From the NCBI GenBank assembly GCA_030432565.1, contig JAUIGV010000004.1:186001-250000 (forward strand): DNA of 64,000 nt. Direction: 5' to 3'. Of this stretch, positions 1 to 64,000 are shown piece after piece. The DNA is from Verrucomicrobiia bacterium. GTDB taxonomy: Bacteria; Verrucomicrobiota; Verrucomicrobiia; Verrucomicrobiales; Akkermansiaceae. Positions within the stretch are counted from its first letter, which is position 1, and each line of letters starts with the position of its first letter. The notes beneath the pieces are model-generated. The model was not told the DNA's origin. It did not search any database and worked only from the letters and a program-made list of their open reading frames with translations. Position numbers and translations under genes: made by a program.

Positions 1-2
1 TT

Positions 3-2390
3 GGTTTCCGCAATCCATGGCGCATGAGCTTCGATGGGGATGAGCTTTGGGTCGGAGATGTGGGCCAAGGCGCGCGCGAGGAGATCACCCTGGCCTCAAT
101 TGGAACAAACCACGGGTGGGCCTGGTATGAGGGCGATATTAACGGCCCAAAATTCAGCAACACCATTAACGGGGCTTCTCGTACTTCCGCAACCCACACT
201 CCACCCGTCTGGGCCTACAATCACGGCCTCGGAGAGTTCCAGGGGCGTTCGGTCACCGGCGGATTCGTCTATCGTGGTGGCAATGTCCCTTCCCTTGCCG
301 GTAAATACATCTTTTCCGACTACGTCTCCGGAAACATCTGGGCGCTGAAACGGAACGAGATACCCGGCGAGCCGGAAGTTGAAAGAATCGCAGGCGAAAC
401 CGGCATCGCAGGCTTCGGCCCCGACCCATCCAACGGAGACATTCTCATGGCCGACCTTGGAAACAATGTCATCCGGCGAATTGTATCACGTGATCTCGAT
501 TCCAGTTTCCCCGAAACGCTTTCCGCCACCGGTATCTTCTCAAACCTGACAGCCCTCACCCCAACTCCCGGCGTCGTCCCTTACGAAGTCAACCTTCCCT
601 TCTGGTCCGACCACGCACTTAAACAGAGATGGTTCGCCATCAAAAACACCACTGATGTAATCAATTACTCCGCGAAAGAAGCATGGACCTTCCCGAACGG
701 AATGATCTGGGTAAAACACTTTGATCTCGAGCTGGAAAGAGGGAACCCCACCACGAGGAAACGAATTGAAACACGTGTCATCGTGCGCAACCAAACCGGG
801 GAGACAAGCCCGGTCACTTTACTCTCCGAAGGAACCCCGGCTCGCTATCTCATCCCCACCAACTCGTCCCTCGAATCGATATGGCCAACCCCTTCATTTG
901 ATGACACCGGGTGGCCCTCGGCCACTCCGGGGATCGGATACGACGAAGACTCGACCTACCTCTCCGAATTCGGAACCGGTGGCAATCTCGGCGACAGTCT
1001 CAACGGAGAAAACACTTCTGTCTATTTGCGTATTCCTTTCGACGTTGCTGACGCAGCAGCCATTGCGACCCTGACGCTGCGAATGAAATATGATGATGGC
1101 TTTGCCGCTTTTCTCAATGGACGGCCCGTGGCCTCTGCCAACGCCCCTGAAACACTCACCTGGCAATCAGGAGCGACGGGTAACAATTCCGATTCGAGCG
1201 CAGTGTCTTTTGCCGACTTCCCCATCGATGCCGCGCTCCTCGTCGAAGGGCAAAATGTTCTCGCCATCCAGGGACTTAACAACGGGATCGGTAGTTCCGA
1301 CATGCTCATCAGCCCTGAAATCATCGGAGGCCGGTTCACCAACTTTGTTGATGGAATCTATGGTGTGTCATACCGGTGGAATGAGGCTCAGACTGAAGCG
1401 ACTCTCGTTCGCAGCGCCGGCGAAAACATCGACCTCACAATCAACACCCCGGATGGCGTTCGAAATCAAGTCTGGACCATTCCCTCCCGGGCTTCCTGCC
1501 TCGCCTGTCACACCGAACAAGCGGGCTTTGCCCTCTCATTCAACACTCCCCAACTCAACCATCCCGGCACCATCGAGGGAACCTCCGGGAATCTGCTGAG
1601 CCTCCTTCACTCCAGTGGCTACCTTGACCAGGACCCCGGAGTTCCCCTGACTCTGCCAAAGCACATCACCCCGGAAAACTCGACTTACTCTCTTGAGGCC
1701 CGGGTCCGCTCCTACCTCGAAGTCAACTGCACCTATTGCCATCAGCAAGGTGGCATCGAACCCGAAAGTTGGTTTGGAAATCTGGACCTCACCATGCACG
1801 AGACCGGACTCATCAACGGGATGCTTTCCGGAGGCGCCCAGGATCCAGGTGACCGGCTTATTATCCCCGGAAATCCGAACCGCTCGGCCTTGCTTTCGCG
1901 GGTCGCCTCCACCAACGGCTATTCCCGAATGCCCCCGCTTGCAACAAACGAGTCCGATCTCGTTGCGATCCAACTCCTTACCGACTGGATCAATCAAGAA
2001 GCCACCATCGAAACAGACTACAACACCTGGCGCATCGCCCGTTTTGGAAATGACACCTCACCCGAAGGCCAACCCGACGCCGATCCTGACGGAGATTCGT
2101 TTTCCAACGAATACGAGTATCGTTCTCACACTGATCCCTCCGACGGCAACGACTTCCTTGCAACCGGCTTCAGCTTTACTCAATCCGGCTCCGCAATTGA
2201 GATCAAAATACCAGCGCTCTCAAATCGGGCCGTCCTGGTTGAGCACTCAAGCGACCTTTTGAAGTGGCTTCCGTGGACCGCCGAACCCAACGATGGCATT
2301 CCCCGAAATCCAGCACAGCAAACAGTTCCGCTGATCGCGCCTGCGACTGGAAATCAGGAATACTTCCGGCTCAGAATCCAGAAGCGCTAA
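3..2390 (+). CDS. PQQ-dependent sugar (glucose/sorbosone-type) dehydrogenase fused to a cytochrome-c-like C-terminal part; 5' truncated by window start
   Basis: Frame is open to the window edge (GFRNPWRMSFDGDELWVGDVGQG, typical sorbosone dehydrogenase motif); CxxCH motifs SCLACHT and CTYCHQQ; C-terminal FRLR-type tail. Confidence 0.85.
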   Translation, partial: GFRNPWRMSFDGDELWVGDVGQGAREEITLASIGTNHGWAWYEGDINGPKFSNTINGASRTSATHTPPVWAYNHGLGEFQGRSVTGGFVYRGGNVPSLAGKYIFSDYVSGNIWALKRNEIPGEPEVERIAGETGIAGFGPDPSNGDILMADLGNNVIRRIVSRDLDSSFPETLSATGIFSNLTALTPTPGVVPYEVNLPFWSDHALKQRWFAIKNTTDVINYSAKEAWTFPNGMIWVKHFDLELERGNPTTRKRIETRVIVRNQTGETSPVTLLSEGTPARYLIPTNSSLESIWPTPSFDDTGWPSATPGIGYDEDSTYLSEFGTGGNLGDSLNGENTSVYLRIPFDVADAAAIATLTLRMKYDDGFAAFLNGRPVASANAPETLTWQSGATGNNSDSSAVSFADFPIDAALLVEGQNVLAIQGLNNGIGSSDMLISPEIIGGRFTNFVDGIYGVSYRWNEAQTEATLVRSAGENIDLTINTPDGVRNQVWTIPSRASCLACHTEQAGFALSFNTPQLNHPGTIEGTSGNLLSLLHSSGYLDQDPGVPLTLPKHITPENSTYSLEARVRSYLEVNCTYCHQQGGIEPESWFGNLDLTMHETGLINGMLSGGAQDPGDRLIIPGNPNRSALLSRVASTNGYSRMPPLATNESDLVAIQLLTDWINQEATIETDYNTWRIARFGNDTSPEGQPDADPDGDSFSNEYEYRSHTDPSDGNDFLATGFSFTQSGSAIEIKIPALSNRAVLVEHSSDLLKWLPWTAEPNDGIPRNPAQQTVPLIAPATGNQEYFRLRIQKR

Positions 2391-2480
2391 ACGCAAACAC
2401 AAGATAGCAATTCATGCCGAGTCTCCCGCAATTCACGCGAAGATTTTTGATTTAATCCATGACACATTACTGACGTTGGG

Positions 2481-3404
2481 ATGAACTTACTCTCGGCAAA
2501 AACAAGCATGAAATCATACCGGAACATCCTCGTTGGCATCAACTACACAACGGCATCCCGTCACGCCCTCCTGAAGGCCCATCGGATTGCTTCAGAGGAC
2601 GGGGCAAAGCTCACCGCCTGTCACGTTGTCCCGCTTGGAGAAATTACCGAATTTGTCGATTTCTACATGATCGAACACAAGATTATGACTGACGCCGCTC
2701 TTTCAAGTCTGGAAGGCTTCGTCGAAGAAACCCTCGGGGCCGATCACGAGGTCACCTGCATGATTTGTGAGGGAATCCCACATCATGAACTTGTCGCACG
2801 GGCAAACGAAGACGGCTACGACCTTCTGGTCCTCGGCGATGATGACTATGCCTCCGACTCGCGGAAGGCCGGGCAATTTGCTATTAAGTGCCTGCGTTTT
2901 GCAAAAATGCCCGTTCTCCTCATGAACCGTCCCGAGACAAATCCCGATGGTCCCATCGCGGCATGTTTGGATCTTTCCAATGCAACCAATCCGGTTCTCG
3001 AAAACGCCGCGCGCCTCTGCTCAATTTCGTCGCCGGATTTACACCTCGTGCATGTCGCCCGCCCTCCTTGGCTTCATCCCCTCAAGATTCGATACCGCAA
3101 GGAGGTCTTCGAAGACAAAGGTCTGAAGGAGCAATTCCACGAAGTCCTTGACGGACAACTCGAGGTCGTCCGGCAAAAAGCTGCCGAGCTCATTTCAAGC
3201 CCGATCAAAGTGTGCATGCTCGAAAGTGAGGATCCCACTCACACTCTGCTCGAGCACCTGGATGCAACCGACTACAACCTCGTCGTCATTGGCCGGGTCG
3301 GCAAAGGGTTCAAAGGCCTCGTCACAGACTTTATGGGAGGCACAGCGGAGACCCTCATTCGCCATCTCGGCTCCCCACTTCTTATCGTCCCACTCACCGA
3401 ATAA
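2481..3404 (+). CDS. Universal stress protein, two UspA domains
   Basis: MKSYRNILVGINY... and C-terminal VVIGRVGKGFKGLVTDFMGGTAETLIRHLGSPLLIVP. Confidence 0.88.
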   Translation: MNLLSAKTSMKSYRNILVGINYTTASRHALLKAHRIASEDGAKLTACHVVPLGEITEFVDFYMIEHKIMTDAALSSLEGFVEETLGADHEVTCMICEGIPHHELVARANEDGYDLLVLGDDDYASDSRKAGQFAIKCLRFAKMPVLLMNRPETNPDGPIAACLDLSNATNPVLENAARLCSISSPDLHLVHVARPPWLHPLKIRYRKEVFEDKGLKEQFHEVLDGQLEVVRQKAAELISSPIKVCMLESEDPTHTLLEHLDATDYNLVVIGRVGKGFKGLVTDFMGGTAETLIRHLGSPLLIVPLTE

Positions 3405-3424
3405 CTCCAGACCTTACCAAAACC

Positions 3425-4336
3425 ATGAATCAACCAAAAAGTATTCTCGTCGGAGTCGACTACTCCGAACAAAGCAAAAACGCACTTCGTGCCGCAGCCC
3501 GCATGGCGAACTCCCGAAGCGCCCAACTGGTTTGCTATCACGTTCTCGACAAAGAAGTTCTCACCCAGATCAAAAAGATGGATGAGGAAACAGAGAAAGG
3601 TGTCCTCAACTTTGCTCACGAAAAAGTAGCCGAGTTTATCCGGGAAGTGATTGGCACGGCCCACAACATCGTCACCGAAGTTCTTTTGGGCAACCCTTTC
3701 AAGCTCACTCTGGATCAGATCGAAAAGCACAATGCCGAGACACTCGTTCTTGGCTCCGGAGGATACTCGCAGGAAGACGGCCACCATGTGGGAGCTCTCG
3801 CTTCCCGTTGCATCAGGAAGGCACCCACTGAAGTTCTTCTCGTTCGCAACTATCAAGATCACCCGTTTGAAGACATCGTGGCCTGTGTTGACTTCTCCGA
3901 AAACTCAAATCGCGCCGTTCACCGGGCAGCAGTCCTGGCCTCCCAGGATCAGGCCCGCCTTAAGTTGATCCACGTTCACCGCCCCCCCATTTATACCGAA
4001 GCCGAGATGGGCTGGCTGGGACCGGCCTTCCCGATCGTCCCTGAGGATGGCATTCAGGAAAACCTTGCCGAAAGAGTCGCCGATTTTGCGAAACAAATCG
4101 AAGAGCAGTACAACCTCGAAAATGTCACCTCCGAGGTCATCACATCCCACAGCGTCCATCGTGGCATTTGGCAGGCACTCAAGGATACGGAGGCCGATCT
4201 GGTTGTTCTTGGCACACGGGGCCGCACTGGTTTCAAGAGCCTTCTTCTGGGTACCACCGCCGAAGGGCTCATCAACCATACCCCTTGCTCTGCCCTCACC
4301 ATCAAACCGGAAGGCTTCGAGTACAAACTCTTCTAA
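3425..4336 (+). CDS. Universal stress protein, two UspA domains (tandem paralog)
   Basis: KSILVGVDYSEQSKNALRAA... LVVLGTRGRTGFKSLLLGTTAEGLINHTPCSALTIKP. Confidence 0.9.
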   Translation: MNQPKSILVGVDYSEQSKNALRAAARMANSRSAQLVCYHVLDKEVLTQIKKMDEETEKGVLNFAHEKVAEFIREVIGTAHNIVTEVLLGNPFKLTLDQIEKHNAETLVLGSGGYSQEDGHHVGALASRCIRKAPTEVLLVRNYQDHPFEDIVACVDFSENSNRAVHRAAVLASQDQARLKLIHVHRPPIYTEAEMGWLGPAFPIVPEDGIQENLAERVADFAKQIEEQYNLENVTSEVITSHSVHRGIWQALKDTEADLVVLGTRGRTGFKSLLLGTTAEGLINHTPCSALTIKPEGFEYKLF

Positions 4337-4354
4337 AGAGCTTACGTTCTCGGT

Positions 4355-4723
4355 TAAAAACCAGGCCGACGAGAAATCAGGAAAGAATTCCATTTCCCCC
4401 AACTCCCTGTTTTCGTCGTCCCGGTCTTTTCTCGCCAAAGCCTCGACCGCGCCGCCAGTGAAATCGGCGATCTGCTGATCACGATCATCTCGGATGATGC
4501 CGCTTCCCTCTGGCTCAACGACCAATTCTGCTGGCAGGACACCGGACAATCGGTCTGGCGCACCGGCGAAGGTTACCGCCTTGTTCAACGCGACAACAAC
4601 CTCTTGATCCGCATCGAGAACGGCCCCACAACGTTCGCTTATTATGGGCTCCCCTGCCTTCCCCACGCGATAGACCATTTGCCAGAAGTGATTGCGGGAA
4701 AAGGCCGAGACTGTGGGAATTGA
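4355..4723 (+). pseudogene. Start-less open frame or gene remnant (~122 codons), function unknown
   Basis: Open frame after TAA at 4352-4354 with protein-like composition (...LWLNDQFCWQDTGQSVWRTGEGYRLVQRDNNLLIRIENGPTTFAYYGLPCLPHAIDHLPEVIAGKGRDCGN*) but no ATG/GTG/TTG near its 5' end. Confidence 0.4.
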
Positions 4724-5010
4724 GTGCAAGGCGCGAGGAAGGTGGTTATGAACATACGCAACTGACGAGCAACGCCGCAATCGGATCCCACGGGCCGGAA
4801 GTCTGTCAGCCCTCCCGCGCAGCGGCTGATCCTCTCGACACAACAATCCCCGTTTTCACGTAAGGACTTTTGGCAGATGGTCTAAAGAACAAAACTGACA
4901 GCCCCCGTATGTTAGGTCGGGCGACTTGGACATTTGTGAGGATTTTTTTCACTCCTACAAATTAATCGGAATTGACTTTATTAAAAAGAATCCGCTAACA
5001 CATCCCCCGC

Positions 5011-6237
5011 TTGAGCAAAAAACACACAACGGTCATCATCGGAGCCGGGGGCGTCGGAAACGTCGTCGCCCAAAAGTGCGCCCAGGATGCTGCCCATTTT
5101 GGAGAAATCTGGCTCGCCAGCCGGACCCTCGCCAAGTGTGAACAAATTGCGGCTGATATTAGAGACGCCACCGGTGTCGAAATCAAAACTGCCCGGGTCG
5201 ATGCCGACAATGTCGCCGAAACCGCAGCCTTTCTGAAGGAGGTCAACGCGACCTATCTCCTCAACATCGCGCTCCCATACCAGGACCTCACCTTGATGGA
5301 TGCCTGTCTCGAGGCCGGAGTCCATTACCTCGACACCGCGAACTACGAGCCTCTCGACAACCCACACTTCGAATACAAATACCAGTGGGAATATCAGGAC
5401 CGCTTCAAGGCAGCCGGGCTGACCGCAATCCTTGGATCAGGATTCGATCCCGGCGTTACCAATGTCTTCTGTGCTTACGCCCTGAAGCATTTTTTCTCCG
5501 AGATCCGCACTGTCGACATCATCGACGCAAACGCCGGTGACCACGGACTTCCTTTTGCCACCAACTTCAACCCGGAGATCAACATCCGCGAGATCACCGC
5601 GCCCGGCCTTTATTGGGAAAAGGGTGAATGGATCCAAACGAAGCCTCTCGAAATCTCCACCGACTACACCTTCCCACACAAGGAAATCGGAACCAAACGA
5701 ATCTACCTTCTCCACCACGAGGAGATGGAGAGCCTCGCCAAAAATCTCCCGGGACTAGAGCGCATCCGCTTCTGGATGACCTTCTCCGACAACTACATCA
5801 ATCACCTCACCGTGCTTGAAAATGTAGGCATGACCTCCATCGAGCCCATTGAGATCGGCGGCGAAAAAATCGCCCCCCTTCAGTTTCTCCAAAAGGTCCT
5901 TCCCGACCCGGCCTCGCTCGGTCCGCTCACCAAAGGCAAGACCTGCATCGGTTGCCTCATCACCGGGACTTCCCGGGAAACCGGCAAGGAGGAGAGCAAG
6001 TTCATCTACAATATTTGTGATCACCAGGAATGCTTTGCAGAAGTAAAGTCCCAGGCGATCAGCTATACCGCTGGGGTTCCCGCCATGATCGGGGCCCGTC
6101 AACTCATCTCAGGAGCGTGGCTGCGTCCCGGAGTATGGAATCTCGAGCAGCTGGATCCTGATCCCTTCATGGATGATCTCAATGCCTGGGGCCTCCCCTG
6201 GCATATCCTTGAAGTCGATCAAGAATTGAGTCTGTAG
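5011..6237 (+). CDS. Carboxynorspermidine/carboxyspermidine synthase (saccharopine dehydrogenase family)
   Basis: TTG start; IIGAGGVGNVVAQKCAQ, YLDTANYEP, GFDPGVTNVFCAYA; adjacent to nspC-like gene. Confidence 0.88.
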   Translation: MSKKHTTVIIGAGGVGNVVAQKCAQDAAHFGEIWLASRTLAKCEQIAADIRDATGVEIKTARVDADNVAETAAFLKEVNATYLLNIALPYQDLTLMDACLEAGVHYLDTANYEPLDNPHFEYKYQWEYQDRFKAAGLTAILGSGFDPGVTNVFCAYALKHFFSEIRTVDIIDANAGDHGLPFATNFNPEINIREITAPGLYWEKGEWIQTKPLEISTDYTFPHKEIGTKRIYLLHHEEMESLAKNLPGLERIRFWMTFSDNYINHLTVLENVGMTSIEPIEIGGEKIAPLQFLQKVLPDPASLGPLTKGKTCIGCLITGTSRETGKEESKFIYNICDHQECFAEVKSQAISYTAGVPAMIGARQLISGAWLRPGVWNLEQLDPDPFMDDLNAWGLPWHILEVDQELSL

Positions 6238-6401
6238 AGCAGTGATGGCCCCGGCCTGATCTGCGCTACTTCGAAACATGACGTCGCCACCGATTTGCGG
6301 TGAGCTGCGTGCGTCTCAGGTCCTGTGACCCCGTTCACCGGCCAACCTATCCCATGCAGGATCTTCCCTGCTTCTTGTTTCCCTCTTCTCAATTCTATTC
6401 C

Positions 6402-7634
6402 ATGAATCCCATTACTGTCAGCAGCCGACCTCTCGTCGCAAAAACATCCATTCCAAGCTACCGTCAGGGAGCGACTCCCATTCCTCAAATCGCCAGCGCC
6501 TTTCTTGAAAGCGGGCTCGAAACCCCCTCCTACGTCCTCGATCAACGAGCCTTCCACCACAACGGAAGCATCCTCAAGCACGTTCAGGACGAAACCGGGG
6601 CCAAGATTCTCCTCGCCCAGAAGGCTTTCTCCTGCCCGGCAATCTATCCCATTCTCCGCAACTATCTTGCAGGGACCACCGCCAGTGGACTCTACGAAGC
6701 CCGCCTTGCTGCCGAGGAGTTCGGAGGCGACGTTCATGTCTTTTCCCCCGCTTACAAACCGTCGGAAATGAACGATCTCGTGAAAATCGCCGATCACATC
6801 GTCTTCAATTCGGTGGCCCAGTGGTACCGCTATCGCGAGCAGATCCTCTGTTCTGACCGCCCGATCTCCGCCGGACTTCGCATTAACCCCGAATACGCCG
6901 AAGCCTGTGCCGAAATCTACAACCCCTGCGCTCCCGGCTCCCGCTTTGGCGTCCTCGCCGAACACCTCACCGCCGATGATCTCGAGGGCATCGAGGGGCT
7001 TCATTTCCACACGCTCTGCGAACAGGGCTCGGACGCCCTTGAGCGCACGCTTGAGCACGTCGTTACCAAGTTTGACAAATACCTCAAACAAATGAAATGG
7101 CTCAATATGGGCGGCGGCCACCTCATCACCTCGGACCACTACGATGTCCCGCGCCTCATCCGGATCATTCGTGAAATCCAGGCCCGCTACCCTCAACTCG
7201 AAATCTTTCTCGAGCCCGGGGAAGCGATTTCCTCCGGCGGTGGCGTCCTCATCGGCAGCGTCATTGATATCGTAAAAAACGGAATCGAAGTCGCCGTCCT
7301 TGATGTTTCCGCCACCACCCACATGCCCGACGTCCTCGAAATGCCTTACCGCCCAGATGTCGAGGGATCCGGCCAGCCGGGCGAGAAAAAATACACCTAT
7401 CGCTTCGGCGGACCGACCTGCCTGAGCGGAGACGTCATTGGTGACTATTCCTTCGACGAGCCCCTCAAAATCGGAGATCAACTCGTCTTCCACGACATGG
7501 CTCACTACACCATGGTCAAAAACACTACTTTCAACGGAGTGCCTCTTCCCTCGATCGCCATTATGCGCGACGGCGGTCCGGTCGAACTTGTTGCCGAGTT
7601 TGGATACGACAACTTCAGATCCCGTCTCGGATAA
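6402..7634 (+). CDS. nspC: Carboxynorspermidine decarboxylase (PLP, alanine racemase-fold family)
   Basis: ETPSYVLDQRAFHHNG, LLAQKAFSCPAIYPIL, GLHFHTLCEQG, LNMGGGHLIT, FGGPTCLSGDVIGDYSF; start set to internal ATG 6402. Confidence 0.9.
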   Translation: MNPITVSSRPLVAKTSIPSYRQGATPIPQIASAFLESGLETPSYVLDQRAFHHNGSILKHVQDETGAKILLAQKAFSCPAIYPILRNYLAGTTASGLYEARLAAEEFGGDVHVFSPAYKPSEMNDLVKIADHIVFNSVAQWYRYREQILCSDRPISAGLRINPEYAEACAEIYNPCAPGSRFGVLAEHLTADDLEGIEGLHFHTLCEQGSDALERTLEHVVTKFDKYLKQMKWLNMGGGHLITSDHYDVPRLIRIIREIQARYPQLEIFLEPGEAISSGGGVLIGSVIDIVKNGIEVAVLDVSATTHMPDVLEMPYRPDVEGSGQPGEKKYTYRFGGPTCLSGDVIGDYSFDEPLKIGDQLVFHDMAHYTMVKNTTFNGVPLPSIAIMRDGGPVELVAEFGYDNFRSRLG

Positions 7635-7639
7635 TCACC

Positions 7640-8521
7640 ATGAACGTTTTTCCCGCAAACGCCGCACCCTTCATCGGAGCCTCCGGTAACGAAATCCTGA
7701 GTGGCAGGATCGCCCTCCTCGGAATCGGCTATGACGGCACCACTTCCTTCCGGCCCGGCACCCGTCGGGGACCGGACGGGATCCGTTCGGTCAGCGACGC
7801 GGGAATCGAAACCTACTCTCCGCTTCAAGATCTGGACCTCGAAGACGTCACATTCTCCGATCTCGGAAACCTCGATATTCCCCACGGCGCACCTGAGCCC
7901 GTGATCGAGGCTGCCTATGAAGCCACGGCAAAGATCCTCGCCGCCGGAGCAACACCGATCGTCCTCGGAGGCGAGCATTCCATCTCACCGGGTCCCATTC
8001 GTGCTGCCTACGAAAAATATCCCGACCTCGGCGTGATCCAGTTCGACGCCCACGCCGACCTCCGCGAAGAATGGAACGGATCGAGAAATTCCCACGCCTG
8101 CGCGATGCGCCGCACTCTGGATTTCCTTCCCGCCGATCGTCTTCTCCAGGTCGGCATCCGTTCCGGCACGCGCGAAGAATTCCAGGAAATGCGCCACGCC
8201 GGGCGCCTCATCTCTCCGGGTGCTCCCGCCCTCACTGCCGCCTTGGCCGAACTTGGCAAACGTCCGCTCTACATCACCTTCGATCTCGATATCTTTGACC
8301 CCTCACAGCTTCCCGGCACCGGCACTCCCGAACCCGGAGGCATCGATTGGCAAACTTGCGAATCTCTCCTCCAGGTGCTCTCCGGCGAGAACATCGTCGC
8401 CCTCGACATCATGGAACTCGCTCCCACTCTGGACCACTCAGAAATTTCATCTGTCCTCGCCGCAAAACTCCTTCGCGAATGGATCCTTTTGATTTCCAAT
8501 CGCGCACAGAGACCCGCTTGA
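7640..8521 (+). CDS. speB: Agmatinase (ureohydrolase family)
   Basis: LGGEHSISPGPIRA, QFDAHADLREEWNG, SHACAMRR, ITFDLDIFDPSQLPGTGTPEPGG metal-binding motifs. Confidence 0.9.
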   Translation: MNVFPANAAPFIGASGNEILSGRIALLGIGYDGTTSFRPGTRRGPDGIRSVSDAGIETYSPLQDLDLEDVTFSDLGNLDIPHGAPEPVIEAAYEATAKILAAGATPIVLGGEHSISPGPIRAAYEKYPDLGVIQFDAHADLREEWNGSRNSHACAMRRTLDFLPADRLLQVGIRSGTREEFQEMRHAGRLISPGAPALTAALAELGKRPLYITFDLDIFDPSQLPGTGTPEPGGIDWQTCESLLQVLSGENIVALDIMELAPTLDHSEISSVLAAKLLREWILLISNRAQRPA

Positions 8522-8546
8522 GGTGATTTCCAGATATCGCCCGGAT

Positions 8547-9818
8547 TCACGTCCGGAGCCACGAACCCTTCAAACAGAAATACCCGAGCGCTCCGAAGAC
8601 CAGGGTGACGGCCGTTCCAAGTGCCTGCCAAGGATCGCGAAGAGTCAGAAGAACGGCAGAAATGAGAGTGGCCGAAACGAATAAAATCGGGGGAATTCTT
8701 TTCCAGCCTTTTACGAGATTCCGATTTTTGCCCTGAAACAAACAAAATACGGAAGCTGCCGCGCACAGTGACAGGGTCAGACCAAGATACCCGAGAAGAT
8801 CCTGCATGCTCCCAAATAAAATAAGAACCACCGCAACGCCCATTTGAAGGGTTACCGCCGGCCAAACCCTGCCGGGCCGAATCTCAAACGCCTTGGGAAG
8901 AATCCCGTCTTCCGCCATCTTCCCATAAACCCGCGGCCCCGCCATCATCATACTCAAAACCGAAGTCACCAGAGCCAGCGATATCACCAAACGGACAAAG
9001 CGCTCGAATCCATCGCCCCCGATCCACCCCGCCGCCAGGGCCGCCACATCGGCCTGACCCGAAACCACTTCACCCGGAGGAGCCATCACAAAGAGCCCGT
9101 TAAGCAACAAATACAACAAAGTCACCATCGCTGTTCCCGCCAAAAGCGACCTCGCCACAACAATCGGCGATCTTGACTCTCCCGCCACATAGACGGCCGC
9201 ATTGAAGCCTGAATAGCTGAGCGAGATCCAAACCAAGGCCTGGGCAAAAGCTAGAATGGCCGGGCCTTCGGCATTTCTCACGGAACCTTCACCCTGCCAT
9301 CCCACCGAGGTCAAACTCCAGACCCCATAAGCCAAAATCACGACCAATAGGACCAGCTTAAATACAACGGCGGCATTCTGAGTTGCGGCACCGATCACTC
9401 TCTTTGCCCCGTGGGCCAAAGCTCCCAAGACAACCACCGTGATTGCTGGCATCTTGGCTGGAAAATCGCCGGGCAAATGCTCCTCAAGCGCCAGCGCAGC
9501 ATAAGCAATCGCCCCGCTAAACCCTGCCAGCAAAGAAACCCAACCGGCAACAAATCCCACAAATGGAAAACCCGCCGCCGAAAGAAAAGCATATTCACCG
9601 CCCGAGACCGGCACCCGCTGAACCAGTAATCCGTAACTAAAGGCCCCGCAAAGTGCGATCAGTCCCGCCACCAACCAGGCCAACATCACCAGTCCCGGAC
9701 TGCCCAGCGACGCCAGGGTAAAACCCGAAGTCGTAAAGACTCCGGCCCCCACCATGTTCGCGACCACCAGAAAAGTCAGCGTCCAAAAGCCGAAGCCCTT
9801 GCTCCTGCCTTCGCCCAT
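8547..9818 (-). CDS. APC superfamily amino acid/polyamine permease
   Basis: Multiple TM segments; VANMVGAGVFTTSGF and GGEYAFLSAAGFPFVGFVAGW motifs. Confidence 0.85.
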   Translation of the reverse strand: MGEGRSKGFGFWTLTFLVVANMVGAGVFTTSGFTLASLGSPGLVMLAWLVAGLIALCGAFSYGLLVQRVPVSGGEYAFLSAAGFPFVGFVAGWVSLLAGFSGAIAYAALALEEHLPGDFPAKMPAITVVVLGALAHGAKRVIGAATQNAAVVFKLVLLVVILAYGVWSLTSVGWQGEGSVRNAEGPAILAFAQALVWISLSYSGFNAAVYVAGESRSPIVVARSLLAGTAMVTLLYLLLNGLFVMAPPGEVVSGQADVAALAAGWIGGDGFERFVRLVISLALVTSVLSMMMAGPRVYGKMAEDGILPKAFEIRPGRVWPAVTLQMGVAVVLILFGSMQDLLGYLGLTLSLCAAASVFCLFQGKNRNLVKGWKRIPPILFVSATLISAVLLTLRDPWQALGTAVTLVFGALGYFCLKGSWLRT

Positions 9819-10534
9819 TAATCCTTACGGAACCTCAGAAAGTAATTCTCTTTGAAGCCATCGATTTTGAGCTCCTCCACAAAGGTCAACCCGGCATCTT
9901 CAATCTCCTTGCGGAACACTTCCTTCCCGGCTCGAACGTGCCCGAGGAGCCACTCGCGGGACACGCCCTCGATCCTCTCGAAGTCAATCACCACCACAGT
10001 CCCGCCCTTTTTGAGAGCTTTGACCAAGGACTGCATGGTCCCCTTGGGATATTCGAAGTGGTGGTAGGTATCGCAAATAAAGGCCACATCCACCGAGTTT
10101 GGCGGAAGCGAAACCGAATTTTCAGGGCTCAGGACCGCCGTAATATTTTTCTGACCCTCCTGCTCGGCACGCGCCACAATGTGTTTCAAAAAGGCACCCG
10201 AAATATCAACCGAAGCAACCCATCCATCCGGACCCACCGCCTCCGCGAAGAGTCGAGAATAGAGCCCGGTACCGGCTCCAATATCCGCCACCACCATTCC
10301 TTTCTCAATTCCACAGGCCTTCAAAACCTGATCTTTCTCATGGAAAACCTCCCGGCTCTCCACCTCGAACCTTTTCAAACAATCATCGACCTTGAGTTCT
10401 GGGTCGAGAAACTTCTCGTTGATGCCTGGTTTCACACTCCCTTCCTGGCCGTCGTTGGTCGTTTCCTGGGCAATCAGGGAAAAACCGGCGAGGAGGATCA
10501 GCGGGACGGACAATGAAAATAAACGAGCCTTCAT
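9818..10534 (-). CDS. Secreted class I SAM-dependent methyltransferase
   Basis: Signal peptide MKARLFSLSVPLILLAGFSLIAQE; VVADIGAGTGLYSRLFAEAVG. Confidence 0.82.
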   Translation of the reverse strand: MKARLFSLSVPLILLAGFSLIAQETTNDGQEGSVKPGINEKFLDPELKVDDCLKRFEVESREVFHEKDQVLKACGIEKGMVVADIGAGTGLYSRLFAEAVGPDGWVASVDISGAFLKHIVARAEQEGQKNITAVLSPENSVSLPPNSVDVAFICDTYHHFEYPKGTMQSLVKALKKGGTVVVIDFERIEGVSREWLLGHVRAGKEVFRKEIEDAGLTFVEELKIDGFKENYFLRFRKD

Positions 10535-10874
10535 GAAGGGTTCAGTCTTCCAAAAGCACCAAAAGAAATCAAGGCGCAATCGTTTTGATGATTCACCTCA
10601 ATGCGCCCCATTGATAAAACAGGGCCTATTTCCGCTTATCCTTTTAAGTCCTCGCATCCACGATCTGCCGTGGGGAAAGCCATCACCTCCGAAACCACCC
10701 TGGACGCTCCGAATAATCCCACCTTCCCCAAGCAAAACAACTCACTCACCAACGGCAGGATTCCAATTCCACCCCCTTTCTCCTTCCGTTCATCCGTAAA
10801 TTTGATAAGCATATCTGCAAATGGCTTTAGGAAATCCTTCCCCGGCCCCAGACCTCCTTTCCCGACTCTTTCAT

Positions 10875-12062
10875 ATGCGGAGACTGCTGAAGGGATCGTT
10901 CCTTTTTCTTTCCTTCGCCCTCCTCTCCCCCACCCTGGCCCAGGCATCCCGCACCAACCCCGGCCTCGCGGCCCGGCCCATCTCTCCATTCGCGGAAACA
11001 GCCAAACCTACCTTCAATCATCCCGGCGCCTATGCCTACCACTTCAAAATTCCTCCCGTCGCTCAGCCGGACACCCAGGCAAAAATCCACACCTACAACA
11101 TAACCCACGCGACTCCCCCTTCGTCACCCTCAGTCCCACGCCCTTCCTTGATTCCAGCCCTGCTCCCCCTGCTCCCCCTGCTCCCCTGCCGCCACCCGCG
11201 TCGCCGGAACCGCCATAATACCAATACGATAACGCCCCCAAACCCACCTGACAGAAAGGACAATTATCCTTATGATCACTCCACCGGGGCCACCCACCAG
11301 ATACACTACTACGGCTATCGTTACTACGATCCGGTGACGGGGAGGTGGCCAAGCAGGGATCCGATTGGAGAGAATGGGGGTGTCAATCTTTACGGGGTGG
11401 TTGGGAATGATTGTGTAAACGGATACGATTTTTTGGGGATGTTAGAATTACAAGACATAGGAAAGCCCGCTTTGCAGAAACATGTGGATGAAATAAATCA
11501 GCGCATCATGGACGCTGATTTAGAAAGTTCTGCTGCAAGAATACATGAAATGTATAATTGGTTAGTGGAAGGAGGAAAGCTAATGGACCTTGATTTCTCC
11601 TCAAAAATGATGGAAAGATGGTTAAGTGGAACTGGTGAAAGATATCTAATGAAGGAGTCCGAGGTGTTGAAATATGTAAAAGACGATGAAGTTGTTAAAC
11701 AATTTTTCGAGGACATCAAAAACTTTTATCCTTATACGAAAAATCCGAACGATAATTTTCTAAAGGAAGAGGAGTTCATAGTTGCTCCTAAAGTTAATAC
11801 GGATATGTTTTATGGTATGGGTCGTGCTTATCTCTACTTTACTGGCTGTGTCTTTTGGGATGGAAATGAGCCTCAAAAATCCTCAGGTTACTTTGTGTTA
11901 AAGGATCGATATGATTGGCACAAGGGTTTAAGTGTCAAGGTTTTTGGAATCGTTATCCCAGATGCTTGGGCTTTGATGGTGGAGGAATTCCATGGCGCGA
12001 AACCCTTCGATATAGTGGGAGCTACACAAAAAATTACATTGGAGAGACCTGATCAAAATTGA
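10875..12062 (+). CDS. Truncated Rhs-repeat core protein with variable C-terminal (putative toxin) domain
   Basis: Signal-peptide-like N-terminus; Rhs core [46 protein letters not shown] followed by a ~210-aa AT-rich unique tail. Confidence 0.75.
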
Positions 12063-12084
12063 TTGATAACTAGATGTATTTGAT

Positions 12085-12585
12085 ATGCAAAATTATATAA
12101 AAGTTTTATTTCTTCTAATTGTTTTCTGCGTTGGTGGGAATGCATGCGGGCAAGCTAAGAACGAAGATCCTTTGAGATTTAAGGATTTGGTAATCAAAGA
12201 TGAGGACCTTGGAAAGCCCATCAAGTTTCATGGTGAGTTAATTTTGGTAAAAAAAATTGTCCAACCGTCAGCTTGGCCTACGATGTTGAGTTTTAGAATT
12301 GCCGTTATCAGAGGTCTAGAGTCTTTAGATGACCGTCCTTCTTTTCAAGATAGGCAACTCAAAAAGAATCAAGTAGTTCCCAAGTTCTTTGAATTAAAAT
12401 ACGGAAAAGAACGTGTTGCTACTGCCTCTCTTGTGAAGGAGGATGATAGCGAGTGGTTTTTTATGGAGGTATCTAGAGTGGCTATTTCAGAAAAAAAAGT
12501 TAACCTGGTATTATATTTTGAAGATTTTAATAATGACGGAACGGAGGATCATTTCGAAATAATGTTTGATCTTGTTAAGGAGTGA
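12085..12585 (+). CDS. Small exported protein, candidate immunity protein
   Basis: MQNYIKVLFLLIVFCVGGNACGQ: signal peptide with possible lipobox; directly downstream of Rhs C-terminus, same AT-rich composition. Confidence 0.6.
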   Translation: MQNYIKVLFLLIVFCVGGNACGQAKNEDPLRFKDLVIKDEDLGKPIKFHGELILVKKIVQPSAWPTMLSFRIAVIRGLESLDDRPSFQDRQLKKNQVVPKFFELKYGKERVATASLVKEDDSEWFFMEVSRVAISEKKVNLVLYFEDFNNDGTEDHFEIMFDLVKE

Positions 12586-12633
12586 ACCCAAAACGAGATG
12601 ATTGTTTCTTGGATTTCAGGCATATTGTCAAAA

Positions 12634-12666
12634 ATATGCCAGATTTGTCTGCCAGGCATATCGTAG
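12634..12666. repeat. Copy 1 of intergenic hairpin repeat (atatgccagatttgtctgccaggcatatcgtag)
   Basis: ATATGCC/GGCATAT stem; core shared with 13265-13313 and 13383-13407. Confidence 0.7.
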
Positions 12667-12699
12667 CTTGGATTAAATGAATCTATTGGTTTAGATGAT

Positions 12700-13257
12700 A
12701 TGAAATTAGTATTATTATTTTCGGTGATTTTTCTTCAGTCTGGTTTGTCGGAGGAGGTGAGTTTCACCAAAGTTCTAGTTGACCCGGAATTGTTCGTGAA
12801 TGAGACTAAGTTGAGAAGTGAACTTTCTAGGGTTTTCCAGGGGTCTGAGGCAGAATTTTACGTCTATTCTAAAAAGAGGATTTTTGGACTTTTCCGAATT
12901 AAGCATGAGATATACAGTCATATTCTTATTATTTATCCAAGCGCCTACCCAACTTATTCTGAGGTGAAAATTAGAGGTGAGTCACACAAAAACATGAAAA
13001 ATTTTGATGTCGCAAAAGTCTCAACCGGGGTCAAAGTTATACCCTCTGTTGATTCGAACGAGGAGGCGAAAGTGATCCCTCGCGACAAGGCTAAATTTAC
13101 AACATTAGGGTTTCTTTTTAAAAAGGAGAGCTTTGAAGGGGAGGTTAAGATGATGTTTAAGTTTTCAAGTGATTTCGAAGGGAAAGAAGGTGAATATATT
13201 CTGAACAGCTTTAAAACCAAGGATGGTGATTGGTCTGCTTCGATCGGGTTTAAATGA
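12700..13257 (+). CDS. Small exported protein of unknown function
   Basis: MKLVLLFSVIFLQSGLSEE signal peptide; AT-rich; flanked on both sides by the same repeat. Confidence 0.6.
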   Translation: MKLVLLFSVIFLQSGLSEEVSFTKVLVDPELFVNETKLRSELSRVFQGSEAEFYVYSKKRIFGLFRIKHEIYSHILIIYPSAYPTYSEVKIRGESHKNMKNFDVAKVSTGVKVIPSVDSNEEAKVIPRDKAKFTTLGFLFKKESFEGEVKMMFKFSSDFEGKEGEYILNSFKTKDGDWSASIGFK

Positions 13258-13264
13258 TAATTTA

Positions 13265-13313
13265 AATGCCAGATTTGTCTGCCACACAGATTTGTCTGCC
13301 AGGCATAGCGTAG
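13265..13313. repeat. Copy 2 of hairpin repeat with internally duplicated unit
   Basis: atgccagatttgtctgccacacagatttgtctgccaggcatagcgtag. Confidence 0.7.
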
Positions 13314-13382
13314 GGGTAAGTTGCTCGATTCTTTTAGCTGCAATGGTTTCCGGTGATTTTCGTTTGCTTGGGGTGGGGCAGA

Positions 13383-13407
13383 AAATTTGTCTGTCAGGCA
13401 TACTACG
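13383..13407. repeat. Copy 3 (partial) of the hairpin repeat
   Basis: aaatttgtctgtcaggcatactacg. Confidence 0.5.
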
Positions 13408-13574
13408 AGAGAAACTCCGCTCAATCCACCTTTTTACAATGATCTTACGACGGGGTGACGTGTTTTGATTTGGGGCAGATTTTGCGGTTTTCAAAGTCTT
13501 TTGCCCATGGATCTTGCCTCCCGTTGGTCGGTCGAATTGTCAAAGCGGGCTAAGCTGTCACGGCTCCTGCTGAT

Positions 13575-13716
13575 CCATGGCCATCACACAACATCCGTAA
13601 TCCGTCGCCGTGCCTGATCGGTTGGGTCCTTCCCTAAAGGGTCCCTTCCACCCGGGCACCACTTCGCTGTCGCTCGTTCGTCGAAGCGGATTACGGAGTG
13701 TTGTGTGAAGTCATGG
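13575..13716. repeat. ~142-bp element bounded by imperfect ~30-bp inverted repeats
   Basis: Left ccatggccatcacacaacatccgtaatccg; right cggattacggagtgttgtgtgaagtcatgg. Confidence 0.65.
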
Positions 13717-14003
13717 TCGGTCGGCAAGGTCGGTCGCTTCGCTTCCTCGGCAAAAAGCCTCCCTCGCAAGAGTCGCGCCAGCCCGCCCGCGCTCCGCACC
13801 GCCCTCCGGCCCACCAGCTTCGACGAGGCAGGGAAGCGCATCGGGCACCTTTTTCGGCGGCTTCAGAGTGTTTCCTCTCGCTTTGCCGCCGGGCGCTCAC
13901 GGCCTTAAGTGGAACCTTTTCGCAGCGGATGAGAACGCGAGCACCTTAGTCTGACCCTCCCGCGCATCCAGGCTCTCTCCGATGTCCTCCCCGCTACGTC
14001 AGT

Positions 14004-14171
14004 TGGTATAATCATCTCGACCCCATTGCCGATGAGATTCGTCGACAGGAAATCAAAGCCGCCCGGGACGGCGATCCACCCTCCCGAAGCTTGGACGACG
14101 ACTGGCGGCGCCGGTTCGAAGATCTCATTTGGGTCCTCGTCAACTCACCCGAAATGATTTACACCCGCTAA
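14004..14171 (+). pseudogene. C-terminal remnant of a DUF1549/DUF1553 (PSD1) protein
   Basis: YNHLDPIADEIRRQEIKAARDGDPPSRSLDDDWRRRFEDLIWVLVNSPEMIYTR*, typical 'FEDLLWALLNSPEF' end of DUF1553; no N-terminal part upstream. Confidence 0.65.
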
Positions 14172-14172
14172 A

Positions 14173-15315
14173 ATGATTAAAACCCTTATCCCTCTTATGT
14201 CGTCTTTCATCCTCCCGGCCACCGCGCTCGAACTCCCGAACGTCCTCGGTTCCCCTCCTGCCAAAACCAAGGAGGAATGGCTCAAGGTCCAACGCCCTGC
14301 CACTCTCGAGCTCTTTAAAAAGCACGTCTATGGTCGCGCTCCCGTCGGAAAGCCCGATACCCTCGCTTTCAAAGTCCTCGAGGAAAACCCCAAAGCCATG
14401 GATGGTGCCGCCACCCTCAAAATCATCCAAATTTCCTACTCCGGACCGGGCGGAGAGAGCAGCTTCAAGCTCATCACTTTTATTCCCAACAAAGCCACCA
14501 AGCCCGCCCCCGGCTACCTCCTCATCTGCAATCGAGGCCCGGAGAACATTGATCCAACTCGAAAGCAAAAGGACGACTTCTGGCCCGCCGAAAGCATCGT
14601 CGCCCGTGGCTACGTCGCAGCCACATTTTTTAATGGCGAACTCAGTACCGACAAAGATCTCAATTTTGACAACGGCGCACACAAGGTCTTTGACAACTAT
14701 GAAGGTGAACGCCCCGGTGATGCCTGGGCCACCATCGCGGCTTGGGCGTGGGGCGCCTCCCGGGCCCTCGACTACTTCGAAACCGATCCAGCCATCGACG
14801 CGACAAAGTTTGCCGTGATCGGCCACTCCCGGGGAGGCAAAACAGCCCTCTGGGCCGGAGCTACCGACGAACGGTTCGCTCTCACCATTTCCAACAACTC
14901 AGGCTGCACCGGAGCAGCTCTCGCCCGTCGCAAACAAGGCGAACGCGTTGCCCGCATCAACAAGGTTTTCCCCCACTGGTTCTGCGGGAATTACAAGAAC
15001 TTCGACGGTCGAGAGAACGACTTACCCATTGATCAGCACCAACTCATCGCTCTGATGGCTCCACGTGCGGTTTATGTCGCCAGCGCCAGCAAGGACGATT
15101 GGGCCGATCCGAAAGGTGAATTCCTCGCTGCCGCCTATGCCGGACCCGTCTACAAACTCTTCGGCTTAAAAGGAATCGAAGCTGTGGAAATGCCTGCCAC
15201 CAATCAACCCATTCAATTGGGACATATCGGCTACCACCTCCGCTCGGGAAAACACGATCTCACAGACTACGACTGGGAGCAATATCTCAACTTTGGCGAC
15301 AAACACTTGAAGTAG
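14173..15315 (+). CDS. Glucuronoyl esterase-like (CE15-type) alpha/beta hydrolase, exported
   Basis: AVIGHSRGGKTALWAGATDERFALTISNNSGCTGAALARR, HWFCGNYKNFDG, MAPRAVYVASASKDDWADPKGEF. Confidence 0.75.
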   Translation: MIKTLIPLMSSFILPATALELPNVLGSPPAKTKEEWLKVQRPATLELFKKHVYGRAPVGKPDTLAFKVLEENPKAMDGAATLKIIQISYSGPGGESSFKLITFIPNKATKPAPGYLLICNRGPENIDPTRKQKDDFWPAESIVARGYVAATFFNGELSTDKDLNFDNGAHKVFDNYEGERPGDAWATIAAWAWGASRALDYFETDPAIDATKFAVIGHSRGGKTALWAGATDERFALTISNNSGCTGAALARRKQGERVARINKVFPHWFCGNYKNFDGRENDLPIDQHQLIALMAPRAVYVASASKDDWADPKGEFLAAAYAGPVYKLFGLKGIEAVEMPATNQPIQLGHIGYHLRSGKHDLTDYDWEQYLNFGDKHLK

Positions 15316-15321
15316 CAATCC

Positions 15322-15882
15322 ATGGACCGCCGCCATTTCCTAACCACCTATCCCTCCATCGGTTCAATCGAGGCCCACCAACGCGGTGCCGCCAATCCAT
15401 CCGTTCCGGCCTACCTGCTCATTGGCTTTCCCAATGTGAGCAACAACCCCGGCTTCCTCAACGGCACCGGTTGGGACACTCACGGCAAAGGTCAACTCAA
15501 GCAACACGAACTCATCCGGGACCTCGACAACGGCATCGCCACGCTCATGGATGACCTCAAGAAAAAGAACCTCCTCGACAAAACCCTCATCGTCATCGCC
15601 ACCGAGTTCGGCCGCCCTCCCGAATTCGATGGCAACGGGGGCCGCGGCCATCAGGGCTCCGCTTTCTCTCTCGTCCTCGCCGGAGGCGGGCTCAAACATC
15701 GGGGTGCCTTTGGCAGGACCGACGAGCTCTCAAAAAAAGTCGTCGCGAATCCTGTCTCCATTCCAGATTTTCACGCCACCATTCATACCGCCCTCGGGAT
15801 CGATCCGTCTCACGAACTCACCGATGGATCCCGCCCGGTGCCTATTACAGATCGAGGCACCCCGATTGCCTCACTTTTTTAA
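15322..15882 (+). pseudogene. Internally shortened DUF1501 protein
   Basis: RRHFL start joined to [14 protein letters not shown]...PAYLLIGFP, then GWDTHGKG...TEFGRPPEF...[12 protein letters not shown]; ~186 aa versus ~450 aa normal. Confidence 0.6.
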
Positions 15883-15892
15883 CCCTTCAAGA

Positions 15893-17896
15893 ATGATGCC
15901 CAGACTCGTCTTCCTCCTCATTGTCCTTATCACGCCTCTTCTTTCATCAGAAAGGCCCAACATTGTGGTCATCATGGTCGATGATCTCGGCTTCTCGGAC
16001 ATCGGTTGTTATGGCGGTGAAATTGAAACACCCAATCTTGATCGTCTCGCAGCCAACGGGCTCCGTTTCTCCCAATTCTACAATACCGCCAAGTGCCATT
16101 CTTCGCGTGTCTCCCTGCTAACCGGACAATACTGCATCGCAGCGGGAGACGTCGCCCTCACCCATGCCGTGACCTCGGCCGAAGTCCTTCGTGACGCCGG
16201 TTACTTCACCGCCATGACGGGCAAGTGGCATCTCAAAAAAGAACCCACCGACTTCGGTTTCCAACGCTATTGGGGCCACCTGAGCGGAGCCTGTAATTTC
16301 TTCAAAGGCGACTCCACTTTCCGCCTCAACGGGGAACGCTGGGAGGTTCCAAAATCCAACTTCTACACCACCGTCGCCAACGTTGATTTCGCGATCAGGT
16401 TTCTCGAGGAATCAAGAAAGACAACGGATCCTTTCTACCTCTACCTCGCCTTCAATGCTCCCCACGCTCCGCTCCATGCCCTCCCTGAAGACTACGCCAA
16501 ATACAAGGGCCGCTATGATACCGGCTGGGACAAGATTCGTGACACCCGCATCGGCAAACAGAAGAAGCTGGGAATTCTCCCCAACGATCTCAAACCCAGC
16601 CCACGCCCACCTCACGTCCGCGCGTGGGATAAGATTGTGCCGTGGCAGCAGGAGTACGAGATCAATCGAATGGTAACGCTTGCTGCCATGATTGACCGGG
16701 TTGATCAGGAGATTGGTCGTCTCATCAAGGACCTCAAAAAGAACAAGCAACTCGACAACACCCTCATCCTTTTCGTCTCCGACAACGGAGCCTGCCCTTA
16801 CGATCGCCGAAAGCCGCTTCTCAACGTCGAACCGACCGATGGCGAAACATTCCTGGCCGATTCCACCGGCTGGGCGTGGGCCCGCAACTCGCCATTCCGC
16901 TACTACAAGCAAAACCAGTTCGAAGGCGGCATCAGCAGCCCCGGCATCGTTCATTGGCCAGCCGGACTCAAAGGCAAAGCAGGCACAATCTCTCACACTC
17001 CGGTTCACCTCATCGATGTTCTTCCAACTCTGGCCGAGGTTGCCCAAGCCAAAATCCCGGCAACTCATCCGAACCGGGAACTCCGTCCTGTTTCAGGGAC
17101 ATCGATTGCTCCGATCTTTGAATCCAAACCGATCACCCGCGAAGCCCCTCTTCACTTTCAGTTCGCCAGGGATTTCGCTCTCCGTGAGGGCGACTGGAAA
17201 GCCGTCAGCTTCAAGGGAGAAGAGTGGGAACTCTACAACATCTCAACTGATCGCAGCGAGCTGATAAACCTCGCGGAGAACGATCCCGACCGCCTAAAAA
17301 ACATGGTCGAAAAGTGGAAGCAGATGTCTCGGGACGTTCTTCATTCTCCCAACCTTGCAAATCCAAAAATCACCCCGGCTCAATCACCTCGAAAGAATCG
17401 TGAATGGACCGTCTTCTCGGATTCGATGAAGCCTCCACCATCCGTTCCGGTTCGACGCTCTCGTAACAACAAAAAGAACGCTCCTCTCGGAATTCGCGCC
17501 CGTAAGAATACCACTCTCGTCCGGGAAGAAAACGCTCTTATGCTAACCTTCACCGGCGATGATCCGGGGATCGCCTTTGACCTGCGAAATGCGGGTCAGC
17601 TCCCTTCAGGCCCCTACCATCTCACCTTTGATCTTATCACTGATTTGGAAGGAACCGGCGAAGTTTACTACACCACTGATGGCGCAACGATTCTCCCAAA
17701 AGGTTCCCGACTTACCTTCCCGGTAAAATCTTCTCCAACACCCCAAGACCTTGTCATTCAAATCGAGACCCAAAAAAAGCTCCACCAGCTTCGTCTCGAT
17801 GTCGCCCAAGGACCCGGAAAAGCGACGGTCCGGAATCTCAAACTTCTGGGAAACGACAAAGAGGTTCTCGTGGACTGGACCACCGCGAAGGATTGA
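15893..17896 (+). CDS. Arylsulfatase (sulfatase family S1)
   Basis: RPNIVVIMVDDLGFSDIGCYGGEIETPNLDRLA; AKCHSSRVSLLTGQY; TGKWHLKK; C-terminal extra beta domain. Confidence 0.9.
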   Translation: MMPRLVFLLIVLITPLLSSERPNIVVIMVDDLGFSDIGCYGGEIETPNLDRLAANGLRFSQFYNTAKCHSSRVSLLTGQYCIAAGDVALTHAVTSAEVLRDAGYFTAMTGKWHLKKEPTDFGFQRYWGHLSGACNFFKGDSTFRLNGERWEVPKSNFYTTVANVDFAIRFLEESRKTTDPFYLYLAFNAPHAPLHALPEDYAKYKGRYDTGWDKIRDTRIGKQKKLGILPNDLKPSPRPPHVRAWDKIVPWQQEYEINRMVTLAAMIDRVDQEIGRLIKDLKKNKQLDNTLILFVSDNGACPYDRRKPLLNVEPTDGETFLADSTGWAWARNSPFRYYKQNQFEGGISSPGIVHWPAGLKGKAGTISHTPVHLIDVLPTLAEVAQAKIPATHPNRELRPVSGTSIAPIFESKPITREAPLHFQFARDFALREGDWKAVSFKGEEWELYNISTDRSELINLAENDPDRLKNMVEKWKQMSRDVLHSPNLANPKITPAQSPRKNREWTVFSDSMKPPPSVPVRRSRNNKKNAPLGIRARKNTTLVREENALMLTFTGDDPGIAFDLRNAGQLPSGPYHLTFDLITDLEGTGEVYYTTDGATILPKGSRLTFPVKSSPTPQDLVIQIETQKKLHQLRLDVAQGPGKATVRNLKLLGNDKEVLVDWTTAKD

Positions 17897-17908
17897 CCCC
17901 ATGCAAGC

Positions 17909-19444
17909 TTAGTATTTGAAGGCCACAGCCTCGCGGTCATTCCGTACCAGCAGGATTCGCCCCGCCAGCGCGGGATGGTTCCAGGTCCGGTGATCCAGTG
18001 CATCGAATTCGCTCACCACTTCTTCAGCTTCCGGATTCAGTGAAACAACCGAAATCCCTCCTTGCTCGCTCTGCACAATCATGTGCCCGCCGACTCCAAG
18101 AATCTGACCGTGTCCGTAGTTCCCTCCGCGCCAAGCGGCTTTTCCGTCCTCCAGATTCAAGCACGTTAAACGCCCGTCATTAAGCCCGTAGAGATAGCCG
18201 TCTCTGATAACCATGTCCGCAAATTTAGACTTTAGCTTGAGACTATGCCAAAGTTCCCCTGCTTCGAATTGCTCACCGCTCTTTTTGATCTCGATCCGAT
18301 GAGTCCCATAGCCATACCCGGCGCTCGTCACAACAGTATCGCCGACGATCAATGGCGAGGCACAGTTGCTCTGTGGATTTCCAATCGGGAACGACCACAG
18401 TTCACTTCCTGATTCGATATCGAAGCCAGCCACCGCCTTTTGCTGGACCGAAACAATCTGTCGTTTGCCAACCAAGCTTGCAACCACGGGTGAAGCATAG
18501 GACGACGGATAGTCGCCCGAACGCCAAACCAACTCACCCGATTCTTCAGCAAATGCCGCGAGGTTTTCCTTCGCTTCGCCGCCCAAAGTGACGATCACCT
18601 TGCCGTCGACAACCAAAGGGCTGCAACTTTTGGCCCACTTGGGGACACTCTGGTCCGCCTCTTTGAGAACATCCTTGCCCCAAATCAAATTTCCAGTTCG
18701 CGCATCCAAGCAATTCAAGATTCCTGTTGCCCCCAAGGAATAGACTTTTCCATTCGCCACCGTCGGGGTCGAGCGCGGTCCGTTTCCACCCATCGACTCC
18801 TCAAACCTCACCTCTTCGGCATGAGTCCACACCGCATTTCCAGTTTGAAGCTCATAACAAGTCGTCGTCTCTGAAGATCCCCGCTGATCCATGGTGTAGG
18901 CGAATTGACCGGCCACCGCGAAGGCCGACCATCCCTCGCCCATTTCAATTCGCCACAGTTCCTTCGGCCTTTGTGTCTCCCAACCGTCAGGAAGAAGTTC
19001 GCCCGTCACCCGGTTATTCATATTCTCTCCCAGAAGACGGGGAAAGTAGGCTGGTCCGGCCGTTTCGATCGCTTCTCCCTCTTTCGCCATCTTGCCGGTT
19101 AACTCAGGCATTTCGGTTGCTGACTCCTTTGACCAACGCCACGACAACTGGGGGAAGAAGCTCCCGGTGTGGCCATCGATCTTCACAAGGGCCGCAGGCA
19201 AGATCATCAAGCCGGTTCCAAGCAGGCGTTGACTCCATCTTAGTCGACTGAAGAAAATCAACCAGATCAGCGCCACTCCCATTGCAGCCACCGCCAGGAG
19301 CAAATCCACTGCACCTCCCCAACCTTGCTCCGTCAAATATGGGATGTTTTTCAGAACGAGCCATACCACAATCACAACGACTTGCGCGATCCCAAGCAAA
19401 CGCCATCTGGGATTCTTCTTTGAGGAAGGGACATCAGGATTCAC
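17909..19444 (-). CDS. PQQ-binding-like beta-propeller (BamB/quinoprotein-like) membrane protein
   Basis: N-terminal TM helices; repeated propeller strands (SLGATGILNCLDARTGNLIWGKDV, LVWRSGDYPSSYASPVV). Confidence 0.8.
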   Translation of the reverse strand: MNPDVPSSKKNPRWRLLGIAQVVVIVVWLVLKNIPYLTEQGWGGAVDLLLAVAAMGVALIWLIFFSRLRWSQRLLGTGLMILPAALVKIDGHTGSFFPQLSWRWSKESATEMPELTGKMAKEGEAIETAGPAYFPRLLGENMNNRVTGELLPDGWETQRPKELWRIEMGEGWSAFAVAGQFAYTMDQRGSSETTTCYELQTGNAVWTHAEEVRFEESMGGNGPRSTPTVANGKVYSLGATGILNCLDARTGNLIWGKDVLKEADQSVPKWAKSCSPLVVDGKVIVTLGGEAKENLAAFAEESGELVWRSGDYPSSYASPVVASLVGKRQIVSVQQKAVAGFDIESGSELWSFPIGNPQSNCASPLIVGDTVVTSAGYGYGTHRIEIKKSGEQFEAGELWHSLKLKSKFADMVIRDGYLYGLNDGRLTCLNLEDGKAAWRGGNYGHGQILGVGGHMIVQSEQGGISVVSLNPEAEEVVSEFDALDHRTWNHPALAGRILLVRNDREAVAFKY

Positions 19445-19744
19445 GGCCTTAAACTATCCCGGTTTCCTCATCTCTCAAGCCCCTCCTCGCTTACAAATTT
19501 GCGAACCGTGCACCTTTCCTGCAAATTCCCTGTGTCCCTGCGCACTGCCCCGACCTTCCGGGCGAACGACTCCATGAGGGCCCGGATTTGTTCATCACTT
19601 CATTATGTTATTTTTTTTAGGGAAGCGCACTCACATCTCTCGAGTTAAGATTCGTTGGATTGGCGACGGACGGACCACCCACAAACACTAAAAAGCGACC
19701 CGTCCGCCGCTTCACCTATCAGGTGGCGCACACAAGAACCCCTT

Positions 19745-20287
19745 CTATTTTTGATTCTCCCAGTCGGGCCGCGTGATGGCTCGCACCACGCTATCACTGG
19801 GCACGCCAAAACGAATGGCCTCACATCTCAGTAATCCTTCCTTCTTAAGGCCTGCCTTCTCCTGAACGCGCCCCGAGGCCAGGTTCTGCGGAAGGTGCTT
19901 GGCCGCGATGCGAACCAGGCCGAGATCTTCAAAACCATAGTTGATCACCGCTTTGAGAGCCTCGGTGCAATAACCCTTACCCCAGAATGGCGGTCCAACC
20001 CAGTAGCCAACCTCCGCCCTGAGTTCGTCATCGTCGATCGAAAGCTCGATCACTCCGACAAGCTCCTCTTCCTCACGCAGGATGATGGCAAATGGACCAC
20101 CCGGTAATCGGGAGGTCAGACACCCTTCAATCCAATTGATTGCCGCATTTTCAGGATAGGGATGTGGAATCAACAGAGTCATCTCTGCAACCCGAAGGTC
20201 TCCAGCGTATTTCTGAATTGGGGGAGCGTCTTTACGCTCCAAGGGACGCAGTCGCAGGCGCCCGGTTTCAAGGATCTTTGCTTTCAT
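19745..20287 (-). CDS. GNAT N-acetyltransferase, RimJ/RimL-like
   Basis: ILETGRLRLRPLERKDAP...GYWVGPPFWGKGYCTEALKAVINYGFEDLGLVRIAA. Confidence 0.87.
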   Translation of the reverse strand: MKAKILETGRLRLRPLERKDAPPIQKYAGDLRVAEMTLLIPHPYPENAAINWIEGCLTSRLPGGPFAIILREEEELVGVIELSIDDDELRAEVGYWVGPPFWGKGYCTEALKAVINYGFEDLGLVRIAAKHLPQNLASGRVQEKAGLKKEGLLRCEAIRFGVPSDSVVRAITRPDWENQK

Positions 20288-20466
20288 AATTTTGATTGAA
20301 ATGTGGTGCCCGGGGAGAGAACGCTCCAGCTTTTCTAAGAGCTTCCTCATTTACCGATTTCCGAAGGAGCAAACAGGGCACCTCTTGGCGTGAGCGGAAC
20401 GACGGCGTCCGAACTCACACTGAACCAGGTCGAAGAAAACGTCTGCCATTGGGTTACCCGGGCATT

Positions 20467-20542
20467 TGGGGGAACCAATGGTATTTGCAACCACACTGCG
20501 ACCTTCACAGAGTCGAATACGATCTCATACACCAAGACTCCC
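20467..20542 (-). tRNA. tRNA-His(GTG)-like, atypical D- and T-loops
   Basis: Manual cloverleaf: acceptor GGAGTCT/TGGTTCC (6/7 incl. GU), G-1:C73, encoded CCA, anticodon stem CGACT/GGTCG with loop CTGTGAA, T-arm GTGGT-TGCAAAT-ACCAT. Confidence 0.55.
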
Positions 20543-20552
20543 GTCTCAAAAA

Positions 20553-20627
20553 TGGTCGCGCGTCAGCGGTTCGGACCCTGTTCGCCTTGTTGGAAGCCAA
20601 TTCCATCGCTTGCAATGCGAACCCGCG
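20553..20627 (-). tRNA. tRNA-Gly(TCC)-like, degenerate
   Basis: Manual cloverleaf: acceptor CGCGGGT/ACGCGCG (6/7), A73, encoded CCA, loop CTTCCAA, T-arm CAGGG-TCCGAAC-CGCTG (4/5); anticodon stem poorly paired. Confidence 0.4.
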
Positions 20628-20782
20628 AAAAGTTCTTGGCGGAAAACAGCCCCCCTGGCACCCAATACCCACCCTGGTGTTCAAGACCAGTTGCCGGCCA
20701 TTTACGAAACCTTCCCTGGAAATGATTGCGGAGCTGTAAAGACTTGCATGCGAATCCACTTGTCTGGCCAGCTTTTCCAAAC

Positions 20783-20869
20783 TGGTGGGTGTGGCAGGAT
20801 TTGCACCTGCTCAGCCCGAAGGCTTCGGTTTTACAAACCGACCCGACTCTCTCGCTTCGGCGCACACCC
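20783..20869 (-). tRNA. tRNA-Tyr(GTA)-like with long variable arm
   Basis: Acceptor GGGTGTG/CACACCC 7/7, A73 + CCA, D-stem CCGA/TCGG, anticodon stem TCGGT/ACCGA loop TTGTAAA, variable arm AGCCTTCGGGCT, T-arm GCAGG-TGCAAAT-CCTGC. Confidence 0.75.
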
Positions 20870-20875
20870 GGAAAT

Positions 20876-20950
20876 TGGTAGCGGGAGCGGGAATTGAACC
20901 CGCGAGGAATGGCTTATGAGGCCACTCTGAGAACCAACACTCTTCCCGGC
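20876..20950 (-). tRNA. tRNA-Met(CAT)-like
   Basis: Anticodon stem GTGGC/GCCAT loop CTCATAA; T-arm GCGGG-TTCAATT-CCCGC; D-loop with GG; acceptor GCCGGGA/TCCCGCT (one mismatch); encoded CCA. Confidence 0.65.
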
Positions 20951-21813
20951 ATAAAATGGAAAAGGGCTGAGAAGGACACCCTTATTCGTCTGAGCATGCT
21001 CCGGATTATCGCGGGTTTGCACACCCACCTTCCCGGATCTTCCACGACACAGGACACACGGGGTCCACACGTCGTTCTCCGACATGACTGCCTTTTTTTG
21101 GAAGTGGCGATTCTTCCATCCGGTCAGATCACTCAATGTTCCGCCTACCGTCGACCCTCACGGGCCGCAAAGAGGGGCTACCTCACCGTGCGACTTTCCA
21201 TCAACCTTTTGAAGACCTTGCGAGCCTCCGCAGGCCCCGATTTCCGCCAGAGCGGATCAGGGATTAAGCCATTTTCATCTGACCGTGGACGCGTCTTTGC
21301 GATTTCTATTAGCGTGGAAGGCTAAGGCATTTCCTCTCGTACTTTGCTGATTCCCCTGATTCAGGACGTGCGCGTCCGGTGGGTTCATCATCTTTTGAAT
21401 GACAAAATGCCACACACCCTATGTCCCATCTGCGGCTGGCAGATTGAACGGTCTTCGCGAAGCAGGCCGGGGACCAGGGAGCCACCGGCCGTTTCCACTG
21501 GACTACCCGGAAGCACTTGGCCGCAAAGCCTCACACCTCCGGACTCCCCTTCGCTCTCAACTGTCGATGTTTGCATAGGGACTCTGCGGACTGCTAATCC
21601 CGCCTTTCATTTGAGCATTTGCCATCCACGAAAGAAGCGTCCCCCACCTTCCAGCATCGCTCCATCAGACTGTCGATCCGATGAAGCCATTGGAGCCGGG
21701 ATTGCCTGGGTATTCTCCAGCTCGGATTGAGCCGAAGCGGACAGACAGGGTGCTGTCCCTTTACGTGCCTTTCGACACGCCCATCTTACGACGCCAGGCC
21801 GCCGTTGGATTTT

Positions 21814-21891
21814 CCTCCAAACAGGAAGGCGCATTTAGAGAATAGGCGCCCTCTTGTTTGGAGGGGAACCTGCATCAAAACACAGGTCCCC
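21814..21891. repeat. Two consecutive large hairpins
   Basis: cctccaaacaggaaggcgc / gcgccctcttgtttggagg, then ggggaacctg / caggtcccc. Confidence 0.6.
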
Positions 21892-22275
21892 TTCCGTTAA
21901 CCAATTTTTAGGAACGGGCACCGTTATCGCTTTCGTGTGAAAGCCATAGCCGCGGGATTTCTCGACGGACGTTTCGATGTTTCGGGCACATCTCTTGGGG
22001 GAAGCCACTTGGGACACCTGATACAGCGGGAGCTGAATAGATATCATTTTACATCCAGACAAAACTCCACCTTGACCAAAAGAGATGAACTATTATTATT
22101 CGCATTACGTTACGGGCGAATGCCAGTCATTCAATTGCTCGTGCTTCGGAATCGTCGTCAGTGGCTGCTGACGGCGATTCTTCGTTCAGGCTATGTTAAA
22201 AAATTCTCTTACTTGGATTCAGTTGTATTGGGTTTGGTTGGTTTGAATTGAAAATTATTTTCGAGAAATATCGGA

Positions 22276-22312
22276 TCACAAAAAAGCCCTGCTCCATTTC
22301 TGGCAGCAGGGC
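22276..22312 (-). terminator. Rho-independent terminator for a minus-strand transcript
   Basis: Stem gccctgct...agcagggc with aaaaaa on the plus strand 5' side (U-tract on minus strand). Confidence 0.65.
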
Positions 22313-22339
22313 GTAAATTCCTGAAATCCTTTGATTCCT

Positions 22340-22588
22340 TTAGAATAAGTCCCTGCTGGACGGTTGATAATTCGGAGACGGCTGGAGGTCTTCGACCCGC
22401 ATCATCTTTTCCTCGATGACGGAAAAACAACCGTCTTCGATATAGCCAAGCGCGTCGCTCCCCGATGTGGGCGGCATCCCTCCGGACCACAAAGTGGCTC
22501 GGAGTGATTGGCGATTTGGACTGATTGAAAACATGGAAGTGATTGGTTGCTGGGGCGGGAAGCTAGAGATCGGCCGCGACAAGGTCAA
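22340..22588 (-). CDS. Hypothetical short protein, possibly a remnant
   Basis: 82-aa ORF followed on its strand by the 22276-22312 terminator. Confidence 0.35.
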   Translation of the reverse strand: MTLSRPISSFPPQQPITSMFSISPNRQSLRATLWSGGMPPTSGSDALGYIEDGCFSVIEEKMMRVEDLQPSPNYQPSSRDLF

Positions 22589-22657
22589 CCTAAAAAGATA
22601 TCAATTTTCACAAAACTTTTTCATCAACAAATCGCGATACGTCATCAGGATCAATTC

Positions 22658-24040
22658 TCACTTCAAAGGGGTGTGCGATCGGGTCATTAATTCCTCCAAC
22701 TCCTTCACCAACTCGGGCTTCTTTGAAGCAAGGTCAATCTTCTCTCCGACATCGGTGCTTAGATCGTAAAGCTCAATCGGCAGGAACTCCTGTCCCTTGT
22801 TTCCTTTGGAGCGCTGAACCCCTTTCCAGTTTCCTTTCCGGATCGCCCTGGCAGTGTAGGATTTCGCGCGGCCTTGAATGAACTCAAAGTAGAGATAGGG
22901 GTGCTTCTTCTGCCCCTCTTCTCCGAACAAGGTTGGCAACATGGATATCCCATCGCACTGCTCCGGCACCTCCGCGCCGATCAACGCGGCCATCGTCGGA
23001 AGAATATCCCAATGTGCGCTAATCAAATCAGTCGTCGATCCCGCGTCAATCTTCCCCGGCCACCATGCCAACATTGGGGCATGAATCCCGCCCTCATAAA
23101 GGTCCCGCTTAATCCCGCGATAAGGCCCGTTGGAGTCCCAAAAAGCCGGATCGTGCCCGCCCTCCTTGTGCGCGCCGTTGTCACTCGAGAACATCACGAT
23201 GGTATTCCCAGCCACTCCCTTCTCCCTGAGAAGCTCAAGGAGCTCTCCGACCTGGTTATCCAGATTCTCCATCATTGCGGCAAAGCCCGCAACCGGGTTC
23301 ACCACATTCGGGGTTTTCTCACCGGGGCCTGCTCCATATTTGCCAATCCTCTTGTCGAACTGAGGATAGACCTTGCGCCACTTTTCGTGCAGCTCCTTTG
23401 GAGCGTGCATGGCGGCATGAGGGATGGCAGTTGGAATATAGCAGAAGAAGGGCTTCTTCGACGCGATGCTTTCCTCCACGAACTTAAACGCATCCGCCAT
23501 GATGAGATCGTGGACAAAGGTTCCCTCTTTTAGCGGGACTTCGCGGCCATCTCGTACGAGACACGTCGGATAATAGGTATGAGCAATGGTCTGGCTTTTC
23601 CAGCCACTGAAGTGATCAAAACCATGCCTCATGGGATTTGAAGCATCGTCACGGCTGGTCGTTCCAAGTCCCCACTTCCCAAAAGCGCCAGTGGCATATC
23701 CGGCGTTCTTGAACATTCGGGGCATCGTCGTCATCTTGGGATCAAGAGCCCAATTGTTCTCCGCCCCATTCCCGCGGCAGTGCACTTCGCCCGGTTGGTT
23801 CCCGGTCATCAAAACCGCCCGTGTAGGCGAACAAACCGTATTCCCGGAGTAGTGGTTTCGGAAAAGCATCCCTTCCTTCGCCAGGCGATCAAGATTGGGG
23901 GTCTTCAACTTTTTCTGCCCATAGCAACCGAGATCGCCGATCCCCAGATCGTCCGCCAGGATGTAAATCACGTTGGGGCTGTGCGCGCCATAGAGGCACC
24001 CCGAAAACAACATCAACATGAGGAAAAGTGGTAAACGCAT
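22658..24040 (-). CDS. Arylsulfatase (sulfatase family), exported
   Basis: SPNVIYILADDLGIGDLGCYGQKKLKTPNLDRLA; NTVCSPTRAVLMTG; FSSDNGAH. Confidence 0.92.
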   Translation of the reverse strand: MRLPLFLMLMLFSGCLYGAHSPNVIYILADDLGIGDLGCYGQKKLKTPNLDRLAKEGMLFRNHYSGNTVCSPTRAVLMTGNQPGEVHCRGNGAENNWALDPKMTTMPRMFKNAGYATGAFGKWGLGTTSRDDASNPMRHGFDHFSGWKSQTIAHTYYPTCLVRDGREVPLKEGTFVHDLIMADAFKFVEESIASKKPFFCYIPTAIPHAAMHAPKELHEKWRKVYPQFDKRIGKYGAGPGEKTPNVVNPVAGFAAMMENLDNQVGELLELLREKGVAGNTIVMFSSDNGAHKEGGHDPAFWDSNGPYRGIKRDLYEGGIHAPMLAWWPGKIDAGSTTDLISAHWDILPTMAALIGAEVPEQCDGISMLPTLFGEEGQKKHPYLYFEFIQGRAKSYTARAIRKGNWKGVQRSKGNKGQEFLPIELYDLSTDVGEKIDLASKKPELVKELEELMTRSHTPLK

Positions 24041-24158
24041 CCGAATAGAACGCGCGATTTCCCCCGTCACGTCCAACAAAAAACGACCCTTCGAAAAATT
24101 GAAACATTTGTTTCATTCGTCACCGTATTTAACTGGCCATATTCTCCTTGGCTACTCG

Positions 24159-25292
24159 ATGGTCAATCCGTCCGGACTCCGGCACTGTTCCTTCCCCATC
24201 TTTTTAGTTTTTCACACTTTTACTTCCGCTGCGGCTAAAGAGGGCGAAGGCCTCAAGCTATTTCGTGAATCGATCGAACCCGTCCTCAAGAGAAACTGCT
24301 TTGAATGCCACAGCCACGAATCCGGCAAGTCGAAAGGCGGTCTCATGGTCGATTCCGCCCCCGCTATGATATCGGGCGGCAATTCAGGAGCGATTATCGT
24401 TCCTGGCAATCCCGAAAAGAGTTTGCTCTACCGGGCCGTTGCTTGGCTGGAAGAAGACACCGAAATGCCTCCCAAGAAGAAACTTTCCGAAGCTGAGATT
24501 GGCCACTTCCGAAAATGGATCTCCCTGGGAGCACCCGACCCCCGAATTTCCGAACCAAAACCACGGACTCCACCAAGTCAACTTTGGTCGCTTAAGCCGG
24601 TGACATCACCTCCTCCACCCCTTTTTCCCGATTCCTCATGGCCCCGAAATCAAGTTGATCAATTCATCCTCGCAAAGCTCAACGAAGCCAGCCTTCCCCC
24701 TCTCGGGGACGCATCGGCCCGCACTCTAATTCGCCGTCTTTATCTTGACCTCACAGGCTTGCCTCCGGCACCAGAAGCTTTCGAGCGTTGGCTACCCCGC
24801 TTCGGCGACTCTCCCCACAACAGTGCCACCACCGAGCTGGCGGACGAACTCATGTCTACCCCGCAGTTTGGGGAACGCTGGGCGCGGCATTGGCTTGATA
24901 CCGCTCGCTACGCCGAGTCCAACGGCAACAATCGCAATCGTGTTTTCCGCTACGCCAAGCGTTACCGAAATTGGGTGATCAATTCCCACAATGGTGACCA
25001 GGCTTATGATCAATTCCTTGGCGAGCAACTTGCGGGTGATCTCATCAAAGAAGGCAACACACGCGAGCGCGCCAATCGTCGCATCGCCACCGGCTTCCTC
25101 GCCATCGGATCCAAACCCTATTTCCCCACCATTGTTCCTATTGACCCGAAGGAATCTGATCGGGCCCGCTTCGATTGGGCCGCCGAACAAATTGGTGCCA
25201 CCATGACCGGAGTGATGGGGATGACGGTTGGTTGTGCCCACTGCCACGATCATAAGACCGACCCCATACCCGCAAGCCGCTGGACAACTTAA
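24159..25292 (+). pseudogene. PSCyt1/DUF1549 protein, 3' truncated (DUF1553 part missing)
   Basis: FRESIEPVLKRNCFECHSHESGKSKGGLMVDS...GERWARHWLDTARYAESNGN...GCAHCHDHKTDPIPASRWTT*; stops right where DUF1549 normally continues. Confidence 0.7.
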
Positions 25293-25620
25293 AGATGCTC
25301 GGCGCTTGGACCTTCAGCAACGATGGCTTTCCTGTTCCGGGAGGAAACAGCTCCAGAGTAGGCAACGCCTTTATTCATGCCAACAACGATGCCGCTCAGC
25401 TCTACCACTCGAAAGCAACGATGGCGAACTTTCGATTCGATCACCTCCCGGTCGTTTCCTTGAACTCCGGCCAACCCGGGCCGCGCGAAAGGAATCACTT
25501 TAGCGGTGACATTGGTGGCTTTCATTTCAATGATTTTTTGATCGCAGGCAAACTCGTGACCATGCCGCAGGAAGCAGGCTTTCATTTTAAGAACAACTCC
25601 GGCAAAAACTACTCATTCAA

Positions 25621-27309
25621 ATGATCAAACGACTCTCCTTCTCCTTCTTGCTACTGGCAGCTCCATTCCTTTCTGCCGAAGCACCGGACAAGCCCAACAT
25701 CCTCTTTATTTCTGTCGATGATCTCAACGACTGGATCAGCCCGCTTGGTGGTCACCCGCAGAGCATCACCCCGAACTTCCAGCGCCTCGCCTCCCGGTCT
25801 GTTCTTTTCACCAATGCCCACTGCCCCGCACCCGCTTGCGGCCCCTGCCGCGCTGCCATCCTGTCCGGGATCGCGCCGCACCAATCAGGTCTCTACGAGA
25901 ACATGCAACCGCTGAGAGAGGTGATGCCAGATGTCACCCTGATGCCGCGGCATTTTTCAAATCACGGATATCATTCGTCGGGCTCCGGAAAGATTCTGCA
26001 CTACGTTATCGATCCCCGGTCATGGGACGATTATTTTCCGGACAAGGAGAAGGACAACCCGTTCCCCTTCACGCGCTATCCCGACCAGCGCCCGGTTTCG
26101 CTTCCCCGTGGTGGCCCCTGGCAGTATGTCGAAACCGATTGGGGGCCACTTGATGTCACTGATGAAGAGTTCGGGGGAGACTTCTCGGTGTCACAATGGG
26201 TTTCGAAACAGCTCACCAATCCACCCGCCGACAAACCATTCTTCCTGGCCTGCGGCCTCTATCGTCCGCACGAGCCCTGGTTTGTTCCGGCCAAGTATTT
26301 CAAACCCTTCCCGCTGGAGAAAGTGCAACTGCCTCCCGGCTACCGGCCCGACGATCTCGATGACGTCCCTCCTGCCGGACGCGCACTGGCCCGCAATCGT
26401 TATTTCCCGCATATTCAGTGGCACGGCGAATGGCGGGCAGGTGTCCAAGGCTACCTGGCCTCCATTCACTTCGCAGACGCCATGCTCGGAAACGTCCTCG
26501 ATGCCCTCGATCAATCCCCCCGTCGGAACAATACCATCGTGGTTCTTTGGTCGGATCACGGCTGGCATCTTGGTGAGAAAGAACATTGGCAAAAGTTCAC
26601 CGGGTGGCGCGCCTGCTCAAGAGTCCCCCTGATGATTCTCGCTCCCGGGATTAAACCGGGAGTCTGTGATCAACCGGTCTCGACCATAGATCTCTTCAAA
26701 ACCCTCACTTCACTGACAGGAATCCAAACCCCGGAAAACGTTTCCGGAAACGACCTTTCCCCCCTGCTCAAGAACCCGGAGTCGGACTGGCCGCACACTT
26801 CCCTTACCCAACTGCGCGGCCCCAAAGCCTACGCTCTCTCAGGAAGAAAATTCCGATACATTCACTACGCCAATGGCGACGAGGAACTCTACGATATTGT
26901 GAATGATGGGTTTGAACATACCAACCTTGCGGGAAAGAAAGACTATGAGGAAATCCTGATGAAGTTCCGCTCGAAGGCACCAAAGAACGGAGTGCCATAT
27001 CGGCGGGCGGGACAATCTGCGAAGATTCAAAACGCACCACTGGTAAAACTCCGAAAGACCAAAGCCCCCCCGTCTCAAAAAGACTCCGTTCAAGTTCCTC
27101 TCTCAATCAAGAATTCGAGCAGCGAGCATCTTCGCCTTTTCTGGATTGACCAGCAAGGAGAACGCAAACCCTTTGGAAAAATCGCCACGGCTTCAAATCG
27201 TGTCGTTCCCACCCATGTCGGCCACACCTGGGTAATCGAAACCAGGAGTGGCGAAGCTCTGGGCTATTTGGTCATTCCGCAAAAGGGTGCCCGGGTGATC
27301 ATTGAGTAG
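25621..27309 (+). CDS. Iduronate-2-sulfatase-like sulfatase with C-terminal extension
   Basis: KPNILFISVDDLNDWISPLGGHPQSITPNFQRLA; PACGPCRAAILSG; WSDHGWHLGEKEHWQKFTGW. Confidence 0.9.
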   Translation: MIKRLSFSFLLLAAPFLSAEAPDKPNILFISVDDLNDWISPLGGHPQSITPNFQRLASRSVLFTNAHCPAPACGPCRAAILSGIAPHQSGLYENMQPLREVMPDVTLMPRHFSNHGYHSSGSGKILHYVIDPRSWDDYFPDKEKDNPFPFTRYPDQRPVSLPRGGPWQYVETDWGPLDVTDEEFGGDFSVSQWVSKQLTNPPADKPFFLACGLYRPHEPWFVPAKYFKPFPLEKVQLPPGYRPDDLDDVPPAGRALARNRYFPHIQWHGEWRAGVQGYLASIHFADAMLGNVLDALDQSPRRNNTIVVLWSDHGWHLGEKEHWQKFTGWRACSRVPLMILAPGIKPGVCDQPVSTIDLFKTLTSLTGIQTPENVSGNDLSPLLKNPESDWPHTSLTQLRGPKAYALSGRKFRYIHYANGDEELYDIVNDGFEHTNLAGKKDYEEILMKFRSKAPKNGVPYRRAGQSAKIQNAPLVKLRKTKAPPSQKDSVQVPLSIKNSSSEHLRLFWIDQQGERKPFGKIATASNRVVPTHVGHTWVIETRSGEALGYLVIPQKGARVIIE

Positions 27310-27503
27310 TCCATCTCAAAGCCAACATTCCGGAATGCCGCATTATCATCCCAGGCACGAGTGACGAGACCGGCCAATTGGTTCTTGATGGTGTCGGACT
27401 TCCCGATTCCTTTGAGCAGCGCATCATTGATGGCGACGAGACTGTTGCCTTCACCTTCGGCGCTGCTGGTTTACCCGCCGAAGGATTCTTCCGGCTCGGG
27501 TAA
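27306..27503 (+). pseudogene. C-terminal remnant of an exported protein
   Basis: Start-less frame VVHLKANIPECRIIIPGTSDETGQLVLDGVGLPDSFEQRIIDGDETVAFTFGAAGLPAEGFFRLG*; the GFFRL end resembles the C-terminus of other exported proteins here (e.g. EYFRLRIQKR at 2390). Confidence 0.45.
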
Positions 27504-27518
27504 AATTCACTCGCTCTC

Positions 27519-27884
27519 TTAAAATTCACCGCGAAAGGAGCACCGGGCAGTGGGAGTCTCATAAATGACGATTTCGCAAAGCCCGGGCAAATCCTTCTCA
27601 AGTTTGCGCCAAAACCAAGCCGCCATCACTTCGATCGTTGGGCTTTCCAGCCCTTCAATATCGTTCAGGTAGCTGTGATCCATGCGGTCGATCAGCGGTT
27701 TCATGGCATCCGAGATGCATTTGTGGTCGTAAACCCAGCCGATCTCAGGGTTCACCTCGCCCTCGACATGAATCTCCACCTTAAAGCTATGGCCGTGCAT
27801 CTGCCGGCATTTATGGTTAGCGGGGAGGCTCGGCAGAGTGTGGGCTGCTTCAAAGCGAAAGTCCTTGATGATTCGTGCGCGCAT
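27519..27884 (-). CDS. queD: 6-pyruvoyl-tetrahydropterin synthase / 6-carboxytetrahydropterin synthase (QueD) family
   Basis: FRFEAAHTLPSLPANHKCRQMHGHSFKVEIHVEG; DHSYLNDIEGLESPTIE. Confidence 0.87.
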   Translation of the reverse strand: MRARIIKDFRFEAAHTLPSLPANHKCRQMHGHSFKVEIHVEGEVNPEIGWVYDHKCISDAMKPLIDRMDHSYLNDIEGLESPTIEVMAAWFWRKLEKDLPGLCEIVIYETPTARCSFRGEF

Positions 27885-27961
27885 GATTCGTAAAAGAGTT
27901 GGTGGCTGGCGCGAGGATAGACTTGTCTCCTCCGCCGTCCATCGCCAAGTTCCCCCCGTTC

Positions 27962-28765
27962 ATGGCCAATCGCATCGACACCACTTTCGCCCGCCTTCGC
28001 GACCAAAACCGCAAAGCCTTCGTCGCCTACGTCGCCGGGGGAGATCCGGATTTTGATCGCTCCCTCGAAATCCTGCTTGCTCTCTCGGACGCCGGAGCCG
28101 ACGTCATCGAACTCGGAGTGCCATTCTCCGACCCGATGGCGGACGGAATTGTCAATCAATTGGCAGCCGACCGGGCCCTCAAATCAGGAATGAGCGCGCA
28201 TCGGATTATCGACCTCATCAAGGCCTTCCGCGAAACCCGTGATACCCCCCTGGTTCTTTTCACCTACTTGAATCCGGTTTACGCCTATGGGTTCGAGGCT
28301 TTTCATAATGACGCAGCGGCAGCCGGAGCGGACGGTATTCTTTTGCTCGACCTTCCGCCATCAGAAGCAGCTGTGGGCCAGGATTTTCTTCATGGAGAGG
28401 CACTCCATCACATTCATCTCATCGCTCCCACCACGCCTCCCACCCGCCGCAAATCACTTGCGGAATCTTCCCAGGGATTCATCTACGCTCTCTCCCGGAC
28501 CGGAGTAACCGGAGGCCATTCGGCCCCTTCGGAAAGCATCGCGGCGCAAGTCGCAGAGATCCGCAAACTGACTGACACTCCGATCTGCGTGGGATTCGGA
28601 ATCACCACCCCCGAGCAAGCCGCCCAGGTTGCAGGCTATGCCGATGGCGTTATCGTGGGTTCGGCAATCGTTCGCACGGTTCAGGACAATGCCGACGATC
28701 CGGAAGTTGCCAAAAAACTGAAGGCATTTGTGACCCCTCTCATCGAAGCTACCCACTCAGCCTAA
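27962..28765 (+). CDS. trpA: Tryptophan synthase alpha subunit
   Basis: KAFVAYVAGGDPDFDRSLEILLALSDAGADVIELGVPFSDPMADG. Confidence 0.95.
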   Translation: MANRIDTTFARLRDQNRKAFVAYVAGGDPDFDRSLEILLALSDAGADVIELGVPFSDPMADGIVNQLAADRALKSGMSAHRIIDLIKAFRETRDTPLVLFTYLNPVYAYGFEAFHNDAAAAGADGILLLDLPPSEAAVGQDFLHGEALHHIHLIAPTTPPTRRKSLAESSQGFIYALSRTGVTGGHSAPSESIAAQVAEIRKLTDTPICVGFGITTPEQAAQVAGYADGVIVGSAIVRTVQDNADDPEVAKKLKAFVTPLIEATHSA

Positions 28766-28771
28766 ACCGAC

Positions 28772-29575
28772 ATGACACTAAATTTCACCAAAATGAACGG
28801 AGCCGGAAACGACTTCGTGGTCATCGATAATCGCAATCTCGACAAAAGTCTTACGAAGGAGCAAATCGCGCGGCTTTGCGACCGTCACCGTGGCGTTGGT
28901 GCCGACGGCCTTTTGGCAGTCGAGCCTGCGGAAAACGGAGCCGACGTTAGATTTCGATACTACAATGCGGACGGTGGAGAGGCTGAAATGTGTGGCAACG
29001 GGGCCCGCTGCTTCGGACGCTACACCGCCAGACTTCTGGGCGGTGATCTCACCAGTCTCACCTTTGAGACCATCGCCGGGACGCTCCGGGCCGAACTGAT
29101 CGGAAACGAGGTCCGCATCGACATGTCCGACCCCATTGACCTTGAGATGGAGGCCCCGGTCGAATCTGTCGGACCGGTCCACAACCTCAACACCGGAGTC
29201 CCCCACGCCGTCGTTTTTGTCGATGATCTCGAAAATTGTGACATCGTCAAAAATGGTGCCGGGATCCGCTACCACGATCATTACGCACCGAATGGCACCA
29301 ATGCGAACTTTGTTGGGGTCTTGGCACCAGATCACCTTTCCGTCCGGACCTACGAACGGGGAGTTGAAGGGGAAACCCTGGCTTGCGGAACCGGGATCAC
29401 CGCTTGCGCGCTCATTCACCACCTTCAAACCGGTGTCTCCTCTCCAATCAAAATCGATGTTCGTGGTGGCGAAACCCTCTCAATTGGCTTCGAACCCGGC
29501 CCTGACCGAACATTCACCAATGTCACCCTGACCGGTCCGGCCGACTTCGTTTTCGACGGGGTGATCACGATCTAA
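28772..29575 (+). CDS. dapF: Diaminopimelate epimerase
   Basis: FTKMNGAGNDFVVIDNR; AEMCGNGARCFGRY; ETLACGTGITACA. Confidence 0.96.
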   Translation: MTLNFTKMNGAGNDFVVIDNRNLDKSLTKEQIARLCDRHRGVGADGLLAVEPAENGADVRFRYYNADGGEAEMCGNGARCFGRYTARLLGGDLTSLTFETIAGTLRAELIGNEVRIDMSDPIDLEMEAPVESVGPVHNLNTGVPHAVVFVDDLENCDIVKNGAGIRYHDHYAPNGTNANFVGVLAPDHLSVRTYERGVEGETLACGTGITACALIHHLQTGVSSPIKIDVRGGETLSIGFEPGPDRTFTNVTLTGPADFVFDGVITI

Positions 29576-29629
29576 GAAAGATGCGGCTTTCCACGATGGG
29601 AATTGTATGGTTTTCTTAATCAAGCGCCC

Positions 29630-29908
29630 ATGGAACTTGATTTCACAGATACTCCGTTCGATACCAAATCGATCAAGCCCCACGAGATTGAGGAAGTCTT
29701 CGAGGACCCGTTTTCAATACGGTTGCTGCCAGACAACGATCGAGCGGATGGCGAGGCCCGTTTCTACATGATTGGCAAGACCATTGGCAGCCGCGGCCTT
29801 TTCCTCGCTTTTTGGTCGAACGGGAAGAAAGCACGGGTGGTTTCCGCCCGCGATCTCGTTCACGAAGAAGACACTTACTATGAACGTAAGTTGGCTGAAA
29901 TGAAGTAA
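29630..29908 (+). CDS. BrnT-family toxin-like protein
   Basis: PFDTKSIKPHEIEEVFEDPF...EARFYMIGKTIGSRGLFLAFWSNGKKARVVSARDL; small, followed by an antitoxin-like ORF. Confidence 0.65.
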   Translation: MELDFTDTPFDTKSIKPHEIEEVFEDPFSIRLLPDNDRADGEARFYMIGKTIGSRGLFLAFWSNGKKARVVSARDLVHEEDTYYERKLAEMK

Positions 29909-29927
29909 CTCCCGAACCCTCGAAAAC

Positions 29928-30215
29928 ATGAATACCATCTCAGACTGGAACGACGTTCCTGATTTTGAAACCGACGAAGAGGAACATGAATTTTGGTCCG
30001 GGCATTCATTGAACCCCAGGCTTATCAACGCCTCCGTTCACGCCCCCGATTCCAAGGAATCAACAACGATCACCCTAAGATTTGATCCCCGCATGCTCTC
30101 CCGCATCAAGCGGATCGCACGGTCTCGTTTCCTCAATTATCAGTCGATGATGAAGCAATGGCTTGCCGAGCGAATGGAGGAGGAAATGCGCCGCAGCGGA
30201 GATCAGGATTCCTAA
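29928..30215 (+). CDS. BrnA/CopG-like antitoxin
   Basis: DEEEHEFWSGHSL...TTITLRFDPRMLSRIKRIARSRFLNYQSMMKQWLAERM (ribbon-helix-helix pattern). Confidence 0.65.
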   Translation: MNTISDWNDVPDFETDEEEHEFWSGHSLNPRLINASVHAPDSKESTTITLRFDPRMLSRIKRIARSRFLNYQSMMKQWLAERMEEEMRRSGDQDS

Positions 30216-30243
30216 TCCGGACCCGAGAAAACCGGATATTGGT

Positions 30244-30642
30244 ATGATTCCCAAGAGCCTCCGCCAAAGTCCGCGATTCTGGATTGGCTGCTTCATTCTC
30301 TGGTTTATTGTCCTCAACCTGCTCTCCCACGGAGACAAGTTTCATCCCCCCGGCACCTTTGTCTTTGACATTCCCCACTTTGATAAAGTCGTTCACTTTG
30401 GCTATTTTTTTGGCGGGGGCGGCCTGCTCTCGGCTTCTCTTTTTTTCTCAAAACAACCTTCGTGGCGAAGTCTCATCCTTACCGTCACGGTCTCTCTTTC
30501 CGTGGTGGGAATCTGGGACGAATTCCATCAGTCTTTTTTCGAAAACAGGACGGGTAACGACCCCGGTGACTGGCTTGCAGACACCCTCGGTGCATTTTGC
30601 GGGGCAACCGTCTTTCTCAGGCTACACAAGCTCCTCTTGTAA
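30244..30642 (+). CDS. VanZ-like family protein
   Basis: Four TM segments; HFDKVVHFGYFFGGGGLL; WDEFHQSFFENRTGNDPGDWLADTLGAFCG. Confidence 0.75.
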   Translation: MIPKSLRQSPRFWIGCFILWFIVLNLLSHGDKFHPPGTFVFDIPHFDKVVHFGYFFGGGGLLSASLFFSKQPSWRSLILTVTVSLSVVGIWDEFHQSFFENRTGNDPGDWLADTLGAFCGATVFLRLHKLLL

Positions 30643-30705
30643 ACTCACATTCGCCCCTTTCCGCTTGCGGATCATGGAATCCGCCCGATTTATGCCAACA
30701 AAGTT

Positions 30706-31323
30706 ATGATTTCCTTTCTTACCCATCCCGTGACAACCTTTTTTGGTGGAGCAATTTTAGCTCTTATCGGGGTTGGCATTCTCCTCAATGCGAAAATGGA
30801 AAGCAATCAAACCGCGCAATTCGTGAAGGATTATCGGGAAGCGATGGCCAAGGCCGGGGAGAACGGACCAATCGCAGGATCAAGCAAGGAAGCTGCAGCC
30901 ATCAAACGGTTCACTGATTTTCTTAAAAACGTCGGCGACAAAACCTACATCGAGGAGCAGACCGTAAATGCCTATGCTGCCGACGCCTATCTGGATGACA
31001 CCATTGTCACCCATTACGGCCCCGAAGAAATCAGGAAATATTTCCTCCAAACGGCTGAGACCATGACCGCTTTCGAAGTGAATATCCTCGATTCGTCGCG
31101 CTCCGGAGCAGACCACTACATTCGCTGGGAAATGATCTTTGCGGCTCCAAAACTGGCTAGCGGCGAACCAATTCACTCGGTCGGAATCAGCCAGGTGAGA
31201 TTCAACGAGGACGGCAAGGTGGCATTTCACCAGGATTTTTGGGATTCGGGGAGGCACATCTACGGGCAGATCCCGGTTGTTGGCGGGTTGATTGGAATTA
31301 TCCGAAGTCGAATGAAGGAATAG
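30706..31323 (+). CDS. Membrane-anchored NTF2/SnoaL-like protein
   Basis: TM N-terminus then SnoaL-like fold pattern (YIRWEMIFAAPKL, GISQVRFNEDGKVAFHQDFWDSGRHIY); upstream of desaturase. Confidence 0.7.
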   Translation: MISFLTHPVTTFFGGAILALIGVGILLNAKMESNQTAQFVKDYREAMAKAGENGPIAGSSKEAAAIKRFTDFLKNVGDKTYIEEQTVNAYAADAYLDDTIVTHYGPEEIRKYFLQTAETMTAFEVNILDSSRSGADHYIRWEMIFAAPKLASGEPIHSVGISQVRFNEDGKVAFHQDFWDSGRHIYGQIPVVGGLIGIIRSRMKE

Positions 31324-31329
31324 CTCATC

Positions 31330-32298
31330 ATGCCGGAACCAATTCACGAGAAACGCGGACTATTCTCGACCACCCTTCGGGTGATCGGTCAGTGGCTTGA
31401 TTCCGATTTCCGGAGAACCGAGGCTCCCGATCCAGCCTCCCTGCCGGACCAAGTCAATTGGGAAAGGACACTCCCGTTCATCTTTCTCCACCTCGGGTGC
31501 CTGGCTGTATTTTGGGTTGGCTTTTCATGGGTCGCGGTGGGAGCTGCCATATTTCTCTATCTCGTCCGGATGTTTGCCATCACGGGCTTCTACCACCGCT
31601 ACTTTTCGCACCGAACCTACAAGACATCGCGGGTGGTTCAATTCCTTTTCGCACTCCTTGGGAATAGTTCGATGCAACGCGGTCCTCTTTGGTGGGCGGC
31701 CACTCATCGTCACCATCACAAGCACTCCGACGAGGAAGTCGATTCACACTCTCCCGTCCACCACGGTTTCGCGTGGTCGCACATCGGCTGGTTGACCTCG
31801 ATGAAAAATTTTCCCACCGACTACCAAAGCATCCCCGACCTCAGGAAGTTTCCCGAGCTGGTTTTCATCAATCGCTTCGATCAAATCGTCCCGCTTGTTT
31901 ACGGCCTGATCATGCTCGGTATCGGCGCTCTTCTGGAATCCTTCGCTCCTGGCATGAATGTCACTATGGGGCAGTTCTTCGTGTGGACGTTTTTCATTAG
32001 CACGACAGTCCTTCTTCACGGAACTCTCTTCATCAACTCGCTGGCTCACGTTTGGGGAAAACGCCGGTATGAAACAAGCGATGACAGCCGGAATTCCTTC
32101 CTGCTATCCGTAATCACTCTGGGTGAAGGCTGGCACAATAATCATCATCGCTACCCCCATTCGGTGCGCCAGGGATTTCGATCATGGGAAGTTGACTTCA
32201 CCTATTACGGACTGAAAGCGCTTTCTTGGCTGGGACTGATCTGGGACCTCAAGCCCGTGCCCGAACGAATCAAAGAGGAGGGCCGAAATCACTCATGA
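31330..32298 (+). CDS. Acyl-CoA/fatty acid desaturase
   Basis: His boxes YHRYFSHRTYKTSR, THRHHHKHSD, HNNHHRYPHSVRQGF. Confidence 0.93.
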   Translation: MPEPIHEKRGLFSTTLRVIGQWLDSDFRRTEAPDPASLPDQVNWERTLPFIFLHLGCLAVFWVGFSWVAVGAAIFLYLVRMFAITGFYHRYFSHRTYKTSRVVQFLFALLGNSSMQRGPLWWAATHRHHHKHSDEEVDSHSPVHHGFAWSHIGWLTSMKNFPTDYQSIPDLRKFPELVFINRFDQIVPLVYGLIMLGIGALLESFAPGMNVTMGQFFVWTFFISTTVLLHGTLFINSLAHVWGKRRYETSDDSRNSFLLSVITLGEGWHNNHHRYPHSVRQGFRSWEVDFTYYGLKALSWLGLIWDLKPVPERIKEEGRNHS

Positions 32299-33539
32299 GC
32301 ACCGGACGCGAAAAGATCGCAATTGTAGGATCTGGAATCTCCGGAATGGCATGCGCTCACTTTCTCCATCCTCATCACGACATCACACTCTTCGAAAAGG
32401 ACGATCGGATCGGCGGACATTCAAATACAGTCAAGGTCGGCAACGACCCGCTTGATACCGGATTTATGGTTTACAACGAGGTCACCTATCCCCTGCTGAC
32501 CAGGCTCTTTAAGGATCTCGAAGTTGCCACCAAACCGACCTCAATGTCTTTCAGTGTGCAACACACTTCCGACAGACTCGAGTTTAACGGAGGGAGTCTC
32601 AACCTGCTTTTCGGTCAACGCAGGAACCTTCTGAGGCCACGATTTTGGAGGATGTTGATGCAGATCGATCGCTTCAACAAAGAAACTGTTGCCGAGCTAC
32701 AAAAGAATGAGGAGACCAAGCTCACCCTCGCCGAATATGTCGAAGAGAGAGGCTATGGGCGGGATTTTTTGAAGTGGTATCTCTCTCCGATGGCGGCCGC
32801 AGTGTGGTCCAGCCCGCCCGAAAAAATCGAACAGTTCCCCGCCATCACCTTGATGCGCTTTTGGCACAACCACGGATTCCTCGGATTGGATACCCAGCAT
32901 CCATGGAGAACAGTGGTCGGCGGATCAAAGGAATATGTCAAAAAACTCGTTGCTCCTTTTCGTGACCGCATCAAGACGGGAGATCCGGTGGTTGCAATCT
33001 CTCCGGACAATGAAATCATTCTAAATTCCGGGCATCGGGAAAAATTTGATCGTATCATCAGTGCTGCCCACGGAGACCAGACCCTCAGCCTGCTGACCTC
33101 ACCCACCAAAATTGAGGACGAAATCCTCTCGGCTTTTCCCTACCAGGCGAACAAGGCCGTTCTCCACACCGACTCACGATTCATGCCCCGCAACAAAAGA
33201 TGCTGGGCTTCGTGGAATTATCGGGTTGAGGAAGGCAGACATTCCACGATTTACTGGATGAACAGCCTTCAGGGTGCCACAGCTCCAAAGAACTTTTTCG
33301 TTTCAATCAATCCCTCCCATAAAATTGACGACGGGCACATCATCAAAGAGCTGAACTATGAGCACCCGCTTTTTGACCTCACGAGCATCGCAGCACAAAA
33401 GAAAGTGCCTGAACTCAACGCCGCCAAAACCGGAAGATACTTCTGCGGGGCCTGGCAACGATATGGCTTTCACGAAGACGGGCTGTGGTCAGCCTTTCGA
33501 CTTTGCGAGCAATTGCTGGGAAGGAGTCCGTGGTCATGA
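32295..33539 (+). CDS. FAD-dependent amine-oxidase-like protein
   Basis: KIAIVGSGISGMACAHFLHPHHDITLFEKDDRIGGHSNTV. Confidence 0.9.
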   Translation: MSTGREKIAIVGSGISGMACAHFLHPHHDITLFEKDDRIGGHSNTVKVGNDPLDTGFMVYNEVTYPLLTRLFKDLEVATKPTSMSFSVQHTSDRLEFNGGSLNLLFGQRRNLLRPRFWRMLMQIDRFNKETVAELQKNEETKLTLAEYVEERGYGRDFLKWYLSPMAAAVWSSPPEKIEQFPAITLMRFWHNHGFLGLDTQHPWRTVVGGSKEYVKKLVAPFRDRIKTGDPVVAISPDNEIILNSGHREKFDRIISAAHGDQTLSLLTSPTKIEDEILSAFPYQANKAVLHTDSRFMPRNKRCWASWNYRVEEGRHSTIYWMNSLQGATAPKNFFVSINPSHKIDDGHIIKELNYEHPLFDLTSIAAQKKVPELNAAKTGRYFCGAWQRYGFHEDGLWSAFRLCEQLLGRSPWS

Positions 33540-34318
33540 GCGCCTGCCTTTACGAATGCGAAGTAATGCACCGCCGCCTTAGGCCGGCGCAAAAACGTTT
33601 TGACTATCGCGTCTTCATGCTGAGCTTCGACCTCGAAGACCTCCCCGGGAATACGTTTCTCGGAATCAACCGGTTCAACCTCTTCAGTCTTAACAGCGAA
33701 GACCACGTCGACCTTGGCAAACCCGGCGGCATTCGCCCCAACCTCATGGCATGGTTTGAGGAGCAGGGAATCGATTGCCCCGACGATGCCCGCATTCAAC
33801 TGATCACCCTTCCCCGCGTCCTGGGCTACACCTTCAATCCCGTTTCATTCTACTATGTTTGCGACAACCACAATACTCCCCTTTTTGCCGTTGCCGAGGT
33901 TTGTAATACCTACCGCGAAATGAAGCTCTACCTGATCGACAATCGCACCGGGACGGGCTGGCGGCGAAAAGTTGAGAAGGGATTCTATGTCTCGCCATTC
34001 TCAAGCGTTTGCGACTTCTTCGACTTTAAACTGGGGCTCCCTGCGGGTTCGTGGGATGTCACCATCAACAACCTCGATTCCGGAGGGCTCACCCTGACTT
34101 CTTCAATTCGAGGCATGGCCAGACCTCTCACCACCGGACGCCTCCTCTGGTTTGGCTTTAAATACCCCCTTCTTTCGCTCAAGGTGATCGCGATGATTCA
34201 CTGGCAGGCCATGAAACTGTGGCTTCGGAAAGTGCCACACTCTCCAAAAGCCAAAAACAAGCACGCTCAAACTGATGTGCTTCGCCCCCATTCTTCACTG
34301 ACTTCCAAAGATGAGTAA
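33536..34318 (+). CDS. DUF1365 domain protein
   Basis: LYECEVMHRRLRPAQKRFDYRVFMLSFDLEDLP; LITLPRVLGYTFNPVSFYYVCD. Confidence 0.9.
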   Translation: MSACLYECEVMHRRLRPAQKRFDYRVFMLSFDLEDLPGNTFLGINRFNLFSLNSEDHVDLGKPGGIRPNLMAWFEEQGIDCPDDARIQLITLPRVLGYTFNPVSFYYVCDNHNTPLFAVAEVCNTYREMKLYLIDNRTGTGWRRKVEKGFYVSPFSSVCDFFDFKLGLPAGSWDVTINNLDSGGLTLTSSIRGMARPLTTGRLLWFGFKYPLLSLKVIAMIHWQAMKLWLRKVPHSPKAKNKHAQTDVLRPHSSLTSKDE

Positions 34319-35555
34319 TTCCAAACTCCAGTTCAAAAACGGCCTTCCCGAACGACTTGTCGTTGGATTGCTGAATAAAATGCCCGACGGCCACCTCAAG
34401 ATGACTTATGCCGACGGAACCTCACGACACTTTGGAAATCCCGACGAACCGGTCAGCGCGGAAGTCACGATCAACGACGATGCCGAGTTCTTCAAACGCT
34501 GCGCCTACTATGGAAATGTCGGAATGGGCGAAGCTTACACCGATGGCATCTGGGACACCCCCAACATTCGCGCGGTGATTAGTTGGTTCGTTCTCAACAT
34601 GCAGGCCCTCCAGGGAGCCGACACCTCGTCGGACAAACTCCCCGGCGTTGGTTTGCTCAAGGTTGTCAATTGGTTCCGACACCTTCGCCGGGCCAATACC
34701 GTGGACAACAGCCGTCGGAATATCTCGGAGCACTATGACCTTGGTAACGAATTTTACTCGCTCTGGCTGGACGCAACCATGACCTATTCATGCGCGAAGT
34801 TTGAACAACCCGACCAGGAGTTCGAGGCAGCCCAGAATGCAAAGTACGACGCGCTTTGCCAGAAACTCAAACTCAAGTCAGGCGACCACGTCCTGGAAAT
34901 CGGGTGTGGTTGGGGCGGATTCGGAACCTACGCCGCAAAAACCTATGGCTGCAAGGTGACAGGTGTCACCATCTCCGAAGAGCAGGCCAAGTTCGCCCGT
35001 GAACGAGTGAAGCGAGAAGGCGTTGAAGATCAATTCGAGGTCCTCATCCAGGACTATCGTCATATCGAGGGGCAATTCGATAAGATTGTTTCCATCGAGA
35101 TGATCGAAGCGGTGGGCGACAAATTCCACGAATCTTTTTTTGCGAAGTGTCACGAGGTTTTAGCCCCTGATGGCATCCTCGCCCTCCAGATGATTACCGT
35201 CCCCGACAACCGATATAAAAGCCTGACAAAAGGTGTCGATTGGATCCAAAAAGTAATCTTCCCGGGCTCACTTCTTCTCAGTGTGGGCCGGGTCAACGAG
35301 GTTCTCCTTAAGACAAGCGACCTTTTCCTGCACGACCTTGAGGACTTTGGCGCGTTCTATGTTCGCACCCTCCAAAACTGGCATGAGCGCTTCAACGCCG
35401 CGAAAGATTCCCTGCAAAAACTGGGCTTTGATGAACCCTTCATAAGGACCTGGAATTACTATCTCAAATACTGTGAGGCCGGCTTTGCGACACGAAATAT
35501 TTCAGTCGTTCAGGCCGTTTACACCAGGCCCAACAATCCCTCATTGATGGCGTGA
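34311..35555 (+). CDS. Cyclopropane-fatty-acyl-phospholipid synthase family methyltransferase
   Basis: NISEHYDLGNEFYSLWLDATMTYSCAKF; VLEIGCGWGGFGTYAAKTYGCKVTGVTISEEQ. Confidence 0.92.
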   Translation: MSNSKLQFKNGLPERLVVGLLNKMPDGHLKMTYADGTSRHFGNPDEPVSAEVTINDDAEFFKRCAYYGNVGMGEAYTDGIWDTPNIRAVISWFVLNMQALQGADTSSDKLPGVGLLKVVNWFRHLRRANTVDNSRRNISEHYDLGNEFYSLWLDATMTYSCAKFEQPDQEFEAAQNAKYDALCQKLKLKSGDHVLEIGCGWGGFGTYAAKTYGCKVTGVTISEEQAKFARERVKREGVEDQFEVLIQDYRHIEGQFDKIVSIEMIEAVGDKFHESFFAKCHEVLAPDGILALQMITVPDNRYKSLTKGVDWIQKVIFPGSLLLSVGRVNEVLLKTSDLFLHDLEDFGAFYVRTLQNWHERFNAAKDSLQKLGFDEPFIRTWNYYLKYCEAGFATRNISVVQAVYTRPNNPSLMA

Positions 35556-36058
35556 ACGTCGAAGTGTCAGAAGCGGATCCCTGGTGGAAACGTTGGTTCA
35601 TCAATCCCATCTTAAACCAACTCCGCCAGGGCATCAGTGCCGACAAACTGTCGTGGACCATCGCGCTCGGTTGCGCTTTTGGCATCTTTCCAGTGATGGG
35701 CACAACTTCTGTTGTGTGTCTCATTCCTGCCGCGATCTTCAAACTCAACCAACCCGTCATTCACGCCGTCCGGCTTGCTCTTTGGCCGGTGCACCTCGCT
35801 CTGATTCTCCCCTTCATCAAAATCGGCCAGTGGGTCTTCGGGTCGGAACAGATCACCGGTTCGGTCCCCACCTTGCTCAAGGAATTTTTCGAAAGCCCCG
35901 CTCGATTTGCTGAAAACTACTGGCTCGCTGCCTTGCAGGGAATCGCGGCCTGGTCGGTCGCCATCATTCCGCTCATCTTCATCGTCCGGGCCATCACGCT
36001 CCCCATCCTGAGAGCGACCGCTGCCAGGATTGCGCAGACTAAACAAGCACCGGCATGA
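35552..36058 (+). CDS. DUF2062 membrane protein
   Basis: GISADKLSWTIALGCAFGIFPVMGTTSVVCLIPAAIFKLNQPVIHA; GTG start overlapping the previous stop. Confidence 0.8.
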   Translation: MNVEVSEADPWWKRWFINPILNQLRQGISADKLSWTIALGCAFGIFPVMGTTSVVCLIPAAIFKLNQPVIHAVRLALWPVHLALILPFIKIGQWVFGSEQITGSVPTLLKEFFESPARFAENYWLAALQGIAAWSVAIIPLIFIVRAITLPILRATAARIAQTKQAPA

Positions 36059-36837
36059 ATGAGCTCACTCTCCTCGGAATCGTGGCCGCCCTCGTCGCCC
36101 TGGACTTTGCAGGTGGATGGTGGTTCGGCGGTAAAATCAACAACTACTCGTTGGTTGATGCGATGTGGGCCTTCTGGATCGGGCTTGCGGGAGTCATTTA
36201 CGCCTTCTTTGGGAACGGCGACTTGGACAAGAGGATCGCAGCCGGATCGATGGCGGCGATCTGGGGTTTCCGACTGTCCTATCACTTGCAAAAGCGGATT
36301 CGCAAACATCACCCCGAGGAAGACTCGCGCTATCAAAAGCTTCGCGAAGTCTGGGAAGGCAGTGTTCCATCGGCCTTCTTTTGGTTTTTTCAAGCCCAGG
36401 CGATTTCAGTGCTCCTTCTCGCTCTCCCCTACTTTCTCATCTCCCGGGATTCATCGCCCTGGGGAGTTTTAGAAACCATTGGCCTCACCATCGCCGTGAT
36501 TGGGATGGGCGGAGAGATGCTAGCGGACCACCAGATGTCAGAATTCAAGTCCAGGGACAACCGGTCATCGTCAGTCTGTCGCGACGGGCTTTGGAAATAC
36601 TCCCGCCATCCCAATTACTTTTTTGAGATGGTGATCTGGATTGGAATCTACCTCTTCGCCTGCGGATCGGCTTGGGGATGGACCACCTTCTTCGCTCCCG
36701 CAACCATCACCTTCCTTCTTCTCAAGGTGACCGGTATTCCGCCCACCGAGGCCTCCGCTGTCAAACGCAAAGGCGACGCCTATCGAGAGTATCAACGCAC
36801 CACCAGCTCATTCATCCCACTTCCACCAAAATCATGA
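36055..36837 (+). CDS. DUF1295 (steroid 5-alpha-reductase-like) membrane protein
   Basis: LVDAMWAFWIG; CRDGLWKYSRHPNYFFEMVIWIGIYLFA. Confidence 0.9.
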   Translation: MNELTLLGIVAALVALDFAGGWWFGGKINNYSLVDAMWAFWIGLAGVIYAFFGNGDLDKRIAAGSMAAIWGFRLSYHLQKRIRKHHPEEDSRYQKLREVWEGSVPSAFFWFFQAQAISVLLLALPYFLISRDSSPWGVLETIGLTIAVIGMGGEMLADHQMSEFKSRDNRSSSVCRDGLWKYSRHPNYFFEMVIWIGIYLFACGSAWGWTTFFAPATITFLLLKVTGIPPTEASAVKRKGDAYREYQRTTSSFIPLPPKS

Positions 36838-37874
36838 TCAATATCGACGACCTTCTCGCCAAGGACATCATTCCCGATGCGCTGATCCGGATCGGCATCC
36901 GCTCAAGACTCAAGGATACTTTGAAGCCATATGAAAAGCTGGATTGCGAAGGCCGACAGGCGGCGCTGATGAAACACGTTCGGGAACTGAAGGAGAGTCC
37001 CGTGGCTATCGCCACGGATGAAGCAAACGAGCAGCACTATGAATTACCAACCGCCTTTTTTCGCAAAGTGCTGGGTCCACACATGAAATACAGTTCCGGG
37101 TATTGGGATCCGGAAACCACTAACATTGAGACTTCCGAAGCTCGCATGCTCAAGCTGAGCTGCGAACGGGCGGAACTGGAAAACGGGCACCGCATTCTGG
37201 AACTTGGCTGCGGATGGGGATCACTCACCCTCTGGATGGCCAAGGAATATCCGGATGCTGAGATCACTGCCGTTTCAAATTCGAGAACGCAGAAGGAATA
37301 CATCGATTCACAAGCAGCAGAGCGAGGACTCACCAATATCGAAGTCAAAACGGTGAACATGATTTCTTACGAGGGAGAGGGCGAAAGCGTCTTCGATCGC
37401 GTGGTCTCAGTGGAAATGTTCGAGCACATGAAAAACTACGAAGAGTTACTCGACCGAATCTCACGATGGCTCAAGCCAGACGGAAAACTCTTCGTGCACA
37501 TCTTCACCCATCGTGAATACGCCTATCACTACGAGGCCAAAGACGAGAGTGATTGGATGGCCCGCTACTTTTTCACGGGCGGACAAATGCCATCGGACGA
37601 CCTCCTGCTGTATTTTCAAAACAAGCTTTCCATCGATGATCACTGGCAGGTCAACGGCACCCACTATCAAAAAACTTCGGAAGCCTGGCTGACGCGTATG
37701 GACGAAGCCAGCGACGAGTTGAAACCACTGATCGCTGAAACGTATGGCGAAGCTGACGCGAAGAAATGGTGGGTTTGGTGGCGCTGCTTTTTCATGGCCT
37801 GCGCCGAACTCTGGGGCTTCCAGGGTGGCGACGAGTGGATCGTTTCACACTACCGTTTCACCAACTCGAAGTAG
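36834..37874 (+). CDS. Second CFA-synthase-like SAM methyltransferase
   Basis: QHYELPTAFFRKVLGPHMKYSSGYW; ILELGCGWGSLTLWMAKEYPDAEITAVSNSRTQKEYI. Confidence 0.9.
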   Translation: MINIDDLLAKDIIPDALIRIGIRSRLKDTLKPYEKLDCEGRQAALMKHVRELKESPVAIATDEANEQHYELPTAFFRKVLGPHMKYSSGYWDPETTNIETSEARMLKLSCERAELENGHRILELGCGWGSLTLWMAKEYPDAEITAVSNSRTQKEYIDSQAAERGLTNIEVKTVNMISYEGEGESVFDRVVSVEMFEHMKNYEELLDRISRWLKPDGKLFVHIFTHREYAYHYEAKDESDWMARYFFTGGQMPSDDLLLYFQNKLSIDDHWQVNGTHYQKTSEAWLTRMDEASDELKPLIAETYGEADAKKWWVWWRCFFMACAELWGFQGGDEWIVSHYRFTNSK

Positions 37875-37895
37875 CGATCCCCTCAGGACAAGCGG

Positions 37896-38414
37896 TCACT
37901 CTTCTTTCTTGTGATCGACAATTTCAGCAACCTCGCCGTTGAGATAAAATACTACCGATGTCACATGAGGGCTGGATCCGATGAAGTCATCGATCGTGAA
38001 ATCGAGCCTCCAATAGAGGAATTCATCATAACGGCATAACTCCATTCTCCAAAATTTTGAGCAGCCCTTGAGGCCGGGAAAACTTCCCTTGGGACCATCT
38101 CGTTCTTCGGATGTGAAATCGTTAGATTGAAGCTTACTCGAGAAAAATGGCGCAATTTTAGGAAGCTGGGCTTTATGAATATGCTCCTTAGCTTTCTTGA
38201 TCAACTCCGGGACAGTGAACTTGGCTTCTCCAAAATATTTTTCGTGCGATGAATTTTTCGTTAGCGATGTTTCAGTAAGGGGATAATCCATTTTCACTTC
38301 TGAGGTTTCTGAAATCAGAAGACGGACCTCCTTCGGGTCAGATTCCTCGCCAAAGGAAAGCGCACATGAACAAATCCAAATCAAAAGTGCCTCTATTCTT
38401 CTCATCGTTTTCAA
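37896..38414 (-). CDS. Hypothetical exported protein
   Basis: Signal-peptide-like MRRIEALLIWICSCALSFGEE; no recognised domain. Confidence 0.55.
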   Translation of the reverse strand: MKTMRRIEALLIWICSCALSFGEESDPKEVRLLISETSEVKMDYPLTETSLTKNSSHEKYFGEAKFTVPELIKKAKEHIHKAQLPKIAPFFSSKLQSNDFTSEERDGPKGSFPGLKGCSKFWRMELCRYDEFLYWRLDFTIDDFIGSSPHVTSVVFYLNGEVAEIVDHKKEE

Positions 38415-38419
38415 GGTGA

Positions 38420-38788
38420 CTATTTTAGGTCTGGCTCATTTCCATCCTCCGGACGGGGCGCTGGAATCGCTTCGCAAGCCTCGCGCCAGTTTTCGAAATT
38501 CCAGCGATTGGGAAATCCGGTGCATTGAAAGGGCTTCACTTCTTGAAGTCGGCAATCAATGCCATCCAGCATGATACACTCCGTGGTTCCTTCTTTATCA
38601 ATCAAAGAAAGTCCCTGTCGATTATCACGCAACCGGGTGTAGTCCCTCACAAACTCGTAAAGAGGAATCTTGAGAAACTGCGCAATCTTTTCAACCTCGC
38701 CATCTGCAAGGACAACATCGCCCTCCCACTTGCAGCAATTCGTGCAACGCTGGCATTGATACCAAACATCTTCCTCCTCGTCCGCCAT
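38420..38788 (-). CDS. YkgJ-family zinc/iron-chelating Cys-cluster protein
   Basis: YQCQRCTNCCKWEGDVVL...CRLQEVKPFQCTGFP. Confidence 0.82.
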   Translation of the reverse strand: MADEEEDVWYQCQRCTNCCKWEGDVVLADGEVEKIAQFLKIPLYEFVRDYTRLRDNRQGLSLIDKEGTTECIMLDGIDCRLQEVKPFQCTGFPNRWNFENWREACEAIPAPRPEDGNEPDLK

Positions 38789-38799
38789 ATCGAGTCAAA

Positions 38800-39636
38800 C
38801 TATCGCCCCAGCATGCCGCGGCGATAGACATCGACCGCCTTCAAAAAGCCCTGCCACTTTGCCCCGGGCCGGCCGTTCGAAAGAAGGAAATGCGGGCAGT
38901 TTTTGTTGGGAGGATTCTTGCCGCGTCGAGGCCACTTGTAGTGAGGGACAACCCGGGAAACCGGAAGGTCGTATTTCACGCAAAGCCATGCCGCGAGTTT
39001 CGCCGTCCGTTCAAGCGTCATGCTGCGGCTATTGCCTGGATGCTCACACATCTCAATTCCGATGCTGTAGCGGTTGCCGGGACCATCATAGTCCGCGTGA
39101 TTTCCACGCTCGTTGGTGGGAAGATGCTGGACGGCACGATCCTCATCCACGGTGTAGTGCCACGAAAGACGACCGAGAGCGCCATTCTTGAGTGCCTTGG
39201 AGTGGCGCAACGCATCAGCGCCCCTGCTCCAGTTTTGAGTCGAATGAATTGTGATATAGCGGGGTGACATACTCTTTCGAGATCTGCCGCGGGCACCGTA
39301 GGACAGAAAATCTTTTTTGACGTTCACCTGACGGTAAACAGATGAAGGGCTTCTCGACGGGGCAGAAGATGACCTCGAACTCCGAATCATCGGGTCGCTG
39401 TTCAAAGAGGCCGTCGATGGCCCGGTCGAAGTCACGGTGCGACCGTATTCCCGCTTCCAGGTCTCTGCCCGTGCATTATTGGCACGGTCATGAATTCCAG
39501 TGTAGGGATTTCGGGAACCCACCCAATATGGCGTGTAAATATCACCCACACTGACAACAGGGGGGTCTGCGGAACAAGCCACGAACAAGCCAACGCCCAA
39601 GCCGGAGAGCGACAACCAAAGTGATTTCTTTCGCAT
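38800..39636 (-). CDS. N-acetylmuramoyl-L-alanine amidase (Amidase_2), lipoprotein
   Basis: Lipobox-like LFVACS; SPRYITIHSTQNWSRGADALRHSKALKNGALGRLSWHYTVDEDRAVQHLP; IGIEMCEH. Confidence 0.85.
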   Translation of the reverse strand: MRKKSLWLSLSGLGVGLFVACSADPPVVSVGDIYTPYWVGSRNPYTGIHDRANNARAETWKREYGRTVTSTGPSTASLNSDPMIRSSRSSSAPSRSPSSVYRQVNVKKDFLSYGARGRSRKSMSPRYITIHSTQNWSRGADALRHSKALKNGALGRLSWHYTVDEDRAVQHLPTNERGNHADYDGPGNRYSIGIEMCEHPGNSRSMTLERTAKLAAWLCVKYDLPVSRVVPHYKWPRRGKNPPNKNCPHFLLSNGRPGAKWQGFLKAVDVYRRGMLGR

Positions 39637-39887
39637 GATGAGAATTTCATAGCAACTTAATGAGTAGAAAGGAAGACCATGTTTCCGAAAACAGCATTTT
39701 GTTGCGGTTTCCCGACTCCACCCCACAAGGTGTTCGCCGCCCAAAGCTATAAGGACATGAACACACCAATATTTCCCGGCGAGAAAACCATCAACCTGAA
39801 TGCCTCGATTCAACCCAACCCATTTTTTCAGCTGGTCATTCTCCCACCCACCGACGAGAAATCCTCCGGTCAGAGGCTCTCTCATCC

Positions 39888-40562
39888 ATGAAACCACGAA
39901 AAATCGTCGCGCAGGCCACGACCTGCACTCAACTCAATCTGGACTTTATCGAACACGATGGAAGGTTCTTTCTGGAGTGCGAAGGTCGACAAGTTGATGG
40001 CAGCAACCAGGGATTTGCCACGAGGAAACTCATCGAATTAATGAGTCGCCCCTTTCGCCCTGCACGCCAACCGAGGATTCTGTTTCTCGGACTGGGATTA
40101 GGACATGCCGTGGCAGCAGCGCGTGAGTCTTTACCTCAGGAGAAAGCCTCCTTTGTTGTTCTCCCCGAAGCTGCGGAGCTGGCCGATTTAATTTCAGCCA
40201 ATCTAGCTGCCGACCCACTTGATGATGAACGGGTGCATCTGGACGACCTCGATCCATTCGCTCCGCTGCCTTCGGAATACTCGGCAAGCCAGGGAATCTT
40301 CGCCGACCTCGATCAACTCGAAGCTCTTTCTCCAAAGAATTGGTCGATCACCAGTCCTTCTGTTCTTGGTAATTTTCAGGAACGACTCAAAAACGGAGGG
40401 CTTCTCGGATTGATTGTGAACCGCCCGGTTACGGGCCTTGAGAAAGAACTTCGAAAATCAGGATTTGAGGTCGCCACGGATCTCGCTCCCTTTTCCGAAA
40501 AATCAAAGAAAAATCGAACCCTTTACCTCGCTCGCAAAGGGCAGTATCAACGCACCCATTAA
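39888..40562 (+). CDS. Spermidine-synthase-like protein
   Basis: LFLGLGLGHAVAAARESLP...HLDDLDPF; Rossmann-like pattern. Confidence 0.55.
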   Translation: MKPRKIVAQATTCTQLNLDFIEHDGRFFLECEGRQVDGSNQGFATRKLIELMSRPFRPARQPRILFLGLGLGHAVAAARESLPQEKASFVVLPEAAELADLISANLAADPLDDERVHLDDLDPFAPLPSEYSASQGIFADLDQLEALSPKNWSITSPSVLGNFQERLKNGGLLGLIVNRPVTGLEKELRKSGFEVATDLAPFSEKSKKNRTLYLARKGQYQRTH

Positions 40563-40574
40563 GACGCTTCTTCA

Positions 40575-41972
40575 ATGAAATCACCCTATCTTCTTCCAGC
40601 TCTCTTTCTGGCCAATTGCTTTGCCGGCGAATTGACGATCAAGTCACAACCTCTGGAAACGAGCCTCGAGCTTGATGCCACTTTCATCCCTGATCAGCCA
40701 AAGGTATTTAAGATTGAAGCAGATCAATGGTCGCAGTTTGTCATTGCCGAACTTGTCGATCACGGCGCCAAAGTCAAAAAAGACCAAGTGATCCTCGCAT
40801 TCGAGGCGGAGGACTATCAACGCCATCTCGCTGAGACAAAGGAAGCTGCCAAGGGGCGAAAGATCGCTCTGGCCAACGCCGAACGTGAACTCGCTGATCT
40901 TAAGGTCTCCACTCCCAGGCTGCTCGAAGGATTAAAATTGGCACGTGACCGGGCCAAGGAATCCCTCGATTATTTCACCGAGACGGGACGAGCACTCCAG
41001 GAGGAGGATGCCAGGGAAAGCCTCGATCGCGCAAAGCGGAGCCTCAGCTATCAAGAAGAAGAGCTTAAGCAGCTCCTTAAGATGTATCAGGAAGACGGCA
41101 TTACCGAAGAGACCGAGGAGATCATTCTCAAGCGCCAACGGGCTTCGGTGGAAAGCGCCAGATTTACACTCAAGAAAACTGAGCAAAGTTCCAAATGGGC
41201 GCTTGAAAAGACGATCCCGCGGCAGGCTGTCGATCTAAAAAGAGCCTATGATGATGCGCTCCTCGCCCATGAAACCGGCATGATCAAACTTCCGCACGCC
41301 CTTGAAGAGACGATGCTCTCTTTTGCCAAGACCCAAAGGTCCCACGCTAAATCGGACCAAGATCTGCAGGAGCTGATCAAGGATGGGACATTTATGACTT
41401 TGAAGGCGCCAGTCGACGGGACCATCTATTACGGAGAAATAAGCGACAATTCTTGGTCGGTCGGCGGAACTGCCAAGTTTCTTTTTGAAACCGGGGTCGC
41501 CCCCGCCAACACGGCCTTAATGTCTCTCGTGCCGGATGGCAGCACGCTCACCCTGCAGGGATCGATTTCACAGAAAGATCGGTTGCAAATACCTGCCGAG
41601 GCCAAAGGAACTGTCTCAGTCGAAGGCTTGGAAGATGCCAATTTCCCCGTCACTCTGACGCAACTCGATACCGCGCCGAATGCCTCGGGACAATATGGAG
41701 TTGGTCTGAGTGTCGAACTTCCGAAAGAATCCCCCATTGTCACGGGAATGAAGGGCAAAGTCCAACTGGTCACTTACCGGAAGGAAGCCGCAATCAGCAT
41801 TCCCCCGAATGCCATCACCGATGAAGGTGGAAAGTCTTCCGTAAAACTAAAGATGGCGGACGGTAAACATGAGATGCGTGAAGTCAAAACCGGCCGGACC
41901 GTGAACGGTAAAATCGAGATCCTTGAGGGGCTCGAAGTGGACCAGGTCATTCTTGTTCCAGACCCTGAATAA
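40575..41972 (+). CDS. HlyD/RND-type periplasmic adaptor (membrane fusion) protein
   Basis: Coiled-coil with flanking lipoyl halves; TLKAPVDGTIYYGEI; AISIPPNAITDEGG. Confidence 0.75.
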   Translation: MKSPYLLPALFLANCFAGELTIKSQPLETSLELDATFIPDQPKVFKIEADQWSQFVIAELVDHGAKVKKDQVILAFEAEDYQRHLAETKEAAKGRKIALANAERELADLKVSTPRLLEGLKLARDRAKESLDYFTETGRALQEEDARESLDRAKRSLSYQEEELKQLLKMYQEDGITEETEEIILKRQRASVESARFTLKKTEQSSKWALEKTIPRQAVDLKRAYDDALLAHETGMIKLPHALEETMLSFAKTQRSHAKSDQDLQELIKDGTFMTLKAPVDGTIYYGEISDNSWSVGGTAKFLFETGVAPANTALMSLVPDGSTLTLQGSISQKDRLQIPAEAKGTVSVEGLEDANFPVTLTQLDTAPNASGQYGVGLSVELPKESPIVTGMKGKVQLVTYRKEAAISIPPNAITDEGGKSSVKLKMADGKHEMREVKTGRTVNGKIEILEGLEVDQVILVPDPE

Positions 41973-41990
41973 TCGATTCTTTTGATCTCC

Positions 41991-43151
41991 ATGCGGCTTC
42001 TAATCATTACTTCAACGCTCCTTCTTCTCAAGATCGGCGCGCAAAACCTCCCTAAACTGGGAGCGCTACCTGCGGTTGAACCATTGAAGGAAGGCGAACT
42101 GGAGGCTTCGATCAAACGGGGAGTCGATTATCTCGTCGGAAAACAAAACAAGGATGGCTCATGGGGAGGGCCCACTCGCACCAAGGGACTCAATATCTAC
42201 GCGCCAGTTCCCGATTCACATCTCGCCTTCCGGACAGGAGCCTCGACTCTGGCACTCAGCGGATTGCTCGACAGTGGTGACCGGAGGCCTGAGGTCGTCG
42301 CTGCGATCGAGAAAGCGGAGGCCTGGCTTTTTGAAAAACTTCCAAAACTGAGACACCTGGACCCAACGACAACCTACAACGTCTGGGGACATGCCTATGG
42401 ACTTCGTGCGATTGCCGATCTTTATCAGTATCGAAAGGGCGACGAGGCCAAGCTTTCCCGTTTGAAACAACTCGCGGCCAAGCAGATCGACATGCTGATA
42501 AAGACCGAGGATGTCAACGGCGGCTGGGGATACCTAGACTTCGACAATCACACCGCTCACTTCTCCGGCATTCCCACTTCATTTACGACCGCAACAGTAT
42601 TGCTGGGGATGAAGGACGCCGAGAAAACCTTTGGACTTTCTATTCCCGAGAAGGAGGTAAAACGCGGACTCGTTTCCATCAATAAGCAACGGACACCCGA
42701 CTGGTCATTTGTTTACTCCTATGATCACCGTTACCGACCGAGATACGGAATCAATCGCCCTGCCGGCTCATTGGGGCGTTCACAAGTCTGCATGGCTGCG
42801 ATGCGCAAATTTGGAGATAAGCGGGTCACCGACGATCTTCTCGAGCACTGGCTCCACCGACTCTGCCTCAGAGAAGGTTGGTTTGATATTGGCCGTAAAA
42901 GACCGGTTCCTCACGAGACCCACTTTTCAATTTCCGGATACTTTTATTACTACGGATTCTACTACGCAACGGAGTGTCTGCAAATGCTTCCCGGTGATCG
43001 TCAGAAAACATACATCCCCCACCTCGCACGGCACATTATGAGCAAACAGGAGAAGGATGGTTCATGGTGGGATTACCCTCTTTACGACTACCACCAACCT
43101 TACGGGACCGGTTACGCGCTAACCACCCTATCAAGACTGCGAACGAAGTAG
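41991..43151 (+). CDS. Exported prenyltransferase/squalene-oxidase (alpha/alpha-toroid) repeat protein
   Basis: IKRGVDYLVGKQNKDGSWGG; VNGGWGYLDF; MSKQEKDGSWWDYPL. Confidence 0.82.
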   Translation: MRLLIITSTLLLLKIGAQNLPKLGALPAVEPLKEGELEASIKRGVDYLVGKQNKDGSWGGPTRTKGLNIYAPVPDSHLAFRTGASTLALSGLLDSGDRRPEVVAAIEKAEAWLFEKLPKLRHLDPTTTYNVWGHAYGLRAIADLYQYRKGDEAKLSRLKQLAAKQIDMLIKTEDVNGGWGYLDFDNHTAHFSGIPTSFTTATVLLGMKDAEKTFGLSIPEKEVKRGLVSINKQRTPDWSFVYSYDHRYRPRYGINRPAGSLGRSQVCMAAMRKFGDKRVTDDLLEHWLHRLCLREGWFDIGRKRPVPHETHFSISGYFYYYGFYYATECLQMLPGDRQKTYIPHLARHIMSKQEKDGSWWDYPLYDYHQPYGTGYALTTLSRLRTK

Positions 43152-43167
43152 TTCCTGCAGACCACTT

Positions 43168-43674
43168 CTAGCGCACCACCACATCGTCGTCGGTCCAGTG
43201 CTCCCTATCGGGACCTGCGGAACGGTATTCAAAACGAAGACCACTCAAACGATGAAAAAAGATCGGGATCCCATTTCGATCCAACAATACCCCGTCAGAT
43301 TGAATTAGGGGATGTTCCGCTGGCATCCAGGCAAGTTTTTCCGGATTTGCTCCCTGAAGAAACCGGACAATCTCCGGATTCCCGGGTAAGTGGAAGGTGT
43401 CGAAGTTTTTCATGAGCAACTGGCAATGAGTCACAACATCTCGAAGCGCTTCCAAATCTCGCTTCGTGTCTCCATTTGTCTCACCATATTCCTCAGTGAA
43501 CGGATTCCCTGCGATAAACTTTAACTCCTCTTTTTCAGAAGTCAGAGGGGCACTCTTCTCTTTCTCCCGAACACTCTCCTGCTTAATTGGGTCCGGCTGA
43601 TCGATTCCCGGGAAATAGAATCCGAGAATTACCAAAACGATAGCAATCCCTGCGCAAAGAGCCTTCATTCTCAC
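43168..43674 (-). CDS. Hypothetical exported protein
   Basis: Signal peptide; translationally overlapping the DUF1501 gene. Confidence 0.6.
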   Translation of the reverse strand: MRMKALCAGIAIVLVILGFYFPGIDQPDPIKQESVREKEKSAPLTSEKEELKFIAGNPFTEEYGETNGDTKRDLEALRDVVTHCQLLMKNFDTFHLPGNPEIVRFLQGANPEKLAWMPAEHPLIQSDGVLLDRNGIPIFFHRLSGLRFEYRSAGPDREHWTDDDVVVR

Positions 43675-45107
43675 ATTTTCATGAAGCCAAGAGGAGCACC
43701 ATCTTCAACGACATCATGAAAGTTGGCCAGATTGGGGAGGACCAAATCTCGCACATTACCTGGAGAAACGCCCATCCAGAGGGCCAGGTCGGCCACATAT
43801 TGATCCACAGAGGTCGTGGGAATAAATCGTCCGCGTCCGGTGTCGAGATCGTTACCAAGATCGAGTGAGGGATACTCACCAAAAAACTTTCCGCCATCGA
43901 CACCTCCACCGACAACAAATTGGTGCCCACCCCAGGCATGGTCGGTGCCATTTCCGTTTGGCGTCAGGGTCCGACCAAAATCCGACGCGGTAAAGAGAGT
44001 CACTTGGTTCTCCACGCCCAAATCGACCATGGCCTGATAAAACTGGCCGACAGCCTCACTCACCTGCCCTAACATTGCCGGATGATCTTCCAACCCGTTG
44101 TGATGATCCCACCCTCCTAGCTCGACAAAGAATGTCTGTCGTTTTTTAGCCAAAGGCCCCCGGGCGGCAATCGTTTCTGCGACAGCTTTAAGTTGTGAGG
44201 CCAATCGATTCCCAGTGCTAAACTCCGTACCTAACGCACCCGTGGCCTCCAGAGCCGCCCGATATTCGGCACTGGCTGAAATCGCGGCCTTTTTGGTGGA
44301 AGCAAAAGCCTTCTCAAAGGCATTTTGGTATTCGGCTTCCAGAATCGACTCCTGGGCTGCCTGCTTGTGTCGATAGCCCCATCGATTCCAGAGCCGGATC
44401 TCAGGAACACTGGAAGCACTTCTAGAAAGGACCGAGGTTGCCCCCCCGCTTTGGAAAAGATTAACTCCGGCAAGAGACACGTTCATGGAAACCTGGCTCT
44501 CACCATTCAAGTCATTTAAAAGTTCCGCCAAACGTCCGCCCCAACCGCTAAGTGGTGAACGATTGGTGGGAAGCCCTGACTGCCAGTGGAGCTGTTGGTC
44601 CGAGTGTGAATAAAGTCCCAGCGGCAAATTCGCAGATTGGTTTTGAATCTCAAGCTTGGTGACAGGCTCGACGAGCGTTCCGACATTGTTGACAAAAGAC
44701 GCTTTTCCTGAATCAAAAAGAGCTTTCAACTCGGGCATCTCCACATTCAGACCCAGTGTCCGGCCATCCGGCGAGGGCAACGGATTTCCTATTGGAGTAA
44801 AATCAGTTTCAGGGAGAGCGACATCACCCCGTGCCGCCACGTATTCGGGATAGCCTCGTGAGGCGTCGACTGGAGCCAACATATTAAAGGAGTCATTCCC
44901 CCCGGCGAGAAAAACGCAAACCAATGCCTTGTAATCTTCCGCCTCTTCATTGTCTGCCGCCGCCAAGGATCCGGTCAGCCTCAAATTGATCAGCGAAGAA
45001 AGAAGTGAAGTGGATCCAATTGCCGAACAACTCGCTTGCCCAAGGAAGCGTCGACGATTCACGCTGCTATTTTGCTGATTATTTCTCATCAATTTAAAAC
45101 GATACAT
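43671..45107 (-). CDS. DUF1501 protein
   Basis: NRRRFLGQASCSAIG; CVFLAGGNDSFNMLAPVD; WDHHNGLEDHPAML; TASDFGRTLTPNGNGTDHAWGGHQFVVGGGV. Confidence 0.92.
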   Translation of the reverse strand: MYRFKLMRNNQQNSSVNRRRFLGQASCSAIGSTSLLSSLINLRLTGSLAAADNEEAEDYKALVCVFLAGGNDSFNMLAPVDASRGYPEYVAARGDVALPETDFTPIGNPLPSPDGRTLGLNVEMPELKALFDSGKASFVNNVGTLVEPVTKLEIQNQSANLPLGLYSHSDQQLHWQSGLPTNRSPLSGWGGRLAELLNDLNGESQVSMNVSLAGVNLFQSGGATSVLSRSASSVPEIRLWNRWGYRHKQAAQESILEAEYQNAFEKAFASTKKAAISASAEYRAALEATGALGTEFSTGNRLASQLKAVAETIAARGPLAKKRQTFFVELGGWDHHNGLEDHPAMLGQVSEAVGQFYQAMVDLGVENQVTLFTASDFGRTLTPNGNGTDHAWGGHQFVVGGGVDGGKFFGEYPSLDLGNDLDTGRGRFIPTTSVDQYVADLALWMGVSPGNVRDLVLPNLANFHDVVEDGAPLGFMKM

Positions 45108-47209
45108 TCCATCGACTGGCTCACCAGATAGATTGCGGCACGCACTCTCTCAAGTTCAGTGGTCTCGCTTTGCACGGCTGTCAAAATCGCGGCTCTTGTT
45201 TCGGATCTCAGCCTTCCCCCGGTCATCAGAAGATCAACCCTGTCAATCAGTGCACCAGGGTCGTCCGCAAGCGCAAGTTCCTGGCTGAAATCGAAGCTTC
45301 CGAACACACCTGCTTCCTCGACCGTGGCTGCAAAGCGCGAGTCCGACCTCAGCATCTGTGACAAGGAAGCAAGCTGAAGTTCAGGACTCACCATTCCGGC
45401 CACACGAAACTCACCCTCCGGAGAAAAGTCAGGGAGATAGAAATTGAAAACACTCGGGGAAAGCATGGGAAACTGACCAAAGTCATCATTCAGCAGCGGT
45501 TGGTTGGTCGCATATTTCCCATCGTCCGTGACAAGATCGAACGCCCTCGAAAGACTGGCATACCGGATAATTGGTTCACGAACTTTTCCACGAAAGCGAC
45601 CACCCGAGCCATCGTTGAGGACCTCGGGATCTAACAAAATCGCCTTCATCACCTCTCCAAGGTCATAAGGTTCGCCACTGGAATCGTCTAACCAAACCCT
45701 GGAAACCCGGGCCAAATATCCCGGAGATGGGTTTGAACTTGTAAAACGTTGAATCAGGAGCCGACTCAAAAACGGAGGGAGCGAGGGGTGCGATACAAGA
45801 GCATCGAGGGTGGCTTGCACTTCCTCCTCACCAGTTTGCGAACCATCCAACTCGACCCCGTTAATGATGGACTTGGGACCAGGTTCATGTTCTTCGTCCC
45901 AAACCTTCATCTTATAAAAATAGTCGTTCCCCCGGGCCACATTGTAAAAGCTCGTCGCCGTCCGGCCGTTATTGGTCGTTGAATGACTCATCCCGGTAAA
46001 AACCTTTGCCATTTCGGTGATCGTGTCGTTGTCGTAGGTCGGAATAAAGTCACCATCCTCGTCGAGCTTTCGCGATCCGTCCGGATTCAACTCCCACAAG
46101 CCAATCGTAAAAAGCTGCATAATTTCACGCGCAAAATTTTCGTCAGGGAAGCGCGTTGGGTTAACCGGGTCATCCGATTTACGATTGTTCAAATGAGACA
46201 AATAAAACCCCATTACAGGGCTGTAGGTCACGTTCTCAAGAATGTCACGATATGACCCAAACGCTCGCGCCGTGAAGATATCGTAATAGCGCGCCTGGGT
46301 GATGTAGTTGTCACCGATAACACTGCCTCCTTTAAAGTTCACGACAAGGATTTGGCTCAGCGCATAAGCAATTCGCTGCCTCAATTGGTCGGGTGCAATA
46401 TTGGCAGATCGCCACCAACCATCACGCCCTCTGGAACTATTAATACTTAAGGCATTCCTCGAAATGGAGGTCTGCAAGCGCGTTGTTGGAATTGTCGCTT
46501 GATCATCCATCCACCCGGTCAGTCCCATCGCCATCACGTCTGCAATCGACTCGTCGGTTGGGCCAAACGTTGCTCTCAACAAAAACCGGGCCGCTTCCTT
46601 CTCGCCCGGAAGCCTTCGAGCAAGCTGCCTTCCGTTGGTCAAAAGAGCACCTTCTTCCGCCTCAAGGGCGCGAAGGGCGGCTATGAAGTCACCTTCGCCG
46701 GAGCCATCCATCCCTGCAACACTTTCATCGCTCGTCCCAAGTAGAATCTCCTCCCAAGCATTCAATCCGTCTCCGTCCATGTCAACATCGGCGACCGCGA
46801 CTCGAAAAACACCACCGACGGAAGACTCCAAGCTGACTGTTTGAACAGCAGCTACCCTCGAAGGAAGAACCCAGGCCGCTTCAGTCCAGCCATCCAAATC
46901 CGGGTCCCAACGTTCAAGTCGATAGATTTTCCCGGGCTCGGCCGGCCACGAGAATTGAACCCCGGCCTCATCTACAACCGGATTCTCAAGGACGAAAAGA
47001 CTCGTTGGATCTTGCGGATCGGTCCCTGCCATCCCTTCCGCATGGTTTGAAATCCCGTCACCATCAGAATCAACGTCGTTTGCCACAATCCCTGTGTGCT
47101 GCAACTCCCACAATTCGGACACCCCGTTGCCATTGAAATCAATCGCGCCAAAGGCAAACGGAGAAGACGCCAAAACGGCCGCTGCAATTGGTTTTAGTGG
47201 AAATTTCAT
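45089..47209 (-). CDS. DUF1800 protein
   Basis: AARFLLRATFGPTDESIADVMAMGLTGWMDDQ; FPDENFAREIMQLFTIGLWELNPDGS. Confidence 0.92.
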   Translation of the reverse strand: MKFPLKPIAAAVLASSPFAFGAIDFNGNGVSELWELQHTGIVANDVDSDGDGISNHAEGMAGTDPQDPTSLFVLENPVVDEAGVQFSWPAEPGKIYRLERWDPDLDGWTEAAWVLPSRVAAVQTVSLESSVGGVFRVAVADVDMDGDGLNAWEEILLGTSDESVAGMDGSGEGDFIAALRALEAEEGALLTNGRQLARRLPGEKEAARFLLRATFGPTDESIADVMAMGLTGWMDDQATIPTTRLQTSISRNALSINSSRGRDGWWRSANIAPDQLRQRIAYALSQILVVNFKGGSVIGDNYITQARYYDIFTARAFGSYRDILENVTYSPVMGFYLSHLNNRKSDDPVNPTRFPDENFAREIMQLFTIGLWELNPDGSRKLDEDGDFIPTYDNDTITEMAKVFTGMSHSTTNNGRTATSFYNVARGNDYFYKMKVWDEEHEPGPKSIINGVELDGSQTGEEEVQATLDALVSHPSLPPFLSRLLIQRFTSSNPSPGYLARVSRVWLDDSSGEPYDLGEVMKAILLDPEVLNDGSGGRFRGKVREPIIRYASLSRAFDLVTDDGKYATNQPLLNDDFGQFPMLSPSVFNFYLPDFSPEGEFRVAGMVSPELQLASLSQMLRSDSRFAATVEEAGVFGSFDFSQELALADDPGALIDRVDLLMTGGRLRSETRAAILTAVQSETTELERVRAAIYLVSQSMECIVLN

Positions 47210-47344
47210 AAGACGATCAGATGCCCGCTGAGCTGGTTCCAAGAGACCGTAAACATGCCATATAACTTGGCAAACTCAAATCCCTCGTAATTCACGCAGG
47301 TCAAAACCGATCCCTCCTCAAAAGTAGCTCTTGCACCAAACCCC

Positions 47345-49791
<2,447 letters not shown>

Positions 49792-49800
49792 TTCAACGCC

Positions 49801-50517
49801 ATGGGCGAGGCCCCGTCAAATTCAATTCCGAGACACGTCGCCGTCATCATGGATGGCAACGGCCGATGGGCGGAGGCACGCGGCCTTCCCCGCAAGGCCG
49901 GGCACCGGGCCGGCGCCGAATCAGTTCGCGAAGCTGTTGATGCTTGTCTGGAAAAAGGAGTCAAATTTCTCACCCTTTACGCGTTTTCCTCGGAAAACTG
50001 GAATCGTCCCGAGAAGGAAATCAACGCGCTCATGAAGCTCCTTGAGCAATTCCTTAGAACCAAGGGCAAGGAATTCCGCAAAAAGAATGTCCGCCTCAGA
50101 ACGATTGGCCGGACCCACCTTCTCCCCGAATCCTGTCGGTCGGAATTGGCGAAAGTGATCAACGACACCTCATCAAACACGGCTCTCACCGTGATTCTCG
50201 CCCTTTCATACGGCAGTCGCGAGGAAATCACCGATGCCACCCGCCGCATTGCCGAAAAAATCGCTCGTGGAGAGCTCGAGCCGGATCAAATCGAAAAAGA
50301 CACCATCGTGGAACACCTCGACACCGCTGAATTCCCCGATCCCGACTTCCTGATCCGCACTTCCGGTGAACTACGCCTCTCAAATTTCCTCCTCTGGCAG
50401 CTGAGTTACGCCGAATTTTTCATCACCGAGAAGAATTGGCCGGATTTTCGAAAATCCGACTTTAACGCAGCTCTCGAAATTTATTCTCGCAGGCAACGGC
50501 GCTTCGGGAGAGTCTGA
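49801..50517 (+). CDS. uppS: Undecaprenyl diphosphate synthase
   Basis: PRHVAVIMDGNGRWAEARGLPRKAGHRAG; LRLSNFLLWQLSYAEF. Confidence 0.96.
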   Translation: MGEAPSNSIPRHVAVIMDGNGRWAEARGLPRKAGHRAGAESVREAVDACLEKGVKFLTLYAFSSENWNRPEKEINALMKLLEQFLRTKGKEFRKKNVRLRTIGRTHLLPESCRSELAKVINDTSSNTALTVILALSYGSREEITDATRRIAEKIARGELEPDQIEKDTIVEHLDTAEFPDPDFLIRTSGELRLSNFLLWQLSYAEFFITEKNWPDFRKSDFNAALEIYSRRQRRFGRV

Positions 50518-50532
50518 CCACGCACACCAGTT

Positions 50533-51924
50533 TTGAGCACAGAACCGGAACATCATCTTCTGCTCGTCGATCAGGATCTCGACTACCTTGATTGGGCCAC
50601 CAAGCACCTCGGTGCCGAAGGCCTCAAAATCTTGCGTTGTGATCGTGCAGACAAGGCAGCCCAAGTAATCAAAAAGGCTCCGATCGATGTCGTGATCTGC
50701 GACATCAAGCTGGAACCCTTTGACGGCGTCGAATTACTCCAGCGAATCCGGGCCGCTTCTCCGGAAACAATCACCATTCTCACTGCAGTCTCGCCCACCA
50801 CGAGCCAAATTATCGAGGCCACTCAAAAAGGCGCTCTCGACGTTCTCCGCAAGGAATCACTGGCATTTGAACTCCGCCAGGTTGTCGAGTCCGCACTCCA
50901 AACCGTCGACCACCGGCGTGAGATGGGCCCCCTTTCCGAGCAACGCCCCGGACTCGCCGGTAAAACCACGATCATTGGAGTATCCCGGCCTCTTCAAGAC
51001 GTCATGAAAGTCGTTGGCCGGGTGGCACACTCCGACGCTCCCGTTCTTGTGACTGGCGAAAGCGGCACCGGAAAGGAGCTGGTTGCCCGCTCGATCCACG
51101 CATACAGTCCGCGTCGCAAAAAGGAGATGCTTGTCATCAATTGCGGTGCCATTCCCGAGAACCTTCTCGAATCGGAACTCTTTGGCCACGAAAAAGGATC
51201 CTTCACCGGAGCCATTGCCCGACGTGCCGGCCGTTTCGAAGACTCGCACGAAAGCACCCTTTTCCTGGACGAAATTGGAGATCTCCCGGCGAGTGTCCAG
51301 GTGAAGCTTCTGCGGGTGCTTCAAGACGGAACATTCTCGCGCGTGGGCAGCAACGAAACCCAGCAGACCGATGTCCGTATTGTCACCGCGACCAACAAGG
51401 ACCTCGCCCAGGAAGTCAGCCTGGGTCGCTTCCGCGAAGACCTTTACTATCGCCTGAATGTGGTCGAGATCGAACTCCCGCCACTTCGCGATCGCCAGGA
51501 AGACATCGCAATTCTTGCCGAGTTTTTCCTCGATCGCATTGCTCGCAGGAATGGCACGGCCCGCATGCGACTGACCGGAGAAGCGATCGAGCATCTTCAA
51601 AAACATCGCTGGCCCGGGAACGTTCGCGAGCTCGAAAACACAATGGCGCGGGCCTGCGCCCTTGCCCTCAATGACATCCTCCTGCCCGAGGACATTCCGA
51701 TCGGCAGAAACCCGGCCAATATGGGAGGGTCTCTCAAAGACGCCCTCGCTCTGATTTTGGAACTGTCCGAACGGGGCCAGCAAAACGCGCTCGAATTCGT
51801 CCGCGATGAACTCATCCGACACACTCTGGAACAATGTGACAACGACCTTAAGGAGGCTTCCCGGCTTCTCGGCATGACACAAGCAAACTTGAAGAAACGC
51901 CTTCCAACCGCGAGTAATGCCTAA
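50533..51924 (+). CDS. Sigma-54-dependent response regulator (NtrC family)
   Basis: Receiver domain; VTGESGTGKELVARSIH; ESELFGHEKGSFTGA; C-terminal HTH; TTG start. Confidence 0.93.
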   Translation: MSTEPEHHLLLVDQDLDYLDWATKHLGAEGLKILRCDRADKAAQVIKKAPIDVVICDIKLEPFDGVELLQRIRAASPETITILTAVSPTTSQIIEATQKGALDVLRKESLAFELRQVVESALQTVDHRREMGPLSEQRPGLAGKTTIIGVSRPLQDVMKVVGRVAHSDAPVLVTGESGTGKELVARSIHAYSPRRKKEMLVINCGAIPENLLESELFGHEKGSFTGAIARRAGRFEDSHESTLFLDEIGDLPASVQVKLLRVLQDGTFSRVGSNETQQTDVRIVTATNKDLAQEVSLGRFREDLYYRLNVVEIELPPLRDRQEDIAILAEFFLDRIARRNGTARMRLTGEAIEHLQKHRWPGNVRELENTMARACALALNDILLPEDIPIGRNPANMGGSLKDALALILELSERGQQNALEFVRDELIRHTLEQCDNDLKEASRLLGMTQANLKKRLPTASNA

Positions 51925-52537
51925 TCTTCAAAATCACCCTCTTGTCGCAGATCGGCTGGCCCGGCTTCGCTCCACGAATTGTCCTCCCCAGGAATTCCGC
52001 CAACACGTTTCCGACATCGCACGACTCATGGTCCTCCCGGCGACCGCCAATCTGGCGACGAACGACACCGAAGTCACTACCCCTCTCACCTCAATGACGG
52101 GGCAGGTATTGGCCCGGCCCATCGTGCTCGTACCCATTCTACGGGCAGGACTTGGGATCAGTGAAGCGTTCCTCCAAATGCTCCCGGAAGCAACCGTGGC
52201 TCACTACGGCATGGCCCGAAATGAGGAAACGCTCCAACCCGAGGTCTATCTGGAACGAATTCCCGATCAGATCGGGGAAGCCGAAGTCTTCATCCTCGAC
52301 CCCATGCTGGCAACCGGCGGAAGCGCCCTTGCCGCCATAGACGGGTTAAAAAAACGGGGCGCCCGGCACCTCCATTTCGTTTGCCTCGTGGCCAGCCCCG
52401 AAGGAATTGAGCTTCTCAAGGAAAGTCACCCTGACGTGCCCGTCACGACAGCGGCCATCGACCAAGGGCTTAACGAACATGGATACATCGTCCCCGGACT
52501 TGGAGACGCCGGCGACCGGATCTTCGGAACCTTATAA
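51917..52537 (+). CDS. upp: Uracil phosphoribosyltransferase
   Basis: NLQNHPLVADRLARLR; ILDPMLATGGSALAAID; FVCLVASPEGI. Confidence 0.94.
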   Translation: MPNLQNHPLVADRLARLRSTNCPPQEFRQHVSDIARLMVLPATANLATNDTEVTTPLTSMTGQVLARPIVLVPILRAGLGISEAFLQMLPEATVAHYGMARNEETLQPEVYLERIPDQIGEAEVFILDPMLATGGSALAAIDGLKKRGARHLHFVCLVASPEGIELLKESHPDVPVTTAAIDQGLNEHGYIVPGLGDAGDRIFGTL

Positions 52538-52538
52538 G

Positions 52539-55157
52539 ATGGCGCTGGACACGACTTGGGGTTACCCTTCCGCCGTGCGAACACTGGGATTGGTCTTCCT
52601 CATCTACGTCTCGTCCTCCTTCATTGGAAAGGGTGCGACTTGGGACGAAGTGCAACAATCACCGGAATATCTTGCGGCCAAGAAATACATCTCGGACTAT
52701 CTTCCCGATCTTGCAATCCCGAGGATCAAAGAAATCCTGGCCCGCAAAGATCTCGACACTACCGCCCGGGCCACCCTTCTCACCCTTCTCGGCGAATCCG
52801 AAGTCCGGGCCGGTATGCCAGGCCTCGCACTGAAGACGCTCGACGACCCGCTTTTGAGAGATATCAGCCCCGCCCACCTCTGGCGTAGCTACGCTCTCGT
52901 TCAGATGGGCAGATACCGGGATGCCATCGGCGAACTCGAAAAAATTGACCGCGCGAACATGCGGGAAAACGCCGACCTCCAGACCGGAAAACTCCTGCTG
53001 GCACTGGGCGATGCCAACGACGCCCGGCCCATTTTGGAGCCACTTTTAGAATCAAAAGACACCTCGATTCAGAAAGAAGCCAAACTTCAACTCACCTCGG
53101 TTGCCCTCTCACAAGATCGACTTGATGATGCGGGTGCTCTCCTCGAAAATATCTCCCCCGAAAATCCGGTCGAAGAAAGCCTCGTCCGCTATCTTGGAGG
53201 AAGACTTCAACTCGCAAAAGGAGAACGACTGTCAGCAGTGGGAACATTCCAAACCTTGATTAATGATCCTGAAATTCGCAAAAAACTCCCCGCTCCACTT
53301 TTCCACGAAGCAACCGTAGCCCTTGCCGACAGCCTCGCCCTCGGGGGAAATGAATCCGCCGCCGTCGATTCGCTCATCGAGACTCTCAACAAAAATCCGA
53401 ATCCTCCAAATCTCGACGCCATTTTTGCGCGATTGAGAGCTTGGGCGGGCAAAACCGATACGACCGCGCTGATTGCCAGGATTTCAAAATGGGCTCCGCC
53501 TCTTCCAAAACCCCCGGAGAATCCCCTGATTAAAAATTCCGGCTCCGCCCAAACCATCATTCCTCCCGCCTCCGCTGCACTCCCCCCCACCACTCCGGTC
53601 CAGCCGAGGAGCCTTTACTCACTCTCATTTCTGGCAACCATTCAACTTGAATCAGACGATCCCGATCAAAGAAGAGCTGGTCGCAGGAGAGTCGCACAAC
53701 TCCTCCTGATTAGCCCAAGCGGTTCCCCGCTCGTCAATCGCTCGCTGCTCGAACTCGGCATCCTGGACTTGAAGGAGAAAAAATTCGAACAGGCCCTTTC
53801 CATCTTCTCCCTATTCGACGACGGAAAGGCCGCTCCGGAAACCAAGGCCTACGCCAAAGCTCTCGCCGCCAAGGCCGCCTTCGCCATTGAACAACCAACC
53901 AAAGCGAGCCAACTCTTTCTCGAGGCCGAGGAGATTGCACGGGAAATCAGGCAAGATGAACTTGGGTCACTGGCGGCCTTGAATGCGGGAATCACGCTAC
54001 TCACTTCAACCCGATCCAAGGAACTTGATGAAATCACGCGCAACCTCGACAGCCCTGAGGCCCGCTCTTTTCTCATCCTCGAACGCGGATTGTTCCTTTC
54101 GTCAAAAAAAGACCCCACAGCGAGGGACCTACTCATCAGCTTCCTCGAAAAATTCCCCGATAATCCCCGCACGCGAGAGGCTGCGCTGGCACTTGCCGAA
54201 AGCGCTATCTTCACTCCTCCCTTCGATCTTGAACTGGCCAGGGAAAAGATCAGCCCACTTAAGTTCGATCTTCAGAGCGAATCGGACCTCGAGGCCCGTC
54301 GACTCCTCGTCTTGCTCGCACTCAACACCGGAATTCAACAAGCCCAGGATTTCCTTTCCAAAGCCCCGTCACATCCTTCTGCTCCGCGAATCCTCTTTCA
54401 ACTCGGACAAACCTATCGCAAACCCGGTCCGGAAAAAGGCAGGGGACCTGGAAAGGCAAATTACCAATTTGAACTGCTTATCGAGAAATATCCCGAGAGC
54501 GAATTCGCCGATGCCGCACGCTACCTCAGTGCAGTCACATCCATCGCACTCAAGACGGAGTCGGCCAACAAAAAGGCCATCGACCATTTTCGCAAACTCA
54601 TCGCGCAAAAGGGTGTCCTCGCAAATGAAGCTGCCATCAACCTTTGCAGTCTTCTCATAGACCGCAACCAACAGGAAGCGGCCATCGACGAGATCGAAAT
54701 ATTTCTGGAAGACGAAAAAATGCCCGACAGCGATCGCCGGCGCTTTCTCGTTCTCGGAGCCGATGCCTCCAACCAGGTGGGCCAGCATGAGAACGCCCTG
54801 AGGTTCTACGACCGCCTCCTCGAGCTCAAAGACCTACCCGTTTCGACCCGGAACCAAGCCCAATATATTCGTGGCCAGGCTCTTGAAAAACTAGGCCGAA
54901 ACGTCCAGGCCCTCGAATCCTACTATGAGGTCATCAATAGAAACTTTGACCCGGAATCCACCACTTCCCTCGAATGGAAATGGTATGACAAGTGCGGCAT
55001 CGAAGGAGCTCTCGCCCTTTTGGAAAAAGAAGGGCGGTGGAAAGCCGCCATCCAACTCGCCGAAAAGATCGGACGGAGTGGCAGCCCGCGTGCCAAAGAT
55101 GCCAAGGAAATCGCCGAGCGCATTGGCCTTGAGCATTTCATCTATCGGGGACGTTAA
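52539..55157 (+). CDS. Large TPR-repeat protein
   Basis: Repeated helix-turn-helix TPR units; start assigned to 52539, since the 52407 start overlaps upp. Confidence 0.75.
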   Translation: MALDTTWGYPSAVRTLGLVFLIYVSSSFIGKGATWDEVQQSPEYLAAKKYISDYLPDLAIPRIKEILARKDLDTTARATLLTLLGESEVRAGMPGLALKTLDDPLLRDISPAHLWRSYALVQMGRYRDAIGELEKIDRANMRENADLQTGKLLLALGDANDARPILEPLLESKDTSIQKEAKLQLTSVALSQDRLDDAGALLENISPENPVEESLVRYLGGRLQLAKGERLSAVGTFQTLINDPEIRKKLPAPLFHEATVALADSLALGGNESAAVDSLIETLNKNPNPPNLDAIFARLRAWAGKTDTTALIARISKWAPPLPKPPENPLIKNSGSAQTIIPPASAALPPTTPVQPRSLYSLSFLATIQLESDDPDQRRAGRRRVAQLLLISPSGSPLVNRSLLELGILDLKEKKFEQALSIFSLFDDGKAAPETKAYAKALAAKAAFAIEQPTKASQLFLEAEEIAREIRQDELGSLAALNAGITLLTSTRSKELDEITRNLDSPEARSFLILERGLFLSSKKDPTARDLLISFLEKFPDNPRTREAALALAESAIFTPPFDLELAREKISPLKFDLQSESDLEARRLLVLLALNTGIQQAQDFLSKAPSHPSAPRILFQLGQTYRKPGPEKGRGPGKANYQFELLIEKYPESEFADAARYLSAVTSIALKTESANKKAIDHFRKLIAQKGVLANEAAINLCSLLIDRNQQEAAIDEIEIFLEDEKMPDSDRRRFLVLGADASNQVGQHENALRFYDRLLELKDLPVSTRNQAQYIRGQALEKLGRNVQALESYYEVINRNFDPESTTSLEWKWYDKCGIEGALALLEKEGRWKAAIQLAEKIGRSGSPRAKDAKEIAERIGLEHFIYRGR

Positions 55158-55596
55158 TTCCTTGCAAAGAATGGACGAACTCAAGCCAATACGTTGATGC
55201 CACGACTTTGTGAAAATCAGATTCAATGTGGAATCCCCGGCTCACGTCCGTTTTCCCGGCGATCATCCGGCCCAAACCAAGTCAGCCTTCCGTTTTCAAC
55301 ACCAAGAGTGGACGAGCCGGACCACCCGACTCCCCGGTCACTTGGGGAACTTAAGCGAATCTCGGCTCAGCCCACGATAATGCCATTTTCGCACCAGCAA
55401 TCAAAACAAGGAAAACCCCGCCCAAATCATCAGAGCAAAATCCCTTCGAACAATTCGACTCGTCTTCATCAATCACGAGCGGCCTCCACCGCGATTCCAT
55501 GCCAATCAAGACACCTTCAAAAAAGCATTTTTTCCTTTAGTTTGGGAGCCTTAAGAGTTATCCCGCCCGCCCCTTAGTTCAAAAACCTTTACGACT

Positions 55597-57375
55597 ATGC
55601 CGCAAACAGCCAACCCGCCCGCCGCCTCTTCCGATCTTCGTAACGCTGTCATCCGGCTTGCCGGCAATTCCCAGGACGGAATTCAGTCGGTGGGAGCTTT
55701 TCTTGGTCAACTCGCCGGCACCACCGCCCAGGAGGTCATGACCTACATGACGATTCCCAGCACCATTTCAGGGGGACCCTCCATTTTCCAGGTCCATCTC
55801 GGCTCGGGCGAAGTCCTCCACCCCGGCGACCGCGCCGACACCCTCGTTGCCTTTTACCAGCACTCCTACGACGGTCATTTAAATACCCTCAAGGACGGCG
55901 GCATCTGCTTTTATGACAGCGATAACGTTGAGGAACTGAAGGAAGAGCGTGGCATCATTCACATTGGCGTCCCCTTCACCTCCGCCACCATCGAAGCGAT
56001 TGGCGGAAGCGCCAAATCACGAGGCAAAAACATCTTCGTCCTCGGCCTGCTCTGCGCGGTTTACCAATTGGATCGCGAGAAAATGACCGAGATCATTGCC
56101 AAAAAGTTTGGCAAAAAGTCGGAGGATATTCTTCGCAATGCCATGCTCGCATTCGATGCCGGTTACGCCTGGCCGGTGCACGACATCGAGCACATGCCCA
56201 TGGCTCCCGGTGAAAACGATGCTCCCAATCGAGTCTCGACCGACGGCAACACCATGCTTGCTCTTGGTTTAATCGCAGGCGGTTGCCGATTCGGAGCGGG
56301 CTACCCCATCACCCCATGGACCACGATCATGGAGTTTCTCCGCTCCGAACTTCCCAAATACAATGGGATGTTCATCCAGTGTGAGGATGAACTTGCCGCA
56401 GTTTCACTCGCCCTCGGAGCTTCCTATTCCGGCCATCTCGCCATCACCGGATCCTCCGGCCCAGGTCTTGCCCTAAAAGCGGAGGCCCTCGGCTACGCCA
56501 GCATGGCCGAACTTCCGCTCATCGTGGTCAATATCCAGCGCGGAGGACCTTCCACCGGCCTTCCAACTTCGGTTGAACAATCCGATTTGATGCAGGCCAT
56601 TTACGGATCGCACGGCGACGCTCCCCGCATCGTCCTGGCTCCCAGAAATGTCGAAGACTGCTTTTACACCGCGCTTGAGGCCTGCCGCCTCGCCAAGGAA
56701 TATTCCACGCCGGTTTTCATCCTTTCCGACCAAGCCATCGCAACCCGCCTTGAGGCCTTTGAAGAGCCTGATCTCGAGACCCACTGGCAGGACCCGGAAC
56801 TCGATCTCTCCGAGCGCGGAGCAGACTTCAAACCATACCCACTTGACCAGTTAACCCGCCACTCACCTCCGGGAGCACGCTCCAGCGAAGGGAAATACCC
56901 GGTCGTCACCGGTCTCGAGCACGACGAATGGGGCCACCCTTCGGGCAACCCGACCAATCACGAAAAAATGACCGCGAAGCGGCGCGACAAGCTTGTCAAA
57001 CTCGCCAAATCCCTCCCTCTCCCGAACGTCCACGGTGAGAAGGAAGGCAGCCTTCTCCTTGTCGGGTGGGGATCCACCTACGGGCCCATCAAGGAAGCCA
57101 CCGACCGCCTGAACGCCACCGGTCACAAGGTTGGCTCGATCAATATTCGCCACGTCCATCCGCTTCCGGACGGTTTGGGAGAACTCTTCGACAAATACGA
57201 CCATGTCCTCGTTCCCGAAATGAACGATTCCGGAATGTATGGCTACGGACAACTTGCCACTCTTCTGAGAGCCAAGACCTGTAATCCCAAAATCGAATCC
57301 GTGAACAAGGTTCAGGGCATCAGTTTCCGCGTACAGGAAATCACCGATGCGGCCGAAGCGCTCATCAAGAGCTAA
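55597..57375 (+). CDS. korA: 2-oxoacid:acceptor oxidoreductase, fused gamma-alpha subunit (KorA-like)
   Basis: N-terminal gamma-like domain then MLALGLIAGGCRFGAGYPITPWTTIMEFL; FILSDQAIATR. Confidence 0.9.
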   Translation: MPQTANPPAASSDLRNAVIRLAGNSQDGIQSVGAFLGQLAGTTAQEVMTYMTIPSTISGGPSIFQVHLGSGEVLHPGDRADTLVAFYQHSYDGHLNTLKDGGICFYDSDNVEELKEERGIIHIGVPFTSATIEAIGGSAKSRGKNIFVLGLLCAVYQLDREKMTEIIAKKFGKKSEDILRNAMLAFDAGYAWPVHDIEHMPMAPGENDAPNRVSTDGNTMLALGLIAGGCRFGAGYPITPWTTIMEFLRSELPKYNGMFIQCEDELAAVSLALGASYSGHLAITGSSGPGLALKAEALGYASMAELPLIVVNIQRGGPSTGLPTSVEQSDLMQAIYGSHGDAPRIVLAPRNVEDCFYTALEACRLAKEYSTPVFILSDQAIATRLEAFEEPDLETHWQDPELDLSERGADFKPYPLDQLTRHSPPGARSSEGKYPVVTGLEHDEWGHPSGNPTNHEKMTAKRRDKLVKLAKSLPLPNVHGEKEGSLLLVGWGSTYGPIKEATDRLNATGHKVGSINIRHVHPLPDGLGELFDKYDHVLVPEMNDSGMYGYGQLATLLRAKTCNPKIESVNKVQGISFRVQEITDAAEALIKS

Positions 57376-57409
57376 AAAAACTTTTCCGAACTTTAACCCG
57401 ACTTTCATC

Positions 57410-58309
57410 ATGTCAGATACCACCTCAGCCGCCCCCGCCGAAAAGCTCACAAAGAAACAACTAAAAGCTGACCACCCCACCTGGTGTCCGGCCTGCGGCG
57501 ATTTTGCAGTTCTTGCCTCATTCTTTAATGTCGTCCAAAAGCTTGGCATTCCTCACGAAAAAATTGTCTGCGTGGCTGGAATCGGATGCTCTTCCCGCTT
57601 TCCCTACTTCGTGAACACACATGGGATCCACTTTATCCACGGCCGGGCTCTTCCTCTCGCCACCGGGATTTCACTTTCCCGCCCCGATCTTCACGTCTTC
57701 GTATTTGGCGGTGACGGTGACGGATTCTCCATCGGAGGAAACCACCTCAACCACGCCGCGCGGAAAAACGTGAACCTCTCCTACGTCGTAATGGACAACT
57801 TCGTTTATGGTCTGACCAAAAACCAGACTTCACCGACGACTCCGATTGGACAACGTTCCAAGACGGACCCCCGCGGGGCCATTGACCGACCCATCAACCC
57901 AATGGCCCAGTTGGTCTCGAGTGGTGCCACCTTCATTGCCCGCACGCACGCAGCCCAGGTCAAGCACATGAACGAGATGTTCGAGCGCGCCATCCTGCAC
58001 CCCGGCTTCGCTGTTGTGGAGACTCTCTCCGAGTGCACCATGTTCAACCCCGGATCATTCGACGACAGTATCCCCCGTAAAGGCGGTGTTTTCGATCTCG
58101 TCAACGAAGAGGAGCAGGACCTTGAATCCATCGCCGCAGCCATGGAACTTTCACAGGACCTGTCTCCCGGGAAATTCGGTGTCTATTACGAAACCAAACG
58201 GCCCACCAAAAACGAGCTCGAGCGCGAATGGCTCGCCGACGCCCGCAGCAAAGTGGGTGATCTGAGCGAACGCGACTTGCTCCGCCAACGTTTCGCTTCC
58301 ATGCGCTAG
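57410..58309 (+). CDS. korB: 2-oxoacid:ferredoxin oxidoreductase beta subunit (KorB-like)
   Basis: HPTWCPACGDFAVLASF; VFGGDGDGFSIGGNHLNHAARKNVNLSYVVMDNFVYGLTKNQTSPTT. Confidence 0.93.
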   Translation: MSDTTSAAPAEKLTKKQLKADHPTWCPACGDFAVLASFFNVVQKLGIPHEKIVCVAGIGCSSRFPYFVNTHGIHFIHGRALPLATGISLSRPDLHVFVFGGDGDGFSIGGNHLNHAARKNVNLSYVVMDNFVYGLTKNQTSPTTPIGQRSKTDPRGAIDRPINPMAQLVSSGATFIARTHAAQVKHMNEMFERAILHPGFAVVETLSECTMFNPGSFDDSIPRKGGVFDLVNEEEQDLESIAAAMELSQDLSPGKFGVYYETKRPTKNELEREWLADARSKVGDLSERDLLRQRFASMR

Positions 58310-58337
58310 TTCCCGCTGGACCAACGGGTTTTTCAAT

Positions 58338-58374
58338 CACAAAAAGGGCGATCATTTCGATCGCCCTTTTTGTG
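58338..58374. terminator. Bidirectional rho-independent terminator between convergent genes
   Basis: cacaaaaagggcgatcatttcgatcgccctttttgtg. Confidence 0.9.
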
Positions 58375-58395
58375 AAGTGATTACCAGCAAAGCGC

Positions 58396-59229
58396 TTACT
58401 GAATCTCCATCCCGCTCTTGGCGTAAACCCAGCGCTCGATTTTTCCGTCCTTGATCAAGGCCTTGGCCTGAACGGGACGGACTCCAAAAATAGTAGCGGC
58501 CTCATAGGCAGCCAGACCGGTTTGATACTCCGTGCCATCAATCGTCTCGTCACCGTTGGGTTTCCAACCCTTGACCTGGTCACTGGTAAACTCTTTCACC
58601 GCCCCTCCAGCGATGCTCTCTTTCATGAGGGCGATGATCTCATCATCACTCAACTTTGCACCACCCACGGGACCTGGCGTCGGAGTTGGCTCGGGTTCGG
58701 GCTCAACCACCGGCATTGGCTCAGGTGTGGGCGTGGGCGTTGGATCGACCCCAGCCACAGGAGTGGGATTGGGAGCAGGAACCGGAGCCGGGACAGGCGC
58801 TGGTGGCGTCGTAACAGCGACAGCGCCCCCGGCTTCCTTCTCATAAATCTGTTTCGCCAACTGCTGGAAGAGATCGGTATCTTTCGGAGAAATTTCACCT
58901 TTGCCGTTTGAATCAGGTTTTTCGACAATCAGCACATCATCCTTGCGGTTCAAAAGGGTCACGACATCACCCTTCCGCAACCTAACCTGCCCCTCTCCGC
59001 TGAGGGTCGGAATTTCAGTCGCATTCTCAATTTTGACGGTCTTGGGAAGTTCATTGTCGCGCACCTCATCCAGATTAATCGTGTAGTTGGCGCTTTTGTA
59101 TTTCACAATGGCAACCAAACCACTTGCATCTTTTTTCACGTCGACGAGCGCGTGGGTAATAGTGGGACCCAGAATATATCCCAAAAAGTAGAGAACAAAG
59201 ACAACTGCAGCAAATTGGGCGTATTTCAT
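58396..59229 (-). CDS. Membrane-anchored hypothetical protein with Pro-rich linker
   Basis: N-terminal TM, PAPVPAPNPTPVAGVDPTPTPTPEPMPVVEPEPEPTPTPGP linker. Confidence 0.7.
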   Translation of the reverse strand: MKYAQFAAVVFVLYFLGYILGPTITHALVDVKKDASGLVAIVKYKSANYTINLDEVRDNELPKTVKIENATEIPTLSGEGQVRLRKGDVVTLLNRKDDVLIVEKPDSNGKGEISPKDTDLFQQLAKQIYEKEAGGAVAVTTPPAPVPAPVPAPNPTPVAGVDPTPTPTPEPMPVVEPEPEPTPTPGPVGGAKLSDDEIIALMKESIAGGAVKEFTSDQVKGWKPNGDETIDGTEYQTGLAAYEAATIFGVRPVQAKALIKDGKIERWVYAKSGMEIQ

Positions 59230-59332
59230 AATAAGTCGAAGGTGTTGGGGGAGTTTAGAAGAAAATTGTCAGATTGTCACGCAGTCAAAGTCGGCATTTG
59301 ACCTTTTCACCCGGAGGAGAAAGTCTCTCCCC

Positions 59333-62101
59333 ATGGCAGAGACTCGTTTATTCCTCCTTGATGGCATGGCTCTGGTTTATCGCGCCCACTTTGCCTTCAT
59401 TCGCAATCCAATCACAAATTCGCAAGGAGTGAACACCTCTGCGATTTACGGATTCACGAATACATTACTTACAATCATTGAGAAAGAGGCTCCCACCCAC
59501 CTTGCCGTCGCCTTCGACACATCAGCGCCAACCTCGCGGCACACTCTCTATCCCGAATACAAGGCTCAACGCGAAGCCATGCCGGAAGAGCTCGCTGCCG
59601 CCATCCCCGAGGTCAAAAAGCTTTGCCAAGCCTTTAGAATACCCGTCCTCGTTATCGATGGCTTTGAGGCCGACGACATCATTGGCACCGTGGCCCGCCG
59701 GGCAGAGGAAACTGGCGGAATTGAGACCTTTATGGTCACGCCCGACAAGGATTTCGCCCAATTGGTGGCCCCTCATACCGCGATGTGGAAACCCGGCCGC
59801 CAGGGCTCCGACCACGAGATTCTCACTCTCGAAAAAATCCTCGCAAACTGGGAGATCGAGGACCCAAAGCAAGTCATCGATATCCTGGGACTCTGGGGTG
59901 ATGCCTCCGACAACATCCCGGGGATCCCCGGAATTGGCGAAAAAACCGCCAAAAAGCTTATCGGCCAATATAAATCTGTCGAAGGATTGCTCGACAACAT
60001 CGACAAGCTCAAGGGAAAGCAGAAAGAAAACGTCACCAATTTCGCAGAGCAAGCCCGCCTGTCCAAGGAACTCGCCACCATCATTACCGACGCCCCCGTC
60101 GCAGAGACCTTCGAGGATTTCAAGCTGGAGGAGCCCGACGGAGAAGCGCTCAAACGACTTTTTGAAACCTGGGAATTCCGAACTCTCACCAAGCGTCTCT
60201 TTGGCGATGCCGAAAAGACCGAAGAAACCAAACCCACACCGGTTTTCGAGAGCCTCAAAACGCTCGCTGATATTCCTCACAATTATCATCTCGTCGACTC
60301 CGGAAAAGCCATCGACGCCTTGATCTCCAAACTTCTCGCCGCCAGCACCTTCTGCTTCGATGTGGAGACCAACTCACTCGACCGCTTCTCGTCAAATCTT
60401 CTCGGCATCGCATTCTCGTTCAAGCCCGGTGAAGCCTACTACCTCCCCGTCACCGATTGGCCCGCCCTGCGGGAAAAACTGCTCCCGGTTTTCAAATCCC
60501 CCGCACTAAAAATTGGCCACAACTTAAAGTTCGACCTCGCCATCATGCTCTCCCATGGAGTCGAGGTCAACGGCCCCTTCTTCGACACCATGCTCGCGCA
60601 CACCCTGGTCGCGCCAGAGCAAAAGCACAGCATGGATTCGCTGTCCGAAAACCTCCTGGGCTATTCTCCCGTCAAACTCGTTGATCTCTTTTCAGGAGAG
60701 CAGGACGAGGAAGACGACCTTTTCGCAGCAGCCGCGAAAAAGAAGGCTTCAAAAGGCGAACTGGACCCCTCGGAACTCCCCGTCGAAACCCTCGCCGAAT
60801 ACGCGGCCGAAGATGCCGATGTAACGCTCCAACTCTATCATAAACTCCTCCCAGAGCTCGAGAAACTCAATCTCCTCCCGATCATGGAGGATATCGAGGC
60901 CCCTCTTCTCCCCGTCCTGGTCGCGATGGAGAACGAAGGAATCACAATGGACCAATCCGTTCTCGATGAGGTCGGCAAAGTTCTCGCCGGGAGGATCGAA
61001 ACTCTAAGCAAAAAAATCGAGGAATCCGCCGGACGCCCCTTTAATCTCAACTCGCCCAAGCAGCTTGGCGAAATCCTTTTTGGCGAAATGAAGCTCGTCG
61101 AGAAGCCGAAAAAAACGAAGACCGGACAATTCAAGACAGACGAGCAAACCCTCGCTTCACTTGCTCCAAAGCACACCATCGTCGCAAATATCCTCAGCTA
61201 CCGCGAGGCCACGAAACTCAAGTCCACTTACGTCGACGCACTCCCCAACCACCGCGCCGAACACTCGGGTCGTGTTCACACCCATCTCCACCAACTGGTT
61301 ACCTCGACCGGACGTCTCGCTTCGTCCGATCCAAATCTACAAAACATTCCCGTCCGGTCGGAAATGGGGCGCGAATTGCGCCGGGCTTTTGTGCCACGGG
61401 GCAATGAGTATATTTTAATGGCTGCTGACTACTCCCAGGTGGAACTTCGCGTGATGGCTGCACTTTCGGGCGACCCCGCCATGATCGAGGCCTTCAAAAA
61501 CGACCTGGACATTCACACTGCCACCGCAGCGCGAGTCTTCGGCGTCGGAACAGATGAAGTCGTCCCCGATATGCGCCGCACTGCCAAGATGGTAAATTTC
61601 GGAATCATTTATGGAATTTCGGCCTTCGGGCTATCCCAGCGGCTTGGAATCGCTCGCAGCGAGGCAAGCGAGATCATCAAAACCTACTTCGAACAATACC
61701 CCGCCATTCACCAATTTATGGAGGATACCACCGAAAGTGTCCGTGAGAAGGGCTACGCACAAACCCTCGCTGGACGCCGCCGTTATTTCAAGGACATCAA
61801 ATCCGGCAATGCAAGCATCCGCGCCAATGCCGAGCGGGCGGCCATCAACAGCCCCATTCAAGGCACTGCCGCCGATATGATCAAATTGGCCATGGTCCGG
61901 ATTCACAAACTCATGCAGGGACACAAATCCAAAATGATCCTTCAGGTCCACGACGAACTCCTCTTCGACCTCCATCAGGACGAAAAAGACGAGCTCCCAC
62001 CGCTCATTCTGAAGGCCATGGAGACCGCAATCGACCTCCCGCACGGGGTTCCGGTAAAAATCGACCTCGGATTTGGCGACAACTGGTTGCAAGCCCACTA
62101 G
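59333..62101 (+). CDS. polA: DNA polymerase I
   Basis: FLLDGMALVYRAHFAF; exo-like domain FDVETNSLDRF; MAADYSQVELRVMAALSGD; VHDELLFDL. Confidence 0.97.
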   Translation: MAETRLFLLDGMALVYRAHFAFIRNPITNSQGVNTSAIYGFTNTLLTIIEKEAPTHLAVAFDTSAPTSRHTLYPEYKAQREAMPEELAAAIPEVKKLCQAFRIPVLVIDGFEADDIIGTVARRAEETGGIETFMVTPDKDFAQLVAPHTAMWKPGRQGSDHEILTLEKILANWEIEDPKQVIDILGLWGDASDNIPGIPGIGEKTAKKLIGQYKSVEGLLDNIDKLKGKQKENVTNFAEQARLSKELATIITDAPVAETFEDFKLEEPDGEALKRLFETWEFRTLTKRLFGDAEKTEETKPTPVFESLKTLADIPHNYHLVDSGKAIDALISKLLAASTFCFDVETNSLDRFSSNLLGIAFSFKPGEAYYLPVTDWPALREKLLPVFKSPALKIGHNLKFDLAIMLSHGVEVNGPFFDTMLAHTLVAPEQKHSMDSLSENLLGYSPVKLVDLFSGEQDEEDDLFAAAAKKKASKGELDPSELPVETLAEYAAEDADVTLQLYHKLLPELEKLNLLPIMEDIEAPLLPVLVAMENEGITMDQSVLDEVGKVLAGRIETLSKKIEESAGRPFNLNSPKQLGEILFGEMKLVEKPKKTKTGQFKTDEQTLASLAPKHTIVANILSYREATKLKSTYVDALPNHRAEHSGRVHTHLHQLVTSTGRLASSDPNLQNIPVRSEMGRELRRAFVPRGNEYILMAADYSQVELRVMAALSGDPAMIEAFKNDLDIHTATAARVFGVGTDEVVPDMRRTAKMVNFGIIYGISAFGLSQRLGIARSEASEIIKTYFEQYPAIHQFMEDTTESVREKGYAQTLAGRRRYFKDIKSGNASIRANAERAAINSPIQGTAADMIKLAMVRIHKLMQGHKSKMILQVHDELLFDLHQDEKDELPPLILKAMETAIDLPHGVPVKIDLGFGDNWLQAH

Positions 62102-62125
62102 TCTTCTCTAAAGTCTCAATCAGTT

Positions 62126-62743
62126 ATGAAATCTATCTTCAAAATCGCACTCATCGGATTCCTCACTTCTTTTGCCCTCGCACAAGACCCGACCGAAAAA
62201 ACGGCCGAGGAAAAGCAGCCCGAAAAACCAGCTCCTGCCAAGGAAGTCACCGTGATCATGTCCACTTCGATGGGCGATATTCACATCGAACTTGATTCCA
62301 AAAGCGCTCCAATCACCGTCGAAAACTTTCTCAAGTATGTTGATGCCAAATACTATGACGGCACCATTTTCCACCGGGTCATCGGCAACTTCATGATCCA
62401 GGGAGGCGGCTTCAAGGAAAAGGACGGCTCGTTCAAAAAACAAGCCACCAACCCGCCCATCAAAAACGAAAGTGAAAAGACCCCGGGCAACGAACGCGGC
62501 ACCATCGCCATGGCCCGGACCTCGGCCCCAAACAGTGCGACCTCCCAATTCTTCATTAATGTGGTTGATAATACTTTCCTCAACTACCCCAACAATGGCG
62601 GCGGATACGCCACTTTTGGAAAGGTCACCAAAGGCATGGAGGTCGTCGACAAAATCAAGGCCGTCAAAACTGCGACCAAAAACGGTATGGCGAACGTCCC
62701 TGTCGAAACCGTCACCATCAAGTCGGTGAAGCGCTCCAAGTAA
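62126..62743 (+). CDS. Cyclophilin-type peptidyl-prolyl isomerase, exported
   Basis: FHRVIGNFMIQGGGF; RGTIAMARTSAPNSATSQFFINV. Confidence 0.94.
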   Translation: MKSIFKIALIGFLTSFALAQDPTEKTAEEKQPEKPAPAKEVTVIMSTSMGDIHIELDSKSAPITVENFLKYVDAKYYDGTIFHRVIGNFMIQGGGFKEKDGSFKKQATNPPIKNESEKTPGNERGTIAMARTSAPNSATSQFFINVVDNTFLNYPNNGGGYATFGKVTKGMEVVDKIKAVKTATKNGMANVPVETVTIKSVKRSK

Positions 62744-62761
62744 ACTCAAAATTCGTCGATC

Positions 62762-63454
62762 ATGAAATCACTCCTTCTTCTCTCAGCCTCTCTCCTCTTC
62801 CTCTCCTGCAAAGGTGGAAGCAACGACAAGGATTCAGGCAACAATGACTCCGCCAACCCGGATTCGGATCGCACATCGTCCGAGCGCAAAATCAATGATC
62901 CCACCAACATCATCATTGAAACCAGCATGGGAACGATCAAGGCCAGGCTCCACCCCGAGACGGCTCCCGTCACGGTCGAAAATTTCCTTGGCTATGTCGA
63001 TAAGCAGCACTTCGACGGGACCATCTTCCACCGCGTGATATCCAACTTCATGATTCAGGGCGGCGGCTTTGAATTGAAAGACGATGTCCCTACCGAAAAA
63101 GCGACCGGCGATGGCATCCAGAATGAAAGCGCCCGGACCAAGAAAAACCTCCGCGGAACCCTCGCGATGGCCCGCACCGGTGATCCGCATTCCGCAACCG
63201 CTCAGTTCTTCATCAATGTCGTGGACAATGCATCGCTGGATCACCCGGCCCAAGGTGATGGCTACGGCTATGCCGTCTTCGGAGAAGTCACCGAAGGCAT
63301 GGATGTCGTTGATAAAATCAAAATGGTTGAGGTTGGCATCGGCTACATGAACTCCTTGAGACCGGACGGACGACTCGTTTCCGGACCTCATCAAAACGTT
63401 CCGCTCATCGACCCGGTGATCATTAAATCGATTCGCCGCGAGCCGAAATCCTGA
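62762..63454 (+). CDS. Cyclophilin-type peptidyl-prolyl isomerase, lipoprotein
   Basis: Lipobox LFLSC; FHRVISNFMIQGGGF; RGTLAMARTGDPHSATAQFFINV. Confidence 0.94.
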   Translation: MKSLLLLSASLLFLSCKGGSNDKDSGNNDSANPDSDRTSSERKINDPTNIIIETSMGTIKARLHPETAPVTVENFLGYVDKQHFDGTIFHRVISNFMIQGGGFELKDDVPTEKATGDGIQNESARTKKNLRGTLAMARTGDPHSATAQFFINVVDNASLDHPAQGDGYGYAVFGEVTEGMDVVDKIKMVEVGIGYMNSLRPDGRLVSGPHQNVPLIDPVIIKSIRREPKS

Positions 63455-63464
63455 CACCACTCCC

Positions 63465-64000
63465 ATGCTCTGGCTTCTCATTCCCCTGGGTTTTCTCCTT
63501 GGGTCAGTTCCCTTCGGACTCTTGCTCGGAAAACTCAAGGGTGTCGATATCCGTGACCACGGCTCCGGCAATATCGGCTCCACCAATGTCTTCCGGACTC
63601 TGGGAAAAAAATCAGGCATCACCTGTCTCATTCTGGATCTGTTAAAGGGCTTTGCGCCTGTGCTTCTCGCCATCAATTTGGCCCGCATTGAAGACGCATC
63701 ATTCCTCTTCTCGATTGAGTTTCTGAAGAGCCTCACCGAGGCCGTTCCGGCGTCTCAACAATTCCAGGTGCAATCCATTCACGTTCTCACCGCCCTCGCC
63801 GCCATCCTTGGTCACAACTATTCCCCATGGATCGGTTTCAAAGGCGGCAAAGGCATCGCCACCAGCGGAGGTGCCCTTCTCGCGCTGATGCCAGCAGCAG
63901 TGATCCTTCTCGTCCTGATTTTCATCATCGTGGCCAGGATCACGAAGTATGTTTCAGTCGGAAGTATCGCCACCGGAATCGCGCTGCCACTCCTCACCCT
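63465..64000 (+). CDS. plsY: Glycerol-3-phosphate acyltransferase, 3' truncated by window end
   Basis: LGSVPFGLLLGKLKGVDIRDHGSGNIGSTNVFRTLGKKSG; GHNYSPWIGFKGGKGIATSGG; absent from ORF track because it runs off the edge. Confidence 0.93.
   Translation, partial: MLWLLIPLGFLLGSVPFGLLLGKLKGVDIRDHGSGNIGSTNVFRTLGKKSGITCLILDLLKGFAPVLLAINLARIEDASFLFSIEFLKSLTEAVPASQQFQVQSIHVLTALAAILGHNYSPWIGFKGGKGIATSGGALLALMPAAVILLVLIFIIVARITKYVSVGSIATGIALPLLT

Follow-up and report, generated by a model that had tools for sequence, protein, structure and literature searches.

A stretch of 64,000 nucleotides from an Akkermansiaceae genome (hereafter the window) carries on its minus strand a GOLLD RNA directly followed by a tRNA array, and we think it probable that this array is the relic of a reserve tRNA set built on a compensated elbow that would not depend on pseudouridine 55 (Ψ55). 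In many array tRNAs of related genomes, the ordinary G18-U55 pair of the tRNA elbow is replaced, as a pair, by A18-G55.

GOLLD RNA and tRNA array in the window

The features of the island and its surroundings are listed in Table 1. A relaxed Rfam search of 3.3 kb identified, directly upstream of the array, a covariance-model match to the 3' conserved domain of GOLLD (139.6 bits, E = 3.5e-38), which an earlier reading made from the sequence only had overlooked. The match is about 10 bits below the 150-bit gathering score (Rfam at the curated cut-off gave no match in the whole window), and close homologues in the same order, alignable throughout, exceed the cut-off with up to 165 bits. The presumed 5' variable domain and leader lie between a terminator-like hairpin (approximately 22275-22352, downstream of a sulfatase gene) and the GOLLD match; GOLLD 5' domains are described as poorly conserved (PMC12286853). 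A strong hairpin is found at 21810-21868, inside the presumed 5' domain, together with a spurious mir-2355 match; this and the other weak Rfam matches (PyrG leader, Tymo tRNA-like, M23 and others) were judged to be chance or a plain terminator hairpin.

Table 1. Features of the GOLLD-tRNA island in the window (window coordinates)
Feature	Position	Strand	Remarks
GNAT acetyltransferase	19745..20350	-	downstream of array; Pfam PF13302, 3.9e-34; island membership putative
tRNA-Leu(TAG) 5' fragment, relic	20442..20463	-	86.4% over 22 nt to L009 tRNA-Leu(TAG)
tRNA-His(GTG)	20467..20541	-	G-1/C73, A18-G55 elbow; acceptor stem weak
tRNA-Gly(TCC)-derived pseudogene	20553..20627	-	fold z -0.04; undetected by Rfam
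tRNA-Ser(GCT) 3' part, relic fragment	20728..20762	-	BLAST; ends CAA, not CCA
tRNA-Tyr(GTA)	20783..20869	-	A18-G55 elbow, long variable arm; the least decayed gene of the array
tRNA-Met(CAT)	20876..20950	-	G18-U55 elbow type; acceptor stem partly decayed (G1-U72, C2xC71); ARAGORN
GOLLD RNA (RF02032), 3' conserved domain	20964..21422	-	full-length match, model positions 1-416
GOLLD 5' variable domain and leader, presumed	21423..22270	-	ORF-poor; extent inferred from position

The Met gene begins 14 nt past the GOLLD match on the same strand and is followed by Tyr, Gly and His. The sequence-only reading had described these as four CCA-encoding cloverleafs in an ORF-poor stretch, and the stretch indeed has no long credible ORF. 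Using a cloverleaf finder written for this analysis (which ignores nucleotides 18, 19, 54 and 55 and accepts only genes that encode CCA), we recovered Met, Tyr (score 41.0), His and a poor Gly; the Gly copy is degenerate and folds no better than shuffled sequence (its z-score relative to shuffled versions is -0.04, as compared to -2.5 for Met, -3.0 for Tyr and -3.2 for His). Against the Rfam tRNA model, Tyr scores 41.7 bits (above the 29-bit cut-off) and Met 27.8 bits (just under it); His and Gly went undetected even at E<=10 in the 3.3-kb relaxed search. ARAGORN made a single call on the minus strand, tRNA-Met.

The T-loops are as previously read for Tyr and His (TGCAAAT) and Gly (TCCGAAC); that of Met is TTCAATT, and Met keeps the ordinary elbow, as had also been claimed. 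The claim that G18G19 is absent does not hold for Tyr and His, whose D-loops (AGCGAGAGAG and ATGAGATC) contain A18-G19: G18 alone is changed to A, and both G19 and C56 are retained. The window Tyr gene is 89.7% identical to the array tRNA-Tyr of a congeneric species (L178), and the His gene shares 76.5% identity over 68 nt with the array tRNA-His of Roseibacillus persicicus (L009), each having the same elbow as its counterpart. The gap between Tyr and Gly, taken to be empty, holds the tRNA-Ser fragment (82.8% over 29 nt to the tRNA-Ser of L178, with matches also to the Ser genes of L172, L008 and L170), and a BLAST search with the array tRNAs of relatives showed that the piece after His is the first 22 nt of a tRNA-Leu. 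With these fragments beside recognisable Met, Tyr and His genes and a poor Gly, the array was therefore once longer and is now decaying.

The window flanks contain chromosomal genes (sulfatases, PSCyt proteins, a PQQ-repeat protein and the GNAT gene), with no phage genes among those tested. No HNH nuclease gene is present in the window, and all of the repair genes described below are missing from its island. GNAT genes are found with a tRNA array in the Anabaena TrcR regulon (PMC10272220), although the family of the window GNAT is generic. Elsewhere in the window, a plus-strand ORF (10821-12062) has an RHS-type repeat core and a divergent C-terminus; judged by eye, it may encode a polymorphic protein of the RHS family.

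Decay of the window copy

The same locus is found in a sister genome (G003) with 96% identity over more than 5 kb, including the GNAT gene beside the array. Divergence between the two is 3.5% for GOLLD, 3.9-4.3% for the spacers, 1.2-5.3% for the tRNAs (the highest value being that of the Gly copy) and 2.5% for GNAT, which has 10 nonsynonymous and 5 synonymous codon changes. In the sister genome, C56 of tRNA-Met is mutated (T-loop TTTAATT) and its discriminator also differs. Since GOLLD, tRNAs and spacers diverge alike, albeit in small numbers, the window copy looks unconstrained. Its tRNAs do not have the marks of functional genes: Tyr alone passes the Rfam score, divergence equals that of spacers, and Gly is unfolded. 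The copy is a decaying relic of a GOLLD-tRNA island, in agreement with the earlier suggestion of a decaying mobile tRNA array.

Canonical copies of the isoacceptors, which the earlier reading proposed to look for, are present elsewhere in the host genome: it has a complete ordinary tRNA set, including Tyr-GTA, His-GTG, Gly-TCC, Gly-GCC and several Met-CAT, and all host tRNAs outside the array have G18G19 and TTC. The alternative that the array holds the sole copies of essential isoacceptors is therefore excluded.

Covariation of positions 18 and 55

With the same cloverleaf finder, blind to the elbow nucleotides, we collected 165 array tRNAs from GOLLD loci and same-genus array contigs, leaving out the window copy. 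Position 55 is G in 118 and U in 47 of these, never A or C, and positions 18 and 55 are tightly coupled: 108 tRNAs are A18/G55, 41 are G18/U55, and none is off-diagonal (12 were ambiguous and 4 were of other types). G19 and C56 are retained. Positions 18 and 55 thus change together with G19-C56 kept, which makes this a pair substitution (G18-U55 to A18-G55) and not a loss of the elbow; the earlier reading was right about covariation and wrong in calling it joint loss.

Two further sets show the same compensated elbow. The IMG/VR set, independent of the array set, was gathered with a T-arm pattern that specifies G55, along with unselected neighbour tRNAs, and contains 85 G18/U55, 40 A18/G55, 3 A18/U55 and no G18/G55 tRNAs. 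The class-level set, nine further regions found by the same G55 pattern in genomes across the phylum, contains 96 A18/G55, 3 G18/U55 and 1 A18/U55. Because the pattern selects G55 and not nucleotide 18, the coupling is unselected and the G55 frequency is selected. Almost no cloverleaves were found on the reverse strands, so false positives should be few. Limits on these counts are the use of MAG assemblies and of related sequences, the chosen finder thresholds and a rule-based reading of nucleotide 18, and they are no unbiased estimate of how frequent the swap is. Covariation is also seen between positions 54 and 58 (T-A 248, A-T 26, G-G 25, others 9), with C-A and C-C commoner in the class-level arrays; A54-T58 with U55 is also present in ordinary phages.

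About 13 isoacceptors are found in both elbow states, each consistently. On a stems-only tree, nucleotide 18 requires 57 changes and nucleotide 55 requires 69, as compared to about 102 for shuffled states; the tree is poorly resolved, and concordance within isoacceptors argues more strongly that the two positions changed jointly and repeatedly. These data bear on the idea that an unused mobile array drifted neutrally and that the covariation reflects shared ancestry of a few tRNAs. Drift fits the window copy, but for the arrays of relatives it is extremely improbable: both states occur in many isoacceptors without off-diagonal intermediates, dozens of changes are needed even on the poorly resolved tree, and identity elements persist. 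Many islands mix both elbow types, and the swap is therefore unnecessary for island membership.

GOLLD-tRNA islands in related genomes

GOLLD was found in 19 of 387 genomes of the order Verrucomicrobiales (seven above the curated cut-off) and in 2 of 388 genomes spread over the phylum. The verrucomicrobial GOLLDs align well with one another, and tRNA arrays follow most of them. Intact islands, in Verrucomicrobiales and in class-level relatives without GOLLD, contain 10-36 extra tRNA genes. Proteins encoded next to GOLLD include HNH (12 loci), TROVE/Ro60 (7), slipin (6), RtcB (5) and RNA ligase (4, each just upstream of GOLLD). The islands are not obviously prophages, the sampled surrounding genes being chromosomal or RNA-repair genes. 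The island of Roseibacillus persicicus KCTC 12988, for example, contains GOLLD, tRNAs, HNH, slipin and RtcB, with the swapped elbow in its His gene only.

In one genus, a compact island of RNA ligase, GOLLD, tRNAs, TROVE, RtcB and HNH was observed (L165:32-8988, L169, L164 and L168; gene content varies by locus), which looks like an RNA repair cassette. Two conserved proteins without a Pfam match were also seen: one of about 289 aa, encoded between the TROVE and HNH genes (L171:9167-10036; also L173, L169 and L178), and one of about 253 aa by HNH/RtcB/slipin genes (L009:6282-7040; also L347, L172, L179 and L386).

Ro60/TROVE and RtcB are encoded with tRNA-like RNAs in the rsr-yrlA-rtcBA RNA repair operon, which, unlike the verrucomicrobial islands, is not known to contain a tRNA array; this operon is the topic of PMC7790460. 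GOLLD beside tRNA islands, including pseudo-tRNAs and HNH genes, is already known: in phages, Lactobacillales and mycobacteria (RF02032), GOLLD adjoins a tRNA cluster, tRNAs sometimes lie inside GOLLD, the cluster may contain an HNH endonuclease, and there are signs of horizontal transfer (PMC6582537, PMC9569102 and PMC12286853). The verrucomicrobial islands differ in being chromosomal and in having also Ro60, RtcB, slipin and RNA ligase, and the window copy in being decayed; A18-G55 elbows, as found in Verrucomicrobia, go unmentioned in the consulted passages of these three sources.

A second set of tRNAs

An array spanning the full amino-acid repertoire was found in a genome assembled in one contig (G154; 100% complete). 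The 36 tRNAs of this array cover all 20 amino acids and read 52 sense codons by simple wobble, none of them has U55, and the array adjoins HNH, RtcB and slipin homologues. The other tRNAs of this genome are scattered round the chromosome and have higher canonical scores than those of the array. The array of G379 resembles it. Rfam did not find GOLLD in the regions of G154, G236, G320 or G052.

The array tRNAs retain features used for aminoacylation. All array tRNA-Ala with a sound anticodon arm have G3-U70 and A73; the discriminators are U73 in 8/8 Cys, G73 in 8/8 Asp and G73 in 11/11 Asn tRNAs; and Ser and Tyr tRNAs retain long variable arms. Array tRNA-His have either G-1 with C73 (four: L007, L008, L009 and L392) or A73 without G-1 (five: L170, L173, L386, L387 and L388), so that G-1/C73 forms a second covariation. 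Since identity elements persist, the array tRNAs look chargeable, and their use in translation is favoured; His genes without G-1/C73, at four loci, count against the reserve-set reading. Among the array tRNA-Leu, 16 of 27 have a short class I variable arm (approximately 5 nt) in place of a long one (L167-L176, L008 and others); the Leu tRNAs of Acinetobacter phage Herod likewise have a short variable arm.

The closest functional precedent for such a set is the trn operon of Anabaena PCC 7120, an array of 26 tRNAs that is repressed by TrcR, normally silent and induced by translational stress, in a regulon to which RtcB, slipin, HNH and GNAT genes also belong (PMC10272220). The intact verrucomicrobial islands similarly have a large extra array beside scattered housekeeping tRNAs, and share the RtcB, slipin and HNH genes; an extra set beside a housekeeping set is seen both in the window genome and in G154. 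GOLLD, however, is not reported for the Anabaena operon.

The sequence-only reading had also raised a non-proteinogenic or otherwise specialised role. With such a role, the elbow would be tuned for poor use of EF-Tu or the ribosome. The model for this, the staphylococcal peptidoglycan tRNA-Gly, has altered elbow residues in its D- and T-loops, and the T-loop change to UGC is like that in the array tRNAs. The 18-55 pair is also important when tRNAs translocate on the ribosome (Pan et al. 2006, as cited by PMC4810234), which would be in line with such tuning. However, the staphylococcal case concerns a single isoacceptor with a cell-wall use, whereas the verrucomicrobial swap is a consistent pair substitution in almost every isoacceptor (Met, Trp, His and Ile among them) of arrays that reach all the amino acids. 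The elbow is compensated rather than lost, identity elements are kept, and no recurrent peptidoglycan or other aminoacyl-transfer enzyme was found among the neighbours sampled; a specialised role thus seems very unlikely.

GOLLD and A18-G55 tRNAs in viruses

A search of phages with the Rfam GOLLD consensus gave matches in Acinetobacter, Streptococcus, Mycobacterium and uncultured phages, where the nearby tRNAs have ordinary elbows; the GOLLD-bearing Acinetobacter phage Herod has ordinary elbows only. The window GOLLD itself had no blastn match in phages. A first scan of viral contigs with a GOLLD 3'-end pattern gave 120 matches, all of which were chance according to nhmmer, and a stricter pattern gave nothing viral and, in genome contigs, about four verrucomicrobial contigs among chance matches. 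Huge-phage regions with TROVE or HNH homologues contain no A18-G55 tRNAs, and a Deinococcus plasmid with a similar RtcB has no tRNA array.

Two phage loci were observed in passing. A 635-kb uncultured phage (LR745206.1; L218, L367) has a GOLLD-like stretch and a TROVE gene about 180 kb apart, the latter 51% identical to the verrucomicrobial protein, with no A18-G55 tRNA near either. Phage DSS3_MAL1 (MN602268.1; L222) has a 33-nt GOLLD-like match (7001-7033) before or at the start of an annotated tmRNA (7117-7525) within a tRNA cluster, and the tmRNA annotation may deserve a check.

A18-G55 tRNAs are also found in viral contigs without GOLLD or repair genes. As GOLLD, repair genes and the elbow swap combine variously, they are separable, and none is the sole reason for another. 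This bears on the possibility that the array tRNAs are cargo of a GOLLD shell and that the swap serves packing. A 14-mer cage was shown for the env-38 GOLLD, and a tRNA cargo was suggested by the cryo-EM authors (both in PMC12286853); in the islands, GOLLD is directly upstream of the array, and at L002, L163 and L172 tRNAs are located inside it. Yet either elbow is possible in tRNAs inside GOLLD, some arrays with the swapped elbow have no detectable GOLLD, and in Acinetobacter phages the tRNAs arrayed with GOLLD show the ordinary elbow, which leaves very little probability for the packing explanation.

A conflict with phages, toxins or defence systems is another candidate reason for the swap: the altered elbow would hide the array tRNAs from nucleases that detect the canonical elbow or its modifications, and the linked repair enzymes would mend cut ordinary tRNAs. 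The near-complete extra sets, the RtcB, RNA ligase and Ro60 genes beside arrays, and the same elbow in viral arrays would fit. But known tRNA nucleases mostly cut the anticodon loop or the acceptor, the islands yielded no nuclease that reads the elbow, and mixed arrays would be protected only in part, so we regard nuclease escape as an unlikely main reason.

Discussion

In ordinary tRNAs, nucleotide 18 is intercalated between 57 and 58 and forms a single H-bond pair with Ψ55 (PMC4810234); U55 is the target of TruB, G18 of TrmH and U54 of the m5U54 enzymes (PMC7912444). As A18-G55 tRNAs have neither U55 nor G18, no Ψ55 or Gm18 is possible in them. Under the reading that we prefer, a reserve tRNA set, the A18-G55 pair plausibly takes the place of the ordinary 18-55 pair, and the swapped elbow would fold without Ψ55, without Gm18 and, where U54 is replaced, without m5U54 (U54-A58 is often replaced by A-U, G-G or C-A in array tRNAs). 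The array would be expressed under translational or RNA-damage stress, and its tRNAs would work independently of the elbow modifications of the host; they may also evade nucleases or other factors by which the ordinary elbow is recognised. A modification-free elbow would suit tRNAs made fast under stress or in hosts with an unreliable modification state.

More generally, we suggest, with slightly more doubt than belief, that some bacteria keep an additional, nearly complete set of tRNAs within a single island, with a shared A18-G55 elbow and often without U54, as a kit independent of Ψ55, Gm18 and m5U54 and partly orthogonal to elbow-reading factors; the island lies beside RNA repair genes and sometimes GOLLD, and some viral tRNAs have the same elbow. 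A literature search that covered subscription journals thinly, and is thus a weak negative, returned no earlier description of an A18-G55 elbow or of tRNA sets that use it.

Few features of tRNA are as highly conserved as position 55 (Ψ55) and G18. If the proposal is true, the elbow is swappable as a unit, and these arrays would offer a natural test of the roles of Ψ55 and the 18-55 pair; it would also account for standard gene finders missing or under-scoring many array tRNAs. GOLLD, a giant RNA of unknown function, would then be tied to RNA repair islands.
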